Shown: positions 1 to 64,000 of the stretch, one piece after another
How the letters are laid out: every line of letters starts with the position of its first letter
How positions within the stretch are numbered: position 1 is the stretch's first letter
Translations under genes and position numbers: made by a program
DNA from: Caulobacter sp.
Lineage (GTDB): Bacteria; Pseudomonadota; Alphaproteobacteria; Caulobacterales; Caulobacteraceae
DNA: 64,000 nt
Reading direction: 5' to 3'
NCBI GenBank assembly: GCA_021741355.1
Contig: JAIOXZ010000020.1
Location: forward strand, 1-64,000
Notes under the pieces: model-generated
The model's input: the letters and a program-made list of their open reading frames with translations, nothing else
What the model was told of the DNA's origin: nothing
The model's database searches: none

Positions 1-526
1 CCGACGGCTTGAGGATGAAGGTGTTGCCCACCGCGATGGCCACGCCGAACATCCACATCGGGATCATGGCCGGGAAGTTGAACGGGGTGATGCCGGCGAC
101 CACGCCCAGCGCCTGGCGCATGGAATAGACGTCGATGCCGGGGCCGGCCCCCTCGGTGTATTCGCCCTTGAGCACATGCGGGATGCCGCAGGCGAACTCG
201 ATCACCTCCAGGCCGCGCTGGATGTCGCCCTTGCTGTCGGCGATGACCTTGCCGTGCTCGCTGGAGAGCAGCTCGGCGAGGTCCTGCATGTTGGCCTCGA
301 CCAGCCGCTTGAACTCGAACATCACCCGCGCACGACGCTGGGGGTTGGTCGCCGACCAGGCAGGGAAAGCCGCCTGGGCCGCCTGGACCGCCAGATCGAG
401 CTCGGCCGGCGTGGCCAGCTGGACCCGGGCCTGAACCTCGCCGGTGTTGGGGTTGAACACGTCGCCGAAGCGACCGGACGAACCGGTGAACGTCGCGCCG
501 TTCACGAAGTGGCTGATGTCACGCAT
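1..526 (-). CDS. mmsA: Methylmalonate-semialdehyde dehydrogenase (CoA acylating), N-terminal part, truncated by window edge
   Basis: Reverse-strand translation begins MRDISHFVNGATFTGSSGRFGDVFNPNTGEVQA and contains GITPFNFPAMIPMWMFGVAIAVGNTFILKPS, typical of MMSDH. Confidence 0.88.
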   Translation of the reverse strand, partial: MRDISHFVNGATFTGSSGRFGDVFNPNTGEVQARVQLATPAELDLAVQAAQAAFPAWSATNPQRRARVMFEFKRLVEANMQDLAELLSSEHGKVIADSKGDIQRGLEVIEFACGIPHVLKGEYTEGAGPGIDVYSMRQALGVVAGITPFNFPAMIPMWMFGVAIAVGNTFILKPS

Positions 527-662
527 GGCGGTCTCCCTGTTGCCGCCGGGGTATCATCCGGAGCCGGTCCGGCCAAAGCCCGAAAATGCGACCAAGGGTT
601 CCCGAAATTCCCGACGATCGGCCAATATTGACACTTTGTCATTTTTGACATTATGTCACCTG

Positions 663-1352
663 ATGAAACCGCCGGCGCCCCTCCCGACCTCCGACAAGCG
701 CGCCCGGACGCGCGACCAGCTTCTCGTCGCGGCCCAGCAATTGCTCGTGGAGCAGAACGCCGGCGCGCTGGGCATCCGCCAGATCGCGCTCAAGGCCGGT
801 CTCGTGCATGGCAGCTTCTACAACTACTACGCCGACGTCCCGGCGCTGATCGAAGACCTTTCAGGCCTGCTGTTCGCCTCCCACGCCACCCTCGTCGCGG
901 GACTGCGGAGCGGCGGGGACGATCTGGCGGCCACTTTCGCCCGGGTCACCCGACAGACCCTGCGGCTGATCCCGGACGGCGACGGCTATGGCCGGCTGCT
1001 GTTCGACGCGGGATTGCCGGTCGACCGGTTCGTCTCGGGCCTGCGCGCCGCCATGGGCGCCGACATCGCGGCCGGGGTGCGGCGCGGCGTGTTCGTCGCC
1101 GACGATCTCGACGTGACGATCAGCCTCGTCGCTGGCGGCATCCTCGGCGCCGCTGTCGATCTGCACCGTGGCGCCCTTCCGGCCCCGGCCATCGAGCCGG
1201 TCACCGCCCGCTTGCTCGAGACTCTCGGCCTGTCCGCGGCGGACGCCCGACGCCTCGCCTTCGCCGACGTCACCTTCATCACGCCGCCGTCCCTGCCCCT
1301 GCGCTGGCAGGACGTGCCGGCGCCCTTCCGGGAGGCGCTCCGTGCCTCATGA
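663..1352 (+). CDS. TetR/AcrR family transcriptional regulator
   Basis: N-terminal HTH (KRARTRDQLLVAAQQLLVEQNAGALGIRQIALKAGLVHGSFYNYYAD); ATG at 663 in ORF 444..1352. Confidence 0.85.
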   Translation: MKPPAPLPTSDKRARTRDQLLVAAQQLLVEQNAGALGIRQIALKAGLVHGSFYNYYADVPALIEDLSGLLFASHATLVAGLRSGGDDLAATFARVTRQTLRLIPDGDGYGRLLFDAGLPVDRFVSGLRAAMGADIAAGVRRGVFVADDLDVTISLVAGGILGAAVDLHRGALPAPAIEPVTARLLETLGLSAADARRLAFADVTFITPPSLPLRWQDVPAPFREALRAS

Positions 1353-2664
1353 CCTGATCGCCTTTCGACGCGGGGACCCCGGCTATGAAGCCGCCCGCCG
1401 CGCCGCGTCATTCAACGCCCGCCTGCCCGACCGCTTCCCCGAGATCATCATCCAGGCCCGGAGCGAGGCGAACGTCGAGGCTGCGGTGGCCCTGGCCAAC
1501 GCCAACGGCTGGACAATTGGCGTCCGCTCGGGCGGCCACAGCTGGGCGGCCAACCACATCCGCGACGGCGGCATGCTGCTGGACGTCTCGCGCCTGAATC
1601 GGGTCGAGGTCGACGCGGCGGCGATGACCGCCCGGGTCGGTCCCGGCTGCGAGGGCAATGCGATCAACAGCCTGCTGGCGAAGAAGAAGCTGTTCTTCCC
1701 CGTCGGCCACTGCGAGAGCGTCTGCCTCGGAGGCTATCTGCTGCAGGGCGGGTACGGCTGGAACAGCCGAGTACTGGGCAACGCCTGCGCCAGCGTCATT
1801 GGCATCGACTATGTCGGGGCGGACGGGATCGCCCGGCACGCCAGCGCGGAGGAGAACCCCGATCTGTTCTGGGCCGCTCGCGGCGCGGGTCCGGGCTTCT
1901 TTGCGGTCGTCACCCGCTTTCATCTGAAACTGACGCGCCGTCCGCGGGTGATCGGGGCGAAGGCCGCCTTCTACGGCATCGAACACCTCGAAGCGCTGGT
2001 GCGCTGGGCGCATGAGGTCGGCCCGCGCGTGCCGGACTCCATCGAGCTGATGATGCTGGTGTCGCGCAAGACCGACTTCGTGAAGGGCGCCGGAATCACC
2101 GTAGTCGCGCCGGTGTTCTCCGACAGTCTGCGGCAGGCCTGGCGTGACCTCGCCTTCATGAAGACCCTGCCGCCCGGCGCAACACGGAAGACCCCCTTCC
2201 TGCCGACCACCGTCAAGGCGATGACCCGGCAGGTGATGGGGCACTATCCGGCCGACTGGAACTACGCCGTCGACAACATGTGGACGCACGCGACGGCGGA
2301 CCAGCTGCTGCCCGGCATCCGGCGGATCGCCAAGACCCTGCCGGCCGCGCCGTCGCACATGCTCTGGATGAACTGGGCGCCGCCGACCGGTCGGCCCGAC
2401 ATGGCCTACTCACTGGACGACCAGACCTACATCGCCCTCTACGGCGTCTGGAAGGACGAGGCCGACACGCCGACCGCCTCGACCTGGGCGCGGGACAACA
2501 TGGCGGCCATGTCGCCGCTTTCGACCGGGGTCCAGCTGGCTGACGAGAACCTCGGCGCCCGGCCCGCGCCGTTCCTCGCCGAGCCCAATATGGCGCGGCT
2601 GGACGCCCTGCGGGCGAAGCACGATCCGCAAGGGCGGTTCTACCCCTACATGGGACGGGTCTGA
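1342..2664 (+). CDS. FAD-binding oxidoreductase, berberine-bridge-enzyme type
   Basis: VRSGGHSW and FPVGHCESVCLGGYLLQGGYG (likely His/Cys flavin attachment positions), C-terminal BBE-like FYPYMGRV; GTG start overlaps upstream TetR by 11 nt. Confidence 0.85.
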   Translation: MPHDLIAFRRGDPGYEAARRAASFNARLPDRFPEIIIQARSEANVEAAVALANANGWTIGVRSGGHSWAANHIRDGGMLLDVSRLNRVEVDAAAMTARVGPGCEGNAINSLLAKKKLFFPVGHCESVCLGGYLLQGGYGWNSRVLGNACASVIGIDYVGADGIARHASAEENPDLFWAARGAGPGFFAVVTRFHLKLTRRPRVIGAKAAFYGIEHLEALVRWAHEVGPRVPDSIELMMLVSRKTDFVKGAGITVVAPVFSDSLRQAWRDLAFMKTLPPGATRKTPFLPTTVKAMTRQVMGHYPADWNYAVDNMWTHATADQLLPGIRRIAKTLPAAPSHMLWMNWAPPTGRPDMAYSLDDQTYIALYGVWKDEADTPTASTWARDNMAAMSPLSTGVQLADENLGARPAPFLAEPNMARLDALRAKHDPQGRFYPYMGRV

Positions 2665-3494
2665 TGGCGCTGCATCTGGGCTGGAGCGACAGCGATCTGG
2701 CCACCCTGCCCTGGGCCAGGTTCTGGAACCCGCAGCTGGCGCCCCTGCCCGAACGGGCGCGCCGCGCGCTGGAGCGCGGGCAACTGGCTCCGCCGATGCT
2801 GACGCCGCTCGCCGAGGCGGGCCCCGGCCTGATGGGCGATGGCGAGGGACTCGAGGACGGCTACGCCCTCACGCCCGACGGCGGCATGCGCGTCGCCATC
2901 CTGACCGACATGCCGGGCGTCACGCCGGCGATGATCGACTGGTGGTTCGGCTGGCACGGCGACCAGGCGGCCAAGTACAAGCTGTGGCATCCACAGGCGC
3001 ATGTGCATGTCGCCTGGCAGGCAGAGCCTCCCGTGGGCAGCGAGGGACGGGCCCGCTACGTCGGCCAGACCTCGATCGTCGACGAGTACATCGGCAGCCG
3101 GCTGCTCAAGGGCGCGATCCGTTTCGTCGACCCGGCCAGCCTCGGGTACGCCGACGCGCGCCTGGCCGATCCCGAGCAGGCGACGGCCGTCTGCGCACGC
3201 ACCGGTCTGGCGGGCAGTCCGCTGGACATCGGATGGCTGGCGCACAGCGTGGTCAGGACCGGCTCGGGCAGCGTGATGCGTTCACGCTTCTGGTTCGGCG
3301 GCGTCCATATCGCCTCGCGCGGAGGACCGGTCGGCGGGCTCGCCCAGGCAATGGCCCGGCGGCTTCTCCGGTTCAGCGAGAGCGAAGCGCGCGCGCTCCT
3401 GACCCATTGCGCCGAAGAGATGCAGCACCTGGCGAGCTTCCTGCCGGCGCTCCATGCCGCCGAGACCGGAGCGTCGTCGGCCTCTACTGCGTGA
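2664..3494 (+). CDS. DAPG hydrolase (PhlG)-like zinc-dependent C-C hydrolase
   Basis: DWWFGWHGDQAAKYKLWHPQAHVHVAW and C-terminal HCAEE (HxxxE) resemble the PhlG family; start overlaps oxidase stop. Confidence 0.75.
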   Translation: MALHLGWSDSDLATLPWARFWNPQLAPLPERARRALERGQLAPPMLTPLAEAGPGLMGDGEGLEDGYALTPDGGMRVAILTDMPGVTPAMIDWWFGWHGDQAAKYKLWHPQAHVHVAWQAEPPVGSEGRARYVGQTSIVDEYIGSRLLKGAIRFVDPASLGYADARLADPEQATAVCARTGLAGSPLDIGWLAHSVVRTGSGSVMRSRFWFGGVHIASRGGPVGGLAQAMARRLLRFSESEARALLTHCAEEMQHLASFLPALHAAETGASSASTA

Positions 3495-3842
3495 CGGTGT
3501 AGCGGCTGGTTCCGCCGGCGACGACGTTCATCCGCTGCTTGGCGTCGCCGACGCCAAGCGCACCGGCGGCCACGTCCCAGCAGCCGGCGGAGACCTGGAA
3601 CTGGTAGCTGCGGCCCTGCGGGATCGACACGCCGTCCGGCAGCCGGTTCAGGCCGTAGGTCGAGGCGTTGCAGTCGGAGATCAGCACCACCCCCAGGGCT
3701 GGCGGGTCTGGTTGACGACCGAGATCACGCCGGTCGGCTCGCCGGGCCGGATCAGCGGCCCTCCGGTGATCATGCCGGCGCAGCCCGACAGCAAGGCGGC
3801 GGCGGTCGACAGGGCGAGCGTCAGGCGAACGGTGCGGATCAT
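3484..3842 (-). pseudogene. Small putative lipoprotein with apparent 1-nt frameshift
   Basis: Frame 1 encodes MIRTVRLTLALSTAAALLSGCAGMITGGPLIRPGEPTGVISVVNQTRQPWG then stops; frame 2 continues VVLISDCNASTYGLNRLPDGVSIPQGRSYQFQVSAGCWDVAAGALGVGDAKQRMNVVAGGTSRYTVTQ; junction at C5 run 3690-3694. Confidence 0.7.
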
Positions 3843-3911
3843 GGCGGGAACTCCGGGTTCGGCCCATCCTGTGCAGGACCCGCTGCCGTCACATCCTTTG
3901 AAAGGGGGTAG

Positions 3912-4961
3912 TCAGCCGGCCGAGACCCGCACCTCGGCTGTGCCGCCGACCAGCCGTCCGACCTTACGCGACGCCACAAATCCGACCGCCTTGACCTGGG
4001 CCAGCACCGCGTCGGCCCGGTCGGCGGCGACCGCGATCAGCAGTCCGCCGCTGGTCTGGGGATCACAGAGGACATCGCGGCGCCAGTCCGGGAACCCGTC
4101 CGGCAACCGCACCGCCTCGCCATAGCTGGCCCAGTTGCGCGTCGAGGCGCCGGTCCGCACGCCGCCCGTGGCGAGCGCCTCGACACCGGCCAGCAGGGCC
4201 GGGGCGTCAGCCTCGATCTCGGCGGCGAGGCCCGCGCCGCGACACATCTCCAGCAGATGGCCCAGAAGGCCGAAGCCGGTGACGTCGGTGACGGCATGGA
4301 CGCCCGGCGTCTCGCTGAGCGCCGCGCCGACAGTGTTGAGCTGGGTCGTCGAGGCGATCATCGCCTCATAGCCGCCCGCCGGCATCCGCTCCTGCTTGAA
4401 GGCGGCGCTGAGGATGCCGACGCCGAGCGCCTTGGTCAGGATCAGCACGTCGCCGGCCTTCGCGCCGCGATTGGTCAGCACCCGGTCCGGATGGACCAGC
4501 CCCAGGGCGACCAGGCCGTAGATCGGCTCGACGCTGTCGATGGAATGGCCACCGGCGATCGGCACACCCGCCGCCGCGCAGACCGAGGCGCCGCCGGCCA
4601 GGATCTGCTGGATCGTCTCGACCGGCAGCCGGTCCACCGGCATCCCGACGAGCGCGAGGGCGAAGATCGGCGTCGCCCCCATGGCGTAGACGTCCGACAG
4701 GGCGTTCGTCGCGGCGATGCGGCCGAAGTCGAACGGGTCGTCGACCACCGGCATGAAGAAGTCCGTCGTCGCCACCAGCGCCTGGTGGTCGTTCAGCCGC
4801 CAGACCGCCGCGTCATCCGAGGTCTCGGTCCCGACCATCAGGTTCGGGAACACCGCCGCGGCGGGGGTCCTGGAGAGAATCTCGCGCAGCACCGCCGGCG
4901 CCAGCTTGCAGCCACACCCGCCGCCATGGGCCAGGGAAGTCAGTCGCACGGGTTCGGACAC
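3912..4961 (-). CDS. selD: Selenide, water dikinase (Cys form)
   Basis: MSEPVRLTSLAHGGGCGCKLAP... VATTDFFMPVVDDPFDFGRIAATNALSDVYAMGA; active-site Cys codon is TGT, not TGA. Confidence 0.95.
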   Translation of the reverse strand: MSEPVRLTSLAHGGGCGCKLAPAVLREILSRTPAAAVFPNLMVGTETSDDAAVWRLNDHQALVATTDFFMPVVDDPFDFGRIAATNALSDVYAMGATPIFALALVGMPVDRLPVETIQQILAGGASVCAAAGVPIAGGHSIDSVEPIYGLVALGLVHPDRVLTNRGAKAGDVLILTKALGVGILSAAFKQERMPAGGYEAMIASTTQLNTVGAALSETPGVHAVTDVTGFGLLGHLLEMCRGAGLAAEIEADAPALLAGVEALATGGVRTGASTRNWASYGEAVRLPDGFPDWRRDVLCDPQTSGGLLIAVAADRADAVLAQVKAVGFVASRKVGRLVGGTAEVRVSAG

Positions 4962-5053
4962 GGGTGATATCTCCGGAAGGGTCGCCGCTTCATATTGAAC
5001 GACAGACGCGAAGTCCCCTACAGCGGTGGGCCAGAAGGCGGGAACAGGTATTC

Positions 5054-6112
5054 ATGTCGCGCATCCAGCCGATCCAGACCGCTGACTCCGCCACCCTGGC
5101 GACGTTCGGGACGATCATCGATGTCCGCAGTCCGGGTGAGTTCGCGCTCGATCATCTGCCGGGCGCGATCAACCTGCCGGTGCTGACCGACGCCGAACGG
5201 GCCGAGGTCGGGACGATCTATGTCCAGGAGTCGCGGCTCAAGGCCAACCGCATCGGGGCCGCCCATGTCGCCCGCAACATCGCCCGCCACCTCGATACCG
5301 TGCTGGCCGACATGCCGCAGGCGTTCGCGCCGCTGGTCTACTGCTGGCGGGGCGGGTCGCGGTCGGACTCGATGGCGACGATCCTCGCCAAGGTCGGCTG
5401 GCGGACCAGCCTGCTGGTCGGCGGCTACAGGACCTATCGCCGGCATGTGCAGGCCCGGCTCTACGACGAGACCTGGCCGCTGAACCTGGTGCTGCTGGAT
5501 GGCGACACCGGGACCGGCAAGACGGAGATCCTGACCGCCCTCGCCGCCCGGGGCGTCCAGACCCTCGATCTCGAAGGCATGGCCGGCCATCGCGGTTCGC
5601 TGTTCGGCGGCCTGCCGGGCCGGCCGCAACCTAACCAGAAGGGCTTCGAGTCGGCGCTTCTCCGCGCCATGGAGGCGCTGGATCCGGCGCGGCCCATCGT
5701 GGTCGAGGCGGAATCCAGCCGGATCGGCGACCTGATGGTCCCGCCGGCCCTGTGGGCGCGCATGCTGGCGGCGCCGCGTATCGAGATCTCGGCCGAGCGG
5801 CCTGAGCGCGCGCGCTATCTGGTGCGCGCCTACAGCGACATCACGGCCAGGCACGACCTGATCGAGGCGATGCTGGAACGCCTGCCCGTGCACCCGAGCC
5901 AGAAGCGGCTGGAGGGGTGGCGCGGCTGGCTCGCCTCGGGCGACTACGGCGCGCTGGCGGAGGCGCTGATGGAACTGCACTACGACCCCGCCTATCGCCG
6001 CGGCCGCCGCAAGGACGGTCGCGCGCCGATGGCCGATATCGCGCTGGAGCGGCTGGATGAGGTGTCATTTGCCGAGGCGGCGAACCGCATCGTCCATCTT
6101 GTAGAACCCTGA
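5054..6112 (+). CDS. mnmH: tRNA 2-selenouridine synthase
   Basis: Rhodanese domain (IIDVRSPGEFALDHLPGAINLPVL, YCWRGGSRSDSM) plus P-loop GDTGTGKTEIL. Confidence 0.94.
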   Translation: MSRIQPIQTADSATLATFGTIIDVRSPGEFALDHLPGAINLPVLTDAERAEVGTIYVQESRLKANRIGAAHVARNIARHLDTVLADMPQAFAPLVYCWRGGSRSDSMATILAKVGWRTSLLVGGYRTYRRHVQARLYDETWPLNLVLLDGDTGTGKTEILTALAARGVQTLDLEGMAGHRGSLFGGLPGRPQPNQKGFESALLRAMEALDPARPIVVEAESSRIGDLMVPPALWARMLAAPRIEISAERPERARYLVRAYSDITARHDLIEAMLERLPVHPSQKRLEGWRGWLASGDYGALAEALMELHYDPAYRRGRRKDGRAPMADIALERLDEVSFAEAANRIVHLVEP

Positions 6113-6122
6113 CGCAGGAAAT

Positions 6123-6163
6123 GGGGACACGTACGGATTTCTGCGAAATCCGAACATGTCCCC
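6123..6163. repeat. Imperfect palindrome/hairpin between convergent genes
   Basis: GGGGACACGTACGGATTT-CTGCG-AAATCCGAACATGTCCCC, 16/18 arm match. Confidence 0.8.
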
Positions 6164-6169
6164 TTTGGC

Positions 6170-7405
6170 CTAGAGCAAATCGCCGCCGCAGGCGCCGGCG
6201 GTGGTGCCGGTGGCCTGGAAGGCCTTGATCACGTTGCGGCCGGTGGTCCAGCGGTGGACCTCGTCCGGACCGTCGACCAGCCGCTGGCTACGGATGTGGG
6301 TGTACCAGCGGGCCAGCGGGGTGTCCGTCGAATAGCCGAGCGCGCCGTGCAGCTGGATCGCGGTGTCGACCACCCGATGGACCATGTTGGCCAGATAGAC
6401 CTTGGCGATGCCGTTCTCCTGGCGCAGGTCCAGGCCCTTCTCCGCCTTGTAGGCGATGTGCAGCAGCATCAGCCGGGCGATGTAGATGTCCTGCGCGCAG
6501 TCGGCGAGCATGAACTGGACGCCCTGCCGCTCGTGCAGCGGCTTGCCGAAGGTCGAACGCTGGGTGACGTGGGCCACGGCCAGGTCGAGGGCGCGCTGGG
6601 CCATCGAGACGTTGTGCATGCCGTGGCGCAGACGACCGTAGGCCAGACGGTGCTGGCCCATGTTGAAGCCGTTGCCTTCACCGCCGAGCAGGTTCTCGGC
6701 CGGCACGACCAGGTCCTTGATCTCGATCTCGGAGTGGCCGCCGCCCAGCACGTGGGACAGTGGCCCCTCGGCGGCCATGGTGCCGATGTCGCGCACGATG
6801 CGGTAGCCGGGGTTGGGCAGCTCGACGATGAAGGTCGAGAACTGCTGGTGCCGCGGCGCGCCCGGATCGGTCTTGGCCATCACCAGGGCGATGTCGGCGA
6901 CCGAAGCGGCCGAGGAGAACCACTTCTCGCCGTTGAGGACGTAGTTCTCGTTGCCGTCCTTGACGGCCGTGGTCTGCATGCCCGTGGCGTCGGCGCCGGC
7001 GGCCTTTTCGGTCATCGAGTAGCAGATGCGCTTCTCGCCGTTCAGCAACGGCTTGAGGAACTTCTCCTTCTGGTACTCGGTGCCGTGCGCCAGCAGGGTC
7101 ATCATGGTGGCGTCGTCGGGCCCCTGGGTGTTCATCGACAGGGCGCCGAGATAGCTCTCGCCCAGTTCCATCTGGACCAGGGCGTTGGCCAGGGGGCCGA
7201 GGCCCATGCCGCCATGCTCGACCGGAATGAACGGGCACCACAGACCCTGGGCGCGGGCCTTTTTCCGCAGTTCGCCGAGGATGGTCTTGTAGTCGCCGCC
7301 GTCCAGCAGCGCCTTTTCAGCCGGTCGGCACTCGTCGTTGACCCACTGGCGGACCTTTTCGCGGATGGCCTTGGCCTCCGGCGGAATCTCGAAGTCGATG
7401 GACAT
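6170..7405 (-). CDS. Acyl-CoA dehydrogenase family protein
   Basis: CYSMTEKAAGADATGMQT, QLHGALGYSTDTPLARWYTHIRSQRLVDGPDEVHRWTTGRNVIK. Confidence 0.92.
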   Translation of the reverse strand: MSIDFEIPPEAKAIREKVRQWVNDECRPAEKALLDGGDYKTILGELRKKARAQGLWCPFIPVEHGGMGLGPLANALVQMELGESYLGALSMNTQGPDDATMMTLLAHGTEYQKEKFLKPLLNGEKRICYSMTEKAAGADATGMQTTAVKDGNENYVLNGEKWFSSAASVADIALVMAKTDPGAPRHQQFSTFIVELPNPGYRIVRDIGTMAAEGPLSHVLGGGHSEIEIKDLVVPAENLLGGEGNGFNMGQHRLAYGRLRHGMHNVSMAQRALDLAVAHVTQRSTFGKPLHERQGVQFMLADCAQDIYIARLMLLHIAYKAEKGLDLRQENGIAKVYLANMVHRVVDTAIQLHGALGYSTDTPLARWYTHIRSQRLVDGPDEVHRWTTGRNVIKAFQATGTTAGACGGDLL

Positions 7406-7441
7406 CGGTTCTCTCCCTTATCTGTTCTGATTTTCTGTAAT

Positions 7442-8248
7442 TCAGCTGTAGGACGCGGCGCCGAAGTTGCCCAGCGCGTCACCCGCGCCGTCGCCGCAGC
7501 CCGAGCCGCCGTCGACCGGCAGGATCGCGCCGTTGATGTAGCGGGCGGCGTCGGAACTCAGGAACAGGGCGGCCTCGCCGATCTCGTCCTTTGTCCCGTA
7601 GCGGCGCATCGGCACGCGGGCCTTCACCCGCGCCTCGGCTTCCGGCGTCGTGGCCAGACGGGCCATGCCCTCGGTGTCGGCGATCGGCCCCGGCGAGATG
7701 GCGTTGACCCGCACGCCGGCGGGACCCCACTCCAGCGCCAGACACTGGGTCAGCATGTTGATGCCGGCCTTGGCTGCGCAGACGTGGGCCTGGAACATCG
7801 AGGCGCGGGTCGCCTGGCCCGCCGTGATCGAGATCAGCGAGGCGCCCGGCTTGCGCAGGAAGGCGAACGAGGCCCGCAGCACGTTGAAGGTGCCGATCAG
7901 GTCGATGTCGACGACGGTCTTGAAGCCGTTGGCGGACATGCCCAGCGCCGGGGCGACGAAGTTGCCCGCCGCGCCGGAGATCACCGTGTCGATGTCCCCG
8001 AATTTGTCGTGTGTGGCCTTCAGCGCGGCCTCGACGGCGGCGTAGTCGCGCACGTCGGCGGCGATGCCGATGGCCCGGCCGCCGTTGATCTCCGCGATCT
8101 CCGCAGCGGCGATGGCGATCTTCTCCGGACTGCGGCTGATCAGGGCGACGTTGGCCCCTTCACGCGCGAAGCAGCGGGCGATGCCCAGGTTGATGCCGCT
8201 CGATCCGCCCGCGACGAACAGCGTCTTGCCGGCCTGACTGTTTCCCAT
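7442..8248 (-). CDS. SDR family oxidoreductase
   Basis: TLFVAGGSSGINLGIARCFAREGANVALISRS, RVNAISPGPI; ATG at 8248. Confidence 0.9.
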   Translation of the reverse strand: MGNSQAGKTLFVAGGSSGINLGIARCFAREGANVALISRSPEKIAIAAAEIAEINGGRAIGIAADVRDYAAVEAALKATHDKFGDIDTVISGAAGNFVAPALGMSANGFKTVVDIDLIGTFNVLRASFAFLRKPGASLISITAGQATRASMFQAHVCAAKAGINMLTQCLALEWGPAGVRVNAISPGPIADTEGMARLATTPEAEARVKARVPMRRYGTKDEIGEAALFLSSDAARYINGAILPVDGGSGCGDGAGDALGNFGAASYS

Positions 8249-8393
8249 GGTCTCTCTCCCTGTTGCGCCAATGATGAGGGGGCGCCCCATGGGAAGACAA
8301 GCGCGAGGGTCCGCATTGACGTCAGGGATTTGAGTCCGGCGGTCCGTCGACCCGAGCGTTCCCGCGCAGGCGGGGATCCGGCAACTGGAAATC

Positions 8394-9533
8394 TCAGATC
8401 GGCGCGGTCCAGACTTCCAGCTGATTCACCCGCTCCACCCGGCGGCCTGTCTTCAGCGTCGCCAGATCGGACAGGCCGGTTTCCGACAGCAGCGCATTTA
8501 ATTCAGCAGTGTCGCCGATCGCGTCCTGGACCTTTTGCAGCAGCCAGAGCCGATAGGGCATGACCCCGACCTCGATGGTTTCGCCGCGCCAGTCGAAGGC
8601 CACCCGGCCGATCACCCGCTCGGAACTGCGGGCCAGGCCGCTGGTCCCGGGCTCCAGATCCGGCCGCTCCGCCAGCCAGGCGTTGGCGAAGCCGACATAG
8701 GCGCGGACCTCCGGCAGATAGTCCTCGGCCACGAACCGCAGCAGCGCCCTCAGCGTGTCCGGCACGCCGTCATCGGGGAACAGGTCGGGAGCAGGGTAGC
8801 CGTACTCGCCGCTGTCGAGGTCGGCGGCGTTCATCCGCTCGACCCAGCGCCAGACCCTGTGCGCCTTGCGCTTCATCAGATCCGCCGGATACGGATCCCG
8901 GCCCAGGTGGGCGTACAGCGGCGCGATCAGGCCGTAGTCGCCGATGGTCGGTCGCCCGCCCAGCAGGTACGGCGAATGGGCCAGATGGGCGTCGAACAGG
9001 GCGAGGAATTCCTCGTAGGCCGCCTCGACCAGCGGGATCGACGCCTCGTTGACGCCGAAGGAGGCCATGGCCTTGCGCATGCGCTGGGCGGCGAACTGGA
9101 ACACCCCGGCCCCTTCGGACGGGTCCGCGCCCGGAGTCGCCAGACCGGCGGCGAAGTCGAGGCCGACGAAGGGCAGGTTCACCGCATCGAAATTCCAGCG
9201 GTAGTGCATCGCGGGGCGCAGCAGGCCCTCCCCGCCGAACAGTTCGAAGATCTGCCCGATCAGGCGGTGGCGCGGTGTCTGGGGAAACGTCGGCCAGCGG
9301 GCGAGGCCATCGGCCTCCATCCGCTCGATGATCGCCGACCCGTCCTGGGTCAGTTCGCCGTCGTTCGCCTCCAGCACCGGGATGATCCAGCGGCCGATCT
9401 TCGGGACGACTTCTTCGCGAAAGCGCGGCTCGCCGGCGGCGCGGTTCTCGAACGGCACGCCGTTCTTGATCAGCCAACTGCGGGCCTTGGCGGTGTAGAG
9501 CGACCCCGGCGTGCCGTAGAGTCTGTAGGTCAT
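8394..9533 (-). CDS. Glutathione S-transferase family protein
   Basis: MTYRLYGTPGSLYTAKARSWLIKNGVPFE thioredoxin-like N-terminus, GST C-terminal helices. Confidence 0.8.
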   Translation of the reverse strand: MTYRLYGTPGSLYTAKARSWLIKNGVPFENRAAGEPRFREEVVPKIGRWIIPVLEANDGELTQDGSAIIERMEADGLARWPTFPQTPRHRLIGQIFELFGGEGLLRPAMHYRWNFDAVNLPFVGLDFAAGLATPGADPSEGAGVFQFAAQRMRKAMASFGVNEASIPLVEAAYEEFLALFDAHLAHSPYLLGGRPTIGDYGLIAPLYAHLGRDPYPADLMKRKAHRVWRWVERMNAADLDSGEYGYPAPDLFPDDGVPDTLRALLRFVAEDYLPEVRAYVGFANAWLAERPDLEPGTSGLARSSERVIGRVAFDWRGETIEVGVMPYRLWLLQKVQDAIGDTAELNALLSETGLSDLATLKTGRRVERVNQLEVWTAPI

Positions 9534-9654
9534 GGCCGTTCCCCCGTGCGCGGCCCGACTATCTGCATGGGCCGTGTCAATTGATCAAGCGCGCCGCACT
9601 TGGCTGACCGAGGGTCAGGGAGTCATTGTGCAGGCAACGAACAGGGAGCGAGCC

Positions 9655-21538: not shown

Positions 21539-22187
21539 TCAGACGTCCCTCCTCCGCCTGCTCACCTGGCTGTCGCCCGCCTTTCCGGTTGGCATGTTCG
21601 GTTGGTCGCACGGACTCGAGCAGACCATCGCGCAGGGGACGGTCACGAACGGCGACGAACTGATCGACTGGATCAGCGGGCTGGTCGAGTTCGGCTCCGG
21701 CTGGACTGATGCAGTGCTGCTGGCCGAGGCGCATGCGGCGGCCGGCGATCCCGCGCGGCTGGCGGAAGTGGCGGACCTGGCCGCGGCCCTGGCGCCCTCG
21801 GCGGAACGGCTGGCGGAAACACTTGGCCAGGGCGCGGCCTTCCTGAAGGCGGTCCGGGCCTGGCCCGACGCTGCACCGGCGCTGGACGCCGCGCCCTGGC
21901 CGGTCGCGGTCGGCGCAGCCTGTGGCCTGGCCGGCATTCCGTTGCCGGACGCCCTCACCGCCACCCTGCACGCCTTCGCCTCCAACCTCGTCTCGGTCGC
22001 CCTGCGCACGATACCGCTCGGCCAGACCGAGGGCGTGCGGGTGATGGCCGCCGTGGAGCCGGTCGTCCTCGCCACCGCCGTCCGCGCCGCCCGGTCGACG
22101 CTGGACGATCTCGGCTCAATCGCGCTGATATCCGACATCGCCGCCATGCGGCACGAAACCCTGCAGCCGAGACTGTTCCTGTCATGA
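21531..22187 (+). CDS. ureF: Urease accessory protein UreF
   Basis: [27 protein letters not shown]; overlaps ureE stop by 8 nt. Confidence 0.94.
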
Positions 22188-22602
22188 GCATCGTCGCGCC
22201 CACGGTGATCGTCACCCTGGCGGCCATCGCCCTGTTGCATCTGGCCTGGGGACTGGGCCTGCCCTGGCCGGGCGCGGACGAGGCGCAGCGCGTGGCGACG
22301 GTCATCGGCATGCGCGGCGTCACGCGCATGCCCAGCCTGATCCCCTGTCTGGTGGTTTGCGTCGCCCTGCTGGCCGTCGCCGCCCTGGCCTGGTGGCAGG
22401 TCAAGGCGCCCGGCCTGCTGCCGCAGCTTGCCCTGCTGGCCGCAGCCTGCGTCTTCCTGGTCCGGGGCGCGGCGGTCTGGACTCCGTTCTGGCGAGCCCT
22501 GGCGCCGCAGCAGCCGTTCGCCCGCCTCGATATGCTGGTCTACGGTCCGCTCTGCCTGGCGCTCGGCGCCGGCCTTGTCTTCATCGCCCTGAAAGCCCGC
22601 GC

Positions 22603-22606
<4 letters not shown>
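22184..22606 (+). CDS. DUF3995-like membrane protein embedded in urease operon
   Basis: [35 protein letters not shown] and several TM segments; 4-nt overlaps with ureF and ureG. Confidence 0.75.
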
Positions 22607-23226
<620 letters not shown>

Positions 23227-23294
23227 CCAAACCTTAAGCTGCCAGTGATCGCGGACTTGAGTAGGAAATTCGGCGCTGCTTGAGGAGCTGCCCC

Positions 23295-23651
23295 GTGAAG
23301 ACCTTCGCCGTGCTGGCGTTCATCGCCACTCTGGCCGCCGCCGGCCCCGCCCTGGCGGTCTCGCCGCAGCAGGCCGAAGCCGCGCTCAGCGGAATTATCG
23401 CCGATCTGCAGGCGGGCAATCCGGACTTCAGCAAGATGACGCCGCCGATCGCCGACGCGGTGCGCGCCAGCCCGAACACCGGCCAGCAGCTGGCGGCCCT
23501 CGGCCCGGCCCGCGCGCTGGTGCCGGTAAGCAAGACCGACCCCTTCACCTTCATCGTCACGTTTGAAAGCGGCGTGGTGATGAACTGGACCATCTCCTTC
23601 GACGCCGCCGGCCGGATCAATGGCCTGGACGCCGTCGGTAAAGCCCCCTGA
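23295..23651 (+). CDS. Small secreted protein (paralog 1 of tandem pair)
   Basis: Signal peptide VKTFAVLAFIATLAAAGPALA then AVSPQQAEAALSGIIADLQAGNPDFSKM...FTFIVTFESGVVMNWTISFDAAGRI. Confidence 0.7.
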   Translation: MKTFAVLAFIATLAAAGPALAVSPQQAEAALSGIIADLQAGNPDFSKMTPPIADAVRASPNTGQQLAALGPARALVPVSKTDPFTFIVTFESGVVMNWTISFDAAGRINGLDAVGKAP

Positions 23652-23670
23652 CCCCTCCAAGGACCCCGCC

Positions 23671-24015
23671 ATGAAAATCCTCGCCGCCCTCGCCCTCGCC
23701 GCCGCCCTCGGCGCCGCCAGCCCCGCCTTCGCCGAAACGCCGGCCCAGGCCGAAGCGACGCTGCGCACGACCATCGCCGCGATCCAGGCCGGCGCGCCCA
23801 ACTTCGACATCATGGTTCCGGAGCTGGTTGACGCCATCAAGAAGGCGCCGAACGCCTCGGCCCAGCTGGCGGCGCTCGGCCCGGTGACGGCGGTCACCGC
23901 GAACAGCGAGACCGACCCGTTCCTGTACACCGTGACATTCCAGAACGGCGCGGTGCTGAACTGGATGCTGTCGTTCAACGCTGAAGGCCAGATTGCCGGC
24001 CTGCAGGTTCAGTAG
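23671..24015 (+). CDS. Small secreted protein (paralog 2 of tandem pair)
   Basis: Signal peptide MKILAALALAAALGAASPAFA; FLYTVTFQNGAVLNWMLSFNAEGQI parallels the upstream gene. Confidence 0.75.
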   Translation: MKILAALALAAALGAASPAFAETPAQAEATLRTTIAAIQAGAPNFDIMVPELVDAIKKAPNASAQLAALGPVTAVTANSETDPFLYTVTFQNGAVLNWMLSFNAEGQIAGLQVQ

Positions 24016-24995
24016 GCCAGTCGGCCCTTGAGCCGCAGGCGGCTCACGCCCCCGTCCGGATAGATGTTCAGCCGCACGAACCGGATCGGATCGTGCGGCT
24101 GAATTTCGCCGGTGAAGACATGGATGTGATCCATCTGCAGTTTCGTCTCGGGCAGCAGAACGGGCCACCCCTCCGCCTGTATCGCGATCTCCTGCGGCGA
24201 GCCGCTCGCGGTCGCAGACGCCTGGATCGAGCACCGGTCCGGGTAGTTGCCCTTGAAGTGGGCGGTGTCGACGATGATCTCGCTGATCGTGCCCAGGTGA
24301 CCGAGCTCGAGGATCGCCCAGTCGTGGCCCGGCTCGCGGCGGCGGCGGGTTTCCCAGCCGTCGCCCATGTCCTTGCCGCGTCCCGGCGCGGTCAGGTTCT
24401 CGACCCGACCGAAGTGCTCGTCGTTGGCGATCAGGCCCCGGCCGCCGTTCTCCATCGCCAGCAGGTCGAGCACCGCGTCGTCGCCGACCCGGGTCCAGTC
24501 CTTGTGAATCCGGCCATAGACCCGCAGGCGGGCGACGCCGCCGTCCGGGAAGATGCTCAGCCGGACATGAGTCCAGACGCCGCCGGCCTGCGACTTCACC
24601 CAGCGTCGGTCGTTGCCGTTCAGATCCAGAACCGGGACCAGCTTGGTCCAGTCGGCGTCCGGCGGGGGGATCGCCGCGTCTGACACACAGCCCTCGATCG
24701 AGGCGCGCGGCGGGTAGTTGCCAGTGAAGTTGCGGGTGTCGATCTCGAAGCCGGCAATCTCGCCGGGCGCGCCGAGCCGCACGATCGCCCAGTCGTGGCC
24801 GGGGACGCGCTTGCGGCGGCTTTCCCAGCCATCCATCCACTTGCCGTTGTCGTCGTACTTGCCGGGGATGAAGACCGGCTCGGCAGGATCGATCAGCCGC
24901 GCCTTGTCGGCGAAGAAGTCGTCGGTCGCGTAGACAACCTCCCCTCCGAGCCGCGGCTGGGCCAGGTCGATGAGGCCGGTGAAGGGGTTACTCAA
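24009..24995 (-). CDS. alc: Allantoicase
   Basis: Tandem allantoicase repeats: DGWESRRKRVPGHDWAIVRLGAPGEIAGFEIDTRNFTGNYPPRASIEGC and DGWETRRRREPGHDWAILELGHLGTISEIIVDTAHFKGNYPDRCSIQA; TTG start overlapping uraD stop. Confidence 0.95.
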   Translation of the reverse strand: MSNPFTGLIDLAQPRLGGEVVYATDDFFADKARLIDPAEPVFIPGKYDDNGKWMDGWESRRKRVPGHDWAIVRLGAPGEIAGFEIDTRNFTGNYPPRASIEGCVSDAAIPPPDADWTKLVPVLDLNGNDRRWVKSQAGGVWTHVRLSIFPDGGVARLRVYGRIHKDWTRVGDDAVLDLLAMENGGRGLIANDEHFGRVENLTAPGRGKDMGDGWETRRRREPGHDWAILELGHLGTISEIIVDTAHFKGNYPDRCSIQASATASGSPQEIAIQAEGWPVLLPETKLQMDHIHVFTGEIQPHDPIRFVRLNIYPDGGVSRLRLKGRLAY

Positions 24996-25474
24996 GAGGC
25001 GTCCTCGAACAGGTCGGCCAGCCGGAAGGCGGCGATGCGGTGAATCTGGCGGATCGCCTCGGCGAACTCGGTCTCTGGATCGTTGCCCAGCCGGGCCTCG
25101 AAGGCGTCCAGGATGTCCCGTCGGCTCATGCCCTTCACCGCCACGATGAAGGGAAACCCGAAACGGTCGTTGTAGGCGGCGTTCAGCCGCTGGAAGTCGG
25201 CGAACTCCTGCGGCGAGCACTGGTCCAGGCCCGCGCCGGACTGTTCCCGCACCGAGGCGTCGGCCATCCGCGCCCGGCTGGCCAGCTGGGGATGGGCGCG
25301 GATCAGCGCCAGCCGGTCCTCGCGGGTCGCCGAATCAACGACCGCCGCCATGGCCCCGGCCAGCGCCTGGGCGTTGCGCAGCGCGCCGGCGCCGGGCCAG
25401 ACCGCCTCCGCGACCCAGGGCGAGTCCTCATAGATCGCGCCGAAACGCTGGATGAAGCCCTCTCTACCCGACAT
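24992..25474 (-). CDS. uraD: 2-oxo-4-hydroxy-4-carboxy-5-ureidoimidazoline (OHCU) decarboxylase
   Basis: LIRAHPQLASRARMADASVREQSGAGLDQCSPQEFADFQRLNAAYNDRFGFPFIVAVKG. Confidence 0.95.
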   Translation of the reverse strand: MSGREGFIQRFGAIYEDSPWVAEAVWPGAGALRNAQALAGAMAAVVDSATREDRLALIRAHPQLASRARMADASVREQSGAGLDQCSPQEFADFQRLNAAYNDRFGFPFIVAVKGMSRRDILDAFEARLGNDPETEFAEAIRQIHRIAAFRLADLFEDAS

Positions 25475-26372
25475 GCGGATGCCGCTTGCGCCAGTGCCGG
25501 GCGATGTCGATGCGACGGGCGAACCAGACGTCGGGATGCGACAGGGCGTGGCGCAGGAACCGCTCCAGCCCGGCCATCTTGCCGGGCCGTCCGGCCAGCC
25601 GGCAGTGCAGGCCGATGGACATCATCCGCGGCCGCTCCTCGCCCTCGGCGTAGAGCACGTCGAAGGCGTCCCGCAGGTAGCTGAAGAACTGGTCGCCGGT
25701 GTTCAGGCCCGTCCCCGAGAACCGCATGTCGTTGGCTTCCAGCGTGTAGGGCACGATCAGGTGCGGCGTCGCCGTCTGGGTCGACCAGAAGGGCAGGTCG
25801 TCGGAATAGTCGTCGGCGTCATAAAGGAAGCCACCCTGCTCCGCCGCCAGCCGCCGGGTGTTGGGGCTGGTGCGGCCGGTGTACCAGCCGAGCGGCCGTT
25901 CGCCGGTCAGGCGGGTGTGGATCTCGATCGCCCGCGCCATGTGCTCGCGCTCGATGGCCTCGGGAACGGACTGGTAGTTGATCCAGCGCCAACCGTGGCT
26001 GGCGATCTCGTGGCCGGCCTGCAGGAAGGCCTCGACCACGGCGGGATGCCGCTCCATCGCCATGGCCACGCCGAACACGGTCAGCGGCAGATCATACTTG
26101 TCGAACAGCCGCAGCAGCCGCCAGACCCCGGCGCGGGAGCCGTATTCGTAGAGCGACTCCATGCTCATGTTCCGGTCGCCCTCGACCGGCCCGGGAAAGA
26201 TCATGTCCGACAGGAAGGTCTCGGCCCCCGGATCGCCGTGCAGGACGGTGTTCTCCCCGCCCTCCTCGTAGTTCAGCACCACCTGGACAGCGATGCGCGC
26301 GCCGCCGGGCCAGTCCGCGTGGGGCGGATTGGGGCCGTAGCCGATCAGGTCTCTGGGGTAGGTGTCGCTCAT
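25464..26372 (-). CDS. puuE: Allantoinase, polysaccharide-deacetylase type
   Basis: YPRDLIGYGPNPPHADWPGGARIAVQVVLNYEEGGENTVLHGDPGAETFLSDM; HEIASHGWRWINYQ. Confidence 0.95.
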   Translation of the reverse strand: MSDTYPRDLIGYGPNPPHADWPGGARIAVQVVLNYEEGGENTVLHGDPGAETFLSDMIFPGPVEGDRNMSMESLYEYGSRAGVWRLLRLFDKYDLPLTVFGVAMAMERHPAVVEAFLQAGHEIASHGWRWINYQSVPEAIEREHMARAIEIHTRLTGERPLGWYTGRTSPNTRRLAAEQGGFLYDADDYSDDLPFWSTQTATPHLIVPYTLEANDMRFSGTGLNTGDQFFSYLRDAFDVLYAEGEERPRMMSIGLHCRLAGRPGKMAGLERFLRHALSHPDVWFARRIDIARHWRKRHPHVG

Positions 26373-26508
26373 GGGACGGCCATAGCAGGCCCGCGAGACG
26401 CTCATCGTCAAGGTTACTGCGCGCCAAAGGGGCGCGGATGGTTGCATTCGGGCCATTCGAGGGAGATTCTGACCGGCTCCCCCGCGCTTCGCGGGGCCTG
26501 GGGCACGC

Positions 26509-26850
26509 ATGACCGGTCTGACCACGCACGTTCTGGACACGACCCACGGCCGGCCGGCGGCGGGGATGGTCCTGCGCCTGATCCGCGACGGCGAGGTGCT
26601 GATCGAGACCGCCACAAACGCCGACGGCCGCTGTGACGGGCCGCTGCTGACTGGCGAGACGATCCGGCCCGGGACCTACCGGCTGGAGTTCGAGGTCGGC
26701 GACTACTTCCGTGGGCTGACGGTCGCGCTTCCGGAGCCGGCGTTTCTGGAGACGGTGGTGATCGATTTCGGCGTCGCGGACCTCGCCGCCCACTACCATG
26801 TGCCGCTGCTGGTCTCGCCGTTCGGCTACTCGACCTACCGGGGGAGCTGA
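26509..26850 (+). CDS. uraH: 5-hydroxyisourate hydrolase
   Basis: MTGLTTHVLDTTHGRPAAGM... C-terminal HYHVPLLVSPFGYSTYRGS. Confidence 0.97.
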   Translation: MTGLTTHVLDTTHGRPAAGMVLRLIRDGEVLIETATNADGRCDGPLLTGETIRPGTYRLEFEVGDYFRGLTVALPEPAFLETVVIDFGVADLAAHYHVPLLVSPFGYSTYRGS

Positions 26851-26852
26851 GC

Positions 26853-28265
26853 GTGCGCGACGTCGTCCGGTTCGTGCTTGATGGCGAAGTCCGCGAGCTG
26901 CGCGACATCGACCCGACGACGACGGTGTTGAACCTGCTGCGCTACGACCTGCGCCGCACGGGGACCAAGGAGGGCTGCGCCGAGGGCGACTGCGGCGCCT
27001 GCACTGTGGCGGTCGGGGAGCTGGACGGTGACCGGGTGAAGTGGCGGGCGGTCAACGCCTGCATCCTGTTCGCGCCGATGCTGGACGGCAAGGCGCTGAA
27101 GACCGTCGAGAGCCTCGGCGGCGATCACCCCGTGCAGACGGCCCTGGTCGAGCATCACGGTTCGCAGTGCGGCTTTTGTACGCCGGGCTTCGTCATGAGC
27201 CTGTGGGCCCGGGGGCGCGAGGATACGCCACCGCCGGTCGTCGACAGCATCGCCGGCAACCTGTGCCGCTGCACGGGCTACGGGCCGATCATCGCGGCGG
27301 CCGAAACTGCGAGTGAGCACGCGGAAGAGGATCCGGTTGAGGTGCTTCAGGCGATGTCCCGCGCCGAGCCCTTGTCCCTGACCCACGGCGATCGGCGCTG
27401 GTTCGCACCGAAGGCGCTTAGCGACCTGGCCGGCCTGGTCGAGGCGCATCCGGACGCGGTGGTCCTCGCCGGGGCGACCGATGTCGGTTTGTGGGTGACC
27501 AAGCAGCATCGGGACCTGAAGACGATCATCTCGATCAACGCTGTCGCCGAGCTCAAGACCATCACAGACACCGCCGACGCCGTCCGGATCGGCGCCGGCG
27601 TCCGTTACAGCGATGCACTGGCGACTCTCGCCGGACTGCATCCCGATCTCGGCGAACTGATGCGACGACTAGGTTCGGTTCAAGTGCGCAACAGCGGCAC
27701 AATCGGCGGCAACATCGCCAACGGGTCGCCCATCGGCGACATGCCACCGGCCCTGATCGCGCTCGGCTCGACACTGGTGCTGCGTAAGGGCTCGGCGACG
27801 CGGGAGCTGCCGCTGGAGGACTACTTCCTCGCCTACGGCAAACAGGACCGGCTGGTCGGTGAATTCGTCGAGGCGGTGATCGTTTCGCGGCCGGCGGCCG
27901 GCACGATCTATCGCGTATTCAAGCTGTCCAAGCGCTTCGACCAGGACATCTCCGCCGTCTGCGGCGGCTTCGCCCTGACCATAAAAGACGGTGTCGTCGA
28001 AAATGCCCGCATCGCCTTCGGCGGCCTGGCGGCGACGCCGAAGCGGGCGCGGGCCTGCGAGGCCGCCCTCATCGGCAAGTTCTGGACGGAGGGCACGGTC
28101 GAGGCCGCCGCCCCAGCGCTGGAGCAGGACTTCCAGCCGATCGACGACATGCGCGCCTCGGCCGCCTATCGCCTGGCGGCCGCGCAGAACCTGCTTCGCA
28201 AGCAGTTTGCCGAGTCCACGGGAACGCCGGTCCGGGTGCTGGACGCGGAGCCGGTCCATGGCTGA
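26853..28265 (+). CDS. xdhA: Xanthine dehydrogenase small subunit (2Fe-2S/FAD)
   Basis: [50 protein letters not shown] domain [24 protein letters not shown]. Confidence 0.96.
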
Positions 28266-30558
28266 CGGCGTCGTCCACACCCCGGTCCGCCACGACAGCG
28301 CCGATCGCCATGTCTCCGGCCGGGCGCTGTACATCGACGACATCCCCGAGCCGCGCGACCTGCTGCATGTGGTCCTGGGCATGAGCGAACGGGCGCACGC
28401 CCGGATCGTCTCGATGGACCTGACCGCCGTCCGCGCCGCGCCCGGCGTGGTCGATGTGGTCTGCGCCAGCGACATCCCCGGAACCAACGACGTCAGCCCG
28501 GTGGCCGGCGACGATCCGCTGTTCGCTGGCGAGCTGGTCCAGTACGTCGGCCAGTCGCTGTTCGCCGTGGCGACGGAGACCCGCGACCAGGCGCTGGCCG
28601 CCTCGAAGCTCGCAGAGGTCGTCTATGAGGACCTGCCCACGGTCCTGACAATCGCGCAGGCGCGGGCGACAGGCAGCGTCATCGAACCGGCCCAAACCAT
28701 GCGGCTGGGCGACGCCTCCGGCGCGATCGCCCGGGCGCCGCATATCCTCAAGGGCCGGCTGGCCATCGGCGGGCAGGACCACTTCTACCTCGAGGGTCAG
28801 ATCGCGCTCGCCACGCCCCGGGAAGACGGCGACGTCCACATCTGGTCCTCCACCCAGCACCCGACCGAGGTGCAGCACAATGTCGCCAGGGTGCTGGGTG
28901 TTCGTGACCACGCCGTCACCGTCGAGATCCGCCGCATGGGCGGGGCCTTCGGCGGCAAGGAGAGCCAGCCGGCCCTGTTCGCCGCCGTCGCCGCGCTGAT
29001 CGCCGTACGCACCGGCCGCCCGGCCAAGGTCCGCGTCGACCGCGACGACGACATGGTCATGACCGGCAAGCGGCACGACTTCGAGACCGGCTGGTCGGTC
29101 GGCTTTGACGACGACGGCAAACTGACCGGGGCGGCCTTCGATCTGGCCTCGCGCTGCGGCTACTCGGCGGACCTGTCGATGGCGATCAACGACCGGGCGA
29201 TGTTCCACTCGGACAATGCCTACGCCCTGCCGACGGCGCAGATCGTCTCGCATCGCTTCCGTACCCACACCGTGTCGAACACCGCCTTCCGCGGCTTCGG
29301 CGGACCGCAGGGGATGATGGGGATCGAGCGGGCGATGGACGCCATGGCGCTGCATCTGGGCAAGGACCCCCTCGATGTGCGCAAGGCCAACCTCTACGGC
29401 CCGGCCGGCGTGCAGACTCCTTACGGCCAGACCGTCGACGACAGCCCGGCCCTGGCCCTGATCGAGCAGTTGGAGGCCAGCAGCGACTACCGCGCCCGCC
29501 GCGCCGCGATCCTGGCCTGGAATGCTGAGAACCGCTGGCTGAAGCGCGGCATCGCCCTGACGCCGGTCAAGTTCGGCATCAGCTTTACCGCCACTCACCT
29601 CAACCAGGCCGGGGCGCTGGTGCATGTCTACACCGACGGCAGCGTCATGCTGAACCACGGCGGCACGGAGATGGGTCAGGGCCTGTATGTGAAGGTCGCC
29701 CAGGTGGTCGCCGGCGTGTTCGGCCTCGACCTGGACCGGGTCAAGATCACCGCCACGGCCACCGACAAGGTGCCCAACACCTCCGCCACCGCCGCCTCGT
29801 CCGGCTCCGACCTCAACGGCATGGCGGCGCTCGACGCAGCGATGCAGATCCGCGACCGGCTGGTTGAGGTCGCGGCCAGGGAACTGGGCGTCGCCGAGGG
29901 GCAGGTCGTGTTCGCGGGAAACACCGTGCGGGGCGGCGACAAGGCGCTGACCTTCGCAGAGCTGGCGAAGAAGGCCTGGTTCAGCCGCGTGTCGCTGTCG
30001 GCCGCCGGCTACTACCGCACGCCGAAGATCCACTATGACCGCGCCAGCCATCAGGGCCGGCCGTTCCTCTATTACGCCTGGGGCGCCGCCGTATCCGAGG
30101 TGATCATTGATGCGCTGACCGGCGAGAACCGCTGTCTGCGCACCGACATCCTGCATGACTGCGGCAAGTCGCTGAACCCGGCCATTGACCTGGGCCAGAT
30201 CGAGGGCGGCTTTGTCCAGGGCATGGGCTGGCTGACCACCGAGGAGCTGGTGTTCGACGACAGGGGCGTGCTGAAGACCCACGCCCCCTCGACCTACAAG
30301 ATCCCCACGGCGTCGGACCGGCCGCCGGTGCTGAACATCGACTTCTGGCATGAGCCCAACGCCGAGCCGACGATCCACCGCTCAAAGGCCGTGGGCGAGC
30401 CGCCGCTGATGCTGGCGATCTCGGTCTTCTCCGCCCTGACCCAGGCCGTGGCGGCGGCGGGCGATAACCGGGTTATGCCCGACCTCGACGCCCCGGCGAC
30501 GCCCGAGCGCATCCTGATGGCGGTGGACGATGTCCGCCGCCGGGCGGGGCTCGCATGA
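28258..30558 (+). CDS. xdhB: Xanthine dehydrogenase molybdopterin subunit
   Basis: RMGGAFGGKESQ, AFRGFGGPQGMMGIERAMDAMA, KVPNTSATAASSGSDLNGMA, AVGEPPLMLA. Confidence 0.97.
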   Translation: MADGVVHTPVRHDSADRHVSGRALYIDDIPEPRDLLHVVLGMSERAHARIVSMDLTAVRAAPGVVDVVCASDIPGTNDVSPVAGDDPLFAGELVQYVGQSLFAVATETRDQALAASKLAEVVYEDLPTVLTIAQARATGSVIEPAQTMRLGDASGAIARAPHILKGRLAIGGQDHFYLEGQIALATPREDGDVHIWSSTQHPTEVQHNVARVLGVRDHAVTVEIRRMGGAFGGKESQPALFAAVAALIAVRTGRPAKVRVDRDDDMVMTGKRHDFETGWSVGFDDDGKLTGAAFDLASRCGYSADLSMAINDRAMFHSDNAYALPTAQIVSHRFRTHTVSNTAFRGFGGPQGMMGIERAMDAMALHLGKDPLDVRKANLYGPAGVQTPYGQTVDDSPALALIEQLEASSDYRARRAAILAWNAENRWLKRGIALTPVKFGISFTATHLNQAGALVHVYTDGSVMLNHGGTEMGQGLYVKVAQVVAGVFGLDLDRVKITATATDKVPNTSATAASSGSDLNGMAALDAAMQIRDRLVEVAARELGVAEGQVVFAGNTVRGGDKALTFAELAKKAWFSRVSLSAAGYYRTPKIHYDRASHQGRPFLYYAWGAAVSEVIIDALTGENRCLRTDILHDCGKSLNPAIDLGQIEGGFVQGMGWLTTEELVFDDRGVLKTHAPSTYKIPTASDRPPVLNIDFWHEPNAEPTIHRSKAVGEPPLMLAISVFSALTQAVAAAGDNRVMPDLDAPATPERILMAVDDVRRRAGLA

Positions 30559-31700
30559 GCTGGGCCGCGCAAGCCCTGACCGCCGTCCGGCGCGGCGAGG
30601 CGCTGGCCATGGTCACCGTGGTCGCCGCCGAGGGCTCGACGCCGCGCGAGGCCGGGACGCGGATGCTGGTCGGCGAGCACGGCCAGAGCGGCACCATCGG
30701 CGGCGGCGCCCTGGAATACCGCGCCGTCGGCCAGGCTCGGCTGATGCTGGCGGCGGATCGCGGCTGGGCTCTGCAGGACTATCCGCTGGGGCCGTTCCTG
30801 CAGCAGTGCTGCGGCGGTCATGTGCGGCTGCTGCTGGAGCGCCTCGATGGCGGTAGTGCGGGCTGGCTGGGGGAGGCTGCACGGCTGGAAGGGGCCGGGG
30901 AGCGTTATGAGCTGAAGGCGCGGGTGGTGGGCGACACCCTCCAACGCTCACTCCTCTCCGCCTCATCCTTCCTCTCCCGCGAGGGAGAAGGGGACCCTGC
31001 GGAGCAGGGTGGAGAGGGAAGCGCTGTTCGCGCCGGAAAGGTCGGAATTCAGGAACTGACCGCCAAAGTCGGCGCCGGCCCCTCCACCCTGCTCCGCAGG
31101 GTCCCCCTCCCCGCTACGCGGAGAGGAGAAGATGATTTGCAGTGGCCCGGCGCCCTCATCCGGATGGTCGACGCCAGTGGCCAGCCCCTCCCCGGCCGGC
31201 GTCCCAAACTCTCCGAAGGCGACGCCCTGATCGAACGGATCGATGCTCGCAGGCCGCGCCTCGTCATGTTCGGCGCAGGCCACGTCGGCCAGGCCATTGC
31301 CCGGGCCTTCGCGCCGCTGGCGTTCGCGCTCGACTGGCATGACAGCCGCGAGGAGGCCGCCGCGCCCGGCGTCGCCATCCATGACGAAACGCGCCTCATC
31401 GAGATCGCCGGCGCGGTCGGCGAGGCAGACTCCGTCCTGATGCTGACGCACAACCACGACCTGGACTATCGGCTGACCCGCGCGGTGCTGACCGCCGGGA
31501 CCTTCCGCTACTGCGGCCTGATCGGATCCGACACCAAGCGCGCCCGCTTCCTGCGCCGCCTGTGCGAGGACGGCGTCGCCGAGGCCGCCATCGCCCGCCT
31601 GACCTGCCCGATCGGCCTGCCGGGGCTCAAGAGCAAGGCGCCGGAGGTGATCGCCGTGGCGGTCGCCGCCCAGCTCCTGCAGATGATCGAGACGCCATGA
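30555..31700 (+). CDS. xdhC: Xanthine dehydrogenase accessory protein XdhC carrying an in-frame palindromic-repeat insertion
   Basis: N-terminal EGSTPREAGTRMLVGEHGQSGTIGGGALEYRA and C-terminal RLVMFGAGHVGQAIARAFAPL domains in one frame, separated by about 60 repeat-derived residues. Confidence 0.92.
   Translation: MSWAAQALTAVRRGEALAMVTVVAAEGSTPREAGTRMLVGEHGQSGTIGGGALEYRAVGQARLMLAADRGWALQDYPLGPFLQQCCGGHVRLLLERLDGGSAGWLGEAARLEGAGERYELKARVVGDTLQRSLLSASSFLSREGEGDPAEQGGEGSAVRAGKVGIQELTAKVGAGPSTLLRRVPLPATRRGEDDLQWPGALIRMVDASGQPLPGRRPKLSEGDALIERIDARRPRLVMFGAGHVGQAIARAFAPLAFALDWHDSREEAAAPGVAIHDETRLIEIAGAVGEADSVLMLTHNHDLDYRLTRAVLTAGTFRYCGLIGSDTKRARFLRRLCEDGVAEAAIARLTCPIGLPGLKSKAPEVIAVAVAAQLLQMIETP
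30968..31131. repeat. Composite palindromic repeat inside xdhC
   Basis: CTCTCCCGCGAGGGAGAAGGGGACCCTGCGGAGCAGGGTGGAGAGGG ... CCCCTCCACCCTGCTCCGCAGGGTCCCCCTCCCCGCTACGCGGAGAGGAG. Confidence 0.88.
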
Positions 31701-32878
31701 CCGCCGACCTCCTCGCCTGGCTGAACCTCGGCGTGCGCTGGCTGCATGTCATCGCCGGCATCGCCTGGATCGGCTCGTCCTTCTATTTCATGTGGCTGGA
31801 CGCGCGGCTGAAGGCCGACGAGACGACGCCCAAGGGCGTGCAGGGCGACCTGTGGGCCGTCCACGGCGGCGGCTTCTATCACAAGCGCAAATACCTCTCG
31901 GTCCCGCCGGACATGCCGGACGACCTGCACTGGTTCAAATGGGAGGCCTACACCACCTGGCTCAGCGGCTCGGCGTTGCTGGTGCTGATCTACTATCTTG
32001 GCGCACCGACCTATCTGATCGACGCCTCCAGGATGGACCTCGCGTCCTGGCAGGCCATCGGCATCGGCCTTGGTTTCCTGGCCGGCGGCTGGATCCTCTA
32101 CGACGCCCTGTGCCGCTCGCCGCTGGGCCAACGGCTGCGGCTGTTCGGTGTCGTCTGGTTCCTGATCCTGACCGGCGCGGGCTTCGCGCTGAGCCACATC
32201 TTCAGCAGCCGGGGCGCCTTCATCCATCTGGGGGCGATCATCGGCACGGTGATGGTCGCCAACGTCTTCCTGGTGATCATCCCCAACCAGCGGAAGATCG
32301 TCGCCGCCATGCTGGCCGGCCAGCCAGTCGATCCGGCGCTGGGCAAGCGCGGCAAGATGCGCTCGGTGCACAACAACTACATGACCCTGCCAGTGCTGTT
32401 CCTGATGGTCAGCAACCACTACCCGATGGTCATCGACCACTCGCTGAACTGGCTGCTGGTGGCGGGGATCGGGCTGAGCGGGGTGACCATCCGCCACTTC
32501 TTCAACCGCCGGAACGCCGGCGTCAGCGAGCCGATGATCCTGGTCGGCGGGGTGTTCATCTTCCTGATGGTGATGCTGGTGGCGATCGGCACGAAGCCGA
32601 AGCCGGCCGAGGTGGCGGGGGTCGTCGCGTTCAGCGAGGTGCAGGCCATCATCCGCAAGCATTGCATCGCCTGCCACTCGACCAGCCCGACGGATCCGGC
32701 GTTCGCCATGGCGCCCAATGGCGTCGCCTACGACACTGAAGCCGACATCCGTCGCTACGCCCCGCGCATCCACGAGCGCGCCGTGGCGACCGACAGCATG
32801 CCGCTGGGCAATCCGACCGGGATGACCGCCGCCGAGCGGGCGCGGCTGGGGGCCTGGATTCAGGCGGAGGCGAAGTGA
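31697..32878 (+). CDS. puuD: Membrane urate oxidase with C-terminal cytochrome c domain
   Basis: LNLGVRWLHVIAGIAWIGSSFYFMWLD, GGGFYHKRKY, multiple TMs, C-terminal heme motif CIACH. Confidence 0.92.
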   Translation: MTADLLAWLNLGVRWLHVIAGIAWIGSSFYFMWLDARLKADETTPKGVQGDLWAVHGGGFYHKRKYLSVPPDMPDDLHWFKWEAYTTWLSGSALLVLIYYLGAPTYLIDASRMDLASWQAIGIGLGFLAGGWILYDALCRSPLGQRLRLFGVVWFLILTGAGFALSHIFSSRGAFIHLGAIIGTVMVANVFLVIIPNQRKIVAAMLAGQPVDPALGKRGKMRSVHNNYMTLPVLFLMVSNHYPMVIDHSLNWLLVAGIGLSGVTIRHFFNRRNAGVSEPMILVGGVFIFLMVMLVAIGTKPKPAEVAGVVAFSEVQAIIRKHCIACHSTSPTDPAFAMAPNGVAYDTEADIRRYAPRIHERAVATDSMPLGNPTGMTAAERARLGAWIQAEAK

Positions 32879-33372
32879 TGCGCCGGGTGACGCCCAGACC
32901 CCTGACCGCCGAAGCCTTCGCGCCCTATGGCGAGGTCATCTCGGCCCGCGAGGGCGTGGAACAGTATCCGATCAACTACGGCGCCACGACGCGGTTCAAC
33001 GCGCTGGCCCATGTGGACGCCTCGACCGACAGCGGCGCGCCGATCATCAGCCTCTTCCGCTCGACGCCCCTGCCGGCGCCGGTGCTGAAGATCATGGAGC
33101 GCCACCCGGTCGGCAGCCAGGCCTTCATGCCGCTGAACGGCCGGCCGTACCTGGTGGCCGTGGCGCCGGCGGGCGAGCTGGATCCGGCGAAGATCGAGGT
33201 GTTCCTCGCGGCCGGCGACCAGGGCGTGAACTACGCGGCGGGGACCTGGCACCACTACTCGCTGGCGCTCAGCGAGGTCAGCGACTTCCTGGTGGTGGAT
33301 CGCGCCGGGCCGGGGGAGAACCTCGACGAGGTGGAGCTTGGGGAGGCGGACTGGATCGAGGTGGTGGTCTGA
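32878..33372 (+). CDS. allA: Ureidoglycolate lyase
   Basis: FAPYGEVI, FRSTPLPAPVLKIMERHPVGSQAFMPLNGRPYLVAVAP, GTWHHYSLAL. Confidence 0.93.
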   Translation: MRRVTPRPLTAEAFAPYGEVISAREGVEQYPINYGATTRFNALAHVDASTDSGAPIISLFRSTPLPAPVLKIMERHPVGSQAFMPLNGRPYLVAVAPAGELDPAKIEVFLAAGDQGVNYAAGTWHHYSLALSEVSDFLVVDRAGPGENLDEVELGEADWIEVVV

Positions 33373-33379
33373 TCTCAAG

Positions 33380-33492
33380 TGTCATCCCGGAAGACGCGAA
33401 GCGGCTATCCGGGACCCAGATCGAGTCCCATCGAACGTGACTGAAACCGAATCTGGGTCCCGGGTCGTCCCTGTGGTCCGCCCGGGATGACA
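33380..33492. repeat. Palindromic repeat family A, divergent copy
   Basis: TGTCATCCCGG...ATCCGGGACCCAGAT / ATCTGGGTCCCGGGT...CCCGGGATGACA between convergent allA and malate synthase. Confidence 0.85.
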
Positions 33493-33493
33493 G

Positions 33494-35080
<1,587 letters not shown>

Positions 35081-35149
35081 GTCTCACTCCTTCAGGGCCG
35101 ATGGTGATAGACCCGGGGGGACAGGGGCGACAAGGCAGGGGAGTCGATC

Positions 35150-36001
35150 ATGCCGTTCAACGCCGGGCTTGCGGGCGCGACCTGGGGTCCGATCCACTGG
35201 GAGATGACGCCGCGCCGGGCTCTCGCCTACCGCGCCGCCCTGGCGCCGCAGGACGCGGCCGGGCTCGACGATGCGGCGGCCAGGGGCCTGTTCGCCCTGC
35301 CGATGCAGGTGGTCTCGCCCGAATGGGTGCTGGTGCTGATGGCCCGCGAGCATCCGGACCAGACCCTGACCGCAGCCGAAGGGCGACAGGCCGTGCATGC
35401 CGGCCAGGACAGCGTCTTCCTGCGGCCGATCCGCGCCGGCGACGCGCTTCAGGTGACAGCGACGCTGCTGGGCGCGAGGTCGAGCCGCGCGGGCGTGGTC
35501 ACCGCCACCCGGTTCGAGACGCGGGACGCCAGGACCGGCGTGCTGATGGTCGAGACCCTGTCGACGACCGTCTATCGCGAGGTGGCCCTCACGGGCGTCG
35601 AATCCGCTGACGTCCCCGCCCCGGCCTATGCGGCGCCGGACGCCGGCGCGGCCGAAGTGGTCCTTCCGACGAGCCCTGCCCTGCCGCACATCTATTCCGA
35701 ATGCGCCGAGATCTGGAACCCGATCCACACCGAGCGGCAGGTGGCGCTGGCGGCGGGGCTGCCGGACATCATCATCCATGGCACGGCGCTCTGGGCCCTG
35801 GCGGGGATCGAGGCGGCGCGGATCTACGCCGATGGCGACACGCGCCGGCTGACCCGGCTGGCGGCGCGGTTCACCGGCCAGGCGTTGCCGGGACGGCCGA
35901 TGACGCTGGCGCACGAGCCGGTTGGCAGCGACGTACGCCTGGCGCTGCGGTCGGACGATGGGCGAGTGCTGCTGACGGGACTGGCGGGGTTTAGCACATA
36001 G
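35150..36001 (+). CDS. MaoC-like hotdog-fold dehydratase family protein
   Basis: VFLRPIRAGDALQVTATLLGARSSRAGVVTATRFETRDARTG... WNPIHTERQVALAAGLPDIIIHGTALWALA. Confidence 0.8.
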   Translation: MPFNAGLAGATWGPIHWEMTPRRALAYRAALAPQDAAGLDDAAARGLFALPMQVVSPEWVLVLMAREHPDQTLTAAEGRQAVHAGQDSVFLRPIRAGDALQVTATLLGARSSRAGVVTATRFETRDARTGVLMVETLSTTVYREVALTGVESADVPAPAYAAPDAGAAEVVLPTSPALPHIYSECAEIWNPIHTERQVALAAGLPDIIIHGTALWALAGIEAARIYADGDTRRLTRLAARFTGQALPGRPMTLAHEPVGSDVRLALRSDDGRVLLTGLAGFST

Positions 36002-36006
36002 TCAAC

Positions 36007-36122
36007 GCTCCCCACCCTTCGTGGGGAGCTGTCAGGCGGAGCCTGACTGAGGGGTGTCGGTGCACGGCAACTCCCCTCCACCGCCTCCGGCGGTCCCCCT
36101 CCCCAGCGAAGCTGGGGAGGAT
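36007..36122. repeat. Composite palindromic repeat family B, copy 1
   Basis: GCTCCCCACCCTTCGTGGGGAGCTGTCAGGCGGAGCCTGACTGAGG...CTCCCCTCCACCGCCTCCGGCGGTCCCCCTCCCCAGCGAAGCTGGGGAGGA. Confidence 0.92.
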
Positions 36123-37696
36123 CAGCCTTTTGATTCCGCCGCCAGCACCGCCCGCAGCTCGGCCTTGGCGATCTTTTCCAGCGTCGACCTTGGCAACTCC
36201 GGGACCAGCCGCACCTCGTGCGGCCGCTTGAAGCTGGCCAGGGTCGCGGCGCAGGCTTCCAGCACGCGATCCGGCAGGCCCGCATCCGCGGCATCGACCG
36301 GGATCACGAACGCCACCGGGACCTCGTCGAGCATCGGATGGCGCCGGCCGACCACGGCGCATTCCCGCACGCCCGCGACCGAGCTGACGACCCGCTCGAT
36401 CTCGGACGCCGCAACGTTCTCGCCGCCGACCTTGAGCATGTCCTTGCTGCGGTCGGCGAAATACAGGAACCCGTCCTCGCCCAGCCGCACCCGGTCGCCG
36501 GTGATGAACAGGCCTTCCGGCGTGTAGGCCCTCGCCGTCGCTTCCGGATCGTTGGCGTATTCCAGGAACAGCGAGACGCCCGGCCAGCCCTCGACATGCA
36601 GGTCGCCGGTTTCGCCCGGCTTCACCGGCCGGCCCTCGTCGTCCAGCACATGAATGCGGTAGCCCGGCGAGGGCCGGCCCATCGACATCGGCGCATCCTT
36701 CAGGTGCGGGCTGCCGACCGTGCCCTGGGTGATGGTCTCGGTCATGCCCCACCAGCCGATGGTCTTGACCCCGAACAGGGCGTCCGTCGGCGGCTCGCAG
36801 ACGCCGTTGCCCCAGAAGCGGTAGCTGTGCTTCTCCGGCTTCGGCTGCCCGGCGATCGCCTTGAGGCAGAAGGGCACCATTGAGGCCCAGGTGCAGCCGT
36901 GCTTCAGCGAGACCGGCCAGAACCGAGAGGCGGAGAATTTCGGCTGCAGCACCATCGTCGCCCCGGCCCAGAGCGCGGCAGCCACCGAGTAGGACTGGGC
37001 GTTGGTGTGGAACAGCGGCAGCGTGACCAGATGCACGTCGTCCGGCCGCAGGTCCTCGTGCAGGGCGCACATCTTCGCCCCCCAGAGGAAGTTGGCGTGG
37101 GTCCAGAGCACCGCCTTGGGCCGGGCCGTGGTGCCCGACGTGTACTGGATGGCGAAGTGAGCCATCGGGTCGTGCGGCCGCGCGGTCAGGGTCGCCGTGT
37201 CGGCATCGAGCGTCGAGAAGGACTCGAAGGCGCTGACGTCCGCCTCCGCCGGGGCGCCGTTGTCGTCCGCCGTGACGACCAGCCAGCCGAGGTTCGGCGC
37301 GGAGTCGCGGACGAGGGCGGCGAATTTCGGCTGGGTGATCCCGCCGACTGCGCCGCTATGGCTGGCGAAGTAGCTGATCTCGTCTGCGGAGGACTTGGCG
37401 TTGGTGGTCACCGCCACGGCGCCGGCGTAGGCGCAGCCGAGCCAGGCGATGACCGACTCCGGACAGTTGTCGAGGTGCACCAGAACCCGGTCGGCGGGCT
37501 TCACGCCCCGCGCCTGCAGACCAGCAGCGAAGCGGCGGATGGCCTCGGCCAGCTGGACGTAGGACCAGGCCCGGCCCGCGCCCTCGAACGGCTCCCAGAT
37601 CAGCGCCGCGTGATCGCCCCGCTGTTGCGCCTGCATGTCGATCAGGCTGCGGACGTCCATGCCCGCGAAGGGATTGATCGGCGTGAGCATAGACAT
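36122..37696 (-). CDS. AMP-binding acyl-CoA synthetase family protein
   Basis: IQYTSGTTARPKAVLWTHAN, GWWGMTETITQG, FLYFADRSKDMLKVGGENVAASEIE. Confidence 0.93.
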   Translation of the reverse strand: MSMLTPINPFAGMDVRSLIDMQAQQRGDHAALIWEPFEGAGRAWSYVQLAEAIRRFAAGLQARGVKPADRVLVHLDNCPESVIAWLGCAYAGAVAVTTNAKSSADEISYFASHSGAVGGITQPKFAALVRDSAPNLGWLVVTADDNGAPAEADVSAFESFSTLDADTATLTARPHDPMAHFAIQYTSGTTARPKAVLWTHANFLWGAKMCALHEDLRPDDVHLVTLPLFHTNAQSYSVAAALWAGATMVLQPKFSASRFWPVSLKHGCTWASMVPFCLKAIAGQPKPEKHSYRFWGNGVCEPPTDALFGVKTIGWWGMTETITQGTVGSPHLKDAPMSMGRPSPGYRIHVLDDEGRPVKPGETGDLHVEGWPGVSLFLEYANDPEATARAYTPEGLFITGDRVRLGEDGFLYFADRSKDMLKVGGENVAASEIERVVSSVAGVRECAVVGRRHPMLDEVPVAFVIPVDAADAGLPDRVLEACAATLASFKRPHEVRLVPELPRSTLEKIAKAELRAVLAAESKG

Positions 37697-37802
37697 CTGG
37701 TTTCCCCTTCGAAGCCCATGGCGAATGCCCCATTGGACGGCGACTTGCAATTCTGACCGATTAGTCCAATAATGACCGAACAGTCAAATTGATGGCCGCG
37801 CC

Positions 37803-38447
37803 ATGATCGCCCAGACCGACGACCTCAAGACCGACCGCCGCCGGGAACGCACCCGGGCCGCCCTGCTGCAGGCCGGCCAGTCGCTGTTCGCCGCCCAGTC
37901 GGTGGATGCGGTCAGCATCGACGACATCGTGCTGGCCGCGGATGTGGCCAAGGGCAGCTTCTACAACCACTTTACCGACAAGGACGCCCTGGCGCGCGAG
38001 ATCGCCGCCCGGGTCCGGGCCGAAGCCGAGGCGCAGGTCGATGAGGCCAACGCCGGCATCGCCGATCCGGCGCTGCGCATGGCCAGGGCCCAGGCCGTGT
38101 TCGTTCGCTTCGCCGCCCGCAACCCGGAGCGGGCGCGCGCGATGATGCGGCTGCACGCCGGCGCGACCCTGCCGAACGCCCCGATGAACCGCGGCCTGCG
38201 CGCCGATGTCGAGGCTGGTCTGGCGTCCGGTCTGTTTCATGGCGTGACGCTGGAGATCGGCCTGCTGATGGCCATGGGCATGGGCATGATCGCCGTCACC
38301 CGGGCACTGGACGCCAACGGCGCCACGCCGCCGGACGTCCTGTCCCGCGACCTCATATTCGGCCTGCTGCGCGGGCTGGGCGTCGCCGAAGAGAGCGCCC
38401 GGACCCTCAGTGGCTCGGCCGTCGCCGACATTTTCAAGGAGACCTGA
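37803..38447 (+). CDS. TetR/AcrR family transcriptional regulator
   Basis: RRRERTRAALLQAGQSLFAAQSVDAVSIDDIVLAADVAKGSFYNHFTDKDAL. Confidence 0.9.
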   Translation: MIAQTDDLKTDRRRERTRAALLQAGQSLFAAQSVDAVSIDDIVLAADVAKGSFYNHFTDKDALAREIAARVRAEAEAQVDEANAGIADPALRMARAQAVFVRFAARNPERARAMMRLHAGATLPNAPMNRGLRADVEAGLASGLFHGVTLEIGLLMAMGMGMIAVTRALDANGATPPDVLSRDLIFGLLRGLGVAEESARTLSGSAVADIFKET

Positions 38448-38449
38448 GC

Positions 38450-39376
38450 ATGAGCGTGATCCGTATCGAGGATATCGCCCACGTCCGTTTCACCGCGCCG
38501 GATCTCGGTGAGATGCAGACCTGGCAGGAACAATTCGGCCTGCAGGTCGCCGACCGCAGCGACAAGCGCCTGTTCATGCGCGGCCGGGGCGGCGCGCCGT
38601 TCCTGCACGCGACAGAGCTCGGTGAGCCGGGATTCGCGGGCATCGGCTTCCGCGCCGCCGGCCTGGCCGATCTGGAGACCCTGGCGGCGGCCGAGGGCGT
38701 GGCGGTCGAGCCGCTCGACGCGCCCGGCGGCGGCTTCGTCGTGCGGCTGTCCGATCCCGATGGACACGCGGTCGAGGTGGTCGCCGGACAAACCTTCACC
38801 GATCCCGAAGCCTTTTCACCACGCCAACCCTGGAACGGCGCCGACGGCCGTGCGCGGCTGCGTACCGTCAAGCGGATGGAGCGCGGACCGGCCAACGTCA
38901 TCCGGCTCGGCCACGCCGTCCTGAACGTCTCGAACTTCCGCGCCTCGGAGGCCTGGTACAAGGCGCGATTCGGCTTCATCACCTCCGACGAGATCGCGCT
39001 CTCGCCCGAGTTTTCCCTCGGCGCCTTCCTGCGCTGCGACCGCGGCGACACGCCCACCGACCACCACACCCTGTTCCTGTTCCAGAACCCCAAGGGGCCC
39101 GGCTTCAACCATGCCGCCTTCGAAGTGCGCGACCTGGACGATCTGATGGCCGGCCACGATCACCTGAAGTCGGCCAGCCGGACCCCGGCCTGGGGCGTCG
39201 GCCGCCATGTGCTGGGAAGCCAGGTGTTCGACTACTGGGCCGATCCCTGGGGTCATGTGCTGGAACACTGGACCGACGGAGACCTGCTGACCGCCGCCGA
39301 CGGCTCCAACGTCGTCCCCATCACCGAACTGGTCGGCGTGCAGTGGGGCCCGCCGCCCGGACCGGCCTTCGGTTAG
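38450..39376 (+). CDS. VOC-family type I extradiol dioxygenase-like protein
   Basis: Two VOC modules; candidate ligands in LGHAVLNV, FNHAAFEV and HVLEHW. Confidence 0.85.
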   Translation: MSVIRIEDIAHVRFTAPDLGEMQTWQEQFGLQVADRSDKRLFMRGRGGAPFLHATELGEPGFAGIGFRAAGLADLETLAAAEGVAVEPLDAPGGGFVVRLSDPDGHAVEVVAGQTFTDPEAFSPRQPWNGADGRARLRTVKRMERGPANVIRLGHAVLNVSNFRASEAWYKARFGFITSDEIALSPEFSLGAFLRCDRGDTPTDHHTLFLFQNPKGPGFNHAAFEVRDLDDLMAGHDHLKSASRTPAWGVGRHVLGSQVFDYWADPWGHVLEHWTDGDLLTAADGSNVVPITELVGVQWGPPPGPAFG

Positions 39377-39387
39377 GAGCCGCAGCC

Positions 39388-40236
39388 ATGAAACTCGCCA
39401 CCTTCACCGCCGGCGCCGCGCCGGAGCTCGGCGCCATCGTCGGGGACCGCATCGTTCCCCTGAACCGCGCCGCGCCGGGCTTCCCGACCGACATGATCGG
39501 CCTGATCAAGGCCTGGTCGTCTGTCGAGGCCGATGTCCGCCGCATCGCAGACGCCGGAACCGGCGCCTTGGCGCTAGATAGCGTCCACCTGCTGGCCCCG
39601 ATCCCCCGGCCCGGCAAGATCTGGGCGATCGGCCTCAACTACGCCGACCACATCGCCGAGAGCGGCGTCGAGACCCCGCCCAACCAGGTCTGGTTCACCA
39701 AGGCCGGTACGGCAGTGACGGGGCCGTTCGATCCGGTTCAGGTCCCCACGGCCTTCTGCGACTACGAAGTCGAGATGGTCGCGGTGATCGGCGCCGGCGG
39801 CCGCAACCTCAGCAAGGCTGACGCCCCCGGCGCCGTGTTCGGCTGGTGTGTCGGCAACGACGTCACCGAACGGATGTGGCAGCACCGCACGCCGCAGTGG
39901 TCGCTGGGCAAGTCGTTCGACACCCACGCCCCGTTCGGTCCCTGGATCACCACCGCCGACGAGATCGCCGATCCGCACGCGCTGGACCTGCGATGCCTGA
40001 TCAACGGCGAGACGCGGCAGAACTCGAATACGAAGCACCTGGTATTCGACGTCTGGGCGCAGATCGAGCACCTCTCTACGGCCATGACCCTGGAGCCCGG
40101 CGACGTGATCTTCACCGGCACCCCGGGCGGGGTCGGGGCGGCCATGGACCCGCGCCAGTTCCTCAAGGCCGGCGACGTGATGCGCTGCGAGGTCGAGGGG
40201 CTGGGCGCCATCGAAGCGGTCTGCGAGGCGGTCTGA
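39388..40236 (+). CDS. Fumarylacetoacetate hydrolase family protein
   Basis: IWAIGLNYADHIAESG, VWFTKAGTAVTGPFDPV, DYEVEMVAVIG, GDVIFTGTPGGVG. Confidence 0.93.
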   Translation: MKLATFTAGAAPELGAIVGDRIVPLNRAAPGFPTDMIGLIKAWSSVEADVRRIADAGTGALALDSVHLLAPIPRPGKIWAIGLNYADHIAESGVETPPNQVWFTKAGTAVTGPFDPVQVPTAFCDYEVEMVAVIGAGGRNLSKADAPGAVFGWCVGNDVTERMWQHRTPQWSLGKSFDTHAPFGPWITTADEIADPHALDLRCLINGETRQNSNTKHLVFDVWAQIEHLSTAMTLEPGDVIFTGTPGGVGAAMDPRQFLKAGDVMRCEVEGLGAIEAVCEAV

Positions 40237-41657
40237 TGAGCCACGATTGCGACGTGCTGGTCGTCGGGCTCGGGCCCGTCGGCGCGGGCCTCTGCGCCCT
40301 GCTGGCGCGCGAAGGCGTCAGCGCCATAGCGGTCGAGAAGGAGGCGGACGTCTATCCCCTGCCCCGCGCCGCCCATTTCGACCACGAGATCATGCGGCTG
40401 TTCCAGAAGCTGGGCATCGCGCAGGAAATGCAGGCCGCCTCGCAGGTCGCGCCGGCCTATGAGTTCAGGAACGCCGCCGGCGAGATCCTGATGAGCTATG
40501 ACCTGATCGCCCAGGGCAGCCCGTCCGGCTGGGCGCCGAGCTATATGTTCCACCAGCCAAGCCTGGAGGTCGCGCTGCGGCGGCTGGCGGACGAGTCGCC
40601 GCTGGTCGACCTGCGCCTGCGCCGGACCCTGTCGTCGTTCACACAGGTCGCTGACGGCGTGACTGCCCGGATCGATGGACCGGACGGCCCCGAGACGATC
40701 CGCGCCCGCTGGATGGTCGCCTGCGACGGCGCCAAGAGCCCGGTGCGCGAGGCGCTGGGCATCGGCCTGGACGACTACGGCTTCGACGAGCCCTGGCTGG
40801 TGCTCGACGCCCTGGTCAGCGACCCCTCGCGCCTGCCTCGCGCCAACCTGCAGATCTGCGACCCCGCCCGGCCGACCACCTGTCTGGTGATGAGCCAGGG
40901 CCGGCACCGCTGGGAGTTCATGCTGCTGCCGGGCGAGACGCCCGAGGACCTGCTGGACGATGCGAAGATCCGCGAGCTGCTGAGACCCTGGAACTGCGAC
41001 GGTGTCGTCGAGATCGAGCGCAAGGCGGTCTACCGCTTCCATGGCCGGGTCGCGCAGCGCTGGCGCGAAGGCCGCGTCCTGCTCGCCGGCGACGCCGCCC
41101 ACCAGACCCCGCCGTTCGCAGGACAGGGCATGTGTTCGGGCCTGCGCGACGCCGACAACCTGGCCTGGAAGCTGGCGGCGGTGATCAAGCGCGGCGCCAA
41201 CCCGGCCCTGCTCGACAGTTACCAGACCGAGCGCGAGCCGCAGGTGCGCAGCGTGATCCAGCTGGCCATCGCCATGGGCAAGGTGGTCTGCATCAGCGAT
41301 CCGGCGGCGGCTGCCATGCGTGACGCCGGCATGCTGGCCCAGCGCGCGGCGGGTGGCTCAGCGCCCCCGCCCGCGCCGCTCCGGCTGGGTCCGGGCATCT
41401 CGCTGGACGGCGGCGGCGAGTATTTCCCGCAGCCGTGGTCGGGGGATGTGCGGATGGACGACATGCTCGGCGAGGGACCGTGGTTGATCACGCGGGAGGG
41501 GCTGGGCGACGGAGCACTGGCGCCGTTCGCCGCCGATCTGAAGCGTTGGCTGGACAGCCGGCAGGCCGACGCGGTCTTCATTCGCCCCGATCGCTACGTC
41601 TTCGGCGTCGGCGCTCCGGAGGCTCTTGAAGACGCCTGGGCGGAGCGGGTTTCCTAG
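40236..41657 (+). CDS. FAD-dependent aromatic monooxygenase (MhpA/PheA-like)
   Basis: DVLVVGLGPVGAGLCALLAREGVSAIAVEK; RVLLAGDAAHQTPPFAGQGMCSGLRDADNLAWKLA. Confidence 0.92.
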   Translation: MSHDCDVLVVGLGPVGAGLCALLAREGVSAIAVEKEADVYPLPRAAHFDHEIMRLFQKLGIAQEMQAASQVAPAYEFRNAAGEILMSYDLIAQGSPSGWAPSYMFHQPSLEVALRRLADESPLVDLRLRRTLSSFTQVADGVTARIDGPDGPETIRARWMVACDGAKSPVREALGIGLDDYGFDEPWLVLDALVSDPSRLPRANLQICDPARPTTCLVMSQGRHRWEFMLLPGETPEDLLDDAKIRELLRPWNCDGVVEIERKAVYRFHGRVAQRWREGRVLLAGDAAHQTPPFAGQGMCSGLRDADNLAWKLAAVIKRGANPALLDSYQTEREPQVRSVIQLAIAMGKVVCISDPAAAAMRDAGMLAQRAAGGSAPPPAPLRLGPGISLDGGGEYFPQPWSGDVRMDDMLGEGPWLITREGLGDGALAPFAADLKRWLDSRQADAVFIRPDRYVFGVGAPEALEDAWAERVS

Positions 41658-41664
41658 GCTCGAT

Positions 41665-41779
41665 GCTCCCCACGCTTGTGGGGAGCTGTCAGGCGGAGCC
41701 TGACTGAGGGGGGGTGCCGTGCACCGACTCCCCTCCACCGCCTCCGGCGGTGCCCCTCCCCAGCTAAGCTGGGGAGGAT
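41665..41779. repeat. Composite palindromic repeat family B, copy 2
   Basis: GCTCCCCACGCTTGTGGGGAGCTGTCAGGCGGAGCCTGACTGAGG...CTCCACCGCCTCCGGCGGTGCCCCTCCCCAGCTAAGCTGGGGAGGA. Confidence 0.92.
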
Positions 41780-41785
41780 CGGCAA

Positions 41786-42379
41786 CTAGAGGATCCCGCA
41801 CGCCTCCTCGAAGCTCAGCCTCGGGTTCCTCGGAAACAGCCCCTCCTCGTTCCCGTACCCAATGTTGCAGACAAAGTTCGCCTCCCAGGTCGTGCCGGCG
41901 AAGAACTCGGCATTGATGCCGTCCAGCTTCACGCCGGACATCGGCCCGCAGTCCAGCCCCAGCGACCGGGCCGCCATCATCAGGTAGGCGGCCTGCAGGC
42001 AGCCGTTGCGGAACGCCGTCTCGCGGGTCAGCGCTTCGTTTGACGTGAACCAGTCCTTCGCCCCCGGATTGTGCGGGAACAGCTCCGGCAGGCGGTCGGC
42101 GAAGGCCATGTCGTAGGCCATGATCACATTGACTGGCGCTGCCAGCGTCTTGGGCCGGTTGCCGGACGACATATGCGGGGCCAGCCGCGCCTTGGCTTCG
42201 TCGCTGGTGATGAACAGGAACCGGCCCGGCAGGCAGTTGCCCGAGGTCGGGCCCATCTTCGCCAGGTCGTACATCTCCCGGATCAGGGCTTCGGAAACCG
42301 TCTCCGCCGTCCAGCCGTTGCGCGTGCGGGCGGTGCGGAAAACCTGGTCGAGACAGGCGTCAGGCAGGCGGGCGGGCAT
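41786..42379 (-). CDS. rutE: RutE-like malonic semialdehyde reductase (nitroreductase fold)
   Basis: [53 protein letters not shown]. Confidence 0.92.
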
Positions 42380-42456
42380 GGAAGCGGAAACTCCGGTTGG
42401 CGCCGCCGCAGCGTATGCCATGTTGGCGCCCCGACAACACGGAAGTCCCAAGGCGC

Positions 42457-43161
<705 letters not shown>

Positions 43162-43172
43162 GGAGCTCCCAC

Positions 43173-43562
43173 ATGCCCAAGACCGTCATCACCCCGCCGG
43201 GGACCCAGAAACCCATCGCCCCCTTCTCGCCCGGCACGCTCGCCGACGGCGTGGTCTACGTCTCCGGCACCCTGGCCTTCGACAAGGACAACAACGTCGC
43301 CTGCGTCGGGGACGCCGAGGGCCAGACGCGGATCGTGCTGGAGACGATCAAGTCGGTCATCGAGACCGCCGGCGGGACCATGGACGACGTGACCATGAAC
43401 CACATCTTCCTCAAGGACTGGGCGGACTACGCCGCCCTGAACAAGGTCTATGCGGAGTATTTCCCGGGCGACAAGCCGGCCCGGTTCTGCATCGTCTGCG
43501 GCCTGGTGCGACCCGACTTCCTGGTCGAGATCGCCTCGATCGCCCACATCGGCAAACGCTGA
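43173..43562 (+). CDS. rutC: RutC family (RidA-like) aminoacrylate deaminase
   Basis: [42 protein letters not shown]... [25 protein letters not shown]. Confidence 0.95.
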
Positions 43563-43566
43563 GTCC

Positions 43567-44376
43567 TTGCCCCGATCCGGGACCGCCGACGGCCTGTTCT
43601 ACGAGCTCCATGACGCGGGGCCGGAGGACGCGCGCGAGGTCGTCGTCCTGTCAGCAGGGCTCGGTGGTTCGGGGGCGTTCTTCGCACCGCAGATGGCGGC
43701 GCTGACGGCCCGTTTCCGCGTCGTGCTCTACGACCAGCGCGGCACGGGTCGCAGCGACCGCACCCTGCCCTCGCCCTATGCCGTCGCAGACATGGCCGGC
43801 GACCTCGCCACGGTTATCGAGGCGGTCGGCGCGCCGGCCCATGTCGTCGGGCACGCCGCCGGCGGGCTGGCGGCGCTGCAGCTGGCGCTCGATCGGCCGG
43901 CGCTCGTGCGGAAGCTCTGCATCGTCAACGGCTGGAGCCGGCCGGATCCGCACATCGCCCGCTGCTTCCGCACCCGGATCAGCCTGCTGAACGACAGCGG
44001 GCCGGAGGCCTACATCCACGCCCAGCCGCTGTTCCTCTATCCGGCCAACTGGATCAGCGAGCATGCGGACCGGCTGGCGGCGGAGGAGGCGCACCACATC
44101 GCCGGCTTCCAGGGACGGGAGAACATGCTGGCGCGGATCAACGCGCTGCTGGCCTTCGACATCGACGACCGGCTCGGCGAGATCACCCATCCGGTGCTGG
44201 TCAGCGCCTCGGCCGACGACATGCTCGTGCCGTCGCTCTGCTCGGAACGGCTGGCCGCGCGCCTGCCCGACGCGACCCTCGACATCGTCCCCTGGGGCGG
44301 CCACGGCTTCACCGCGACCGCACCCGACGCTTTCAACGCCACCCTCGTCGCCTTCCTGGGCGGCGGGGCTCACTGA
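43567..44376 (+). CDS. rutD: RutD alpha/beta hydrolase
   Basis: [58 protein letters not shown]; probable TTG start. Confidence 0.92.
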
Positions 44377-44390
44377 CCGAAGGAATTTCC

Positions 44391-45461
44391 ATGGAAATCG
44401 GCGTCTTCATCCCGATCGGCAACAACGGCTGGCTCATCTCCGAGACCTCGCCGCAGTACATGCCGTCCTTCGAACTGAACAAGACCATCACCCAGACGGC
44501 GGACCGCTATGGCTTCGACTTCGCCCTGTCGATGATCAAGCTGCGCGGGTTCGGCGGGAAGACGCAGTTCTGGGAGCACAACCTCGAGAGCTTCACCCTG
44601 ATGGCGGGCCTGGCCGCCGTCACCGACCGGATCAAGATCTTTGCGACAGCGGCCACACTCACGCTGCCGCCGGCCATCGTCGCGCGCATGGCCGCGACAA
44701 TCGACTCCATCGCGCCGGGGCGGTTCGGCATCAACCTGGTCACCGGCTGGGCCGAGGCCGAGTACAGCCAGATGGGCCTGTGGCCGGGCGACAGCCACTA
44801 CACCAAACGCTACGACTACCTGGCCGAATACGCCCAGATCCTGCGCGACCTGTTCGACACCGGGGTGTCGAACTTCAAGGGCGACTACTTCCAGATGACC
44901 GACTGCCGGGTCAGCCCCAAAGCGACCGACACCAAGATCATCTGCGCCGGCTCCTCGACCGAGGGCCTGGCCTTCACCGCGCAATACGCCGACTACAGCT
45001 TCGCCCTGGGGAAGGGCACAAACACCCCGACCGCCTTCGCCGACGTCAATGAGCGCCTGCGGGCGGCGAGGGACAAGACCGGCCGCGACGTGTCGGCCTA
45101 CATCCTGTTCATGGTCATCGCCGACGAGACCGACGAGGCCGCCATGGCCAAGTGGGAGCTCTACCGCGACGGCGTCGACAAGGAGGCCGTGGCCTGGCTG
45201 GTCGGCCAGGCGGCCGGCAACACCTCGGAAGACACCAACACCAAACAGCTGGCGGCCGAAAAGGCGGCGGTGAACCTCAACATGGGGACGCTGGTAGGGT
45301 CGTATGCGTCCATCGCGCGGATGCTCGACGAGGTGGCGACGGTGCCGGACACGGCCGGCGTACTGCTGACCTTCGACGACTTCGTGCAGGGGGTGGAGGA
45401 TTTCGGGACCAGGATCCAGCCGCTGATGGCGTGCCGGGCGGGGGTGGTGGTTACGGGCTGA
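44391..45461 (+). CDS. rutA: Pyrimidine oxygenase RutA
   Basis: [71 protein letters not shown]. Confidence 0.97.
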
Positions 45462-45470
45462 TCCCCAACA

Positions 45471-45609
45471 TCCGCTCATCCCGGCGAAGGCCGGGACCCA
45501 GGCTTTTTCAGAGCTTCGGCTCGCGATTCAGGCAAGGCCGTGCCTAACCGGACAGGTGAGCAGCTGTTTCAAAAACACCTGGGTCCCGGCCTTCGCCGGG
45601 ATGAGCGGA
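45471..45609. repeat. Palindromic repeat family A, copy 2
   Basis: Perfect 32-nt arms TCCGCTCATCCCGGCGAAGGCCGGGACCCAGG (45471-45502) and reverse complement (45578-45609). Confidence 0.95.
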
Positions 45610-45661
45610 GTATTTTTGGACCCAAAGGCGCACCGTCCCTGATGTCTTGACGGCCAGCTTT

Positions 45662-45752
45662 GCTCTGCCAGGGGACTTGCTCAAGGACGGCCCCAGCGGG
45701 GCCGCCGCGCCGCGGCCGCGAAGCGGTCCTTGACCAAGCCCCCTGGCAGAGC
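45662..45752. repeat. Palindromic repeat family F (large hairpin)
   Basis: GCTCTGCCAGGGGACTTGCTCAAGGACGG ... CGGTCCTTGACCAAGCCCCCTGGCAGAGC, about 29-nt arms with few mismatches. Confidence 0.88.
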
Positions 45753-45812
45753 TCCAATTCCATCAAGGCCTTCAGGGCAAGGCATCACCAGCCCCAAATG
45801 TGAGGTCGAGGC

Positions 45813-46307
45813 CTAGGACAAGCCTGCCAGCGCTCGCGCTTTCGCAAACAGGAACTTGCCGTCCTCCAAGAGTTCATCGTCGAAGGCGAATGCGACACTC
45901 ATCCAGTCGTCGCCCGTATCGAGCATGGCAGTAGCGGCAATTGGATCAGCCACGAATAGGCGTTCAAATTGCCGAAACGCACCCAGGGCCAAATCTCCGG
46001 GATAGTGGGTGACTTCAGCCGTCGGAGCTTTCCGAACGAGCGAACAGATCGGACGGGCCAACCATGCCAGACCCATGTCCTGTCCCAGCAGCAGACGAGC
46101 CTGGTCGCAGCTCAACGCCTCGAGAGGCGTTGCCCACGCCGCCCGAACCTTCCTGATCATCGGGGTGTCATCCGGCGCCGGGTGAAGGACCTCTCCCGAC
46201 AGCTTGGCAAGCGAGCGTCCCGTCAAGTCTCCGGCGCCGCCGACCCAACTGAAGAGCGCCGTCGAACCGATCTCCATAGTAGGCTCCGACGCCACATCGG
46301 CTGTCAC
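45813..46307 (-). CDS. Hypothetical protein
   Basis: ORF of 164 aa without recognised domain; could begin at internal MEIGSTALF. Confidence 0.5.
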   Translation of the reverse strand: MTADVASEPTMEIGSTALFSWVGGAGDLTGRSLAKLSGEVLHPAPDDTPMIRKVRAAWATPLEALSCDQARLLLGQDMGLAWLARPICSLVRKAPTAEVTHYPGDLALGAFRQFERLFVADPIAATAMLDTGDDWMSVAFAFDDELLEDGKFLFAKARALAGLS

Positions 46308-47227
46308 TTCTTCAGCCCGATTTCCCGCAGCCGCTCGTCGAGGAATTCCCCCGCCGTCACCGGCTCGAACTTCACGCCCTCCCCGACGCAGTTCTCCAGC
46401 ACGGCCAGAGACGTCTCCAGCGTCGGGTGCATGAAGAACGGCATCGAATAGCGGCTGACGTTCGGGCCTGTCGGGTTGACCACGCGGTGCGTCGTCGCCG
46501 GGATCACGCCGTTGGTCATCCGGGCCAGCATGTCGCCGCTGTCGACGATCAGGTTGGTCGGCTCGGTGACCACCGGCAGCCAGGTCCCGTCGCGGTCCAG
46601 CAGTTCCAGGCCCGCGCCCTTGGCCGCGACCATGATGGTCAGAAAGTTGATGTCCTCATGCGCCGCCGAGCGGACCGCGTTCGGGTCAGCGTCCGGAGCG
46701 AGCGGCGGATAGTGCAGCACCCGCAGCAGCGAGGTGCCGTACCGCACCTTGTCGTCGAAGAAGTCGCCCGCCAGACCCAGCTTCGGCGCCAGCGCGCGCA
46801 GCAGGGTGATGCCGGTGTCGTTCAGGGCGCTGAACAGACTCTGGAACGCCGCCCTCACGCCGGCGGCCTCGGCGGGCCAGACGTTGGGCTCCAGGTCAGC
46901 GCCGGCCTCCGCCGAGGGGTCATGGCCGACCTGCCAGAACTCCTTCAGGTCCGGATGGCCGCTGTCCTTGGCGTGCTCGACGCCGAACGGCGTGTAGCCG
47001 CGCATGCCTCTCGCGTACTGTTTCTTGGTCGCCTCGGGCAGGGCGAACAGCCCCTCCGCCTCGGCGTAGGCGCGCTGCAGCAGCTCGAGCGGCACGCCGT
47101 GATCCTTGAGGACGAAAAAGCCGTAGTCCTGCAGGCCGCGCATCATCGCGTCGGAGAAGGCCTGGCGCTGGGCGGCGTCGCCCTGGGTGAAGGCCGTGAG
47201 GCTGAGCTCGGGAACGGATCGGGTCAT
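46304..47227 (-). CDS. Isopenicillin-N-synthase-like 2OG-Fe(II) oxygenase
   Basis: HxD in AAHEDINFLTIM, distal His in ATTHRVVNP, RxS in SRYSMPFF. Confidence 0.9.
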   Translation of the reverse strand: MTRSVPELSLTAFTQGDAAQRQAFSDAMMRGLQDYGFFVLKDHGVPLELLQRAYAEAEGLFALPEATKKQYARGMRGYTPFGVEHAKDSGHPDLKEFWQVGHDPSAEAGADLEPNVWPAEAAGVRAAFQSLFSALNDTGITLLRALAPKLGLAGDFFDDKVRYGTSLLRVLHYPPLAPDADPNAVRSAAHEDINFLTIMVAAKGAGLELLDRDGTWLPVVTEPTNLIVDSGDMLARMTNGVIPATTHRVVNPTGPNVSRYSMPFFMHPTLETSLAVLENCVGEGVKFEPVTAGEFLDERLREIGLKK

Positions 47228-47271
47228 TGGCCTAAGCTAGACCCAAGACGATGGCGGGCAAAGCGTGCGCG

Positions 47272-47391
47272 GTGCGTGCTTCGAGACGCGGACCTTAGGG
47301 TCCGCTCCTCAGCATGACGATTACCTGTGACGCCCCCCCTTCTTCGTCATCCTGAGGAGCGAGCCTCAAGCGAGCGTCTCGAAGGACGCAT
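47272..47391. repeat. Palindromic repeat family D
   Basis: GTGCGTGCTTCGAGACGCGGACCTTAGGGTCCGCTCCTCAGCATGACGA ... TCGTCATCCTGAGGAGCGAGCCTCAAGCGAGCGTCTCGAAGGACGCAT. Confidence 0.9.
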
Positions 47392-47402
47392 GTCCCCAGG
47401 AC

Positions 47403-48257
47403 TCACCCCCGCAACCGCGCCTCCACCGCCACCCGCGTCGGCAGCGACGGCTGGGCGCCGGCCTTCGTCGCCGTCAGCGCGCCGACAGCGCAGGCGAAGG
47501 CCAGCGCCCGTTCGGGCGTCTGGCCCTCCAGCATCGCGACGGTCAGGGCGGCGACGAAGGCATCCCCGGCGCCGGTCGTGTCGACGGCCACGATCTCCGG
47601 CGGCTCGGCCGTCGCGACTCGTGCGCCGTCGCGGAACAGGCCCGCGCCGCGCGAGCCCCAAGTGATCGCGACCAGGCCCTTCAACCCGTGGAGGCGCTTG
47701 CCGTAGACCTCCGCCTCGCCCTCGTTGACGATGATCAGGTCGGCCCGCTGAAGCACGCTGTCGGGCACGTCCAGCGCCGGGGCGAGGTTGACGCAGACGA
47801 ACCCGGCGGCGCGCGCCACCGCTGCGGCCACGGTCTCGGGCGGCAGCTCCATCTGGCAGATCAGCGCGCCCTCGATAGACGCGGGCAGGTGCTCGGGCCG
47901 GAAGGCGGCGTTGGCGCCGGAGGCCACGACGATCTGGTTCTCGGCCTCGGCGTCCACCGCGATGAGAGCCGCGCCGGTCGCAGCCTCGGGGTCGACGGCG
48001 ACGCCTGACAGGTCCACGCCCCCGGCCTTCAGCAGCGCCAGCGCCTCGTCGGCCATGGAATCCGCGCCGACGCGGGCGATCATCCGGACATCCGCGCCCA
48101 GCCGCCGCGCGGCCAGCGCCTGGTTGCCGCCCTTGCCGCCCGGGTGGCGCGCCAGGGTCGCGCCGGTCACCGTCTCGCCGGGCGCCGGCAGGGTTTTGGC
48201 GGTGGCGACGAAGTCGAGGTTCACCGACCCCACCACGGTGATCAGCGGCGCGGTCAT
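47403..48257 (-). CDS. rbsK: Ribokinase (PfkB family)
   Basis: VVGSVNLDFVATAKTLPAPGETVTGATLARHPGGKGGNQALAARRLGADVRMIARVG; VDTTGAGDAFVAAL. Confidence 0.93.
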   Translation of the reverse strand: MTAPLITVVGSVNLDFVATAKTLPAPGETVTGATLARHPGGKGGNQALAARRLGADVRMIARVGADSMADEALALLKAGGVDLSGVAVDPEAATGAALIAVDAEAENQIVVASGANAAFRPEHLPASIEGALICQMELPPETVAAAVARAAGFVCVNLAPALDVPDSVLQRADLIIVNEGEAEVYGKRLHGLKGLVAITWGSRGAGLFRDGARVATAEPPEIVAVDTTGAGDAFVAALTVAMLEGQTPERALAFACAVGALTATKAGAQPSLPTRVAVEARLRG

Positions 48258-49192
48258 CAGGCGAGGATCTCCAGCATCACGGCGAACACCGCCTCATGGT
48301 CGACGTCGGTCACCCATCGACAGGTCGCGGCGGCCGGGTCGGCGAGGCGGAACTCGACGGCGGTGTGGCCCATCGTCAGCGCCGACTGCGTCTCGACCTG
48401 AAGGTCCACGGGCGCAGCCGTGAAGTGCTGCGGCGCCAGCAGATAAAGGATCGTGCAGGGGTCGTGCTGCGGCGGGCTGTCGCCGCCGACGTGGGTCTGT
48501 TCGGTCCAGACCGCGAAGTCGAACAGCTGCGCGACGGCCTTCGCCGCCGGCGTGTCGATGGCCTTGACCGCCGCGACCCGGTCCGGCGTCGCCCGCACCT
48601 GATGGGTGGCGTCGAGGCCCAGGACGACGGTCTTCACACCCGACCGGAACACCAGGTCGGCGGCATGCGGGTCGGCGTGGATGTTGTACTCGGCCGAGGC
48701 GGTGATGTTGCCGCCCTCGCGCCGCGCGCCGCCCATCACGATGACCGGTCCCAGACGCGCGGCTAGCGCCGGCTCGCGCTGCAGGGCCAGCGCCAGATTG
48801 GTCATCGGCCCGGTGACCGCCATCGATACCGTGCCGGCCGGACGGTTCATGACGATGTCGACGATCGCCTGCGCCGCCTCGCCCGGGGCCACCGGCGCAT
48901 CGGGCTCGAACACCGGCAGGGTTCCAAGGCCCGACTCGCCATGGAAATGGCTGGCGATGATCGGCGGCCTGACCAGCGGGGCTGAGGCGCCGACGTACAC
49001 CGGCACATCCTCGCGGCCGGCGATCTGGCGGATCAGCCTGGCGTTGCGCGCGGTCAGGTCGGCGGCGACGTTCCCGGCCACCGTGGTGATCGCCAGGATG
49101 TCGAGCGCCTCGCGCGCGCCGAAGGCCAGCAACAGGGCGACGGCGTCGTCGACGCCGGGGTCGCAGTCGATGATCAGGGGTGTTTTGGTCAC
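48257..49192 (-). CDS. Nucleoside hydrolase (inosine-uridine type)
   Basis: PLIIDCDPGVDDAVALLLAFG; TGPMTNLALAL; VMGGARREGGNITASAEYNIHADPHAADLVF. Confidence 0.95.
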   Translation of the reverse strand: MTKTPLIIDCDPGVDDAVALLLAFGAREALDILAITTVAGNVAADLTARNARLIRQIAGREDVPVYVGASAPLVRPPIIASHFHGESGLGTLPVFEPDAPVAPGEAAQAIVDIVMNRPAGTVSMAVTGPMTNLALALQREPALAARLGPVIVMGGARREGGNITASAEYNIHADPHAADLVFRSGVKTVVLGLDATHQVRATPDRVAAVKAIDTPAAKAVAQLFDFAVWTEQTHVGGDSPPQHDPCTILYLLAPQHFTAAPVDLQVETQSALTMGHTAVEFRLADPAAATCRWVTDVDHEAVFAVMLEILA

Positions 49193-49256
49193 GCGCCTTT
49201 TTCGGCGGTGATCAGGGTGGTGGCAAGTGCACAGGCTGACCCGTGCCCGATGGCGC

Positions 49257-49964
49257 TTACCGCCAACCCCTGGCCCTGGCCGCCGCCTCGGCTGCCGCGT
49301 CCATCGGTTCGCCCTGCATCAGCGCCTGGGCGGCCTCGAGGACCTCGGGCGGCGTTTCGCCGGCGGCGGTTCGATAGTCACCGCCTGGCCCCGCCGGACC
49401 CTGGGTCACGGCCATGCGCACGGTCCAACCGTCGCCCTCGCGACAGGCCAGCCCGGCAGGACCGGCGCCCCTGGTCACGGTGAAGGTGCGGCAGTAGCGC
49501 TGGTCCTGCGCGCGGAAGCTCAGGCCAACCTTGACCACCTCGCCCTCGCCCGGCGCGGACGCCAGTTGAGACTCCAGCGCCGACGCCAGCTGACCCCGCG
49601 CCCGCATCTCGCCGTCGACCATCGGCGCCGGTCCGCGCGGCAATGTGAGCCCGACCACGAGGCCCGCCGCGACTCCGGCTGCGATCGTTCCCCAACGCCC
49701 CCAGGCGGGCGTGATCCGGCGCTGACGGACAGAGTCCAGGCTGACCACCCGGCCCGCCTCGACGGCGGCCGTCAGTCGCTCGGGAACCGGTTCGTCGGCG
49801 ACATCCGCGAAGGCGGCCTTCACCGCCCCGGACAGCATCCGGTGCCGGGCAAGCCGTATGGCCAGAGCCTCGTCCCGCGCCGCCGCGGCCTCCACCGCCG
49901 CGACCTCCTCGGTCGGAAGTTCGCCGTCCAGGTAGGCGATGATCATCGCGTCGGTCACGGTCAT
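49257..49964 (-). CDS. Anti-sigma factor (transmembrane, no HxxxCxxC zinc motif)
   Basis: Starts MTVTDAMIIAYLDGELPTEEVAAVEAA; central TM GTIAAGVAAGLVVGLTL; 4-nt overlap with upstream ECF gene. Confidence 0.85.
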   Translation of the reverse strand: MTVTDAMIIAYLDGELPTEEVAAVEAAAARDEALAIRLARHRMLSGAVKAAFADVADEPVPERLTAAVEAGRVVSLDSVRQRRITPAWGRWGTIAAGVAAGLVVGLTLPRGPAPMVDGEMRARGQLASALESQLASAPGEGEVVKVGLSFRAQDQRYCRTFTVTRGAGPAGLACREGDGWTVRMAVTQGPAGPGGDYRTAAGETPPEVLEAAQALMQGEPMDAAAEAAARARGWR

Positions 49965-50461
49965 GAGTACGCCTCCTGTCCGGCGAGATCGGCCATCAGG
50001 GCCAGCCGACCCCTGACCAGACGGCTGTTCAGGGTTCCCGGCGGTATCTCAAGAACCTCCGCCGCTTCGGCGTAGGACAGCCCCTCGATCAGCACCAGCG
50101 CGACCGCGAGCCGCTGATCATCGGGTAGCCGCCCCATGGCCTGGCGGATGGCGATGGCCTCGACCCGCATGTCCTGTGACGCCACCGACGCGTCGGCCAC
50201 CCGCTCAAGCTGCTGGTCGTCGCCGACGACGAGCCGCTTGCGGCCTCGCGACCGTGCTTCGTCAATCCAGGCGTTCTTCATGATCTGCATCATCCAGCTG
50301 TCCAGTCGCGAGCCGGTGGTCCACTGGCCGCGCCGGCCGAGCGCCCGTTCGATCGTCAGCTGCACCAGATCGTCCGCGTCGGCCATATGACCGGCCAACG
50401 CCCGGGCGAACCGCCGAAGACGGGGGAGCAGGTCGACGATGTCCCGTTCGAACCGGTCCAG
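49961..50461 (-). CDS. ECF-family RNA polymerase sigma factor, likely CTG start at 50461
   Basis: (L)DRFERDIVDLLPRLRRFARALAGHMADADDLVQLTIERALGRRGQW...; PDDQRLAVALVLIEGLSYAEAAEVLEIPPGTLNSRLVRGR. First ATG at 50398 would remove part of sigma region 2. Confidence 0.85.
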   Translation of the reverse strand: MDRFERDIVDLLPRLRRFARALAGHMADADDLVQLTIERALGRRGQWTTGSRLDSWMMQIMKNAWIDEARSRGRKRLVVGDDQQLERVADASVASQDMRVEAIAIRQAMGRLPDDQRLAVALVLIEGLSYAEAAEVLEIPPGTLNSRLVRGRLALMADLAGQEAYS

Positions 50462-50477
50462 GGAATCACCTCTTCAG

Positions 50478-50509
50478 GGATGAAACGGTGGCCGTGGGTC
50501 GTTTCATCC
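50478..50509. promoter_or_regulatory. Candidate divergent ECF-dependent promoter pair embedded in a palindrome
   Basis: GGATGAAACG-GTGGCCGTGGGT-CGTTTCATCC; both strands read GGATGAAAC-N13-CGTTTC. Confidence 0.65.
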
Positions 50510-50558
50510 ACGGACTTCAGCCTAAAGTGCGCGACGCCGTCGTGGATGAGAGGACGCC

Positions 50559-51911
50559 ATGCGCGAACCTTCGAACAGACGCCGCCGGGACGCAATCGTC
50601 GCGATGATGATCGCGCTCGTGGCCGCACCGGCCGTGGCCCAGCTGCCGGCGACGGGAGGACTGCCGTCGCTGCCGGGAAACCTGCCGGGCGCGCCCGCCC
50701 TGCCTGGCGAGCTCTCGCTGCCCGACAGCGCCGCGGCCACGCGGGCGTTGCGCGGGATAATGGACTCGCGCCGTCTGCATCTGCGCGAACTGATCCGCCG
50801 GAACCGCGACCGGATCGATGTTGATGGCGATGGCGCGCCGGTGGTGCGGGGCGAGGTGCTGGCGATCGCGCCGTCCGTCGCATCCCTCGCGCGCGCGACA
50901 GCCGCGGGATTCGTAGTCCTGCGGGACGCCGCCATTGAAGGAACGGACGTCCGGCTGGTGACCCTGGCCATTCCCCGCGGGCTCGACGCCCGCCAGGCGA
51001 TCAGGCGGTTGCGCAAGGCCGACCCGGACGGCGCCTATGACTACAACCACATCTACTCGGCCTCGGGCGAGGTCGGCGCCGCGAGCGTTCCGGGCCGATC
51101 AGGGCCACGGACGGCGCCGTCCGGCGGGCGTGGCGGGCGGGTCGGTCTGGTCGACACGGGCGTCGACACCGGTCATCCGGCGCTGGCCGGCGCACGCATC
51201 GAACAACGGGGCTTCGCGCCCGGCGGCGTGAGGCCAGGAGTCCATGGCGCCGCCGTGGCGTCGTTGCTGGTCGGGCGCGCCGGTCCGTTTCGCGGGGCGG
51301 CGCCAGGCGCGACCCTGCTGGTGGCCGACATCTATGGTGATGGCCCGACGGGCGGATCGGCGGACGCTATTGTCCGCGCGCTAGGCTGGCTGGCGCAGTC
51401 GGATGTCCGGGTGATCAACGTCAGCCTGGTCGGCCCGCCGAACGCAGCCCTGCGCGCCGTGATCAGCAGCCTGACGGCACGTGGCGTGCTGATCGTGGCG
51501 GCGGTCGGCAATGACGGACCCGCCGCGCCGCCACTCTATCCGGCCTCCTACCCAGGCGTGATCGCGGTGACCGGCGTTGACGGCCGCGACCGGGTTCTGC
51601 CGGAGGCCGGACGGGCCTTGCATCTCGACTTCGCCGCGCCGGGCGCCGACATGGCGGCGGCCGGCCCGGGCGGGCGGTTCGTTACGGTGCGCGGCACTTC
51701 CTTCGCCGCTCCCATTGTCACCGGGCGACTGGCGATGTTGCGGACGGGCGACGGCGTGAGCGGCGCGCGCGCCGCTGTCGAGGCGCTGACGCGCGACGCC
51801 CGGGACCTCGGGCCCCGCGGGGCCGACAGGAGCTACGGCCGCGGCCTGGTCGGCCAGGACCTGCGAACCCCGCCACGGGCGGTCGGCGCGGCCGGCCCGA
51901 TTCTCCGCTAG
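50559..51911 (+). CDS. Secreted S8 (subtilisin-like) serine peptidase
   Basis: Signal peptide; catalytic D in GLVDTGVDTGHPAL, H in GVHGAAVASLL, S in VRGTSFAAPIVTG. Confidence 0.92.
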   Translation: MREPSNRRRRDAIVAMMIALVAAPAVAQLPATGGLPSLPGNLPGAPALPGELSLPDSAAATRALRGIMDSRRLHLRELIRRNRDRIDVDGDGAPVVRGEVLAIAPSVASLARATAAGFVVLRDAAIEGTDVRLVTLAIPRGLDARQAIRRLRKADPDGAYDYNHIYSASGEVGAASVPGRSGPRTAPSGGRGGRVGLVDTGVDTGHPALAGARIEQRGFAPGGVRPGVHGAAVASLLVGRAGPFRGAAPGATLLVADIYGDGPTGGSADAIVRALGWLAQSDVRVINVSLVGPPNAALRAVISSLTARGVLIVAAVGNDGPAAPPLYPASYPGVIAVTGVDGRDRVLPEAGRALHLDFAAPGADMAAAGPGGRFVTVRGTSFAAPIVTGRLAMLRTGDGVSGARAAVEALTRDARDLGPRGADRSYGRGLVGQDLRTPPRAVGAAGPILR

Positions 51912-51927
51912 AAAAATGCGCGCGGCC

Positions 51928-51956
51928 GGGATGAAACCCGGCGGGACGGACGTTTT
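51928..51956 (+). promoter_or_regulatory. Candidate ECF-dependent promoter, same motif and spacing as 50477-50505
   Basis: GGGATGAAAC-CCGGCGGGACGGA(13)-CGTTTT, 51 nt upstream of the 52007 ATG. Confidence 0.6.
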
Positions 51957-52006
51957 TCCTTCGAGAGGCCGGTTCGCCGACCTCATCCAGAAGAAGGAGA
52001 CTCGCG

Positions 52007-52660
52007 ATGAGCAAGACCAGATTCCTCTGCACCGCCGTCCTGTGCTGCGGCCTGATGGCCGGCCCGGCTTCGGCCCAGATTCTCGGCGGCGGAGCCGGCG
52101 GCAGCCTCGGCGGGGCGGTCGGCGGCGGCCTGGGCGGCGTGACCGGTTCCGCGACCGGGTCGGCGTCCGGCAGCGTCGATGTGACCCGTCCTGACACCAG
52201 CGGCGCGGTTTCGGCTGCCCGCAGCCGGGCTGAACGCGCCAAGGCGCGGGCCGCCGCCCGCGCCGCCGCAGCGAAGGACCGCGCCGCAGGCGTCGTCCGG
52301 CGCGCTAGCGACACTGCCGGCTCGGCCAGCGTCAGCGGTTCTGCGTCCGGATCGGCCTCTGGCCGTGGCGCGGCCTCCGGTTCGGCTTCCGGCGGCGCGT
52401 CAATGGGTGGCGCGAGCCTGGGCGCCTCGGGTTCAGGTGAAGCGGACGGCGGCTCCACGATCGCCGCCGGCCGTTCCACCGCCGCGGGCGCCGCAAGCCG
52501 CACCCGCGCCGCGGCAGCCGCCGCGCGCCGTGGAGCCGAAAGCGCCGCTTCCCGGACGCCGCAGGCCCGCGCTGAAGGCTCCGCCTCCACCTCCGGCTCG
52601 GCCGGCGCCTCGACCAGACAGCAGGACGCCGCCCGGCCGACCGACGACGACCGGCGCTAG
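52007..52660 (+). CDS. Secreted low-complexity Ala/Gly/Ser-rich protein
   Basis: Signal peptide MSKTRFLCTAVLCCGLMAGPASA then GGGAGGSLGGAVGGGLGGVTGSATGSASGS and repeated SGSASG/GAASGSASGG blocks. Confidence 0.75.
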   Translation: MSKTRFLCTAVLCCGLMAGPASAQILGGGAGGSLGGAVGGGLGGVTGSATGSASGSVDVTRPDTSGAVSAARSRAERAKARAAARAAAAKDRAAGVVRRASDTAGSASVSGSASGSASGRGAASGSASGGASMGGASLGASGSGEADGGSTIAAGRSTAAGAASRTRAAAAAARRGAESAASRTPQARAEGSASTSGSAGASTRQQDAARPTDDDRR

Positions 52661-52707
52661 ACGCAAGGGCCGGGCGCGATGCCCCCGTCGCGCCCGGCCA
52701 GCCGCCC

Positions 52708-52905
52708 ATGCAGCACTACATCATCCATATCGACGAAGCGGGCGGCGAAGAGCCGCTCGTGCTCTCCGTGATCGTCGCCACCGATGACCGGGTGCGCGAG
52801 GTCGCGCGCGACTGGTTGTCCCGATCGCCGGATCGCATCAGCGCCCGCATCTGGCGCGGTGAAGAAGCGCTGTTCGAGATCAGTCGCGACGACGCTTCGG
52901 GCTAG
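52708..52905 (+). CDS. Small hypothetical protein (65 aa)
   Basis: MQHYIIHIDEAGGEEPLVLSVIVATDDRVREVARDWLSRSPDRISARIWRGEEALFEISRDDASG; non-repetitive, downstream in same orientation. Confidence 0.55.
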   Translation: MQHYIIHIDEAGGEEPLVLSVIVATDDRVREVARDWLSRSPDRISARIWRGEEALFEISRDDASG

Positions 52906-53567
52906 AGTTGATCGACCGGCACGGCGGTCAGTCCCTGCGCAGCCGACGCAGCCTTTTGCGCCGCCTTCGCGCGCTGGAACCCGGGCCGGACCTGCATCCG
53001 CGCCCAGTAGTCGGCGACAGCGGGCGGGAACCGGTCGGCCAGCCCCAGCGACTGGGCGAGCAGCAGGGCGTAGGCGACGGAGATGTCGCCGCCGGTGAAG
53101 CGCCCGGCCGCCACGAATTCCGCCTGGCTGACGATCGCCTCAAGCCCCCGCAGCCGCGCCAGGAACCACTTGGCGTAGTCGTCGGCCACCTGCGGCTGGC
53201 GCCGGGCCTCCGGCTCGAGCCGCGTGTAGCGGAGCACCAGCGTCTGGGGAAAGGTCAGGGTCGCCTCGCCGAAATGCAGGGCGTTCAGCCAGGCGCCGAA
53301 ACCCGGCTCGTCCGGTTCGACCGCCAGGCCTCCGGGCTTGCCATAGCGCCGCGACAGATACTCCACGATCGCCGCCGACTCGGTCATCCGGGTCTCGCCG
53401 TCGACCAGCAGCGGTATGGTCCCGAGCGGGTTTTCCTGCAGGTACTCCTTCTTCAGGAACCTTGGCGGAAACGGCAGCATCCGCAGGTCATAGGAGAGTT
53501 CGAGCTCCTCCAGCGCCCAGAGCGGCCGGAATGAACGGGCGTCGTGGCAATGGTAGAGGGTGATCAT
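52902..53567 (-). CDS. Glutathione S-transferase family protein
   Basis: MITLYHCHDARSFRPLWALEELELSYDLRMLPFPPRF...LGTIPLLVDGETRMTESAAIVEYLSRRYG. Confidence 0.92.
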   Translation of the reverse strand: MITLYHCHDARSFRPLWALEELELSYDLRMLPFPPRFLKKEYLQENPLGTIPLLVDGETRMTESAAIVEYLSRRYGKPGGLAVEPDEPGFGAWLNALHFGEATLTFPQTLVLRYTRLEPEARRQPQVADDYAKWFLARLRGLEAIVSQAEFVAAGRFTGGDISVAYALLLAQSLGLADRFPPAVADYWARMQVRPGFQRAKAAQKAASAAQGLTAVPVDQL

Positions 53568-53631
53568 GGCATTCCCCGAGTCAGAGGGGGAACGTAGGAC
53601 GAAGGCTGACCAACCCCAACCCTAACTCGAT

Positions 53632-53779
53632 GCTCCCCGAGCTTGTGGGGAACTGTCAGGCGGGGCCTGACTGAGGGCTGCTGCAGGGTGCCGACTCCCC
53701 TCCACCGTGGGAGTTTATCCCCGGGCGCGGGCTTCGCGCGACCCGGGGGATGGTTCCTTCCCAGCAAGCCGGGGAGGAT
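53632..53779. repeat. Composite palindromic repeat family B, copy 3, interrupted by a second hairpin (about 53717-53751)
   Basis: GCTCCCCGAGCTTGTGGGGAACTGTCAGGCGGGGCCTGACTGAGG...CTCCACCGTGGGAGTTT[ATCCCCGGGCGCGGGCTTCGCGCGACCCGGGGGAT]GG...CCCAGCAAGCCGGGGAGGA. Confidence 0.85.
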
Positions 53780-53835
53780 TGTATCGCAGCCACCCTCGCG
53801 CAATGCTTCGGCAAAACAAGTCGGGGGAGACGACG

Positions 53836-55530
53836 ATGCGCAGATGGGGGCTGTTCCTGGCCGGACTGGTGTTGGTCCTGGCCGGGTCCTGGTGGGCGGG
53901 CGCCGTCCAGACATCCGGCGGCGTGACCGTCACGGATGTTCGGTTCAAGGGAACCGGCGGCGTGACCATGAGCGGCCTGCTCTACACGCCGAAGACCGCC
54001 ACCGCGGCCACCCCCGCGCCCGGCATCCTGGCTGTCCATGGCTACATCAACAGCCGCGAGACCCAGAGCCCCTTCGCCATCGAGTTCGCCCGCCGCGGCT
54101 ACGTCGTGCTGGCGATGGATCAGACCGGCCACGGCTACAGCGGCGGCGCGGCCTTCTCCAACGGCTTCGGCGGACCCGACGGGCTGAAATACCTGCGCAG
54201 CCTGCCGATGGTCGACAAGGCCAACATCGGCCTCGAGGGCCACAGCATGGGCGGCTGGACGGTGCTGGCCGCCGCCGCGACCATGCCGGACGCCTACAGG
54301 GCCGTGGTGCTGGAAGGCTCGTCCACCGGCGCGCCGTTCGCCGCCGAGGGCACGCCCGCCTGGCCGCGAAACATGGCGCTGGTGTTCAGCCAGTACGACG
54401 AGTTCAGCACGATCATGTGGGGCGTGAAGCGGGCGCAGGACGTCGCCGCGTCGCCGAAGCTGAAGACGGTGTTCGGGACAACCGCCGCCGTCGTTCCGGG
54501 CCAGATCTACGGCGACATCGCCGGTGGCGCCGCCCGCCGGCTGACCCAGCCGGTCACCACCCATCCCGGCGATCACTTCTCCACCGCCGCCGTCGGCGAC
54601 GCGACCGACTGGTTCGCCAGAACCCTCACCGGCGGGACGCCCCGCCCGGCCGGCGACCAGATCTGGATCTGGAAGGAGATCGCCACCGGCGTCGCCTTCA
54701 TGGGGTTCGTGGTGCTGCTGCTGGGCGCCTTCAACGGCCTGCTGGGCCTGCCCGTCTTCGCGGCCCTGCGGCATGAGCCGGAGGCCGCCGTGCAATGGCG
54801 GACCGGCCGCTGGTGGGCCGGCCTGATGACCACCGCGCTTCTGCCGATCCTGACCTTCTTCCCGGCCTTCATCGCCGTGACCGTTCTGCTGAAACCTTCA
54901 GCGCTACTGCCGCAGAGCATCACCAACCAGGTGGTCGTCTGGGCCCTGGTCAATGCGGCCCTGACGCTCATCATCGGCTGGTTCGGGCGCAAGCGGGCGA
55001 TGTCGACGTTCGACAACCGCTGGGTCCCGGCTGTCTTGATCGCGGTCGCCACCGTCGCGGTCGGCTATCTGGCGCTCGTCGCCATGGACGCCCTGTTCAC
55101 GGTCGACTTCCGCTTCTGGGTGGTGGCGCTGAAACTGTTCAGCCTGGCTCAGTTCAAGATTGCGCTGGTCTATGTCCTGCCGCTGACGGTCTTCTTCCTC
55201 GTCGCGACGCGGGCGCTGCATGGCCGGCTGCCGGTGCTCGGCGACGGCCCGGTGAAGACCTACGCCACGTCCGTCGCGGCGATGTCGCTGGGCTTCCTGC
55301 TGCTGCTGCTCGTCGACTACGGCCTGTTCTTCCTCACCGGCCGCCTGCCGACCGACTTCGACCCGCTGAGCACGGTGGTGGCGATCCAGTTCCTGCCGCT
55401 GATGGCCATCGTCGCGCTGATCTCGACCTTCACCTGGCGGCGGACGGGCAGCTATGTCCCCGGCGCGGTGATCTGCGGCCTGTTCGTCACCTGGTACGTG
55501 GTGGCGGGGACGGCGACGCAGGTGGTGTAG
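53836..55530 (+). CDS. Alpha/beta hydrolase fused to a C-terminal polytopic membrane domain
   Basis: Hydrolase elbow GLEGHSMGGWT and GILAVHGYINSRETQ; then about 8 hydrophobic segments. Confidence 0.82.
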   Translation: MRRWGLFLAGLVLVLAGSWWAGAVQTSGGVTVTDVRFKGTGGVTMSGLLYTPKTATAATPAPGILAVHGYINSRETQSPFAIEFARRGYVVLAMDQTGHGYSGGAAFSNGFGGPDGLKYLRSLPMVDKANIGLEGHSMGGWTVLAAAATMPDAYRAVVLEGSSTGAPFAAEGTPAWPRNMALVFSQYDEFSTIMWGVKRAQDVAASPKLKTVFGTTAAVVPGQIYGDIAGGAARRLTQPVTTHPGDHFSTAAVGDATDWFARTLTGGTPRPAGDQIWIWKEIATGVAFMGFVVLLLGAFNGLLGLPVFAALRHEPEAAVQWRTGRWWAGLMTTALLPILTFFPAFIAVTVLLKPSALLPQSITNQVVVWALVNAALTLIIGWFGRKRAMSTFDNRWVPAVLIAVATVAVGYLALVAMDALFTVDFRFWVVALKLFSLAQFKIALVYVLPLTVFFLVATRALHGRLPVLGDGPVKTYATSVAAMSLGFLLLLLVDYGLFFLTGRLPTDFDPLSTVVAIQFLPLMAIVALISTFTWRRTGSYVPGAVICGLFVTWYVVAGTATQVV

Positions 55531-55540
55531 CGGACCGGCC

Positions 55541-55888
55541 ATGACCGACCCGCAACGCCTTGCGGCCATTCGCGCGATCCATACGGCGATCTATCTGACG
55601 AACGCCGGCGCCATACTGCTGATCGACTACGCCGGACTTACAGGCCGGGCGGGACCCTGGCTGACCGTTGCGCTTGTCCTCGCTGCGGTTGAGGTGGTCG
55701 TGTTCGTCGGCAGCGGCATGAAGTGTCCACTCACCGCCATCGCGGTGCAGTACGGCGCGGACCACGGCGCGATCTTCGACACCTTCCTGCCGGAAGCCCT
55801 GACGCGAAACACGCTGCGGATCTTCGCGCCATTGCTCGTCGTTGGCCTGGGGCTGCTCGGCGCGCGCTGGCTCGGACTGTTGTCCTAG
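55541..55888 (+). CDS. Hypothetical membrane protein (115 aa)
   Basis: Three or four TM segments; KCPLTAIAVQYGADHGAIFDTFLPEALTRNTLRIFAPLLVVG. Confidence 0.65.
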   Translation: MTDPQRLAAIRAIHTAIYLTNAGAILLIDYAGLTGRAGPWLTVALVLAAVEVVVFVGSGMKCPLTAIAVQYGADHGAIFDTFLPEALTRNTLRIFAPLLVVGLGLLGARWLGLLS

Positions 55889-56721
55889 ACCCCCACCGGA
55901 TCCACCGTGACCCGGCGCATGTGCCGCCGCTGGCCGTGGTAGTCGTTCAGCGCGTAGTGCCAGACCGAGCGGTTGTCCCAGAAGGCGATCGAGCCTGGCC
56001 GCCAGCTGAACCGACAGGTGAACGCCTCCTTGCGGCTGTGCTCGAACAGGTATTCGAGCAGCGGCTTCGACTCCCGGCGGCTCCAGCCCTCGATGTTCAT
56101 CGTGAAGGCCGGATTGACGTACAGCGCCTTGCGGCCGGTCTCCGGGTGGACCTTGACCATCGGGTGGGCGAAGCGGCCGGCCATGCCTTCGGCGTCGGCG
56201 ATCTTCATCGACTCGCGCTTCTGGGCCGAGGCGCCGGTGGGGGCGTATTCCCGTTCGGCGGAATGGATGGCGTTGAGACCCTCGAGCGTCTTCTGCAAAC
56301 CTGGTGAGAGCGCCTCGAAGGCCGCCGCCTGGCTGGCGAACAGGGTATCGCCGCCGAAGTCCGGCACCTCGACCGCGTAGAGGATCGAGCCGATCGCCGG
56401 CGTCTCGAGGAAGCTCATGTCCGAGTGCCAGCCGCCGCCGAAATTGATCCGGTCGGTCGGCTCCTTGATGATCTCCATCACCTCGGGATGGTCGTCCATC
56501 CCGGAGACATACGGATGGATGTTCAGCGGCCCGAAGCGCCGCCCGAACGCCAGTTGCTGCTGCGGCGTCAGGGTCTGGTCGCGGAAGAAAATCACCTGGT
56601 GTTCAGTGAAGGCGCGGCGGATCGCGGCGATGGTCTCGTCGGAGAGCGGACCGGACAGATCGACGCCCGATATCTCCGCCCCGAGCGCGCCGGCGACCTG
56701 GTGGACCGTGATCCCGCTCAT
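55885..56721 (-). CDS. TauD/TfdA-family 2OG-Fe(II) dioxygenase
   Basis: NFGGGWHSDMSFLETPAIGSILYAVEVPDFGGDTLFASQAAAFEAL; FWDNRSVWHYALNDYHGQRRHMRRVTV. Confidence 0.94.
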   Translation of the reverse strand: MSGITVHQVAGALGAEISGVDLSGPLSDETIAAIRRAFTEHQVIFFRDQTLTPQQQLAFGRRFGPLNIHPYVSGMDDHPEVMEIIKEPTDRINFGGGWHSDMSFLETPAIGSILYAVEVPDFGGDTLFASQAAAFEALSPGLQKTLEGLNAIHSAEREYAPTGASAQKRESMKIADAEGMAGRFAHPMVKVHPETGRKALYVNPAFTMNIEGWSRRESKPLLEYLFEHSRKEAFTCRFSWRPGSIAFWDNRSVWHYALNDYHGQRRHMRRVTVDPVGV

Positions 56722-56779
56722 GCGATTGCTCCCCTTTTCGCTGGACGCATGATCGCGTGAGGCGATCCCCAGCGCAACG

Positions 56780-56927
56780 TCCTCCCCCCACCTGGGGGAG
56801 GGGGACCAGCCGGAGGCTGGTGAAGGGGGAGGCTCGGTGGTGGACAGGTATTCGCGCGCTCACCGACCGGCGGCGCATCCCTCACCACCATGCTTCGCAT
56901 GGTCCCCCTCTCCCAGGTGGGAGAGGA
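56780..56927. repeat. Composite palindromic repeat family E
   Basis: TCCTCCCCCCACCTGGGGGAGGGGGACCAGCCGGAGGCTGGTGAAGGGGGAGG ... CCTCACCACCATGCTTCGCATGGTCCCCCTCTCCCAGGTGGGAGAGGA. Confidence 0.92.
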
Positions 56928-57857
56928 TTACCGCTTCACCGTCCTGAACCCGACATGGCTCGTCCCCGTATCCGGCGGGCCCGGCTGGCGCGCGGACGGG
57001 CGGTAGCGGTAGCAGAAGTTGTCGGCGCAGAGGAACGAGCCGCCCTTGATCAGATGGCTGCGACCGTTCGGCGACGGCGCCTCGTACCAGTCCTTGGTCC
57101 ACTCCCAGACGTTGCCGCTCATGTCGAACAGGCCGTAGGCGCTGGCCGGATAGCAGCCGACCGGGGCGGTGCGGGCCTTGTAGCCGTCGTCGCCCGTGTC
57201 GACGGCCGGGAAGACGCCCTGCCAACTGTTGGCGCGCGGCGCGCCGGGCGCAGGCTTCTCGTCGCCCCATTCATAGCGGGCGCCGTCGAGTCCGGCGCGG
57301 GCGGCGAACTCCCACTCGGCCTCGGTCGGCAGGTCGCGGCCCTTCCAGCGGGCATAGGCCATCGCGTCATCGTAAGCGATCTGGACGACCGGATGGCGCT
57401 CGCGACCGACGATTGTGCTGCCCGGTCCCTCCGGGTGTTTCCAGCTGGCGCCGTCGACGACGCGCCACCAGCCGGACGGGTCGCCCGAGCCCAGCCCCTC
57501 GGCGCCGACGAACACCAGCGAGGACGGGTTGAGCTTGCTCGCCGGGACGCCGGGATAGAGGGCGGGGTCCGGCCGCCGCTCGGCGAGGGTCACATAGCCG
57601 GTGGCCGCAACGAAGGCGGCGAACTGGGCGTTGGTCACTTCGGTGCGGTCGATCGAGAAGGGGCCGACCGTCACCGTGCGCGGCGGACCCTCGTCGTCGT
57701 GCTCCGGCCGGGCGCCGAGGACGAAGGTCCCGCCCTTGAGCGCGACCTCCCCGGCCGGCGCGCCGCCTGGACAGGCGCGGGTCGGCTCGGCCAGCTGCGC
57801 CGGCTTCGCCCCGCATCCCGCCAGCAGCAGGGCGGCCAGGATTGCGAGCCGCTTCAC
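56928..57857 (-). CDS. Formylglycine-generating-enzyme (SUMF1) family lipoprotein
   Basis: Lipobox LLLAGC; KGGTFVLGARPEHDDEGPPRTVTVGPFSIDRTEVTNAQFAAFV; KGGSFLCADNFCYRYRPSARQPGPPDTGTSHVGFRTVKR with CxxxxC catalytic pair. Confidence 0.92.
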   Translation of the reverse strand: MKRLAILAALLLAGCGAKPAQLAEPTRACPGGAPAGEVALKGGTFVLGARPEHDDEGPPRTVTVGPFSIDRTEVTNAQFAAFVAATGYVTLAERRPDPALYPGVPASKLNPSSLVFVGAEGLGSGDPSGWWRVVDGASWKHPEGPGSTIVGRERHPVVQIAYDDAMAYARWKGRDLPTEAEWEFAARAGLDGARYEWGDEKPAPGAPRANSWQGVFPAVDTGDDGYKARTAPVGCYPASAYGLFDMSGNVWEWTKDWYEAPSPNGRSHLIKGGSFLCADNFCYRYRPSARQPGPPDTGTSHVGFRTVKR

Positions 57858-58462
57858 GCGACGCCGACGAGCAGCGCCCGGGCTGTCCGCCGCATGATCC
57901 GCGCGGCGGCCGGAATATCGGCGCCCTGGTCCGTGCGCAGGCGGCGCCAGGCCTCGAAGCTGAGCGCCAGATCCAGAGCGTTGACGAGGTCCGGATCAGC
58001 CTGAACGGTCGAGGGCAGAATGCTCGCCAGCATCTCGCGCTGGCTGCGGACCAGGCGCAGACGACCTTCGCGCAGGGCCTGAGATCGCTGGCGCTGGCCG
58101 TCGGCGGCGACCTGCAGCGGCAGCAGGATCTCGAACGCCTCGGCCCGCCGGTCGATCAGGATGTCGAGCGCCGCGCGCCAGTCCGCCGCCTCGATCGGGC
58201 CGTCCAGCAGCCCGCCGAGCATGCCGGTCATCACCGCCTGCATGCCGCGATAGACGCCGTCCATGTCCTCGAACAGCCGGAACACGGTGCGCAGCCCGAC
58301 GCCGGCGCGCGTCGCCACGGCCTCGGCGGAGGGCAGCACATGGCCTTCGGACACCAGCGCGATCATCGCCTCGACGATGCGCAGGCGGCTGGCTTCCGAT
58401 CGCAGCCGACGGCCGTCGACAACGGGCCCCGGGTCTATCGGCGTTGTGGGCTGGGCGTTCAT
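57854..58462 (-). CDS. TetR-family transcriptional regulator
   Basis: RIVEAMIALVSEGHVLPSAEAVATRAGVGLRTVFRLFEDMDGVYRGM. Confidence 0.82.
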   Translation of the reverse strand: MNAQPTTPIDPGPVVDGRRLRSEASRLRIVEAMIALVSEGHVLPSAEAVATRAGVGLRTVFRLFEDMDGVYRGMQAVMTGMLGGLLDGPIEAADWRAALDILIDRRAEAFEILLPLQVAADGQRQRSQALREGRLRLVRSQREMLASILPSTVQADPDLVNALDLALSFEAWRRLRTDQGADIPAAARIMRRTARALLVGVA

Positions 58463-58501
58463 GAGGTCAGGCCTACCATCACGGGCGCATCCTGCAAGCA
58501 A

Positions 58502-58918
58502 TCACGCCTTCGGCCGCGGCCGGGCGACCTCCCAGACCACCGCCAGCGTCAGCACGATGGCCGAGATCGCGATGCCCCTGGCGCCCGGATAGCCGGTCCC
58601 GACCGACTTTGAGACGAAGGCGATATAGACGGCCAGCAGAGCCCGCAGCAGCTCGATCGCCAGCAACGGCGCGGCCAGGGCCCGGAACCGCGCGACGACC
58701 AGCAACTCGACCAGGCCGGAGGCGATCTGTCCTGCGCCGATCATCGCCAGCAGGAAGACGATCGTTCGGCCACCCTGGGCCAGGTCGAAGTGCGCGATGA
58801 CGCCCGCCCCGCTGTCCGGCAGGAAGACATGGATCGCGCCCCGGACGAGATTGATCAGCCCAAGGACGGCCAGCAGCCCGAGCGTGATCCGCGATGGGGC
58901 GCGGGCCACGGCGCCCAT
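58502..58918 (-). CDS. Hypothetical membrane protein
   Basis: Four TM-like segments (ITLGLLAVLGLINLVRGAIHVFLP etc.). Confidence 0.7.
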   Translation of the reverse strand: MGAVARAPSRITLGLLAVLGLINLVRGAIHVFLPDSGAGVIAHFDLAQGGRTIVFLLAMIGAGQIASGLVELLVVARFRALAAPLLAIELLRALLAVYIAFVSKSVGTGYPGARGIAISAIVLTLAVVWEVARPRPKA

Positions 58919-59823
58919 CAGCCGCGCGTCCCGGCGATGAAGCCGTCGATCAGGGCGGCGATCTCCGCGGGCCGGTCTTCCTGCAGGAAGTGGCCGCCCC
59001 CCTCGATGATCGTGTGCTTCTGGCCCTTCGCGCCGGGCACCCGTTGCTGGAACGGCGCGTCGCCGCCCTTGGAAACAGGGTCGCCGTCGCTGAACGCGGT
59101 CAGGAACGGCTTGTCGAACGCCTCCAGCACCTGCCAGGCGGCCTTGTTCTCCGCCACGGAGGGATGCTCGGGCGTCACCGGCACGAAGGTCGGGAAGATC
59201 CGGGCGCCGGACTTGTAGGTTTCGTCGGGATAGGGCGCATCATAGGCGGCGATCTCTTCGGGGCTGAGGTCGCGCAGCGAACCCATGTTGACGATCATGC
59301 CCGCCGGGAAGACCGGGATAGACTGGCTCATGGCCAGCCAGGCCTTGAAGCCGTCGCTCATGCCCGAGCCGGTCGGCATGCCGGTGTTGGCCACGATCAC
59401 CCGGGCGAACCGCTCCGGGAACGCCGCCACCAGACGCAGCCCGATCAGGCCGCCCCAGTCCTGGCAGAACAGCGTGATGTCCTTCAGATCCAGCGCGACC
59501 AGCCAGTCGCTCATCCAAGCGACGTGCTGCTCGTAGCTGTAGTCGGTCGTTTCCGCCGGCTTGTCCGACCGGCCAAACCCGACCAGGTCGGGCGCGACGA
59601 CCCTGTGGCGGCCCATCAGCGGCGCGATGATCCCCCGGTACAGATAGGACCAGGACGGCTCGCCGTGCATCAGCAGCACCGGCGCCGCATCGCGGGGGCC
59701 CTCATCGATGTAGCCGATCCGCAGATCGACGCCCGACGCATCCCGCACCGTCTGGTAGTGCGGCGCGAACGGGAAGTCCGGCAGGTTGGCGAAACGGTCG
59801 TCGGGGGTTCTGAGAACCTGCAT
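58918..59823 (-). CDS. Haloalkane dehalogenase, DhlA-like (HLD-I) subfamily
   Basis: [39 protein letters not shown]; nucleophile motif [18 protein letters not shown]. Confidence 0.9.
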
Positions 59824-59927
59824 GCTCAATCTCGTGGGGCATCGTGAAGCCGGGTTGACCGGCCGTGAAACTAATGGCACAAACTATGCCAATATAATTC
59901 CGGCACGCAAGCGGAATTGGGGGCGAG

Positions 59928-60998
59928 ATGAAACGGATCCTGACAGGACTGCTGGTCCTCATCGTGCTGGCCGGGGTCGGGGCGTGGTTCCTGCGCGGCG
60001 ACCTGGCGATCCGGATGATGGAACGCCGGCTGGCGGTCGGCATGTCGACCAACGTCGTCGCGAGCCTGCCCGACGGCCTGCACGTGGCCGTCTGCGGCTC
60101 GGGCGGCCCCTTCCCGGACGGGGATCGCGGCGCGCCCTGCACGGCGGTCATCGCCGGCAAGCGGCTGTTCATCGTCGACACCGGCGAGGCCGCCGGACGA
60201 ACGCTGGGCCGGATGGGCATCGCCGGCGACTCGGTGGTGCTGCTGACCCACTTCCACTCCGACCACATCGACGGTCTGGGGAACGTCGCCATGCAGCGCT
60301 GGGCCGGCGGCAACCTGCCGACGCCGCTGAAGCTCTACGGCCCTTCGGGCGTTGAGCAGGTCGCGGCCGGCTTCACCCAGGCCTATGTGGCCGACTCCAG
60401 CTATCGCACCGCGCACCATGGCGAGGGCGTCGCCCCACCGTCGGGCGCGGGCATCGTGGCCCGCCCGTTCGCCTTCCCGGACGGTCAGGACTCGGTCGTG
60501 GTGCTGGAAGAAGACGGCGTGAAGATCACCGCCTTCAGGGTCGATCACGGCCCGGTCGAGCCCGCGGTCGGCTATCGCTTCGACTACAAGGGACGCAGCG
60601 TCGTCATCAGCGGCGACGCGGCGCCCTCGCCGGCGGTCACCCGCTTCGCCAAAGGCGCCGACCTGCTGGTGCATGAGGCCCTGTCGCCGCGCCTCGTCGG
60701 CCTGATCGAGAAGGCCGCGCTCAAGGCAGGGAACACCAAGCGCGCCAAGATCATGAACGACATCCTAAACTACCACACCACCCCGGACCAGGCGGCCGAC
60801 ATCGCCACCAAGGCCGGCGCCAAGGCGCTGCTGCTCAACCACATCGTTCCGCCGCTGCCGCTGCGGGCGCTGGAGGGTCCGTTCCTCGGCAAGGCCCGCC
60901 AGATCTTCGCCGGCCCGCTGTGGATCGCCCGCGACGGCGACCTGATCAGCCTGCCCTCGGGCGGCTCCGACATCACCCGTAAACGCCTGCTGCGCTGA
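59928..60998 (+). CDS. MBL-fold metallohydrolase with N-terminal membrane anchor
   Basis: LLTHFHSDHIDGLGN; FDYKGRSVVISGDAAPS; DLLVHEAL. Confidence 0.92.
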   Translation: MKRILTGLLVLIVLAGVGAWFLRGDLAIRMMERRLAVGMSTNVVASLPDGLHVAVCGSGGPFPDGDRGAPCTAVIAGKRLFIVDTGEAAGRTLGRMGIAGDSVVLLTHFHSDHIDGLGNVAMQRWAGGNLPTPLKLYGPSGVEQVAAGFTQAYVADSSYRTAHHGEGVAPPSGAGIVARPFAFPDGQDSVVVLEEDGVKITAFRVDHGPVEPAVGYRFDYKGRSVVISGDAAPSPAVTRFAKGADLLVHEALSPRLVGLIEKAALKAGNTKRAKIMNDILNYHTTPDQAADIATKAGAKALLLNHIVPPLPLRALEGPFLGKARQIFAGPLWIARDGDLISLPSGGSDITRKRLLR

Positions 60999-61012
60999 CG
61001 CGAGATCTGACC

Positions 61013-62665
61013 ATGAACCGCAAACTGACTGTGACCCTGGGGGTCGTCGCCCTCGTGCTGGTGGCCGGCTTCGTCGCCTTCCAGCAGTTCTGGATCTACA
61101 TCCCCGGCGTGATCGGGCGGATCAAGAATCCGATCCAGCCCTTCCATGAAGTCACCTGGGCCTCCGGCGCCGCGCCGGCCCTGGCCCCGGGCGCGAAACG
61201 ACCGCCCAACGTCATCGTCATCGTCGCGGACGACCTGGGCATCAACGATCTCCAGTCGACCGGCGAAGGCGTGGCCAACGGCGCCGTCGCCACGCCGAGC
61301 ATAGACTCCCTCGCCCGCGACGGCGTCAGCTTCACCAACGGCTATGCCGGCAACGCGACCTGCTCGCCCTCGCGGGCGGCGATGATGACCGGCCGCTATC
61401 CGACCCGGTTCGGATTCGAGTTCACCTCAGTGCCGGTGTCCTTCGCCCGCAACATCGTCAGGCTCGGCGGTCACGGGCCGATCAAGCCGATCTTCTACGA
61501 GGATCGCGTCGCCGCCATGCCGGCGGTCGAGGACCTGGGCGTCCCGGCCAGCGAAGTCACGCTCGCCGAAACCATGAAGTCCGCCGGCTATCGGACCCTG
61601 CACATCGGCAAATGGCACCTGGGCGAGGCGGAAGGTCTGCGTCCCCAGGACCAGGGCTTCGACGACACGCTCGGCTTCTACGCCGGCGGCGGCATGTTCC
61701 TGCCGGCCAATGACCCCAATGTCGTGAATTCGAAGCAGGAGTTCGATGCGATCGACCGGTTCCTGTGGGCCAACCTGCCCTTCTCCGTCCGGTTCAACGG
61801 CAGCAAGCCGTTCCACCCGCGCAACTACATCACCGACTACTTCGGTGACGAGGCGGTCAGCGCGATCAAGGCCAACAAGGATCGTCCGTTCTTCATGTAC
61901 CTGGCGTTCAACGCCCCGCACACGCCGCTCCAGGCCCTGAAGTCCGACTACGACGCCCTGTCGTCGATCAAGGACCACCGCCTGCGCGTCTACGCCGCGA
62001 TGATCATGGCGCTCGACCGCAACGTCGCCAAGGTGCTGGCGGAGCTGGAAGCCCAGGGCCTGACCGAAGACACCATCGTCATCTTCACCAGCGACAACGG
62101 GGGGGCCAACTACATCGGCCTGCCGGACATCAACAAACCCTACCGCGGCTTCAAGGCGACCTTCTTCGAGGGCGGGGTGCGGGTGCCGTTCTTCGTCCGC
62201 TGGCCGGGCCAGATCCAGCCCGGCTCGACCAGTCCGGCCCGGGCCATGCACTTCGATATCTTCGCCACCGCCGCCACGGCCGGACGCGCGCCGGCCGCCA
62301 AGCCCGGCGTGCTCGACGGCGTCGACCTGCTGACCCTGGCCAAGGGCGGGGCTGCGGACCGGCCGCTGTTCTTCCGCTCCGGCCATTACCGCGTGGTCAT
62401 TTCCGGAGACTGGAAGCTGCAGCTGTCCGAGCGGCCGAAGAAGGCCTGGCTGTTCAATCTGAAGTCTGATCCGACCGAACAGTCCAACGTCGCCGCGGCC
62501 AACCCCGCGGTCGTGGCCTCGCTCACCGCGATGCTCGACGCCCAGGACCGGCGCGCCGCCAAACCGATCTGGCCGGCGCTGATCGAGGGTCCGATCTGGA
62601 TCGACAAGCCGGTCGACGGCACGCCGATGCCGAAGGACGCGGAATACGTGATGTGGGCTAACTGA
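61013..62665 (+). CDS. Type I sulfatase (Cys-type, formylglycine dependent)
   Basis: NVIVIVADDLGINDL; CSPSRAAMMTGRYPTRFGFE sulfatase signature; FTSDNGGAN. Confidence 0.95.
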   Translation: MNRKLTVTLGVVALVLVAGFVAFQQFWIYIPGVIGRIKNPIQPFHEVTWASGAAPALAPGAKRPPNVIVIVADDLGINDLQSTGEGVANGAVATPSIDSLARDGVSFTNGYAGNATCSPSRAAMMTGRYPTRFGFEFTSVPVSFARNIVRLGGHGPIKPIFYEDRVAAMPAVEDLGVPASEVTLAETMKSAGYRTLHIGKWHLGEAEGLRPQDQGFDDTLGFYAGGGMFLPANDPNVVNSKQEFDAIDRFLWANLPFSVRFNGSKPFHPRNYITDYFGDEAVSAIKANKDRPFFMYLAFNAPHTPLQALKSDYDALSSIKDHRLRVYAAMIMALDRNVAKVLAELEAQGLTEDTIVIFTSDNGGANYIGLPDINKPYRGFKATFFEGGVRVPFFVRWPGQIQPGSTSPARAMHFDIFATAATAGRAPAAKPGVLDGVDLLTLAKGGAADRPLFFRSGHYRVVISGDWKLQLSERPKKAWLFNLKSDPTEQSNVAAANPAVVASLTAMLDAQDRRAAKPIWPALIEGPIWIDKPVDGTPMPKDAEYVMWAN

Positions 62666-63458
62666 CCCGCAGCTGATGCAGGGCGATCCCGGCGGCGACC
62701 GCGACATTCAGCGAGTCGAAGCCGGGCGCCATCGGGATCGAGACCGTCCGGCAACGGGCCAGGGTTGCGTCAGGCAGCCCTGGTCCTTCCGCGCCGAGCA
62801 GCAGGGCCGGCCGGGTAATCGCAGGCAGCCGTGACAGCGCCACGCTGCCGGCCGGGCTGAGGGCGACCGGTGTGAACCGGCGCCGTTCCAGCAGGTCGAT
62901 CAGGTCCTCGCCGTCCTCCAGCGACGCCCAGGGAACCCGCAGCACGCCCCCGACCGAGACCCGGATCGCCTTGCGATACAGCGGGTCGCAGCAGGTCGGA
63001 TCCAGCAGCACCGCGTCCACGCCGAAGCCGGCGGCGTTGCGGAACAGCCCGCCCATGTTGTCGTGATTGGCGATCCCGACCATCGCCAGCACCAGCGCCG
63101 CCTCGGGCAGGCCCGCCAGCAGGGTGTCGGCCGAAAGCGGCGGGGCGCGCTCGGCCAGCGCCAGAATGCCCCGGTGCAGCTCGAACCCGACGATCGTGTC
63201 CAGCACCGGCTGACTGGCCAGGAACACCGGAACATCCTCCGCCAGCTGCTCGAGGATCGGCGTCAGCTTCTCTCGCCGCTTGGCGGCGATCAGCACCGAC
63301 AGCGGCCGGAACCGGTCCTGCCCGGCCAGCACCCGCAGGACGGTCTCGCCCTCGGCGATGAAGCGCCCCTGCCGCCCGACCAGGTCCCGCTCGCGGATGT
63401 CGCGATAGGCGTCCAGGCGGACGTCGGCGGGGTCGTCGATGGGGATGTAGGTGGGGAT
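62658..63458 (-). CDS. TrmH/SpoU-family RNA methyltransferase; start codon uncertain
   Basis: IPTYIPIDDPADVRLDAYRDIRERDLVGRQGRFIAEGETVLRVL; MVGIANHDNMGGLFRNAAGFGVDAVLLDPTCCDPLYRKAIRVSVG; LLLGAEGPGL. Confidence 0.88.
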   Translation of the reverse strand: MPTYIPIDDPADVRLDAYRDIRERDLVGRQGRFIAEGETVLRVLAGQDRFRPLSVLIAAKRREKLTPILEQLAEDVPVFLASQPVLDTIVGFELHRGILALAERAPPLSADTLLAGLPEAALVLAMVGIANHDNMGGLFRNAAGFGVDAVLLDPTCCDPLYRKAIRVSVGGVLRVPWASLEDGEDLIDLLERRRFTPVALSPAGSVALSRLPAITRPALLLGAEGPGLPDATLARCRTVSIPMAPGFDSLNVAVAAGIALHQLRVS

Positions 63459-63469
63459 CGCCTGCGCCT

Positions 63470-64000
63470 CTAGAAGCTCTTGGGCATGCCCAGCACGTGG
63501 GTGCCCACGTGGCTGAGGATCAGGTTCGTGCTGATCGGGGCCACCTGATAGAGCCGCGTCTCGCGGAACTTGCGCTCGATGTCGTACTCCTCGGCGAAAC
63601 CGAAGCCGCCGTGGGTCTGGATACAGGTGTCGGCGGCGGCCCAGCTGGCCTCGCTGGCCAGCATCTTGGCCATATTCGCCTCGGTGCCGCACGGCTGGCC
63701 GGCGTCGAACAGGGCGGCCGCGTGGTCAACCGCCAGGGCGGCCGCGGAGAGCTGGACGTAGTTGCGGGCGATGGGGAACTGCACCCCCTGGTTCTCGCCG
63801 ATGGCCCGGCCGAACACGGAGCGTTCCTTGGCGTAGGCGCTCGACCTGTCGATGAAGAACCGGCCGTCGCCGATACATTCAGCGGCGATCAGGATGCGTT
63901 CGGCGTTCATGCCGTCGAGGATGTAGCGGAAGCCCTTGCCCTCCTCCCCGACCAGGTTCTCGACCGGCACCTCGAGGTTGTCGAAGAACAGCTCGGTGGT
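63470..64000 (-). CDS. Acyl-CoA dehydrogenase family protein, C-terminal part, truncated by window edge
   Basis: TTELFFDNLEVPVENLVGEEGKGFRYILDGMNAERILIAAECIGDGR; IQTHGGFGFAEEYDIERKFRETRLYQVAPISTNLILSHVGTHVLGMPKSF. Confidence 0.94.
   Translation of the reverse strand, partial: TTELFFDNLEVPVENLVGEEGKGFRYILDGMNAERILIAAECIGDGRFFIDRSSAYAKERSVFGRAIGENQGVQFPIARNYVQLSAAALAVDHAAALFDAGQPCGTEANMAKMLASEASWAAADTCIQTHGGFGFAEEYDIERKFRETRLYQVAPISTNLILSHVGTHVLGMPKSF

Follow-up and report, generated by a model that had tools for sequence, protein, structure and literature searches.

In the 64-kb window (the whole stretch of Caulobacter DNA that was analysed), a gene for an ECF sigma factor of 166 amino acids (49961..50461, minus strand; Sigma70_r2 and r4_2 by Pfam) overlaps with its end the start of an anti-sigma factor gene (49257..49964, minus strand). 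Facing away from this pair are genes on the plus strand for a secreted pro-subtilisin (50559..51911) and a secreted low-complexity protein (52007..52660). The locus was compared with those of 80 named relatives from Alpha-, Beta- and Gammaproteobacteria and of 75 Caulobacter-genus genomes; the loci of relatives share descent, and counts across them are not independent. The sigma gene has no ATG, GTG or TTG near the homologous start. Its translation most likely begins, judging from the sequence, at CTG 50461 (minus strand), behind an AGAGGTG ribosome site; orthologs have TTG there, so that a weak type of start codon is kept at this gene.

The anti-sigma factor consists of an N-terminal helical sigma-binding region, a transmembrane helix at about residues 88-107 and a periplasmic beta domain. 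Its zf-HC2 match falls just below the cut-off, and its profile matches NepR/RseA chains weakly. An AlphaFold model (pLDDT 87) gave no significant match in a fold search. Cys158 and Cys174 are invariant in all 73 full-length relatives, and S. meliloti EcfR6 has the pair too. The two residues occupy facing positions on adjacent strands of the model, as judged from strand limits, which makes a disulfide between them plausible. No description of this invariant periplasmic cysteine pair was found in searchable papers.

The divergent gene encodes an S8 peptidase (PF00082, E=1e-28) with a signal peptide, a prodomain (about residues 94-165) and a catalytic domain (194-432). The catalytic Asp/His/Ser residues (D199, H229 and S381) and the oxyanion Asn (N318) are invariant in the alignment, as in a secreted S8 zymogen. 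In its model, a signal helix and a prodomain-like fold precede a disordered linker, which leads into the catalytic domain; the top matches in the PDB are pro-subtilisins, pro-subtilisin E among them. The third gene encodes a Gly/Ala/Ser-rich protein of 217 amino acids with a signal peptide and the mature N-terminus AQILGG. About 70 of the 80 relatives encode a protein of this type after the protease; these proteins share the mature start (A-x-A followed by Q-[LIV]-L-G-G) and are almost devoid of Cys and Trp. The protein matches no Pfam or NCBIfam family, a single sub-threshold DUF883 match in one relative aside, and searchable papers yielded no account of such a conserved third gene, for a secreted AQ-LLGG protein rich in Gly/Ala/Ser, with a site of its own. 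The Gly-rich gene is followed by a 65-aa ORF (MQHYIIHIDEAGG...; 52708-52905, plus strand), kept in only a few close Caulobacter relatives.

Probable promoter sites and their distribution

Read directly, positions 50477-50505 are GGGATGAAAC-GGTGGCCGTGGGT-CGTTTC and positions 51928-51956 are GGGATGAAAC-CCGGCGGGACGGA-CGTTTT. The first site contains a palindrome, GGATGAAACG-N12-CGTTTCATCC, of 32 bp at 50478-50509; its 10-bp arms are perfect, as the earlier note had stated, and its minus strand provides a third copy of the motif, facing the ECF gene. We annotate a putative protease-direction promoter at 50478..50503 (plus strand; -35 GGATGAAAC at 50478-50486, -10 CGTT at 50500-50503), a putative sigma-direction promoter at 50484..50509 (minus strand; -35 GGATGAAAC at 50509-50501, -10 CGTT at 50487-50484) and a putative unidirectional third-gene promoter at 51929..51954 (plus strand; again -35 GGATGAAAC and -10 CGTT). 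The distances of 59 and 56 nt to the two ATGs given earlier are correct when counting starts at the C of CGTT. An imperfect 15-nt inverted repeat (GTCGTTTCATCCACG at 50498-50512 and CGTGGATGAGAGGAC at 50541-50555) also lies across the protease leader region.

Three matches to GATGAAAC-N12-14-CGTTT lie in the 64-kb window, against 0.00 in shuffles. Across the 3.8-Mb genome, GATGAAAC-N10-18-CGTTT has only three perfect copies, all at this locus, and the reversed-pattern control gave 0. The earlier report of one motif before the subtilase, before the secreted protein and mirrored toward the ECF gene is thereby borne out, these being the only exact copies genome-wide. A relaxed motif had four genome matches, the fourth inside coding-type sequence. 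Allowing one and two mismatches raised the number of matches from the three exact ones to 38, against 12 in the control; a wider regulon was considered and rejected for this genome, as the mismatch matches do not single out a consistent group of genes for exported proteins at the distance of a promoter. There may be an extra weak target beyond the module in this genome.

Among the 75 genus genomes, in which the subtilase is present in 27, the exact motif has 25 matches, 21 of them inside the module (reversed control, 0). The four others (in G070, G072, G078 and G079 contig 300) are about as many as estimated from base composition. The match in G079 (L089; contig 300, 15720-15745), a close relative, precedes an ORF with an HExxHxxxxxH-like zinc-protease motif. 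This ORF, the only one of its kind among the four, is a plausible exported metallopeptidase, and its site is possibly an extra target or a chance match. The search of the whole genome and of relatives proposed in the earlier note thus finds the sites concentrated at the module locus.

Of the 78 best named relatives that have an ECF gene, 76 have it divergent from the protease gene, the context of a divergent serine protease being that of RpoE6-type members of ECF26. With no spacing preset, 65 of the 75 divergent regions have CGT exactly 22 nt from GGA, against 0.1 in shuffled ones. The same offset recurs downstream of the protease in 64/79 regions (shuffled, 0.1), so that the place and spacing of the third-gene promoter are kept as well. 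Orthologs with variant -35 elements (GGAAGAAAC, GGATTAAAC and GGATGGAAC) retain the 13-nt gap and CGTT in both divergent promoters, as do nearly all third-gene-facing promoters of the variant Caulobacter orthologs. Upstream of orthologous ECF/subtilase loci, where the earlier proposal would have it conserved, the motif is kept. Promoters of the GGAATAAA form occur in relatives L018/L047, L020 and L116. In L047, L049/L020 and L116, which are distant relatives using GGAATAAA promoters, the ECF gene is divergent and long Asp/Glu-rich repeats precede the S8 protease.

The 13-nt spacer had been called short and unusual, a figure that arose because AAAC was counted into the -35. With the -35 beginning at GGAT, its start lies 22 nt from CGTT in this species, and the register is that of ordinary ECF promoters, GGATG taking the position of their GGAAC/GGAATA. 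The -35 of this species, GGATGAAA, is a variant of the GGAATA type. Across the module the pattern is GGAWNRAA-N14-CGTT with offset 22, in agreement with the ECF26 promoter (-35 GGAATA, -10 GT, ECF spacing). The register differs by 1 nt from that of the mapped S. meliloti SMa0142 promoter, GGGAATAGACCGACGACTCAGCCGTTCT, in which GGAATA lies 21 nt before CGTT (PMC6180224).

Classification of the sigma factor

The earlier note could not match the module to a named system; we match it to ECF26, whose characterised member S. meliloti RpoE6 has a divergent serine protease, SMa0142 (PMC6180224). The module sigma factor has regions 2 and 4 only, and its nearest kin are ECF26 members. A profile of module sigma factors, with RpoE6 itself among its rows, ranks RpoE6 best of the eight S. 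meliloti ECFs (217.7 bits), followed by S. meliloti ECFs beside matching anti-sigma genes and an EcfG-like sigma factor, these labels being putative. In a tree, RpoE6 and Shinella adjoin the module clade with moderate support. The adjacent membrane anti-sigma factor has, by model and profile, the periplasmic C-terminal domain of ECF26 partners, and the module anti-sigma profile (EcfR6 among its rows) recovers three further S. meliloti anti-sigmas (2e-11 to 1e-6).

The divergent arrangement of rpoE6 and a serine protease gene is kept widely within ECF26 (PMC6180224), and the S. meliloti locus, whose trio lies on the pSymA plasmid, has the S8, ECF and anti-sigma genes in the same order. We therefore class the module as a variant of ECF26 rather than a new system, namely its RpoE6-type branch, a placement made by comparison with the S. 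meliloti ECFs and by the tree. The same layout, as a variant of this known sigma-factor group, recurs across many Proteobacteria by sequence comparison.

Geometry of the palindrome

In Alphaproteobacteria each arm of the palindrome provides one promoter with its -35 and overlaps the opposite -10. The resulting 31-bp pair geometry, absent from shuffles, is found in 43 of the 75 divergent loci and is common to 43 of about 47 alphaproteobacterial loci. The element has the character of a bidirectional promoter, one DNA element with overlapping promoter information on both strands. In 14 Burkholderiales loci the promoters share a -35 palindrome (GGATTTTCTTCC/GGAAGAAAATCC) with a first-base distance of 11, and L046 also differs in pair geometry, the offset of 22 within each promoter being kept. 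In gammaproteobacterial relatives the promoters are separate, or the sigma-direction one alone is recognisable. At the divergent site two opposing promoters require both arms. A second arm is present in 0/64 downstream one-way sites; this is the informative figure, as its counterpart, both arms in 40/40 divergent sites, holds by construction, the sites having been chosen for geometry. Because the offset inside each promoter is constant and the distance between promoters varies, we read the element as two promoters rather than one operator. In the papers that could be searched, no description of an overlapping -35/-10 palindrome for an ECF factor was found, and those returned for the motif string were unrelated; novelty is provisional.

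Discussion

We conclude with considerable confidence, from sequence comparison, that the three sites are the promoters of the adjacent RpoE6-type ECF26 sigma factor, which would drive its own operon, the pro-subtilisin and the Gly/Ala/Ser-rich protein. The self-contained regulon of the earlier note (own operon, exported protease and exported low-complexity protein) is supported comparatively, the sites being kept at orthologous loci and near-absent elsewhere in the genome. In S. meliloti, RpoE6 overexpression raises SMa0142, whose mapped start lies behind GGGAATA-N-CGTTCT (PMC6180224). The promoter of RpoE6's own operon there has no match to the ECF26 motif (PMC6180224), which counts against our conclusion.

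In the mechanism that we propose, the anti-sigma factor, which spans the membrane, would sequester the sigma factor for as long as its own periplasmic domain receives no envelope signal. The freed sigma factor would then transcribe its own operon, the divergent pro-subtilisin gene and the gene for the Gly/Ala/Ser-rich protein, and probably little else, all three promoters presumably depending on it. As each arm of the 32-bp palindrome contains one -35 and overlaps the opposite -10, the element, holding both promoters, would have room for one polymerase at a time, so that transcription of sigma/anti-sigma and that of the protease would share the element and compete for it. What is known of ECF factors in general suggests release from the anti-sigma factor and autoactivation, as well as steric exclusion between two polymerases at the element. 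The protease and the Gly-rich protein may act together at the cell surface; that the former processes the latter is a guess from linkage.

The overlap may merely follow from the short intergenic region, exclusion having no regulatory role, and this has close to an even chance of being right. It agrees with the gammaproteobacterial relatives, which manage with separate promoters and thereby indicate that mutual exclusion is not essential to the system; against it stand two overlapping layouts, each kept in its own lineage (31 bp in Alphaproteobacteria, 11 bp in Burkholderiales). Another possibility, rather doubtful but worth stating, is a direction switch: each activation would choose between sigma/anti-sigma and protease, exclusion would have been kept by way of the two overlaps, and the protease and the AQ-LLGG Gly-rich protein would form an undescribed exported pair under the switch.

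It is improbable that another ECF, such as the general stress sigma factor EcfG, is the main user of the sites. EcfG promoters also carry GGAAC about 22 nt before CGTT, and RpoE6 and RpoE2 targets overlap in S. meliloti (PMC6180224); however, the EcfG regulon is large, whereas the site hardly occurs outside the module locus, where it always accompanies the module ECF, and its -35 is GGATGAAA or GGAAGAAA, not GGAAC. Although operators commonly take the form of inverted repeats between divergent genes, and the repeat here has perfect 10-bp arms, we give very little credence to an operator for a dimeric repressor or activator, given the non-palindromic third site and its one-armed counterparts, the change of pair geometry in Burkholderiales and L046 at constant offset, the agreement of the motif with mapped ECF26 promoters (PMC6180224) and a conserved block holding no other regulator gene.

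With its sites read as promoters of its own sigma factor, the locus would offer a compact instance of a symmetrical promoter through which a sigma factor drives its own synthesis together with its main output. Caulobacterales and Sphingomonadales have this promoter in conserved form, Burkholderiales in a re-arranged one. The locus also links an exported Gly/Ala/Ser-rich protein, widespread and uncharacterised, to a specific protease and regulator, and the invariant cysteine pair is a candidate sensing or structural element of the RpoE6-type branch of ECF26.

Among known systems, B. subtilis SigW is likewise autoregulated from a promoter of the AAC...CGT type and has an anti-sigma partner; TGAAAC of its promoter is 3 nt out of register with the -35 here. 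S. meliloti RpoE1 and RpoE4, which respond to sulfite, belong to the same ECF group and share the anti-sigma type and GGAATA-type promoters, but have other neighbours and targets (sulfite oxidation) and no subtilase (PMC3511301). Closest is S. meliloti RpoE6-EcfR6/SMa0142, in which an operon of ECF and membrane anti-sigma factor is also divergent from an S8 protease gene, the protease is a target of the sigma factor, and GGGAATA...CGTTCT stands in nearly the same register (PMC6180224). Its anti-sigma factor likewise carries the Cys pair. That system differs in lacking a palindromic shared promoter and in its larger reported target set (PMC6180224), and no Gly/Ala/Ser-rich third gene of the module type was seen downstream in the S. 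meliloti locus. E. coli sigma-70 bidirectional promoters, as described in PMC12825309 (Warman 2021 cited there), are also single pseudo-symmetrical elements from which polymerase proceeds both ways, one binding excluding the other. Their symmetry resides in a shared -10, whereas in the module palindrome each -35 overlaps the -10 of the opposite promoter. Unlike in the E. coli case, the sigma factor predicted to read the element is here one of its own products.
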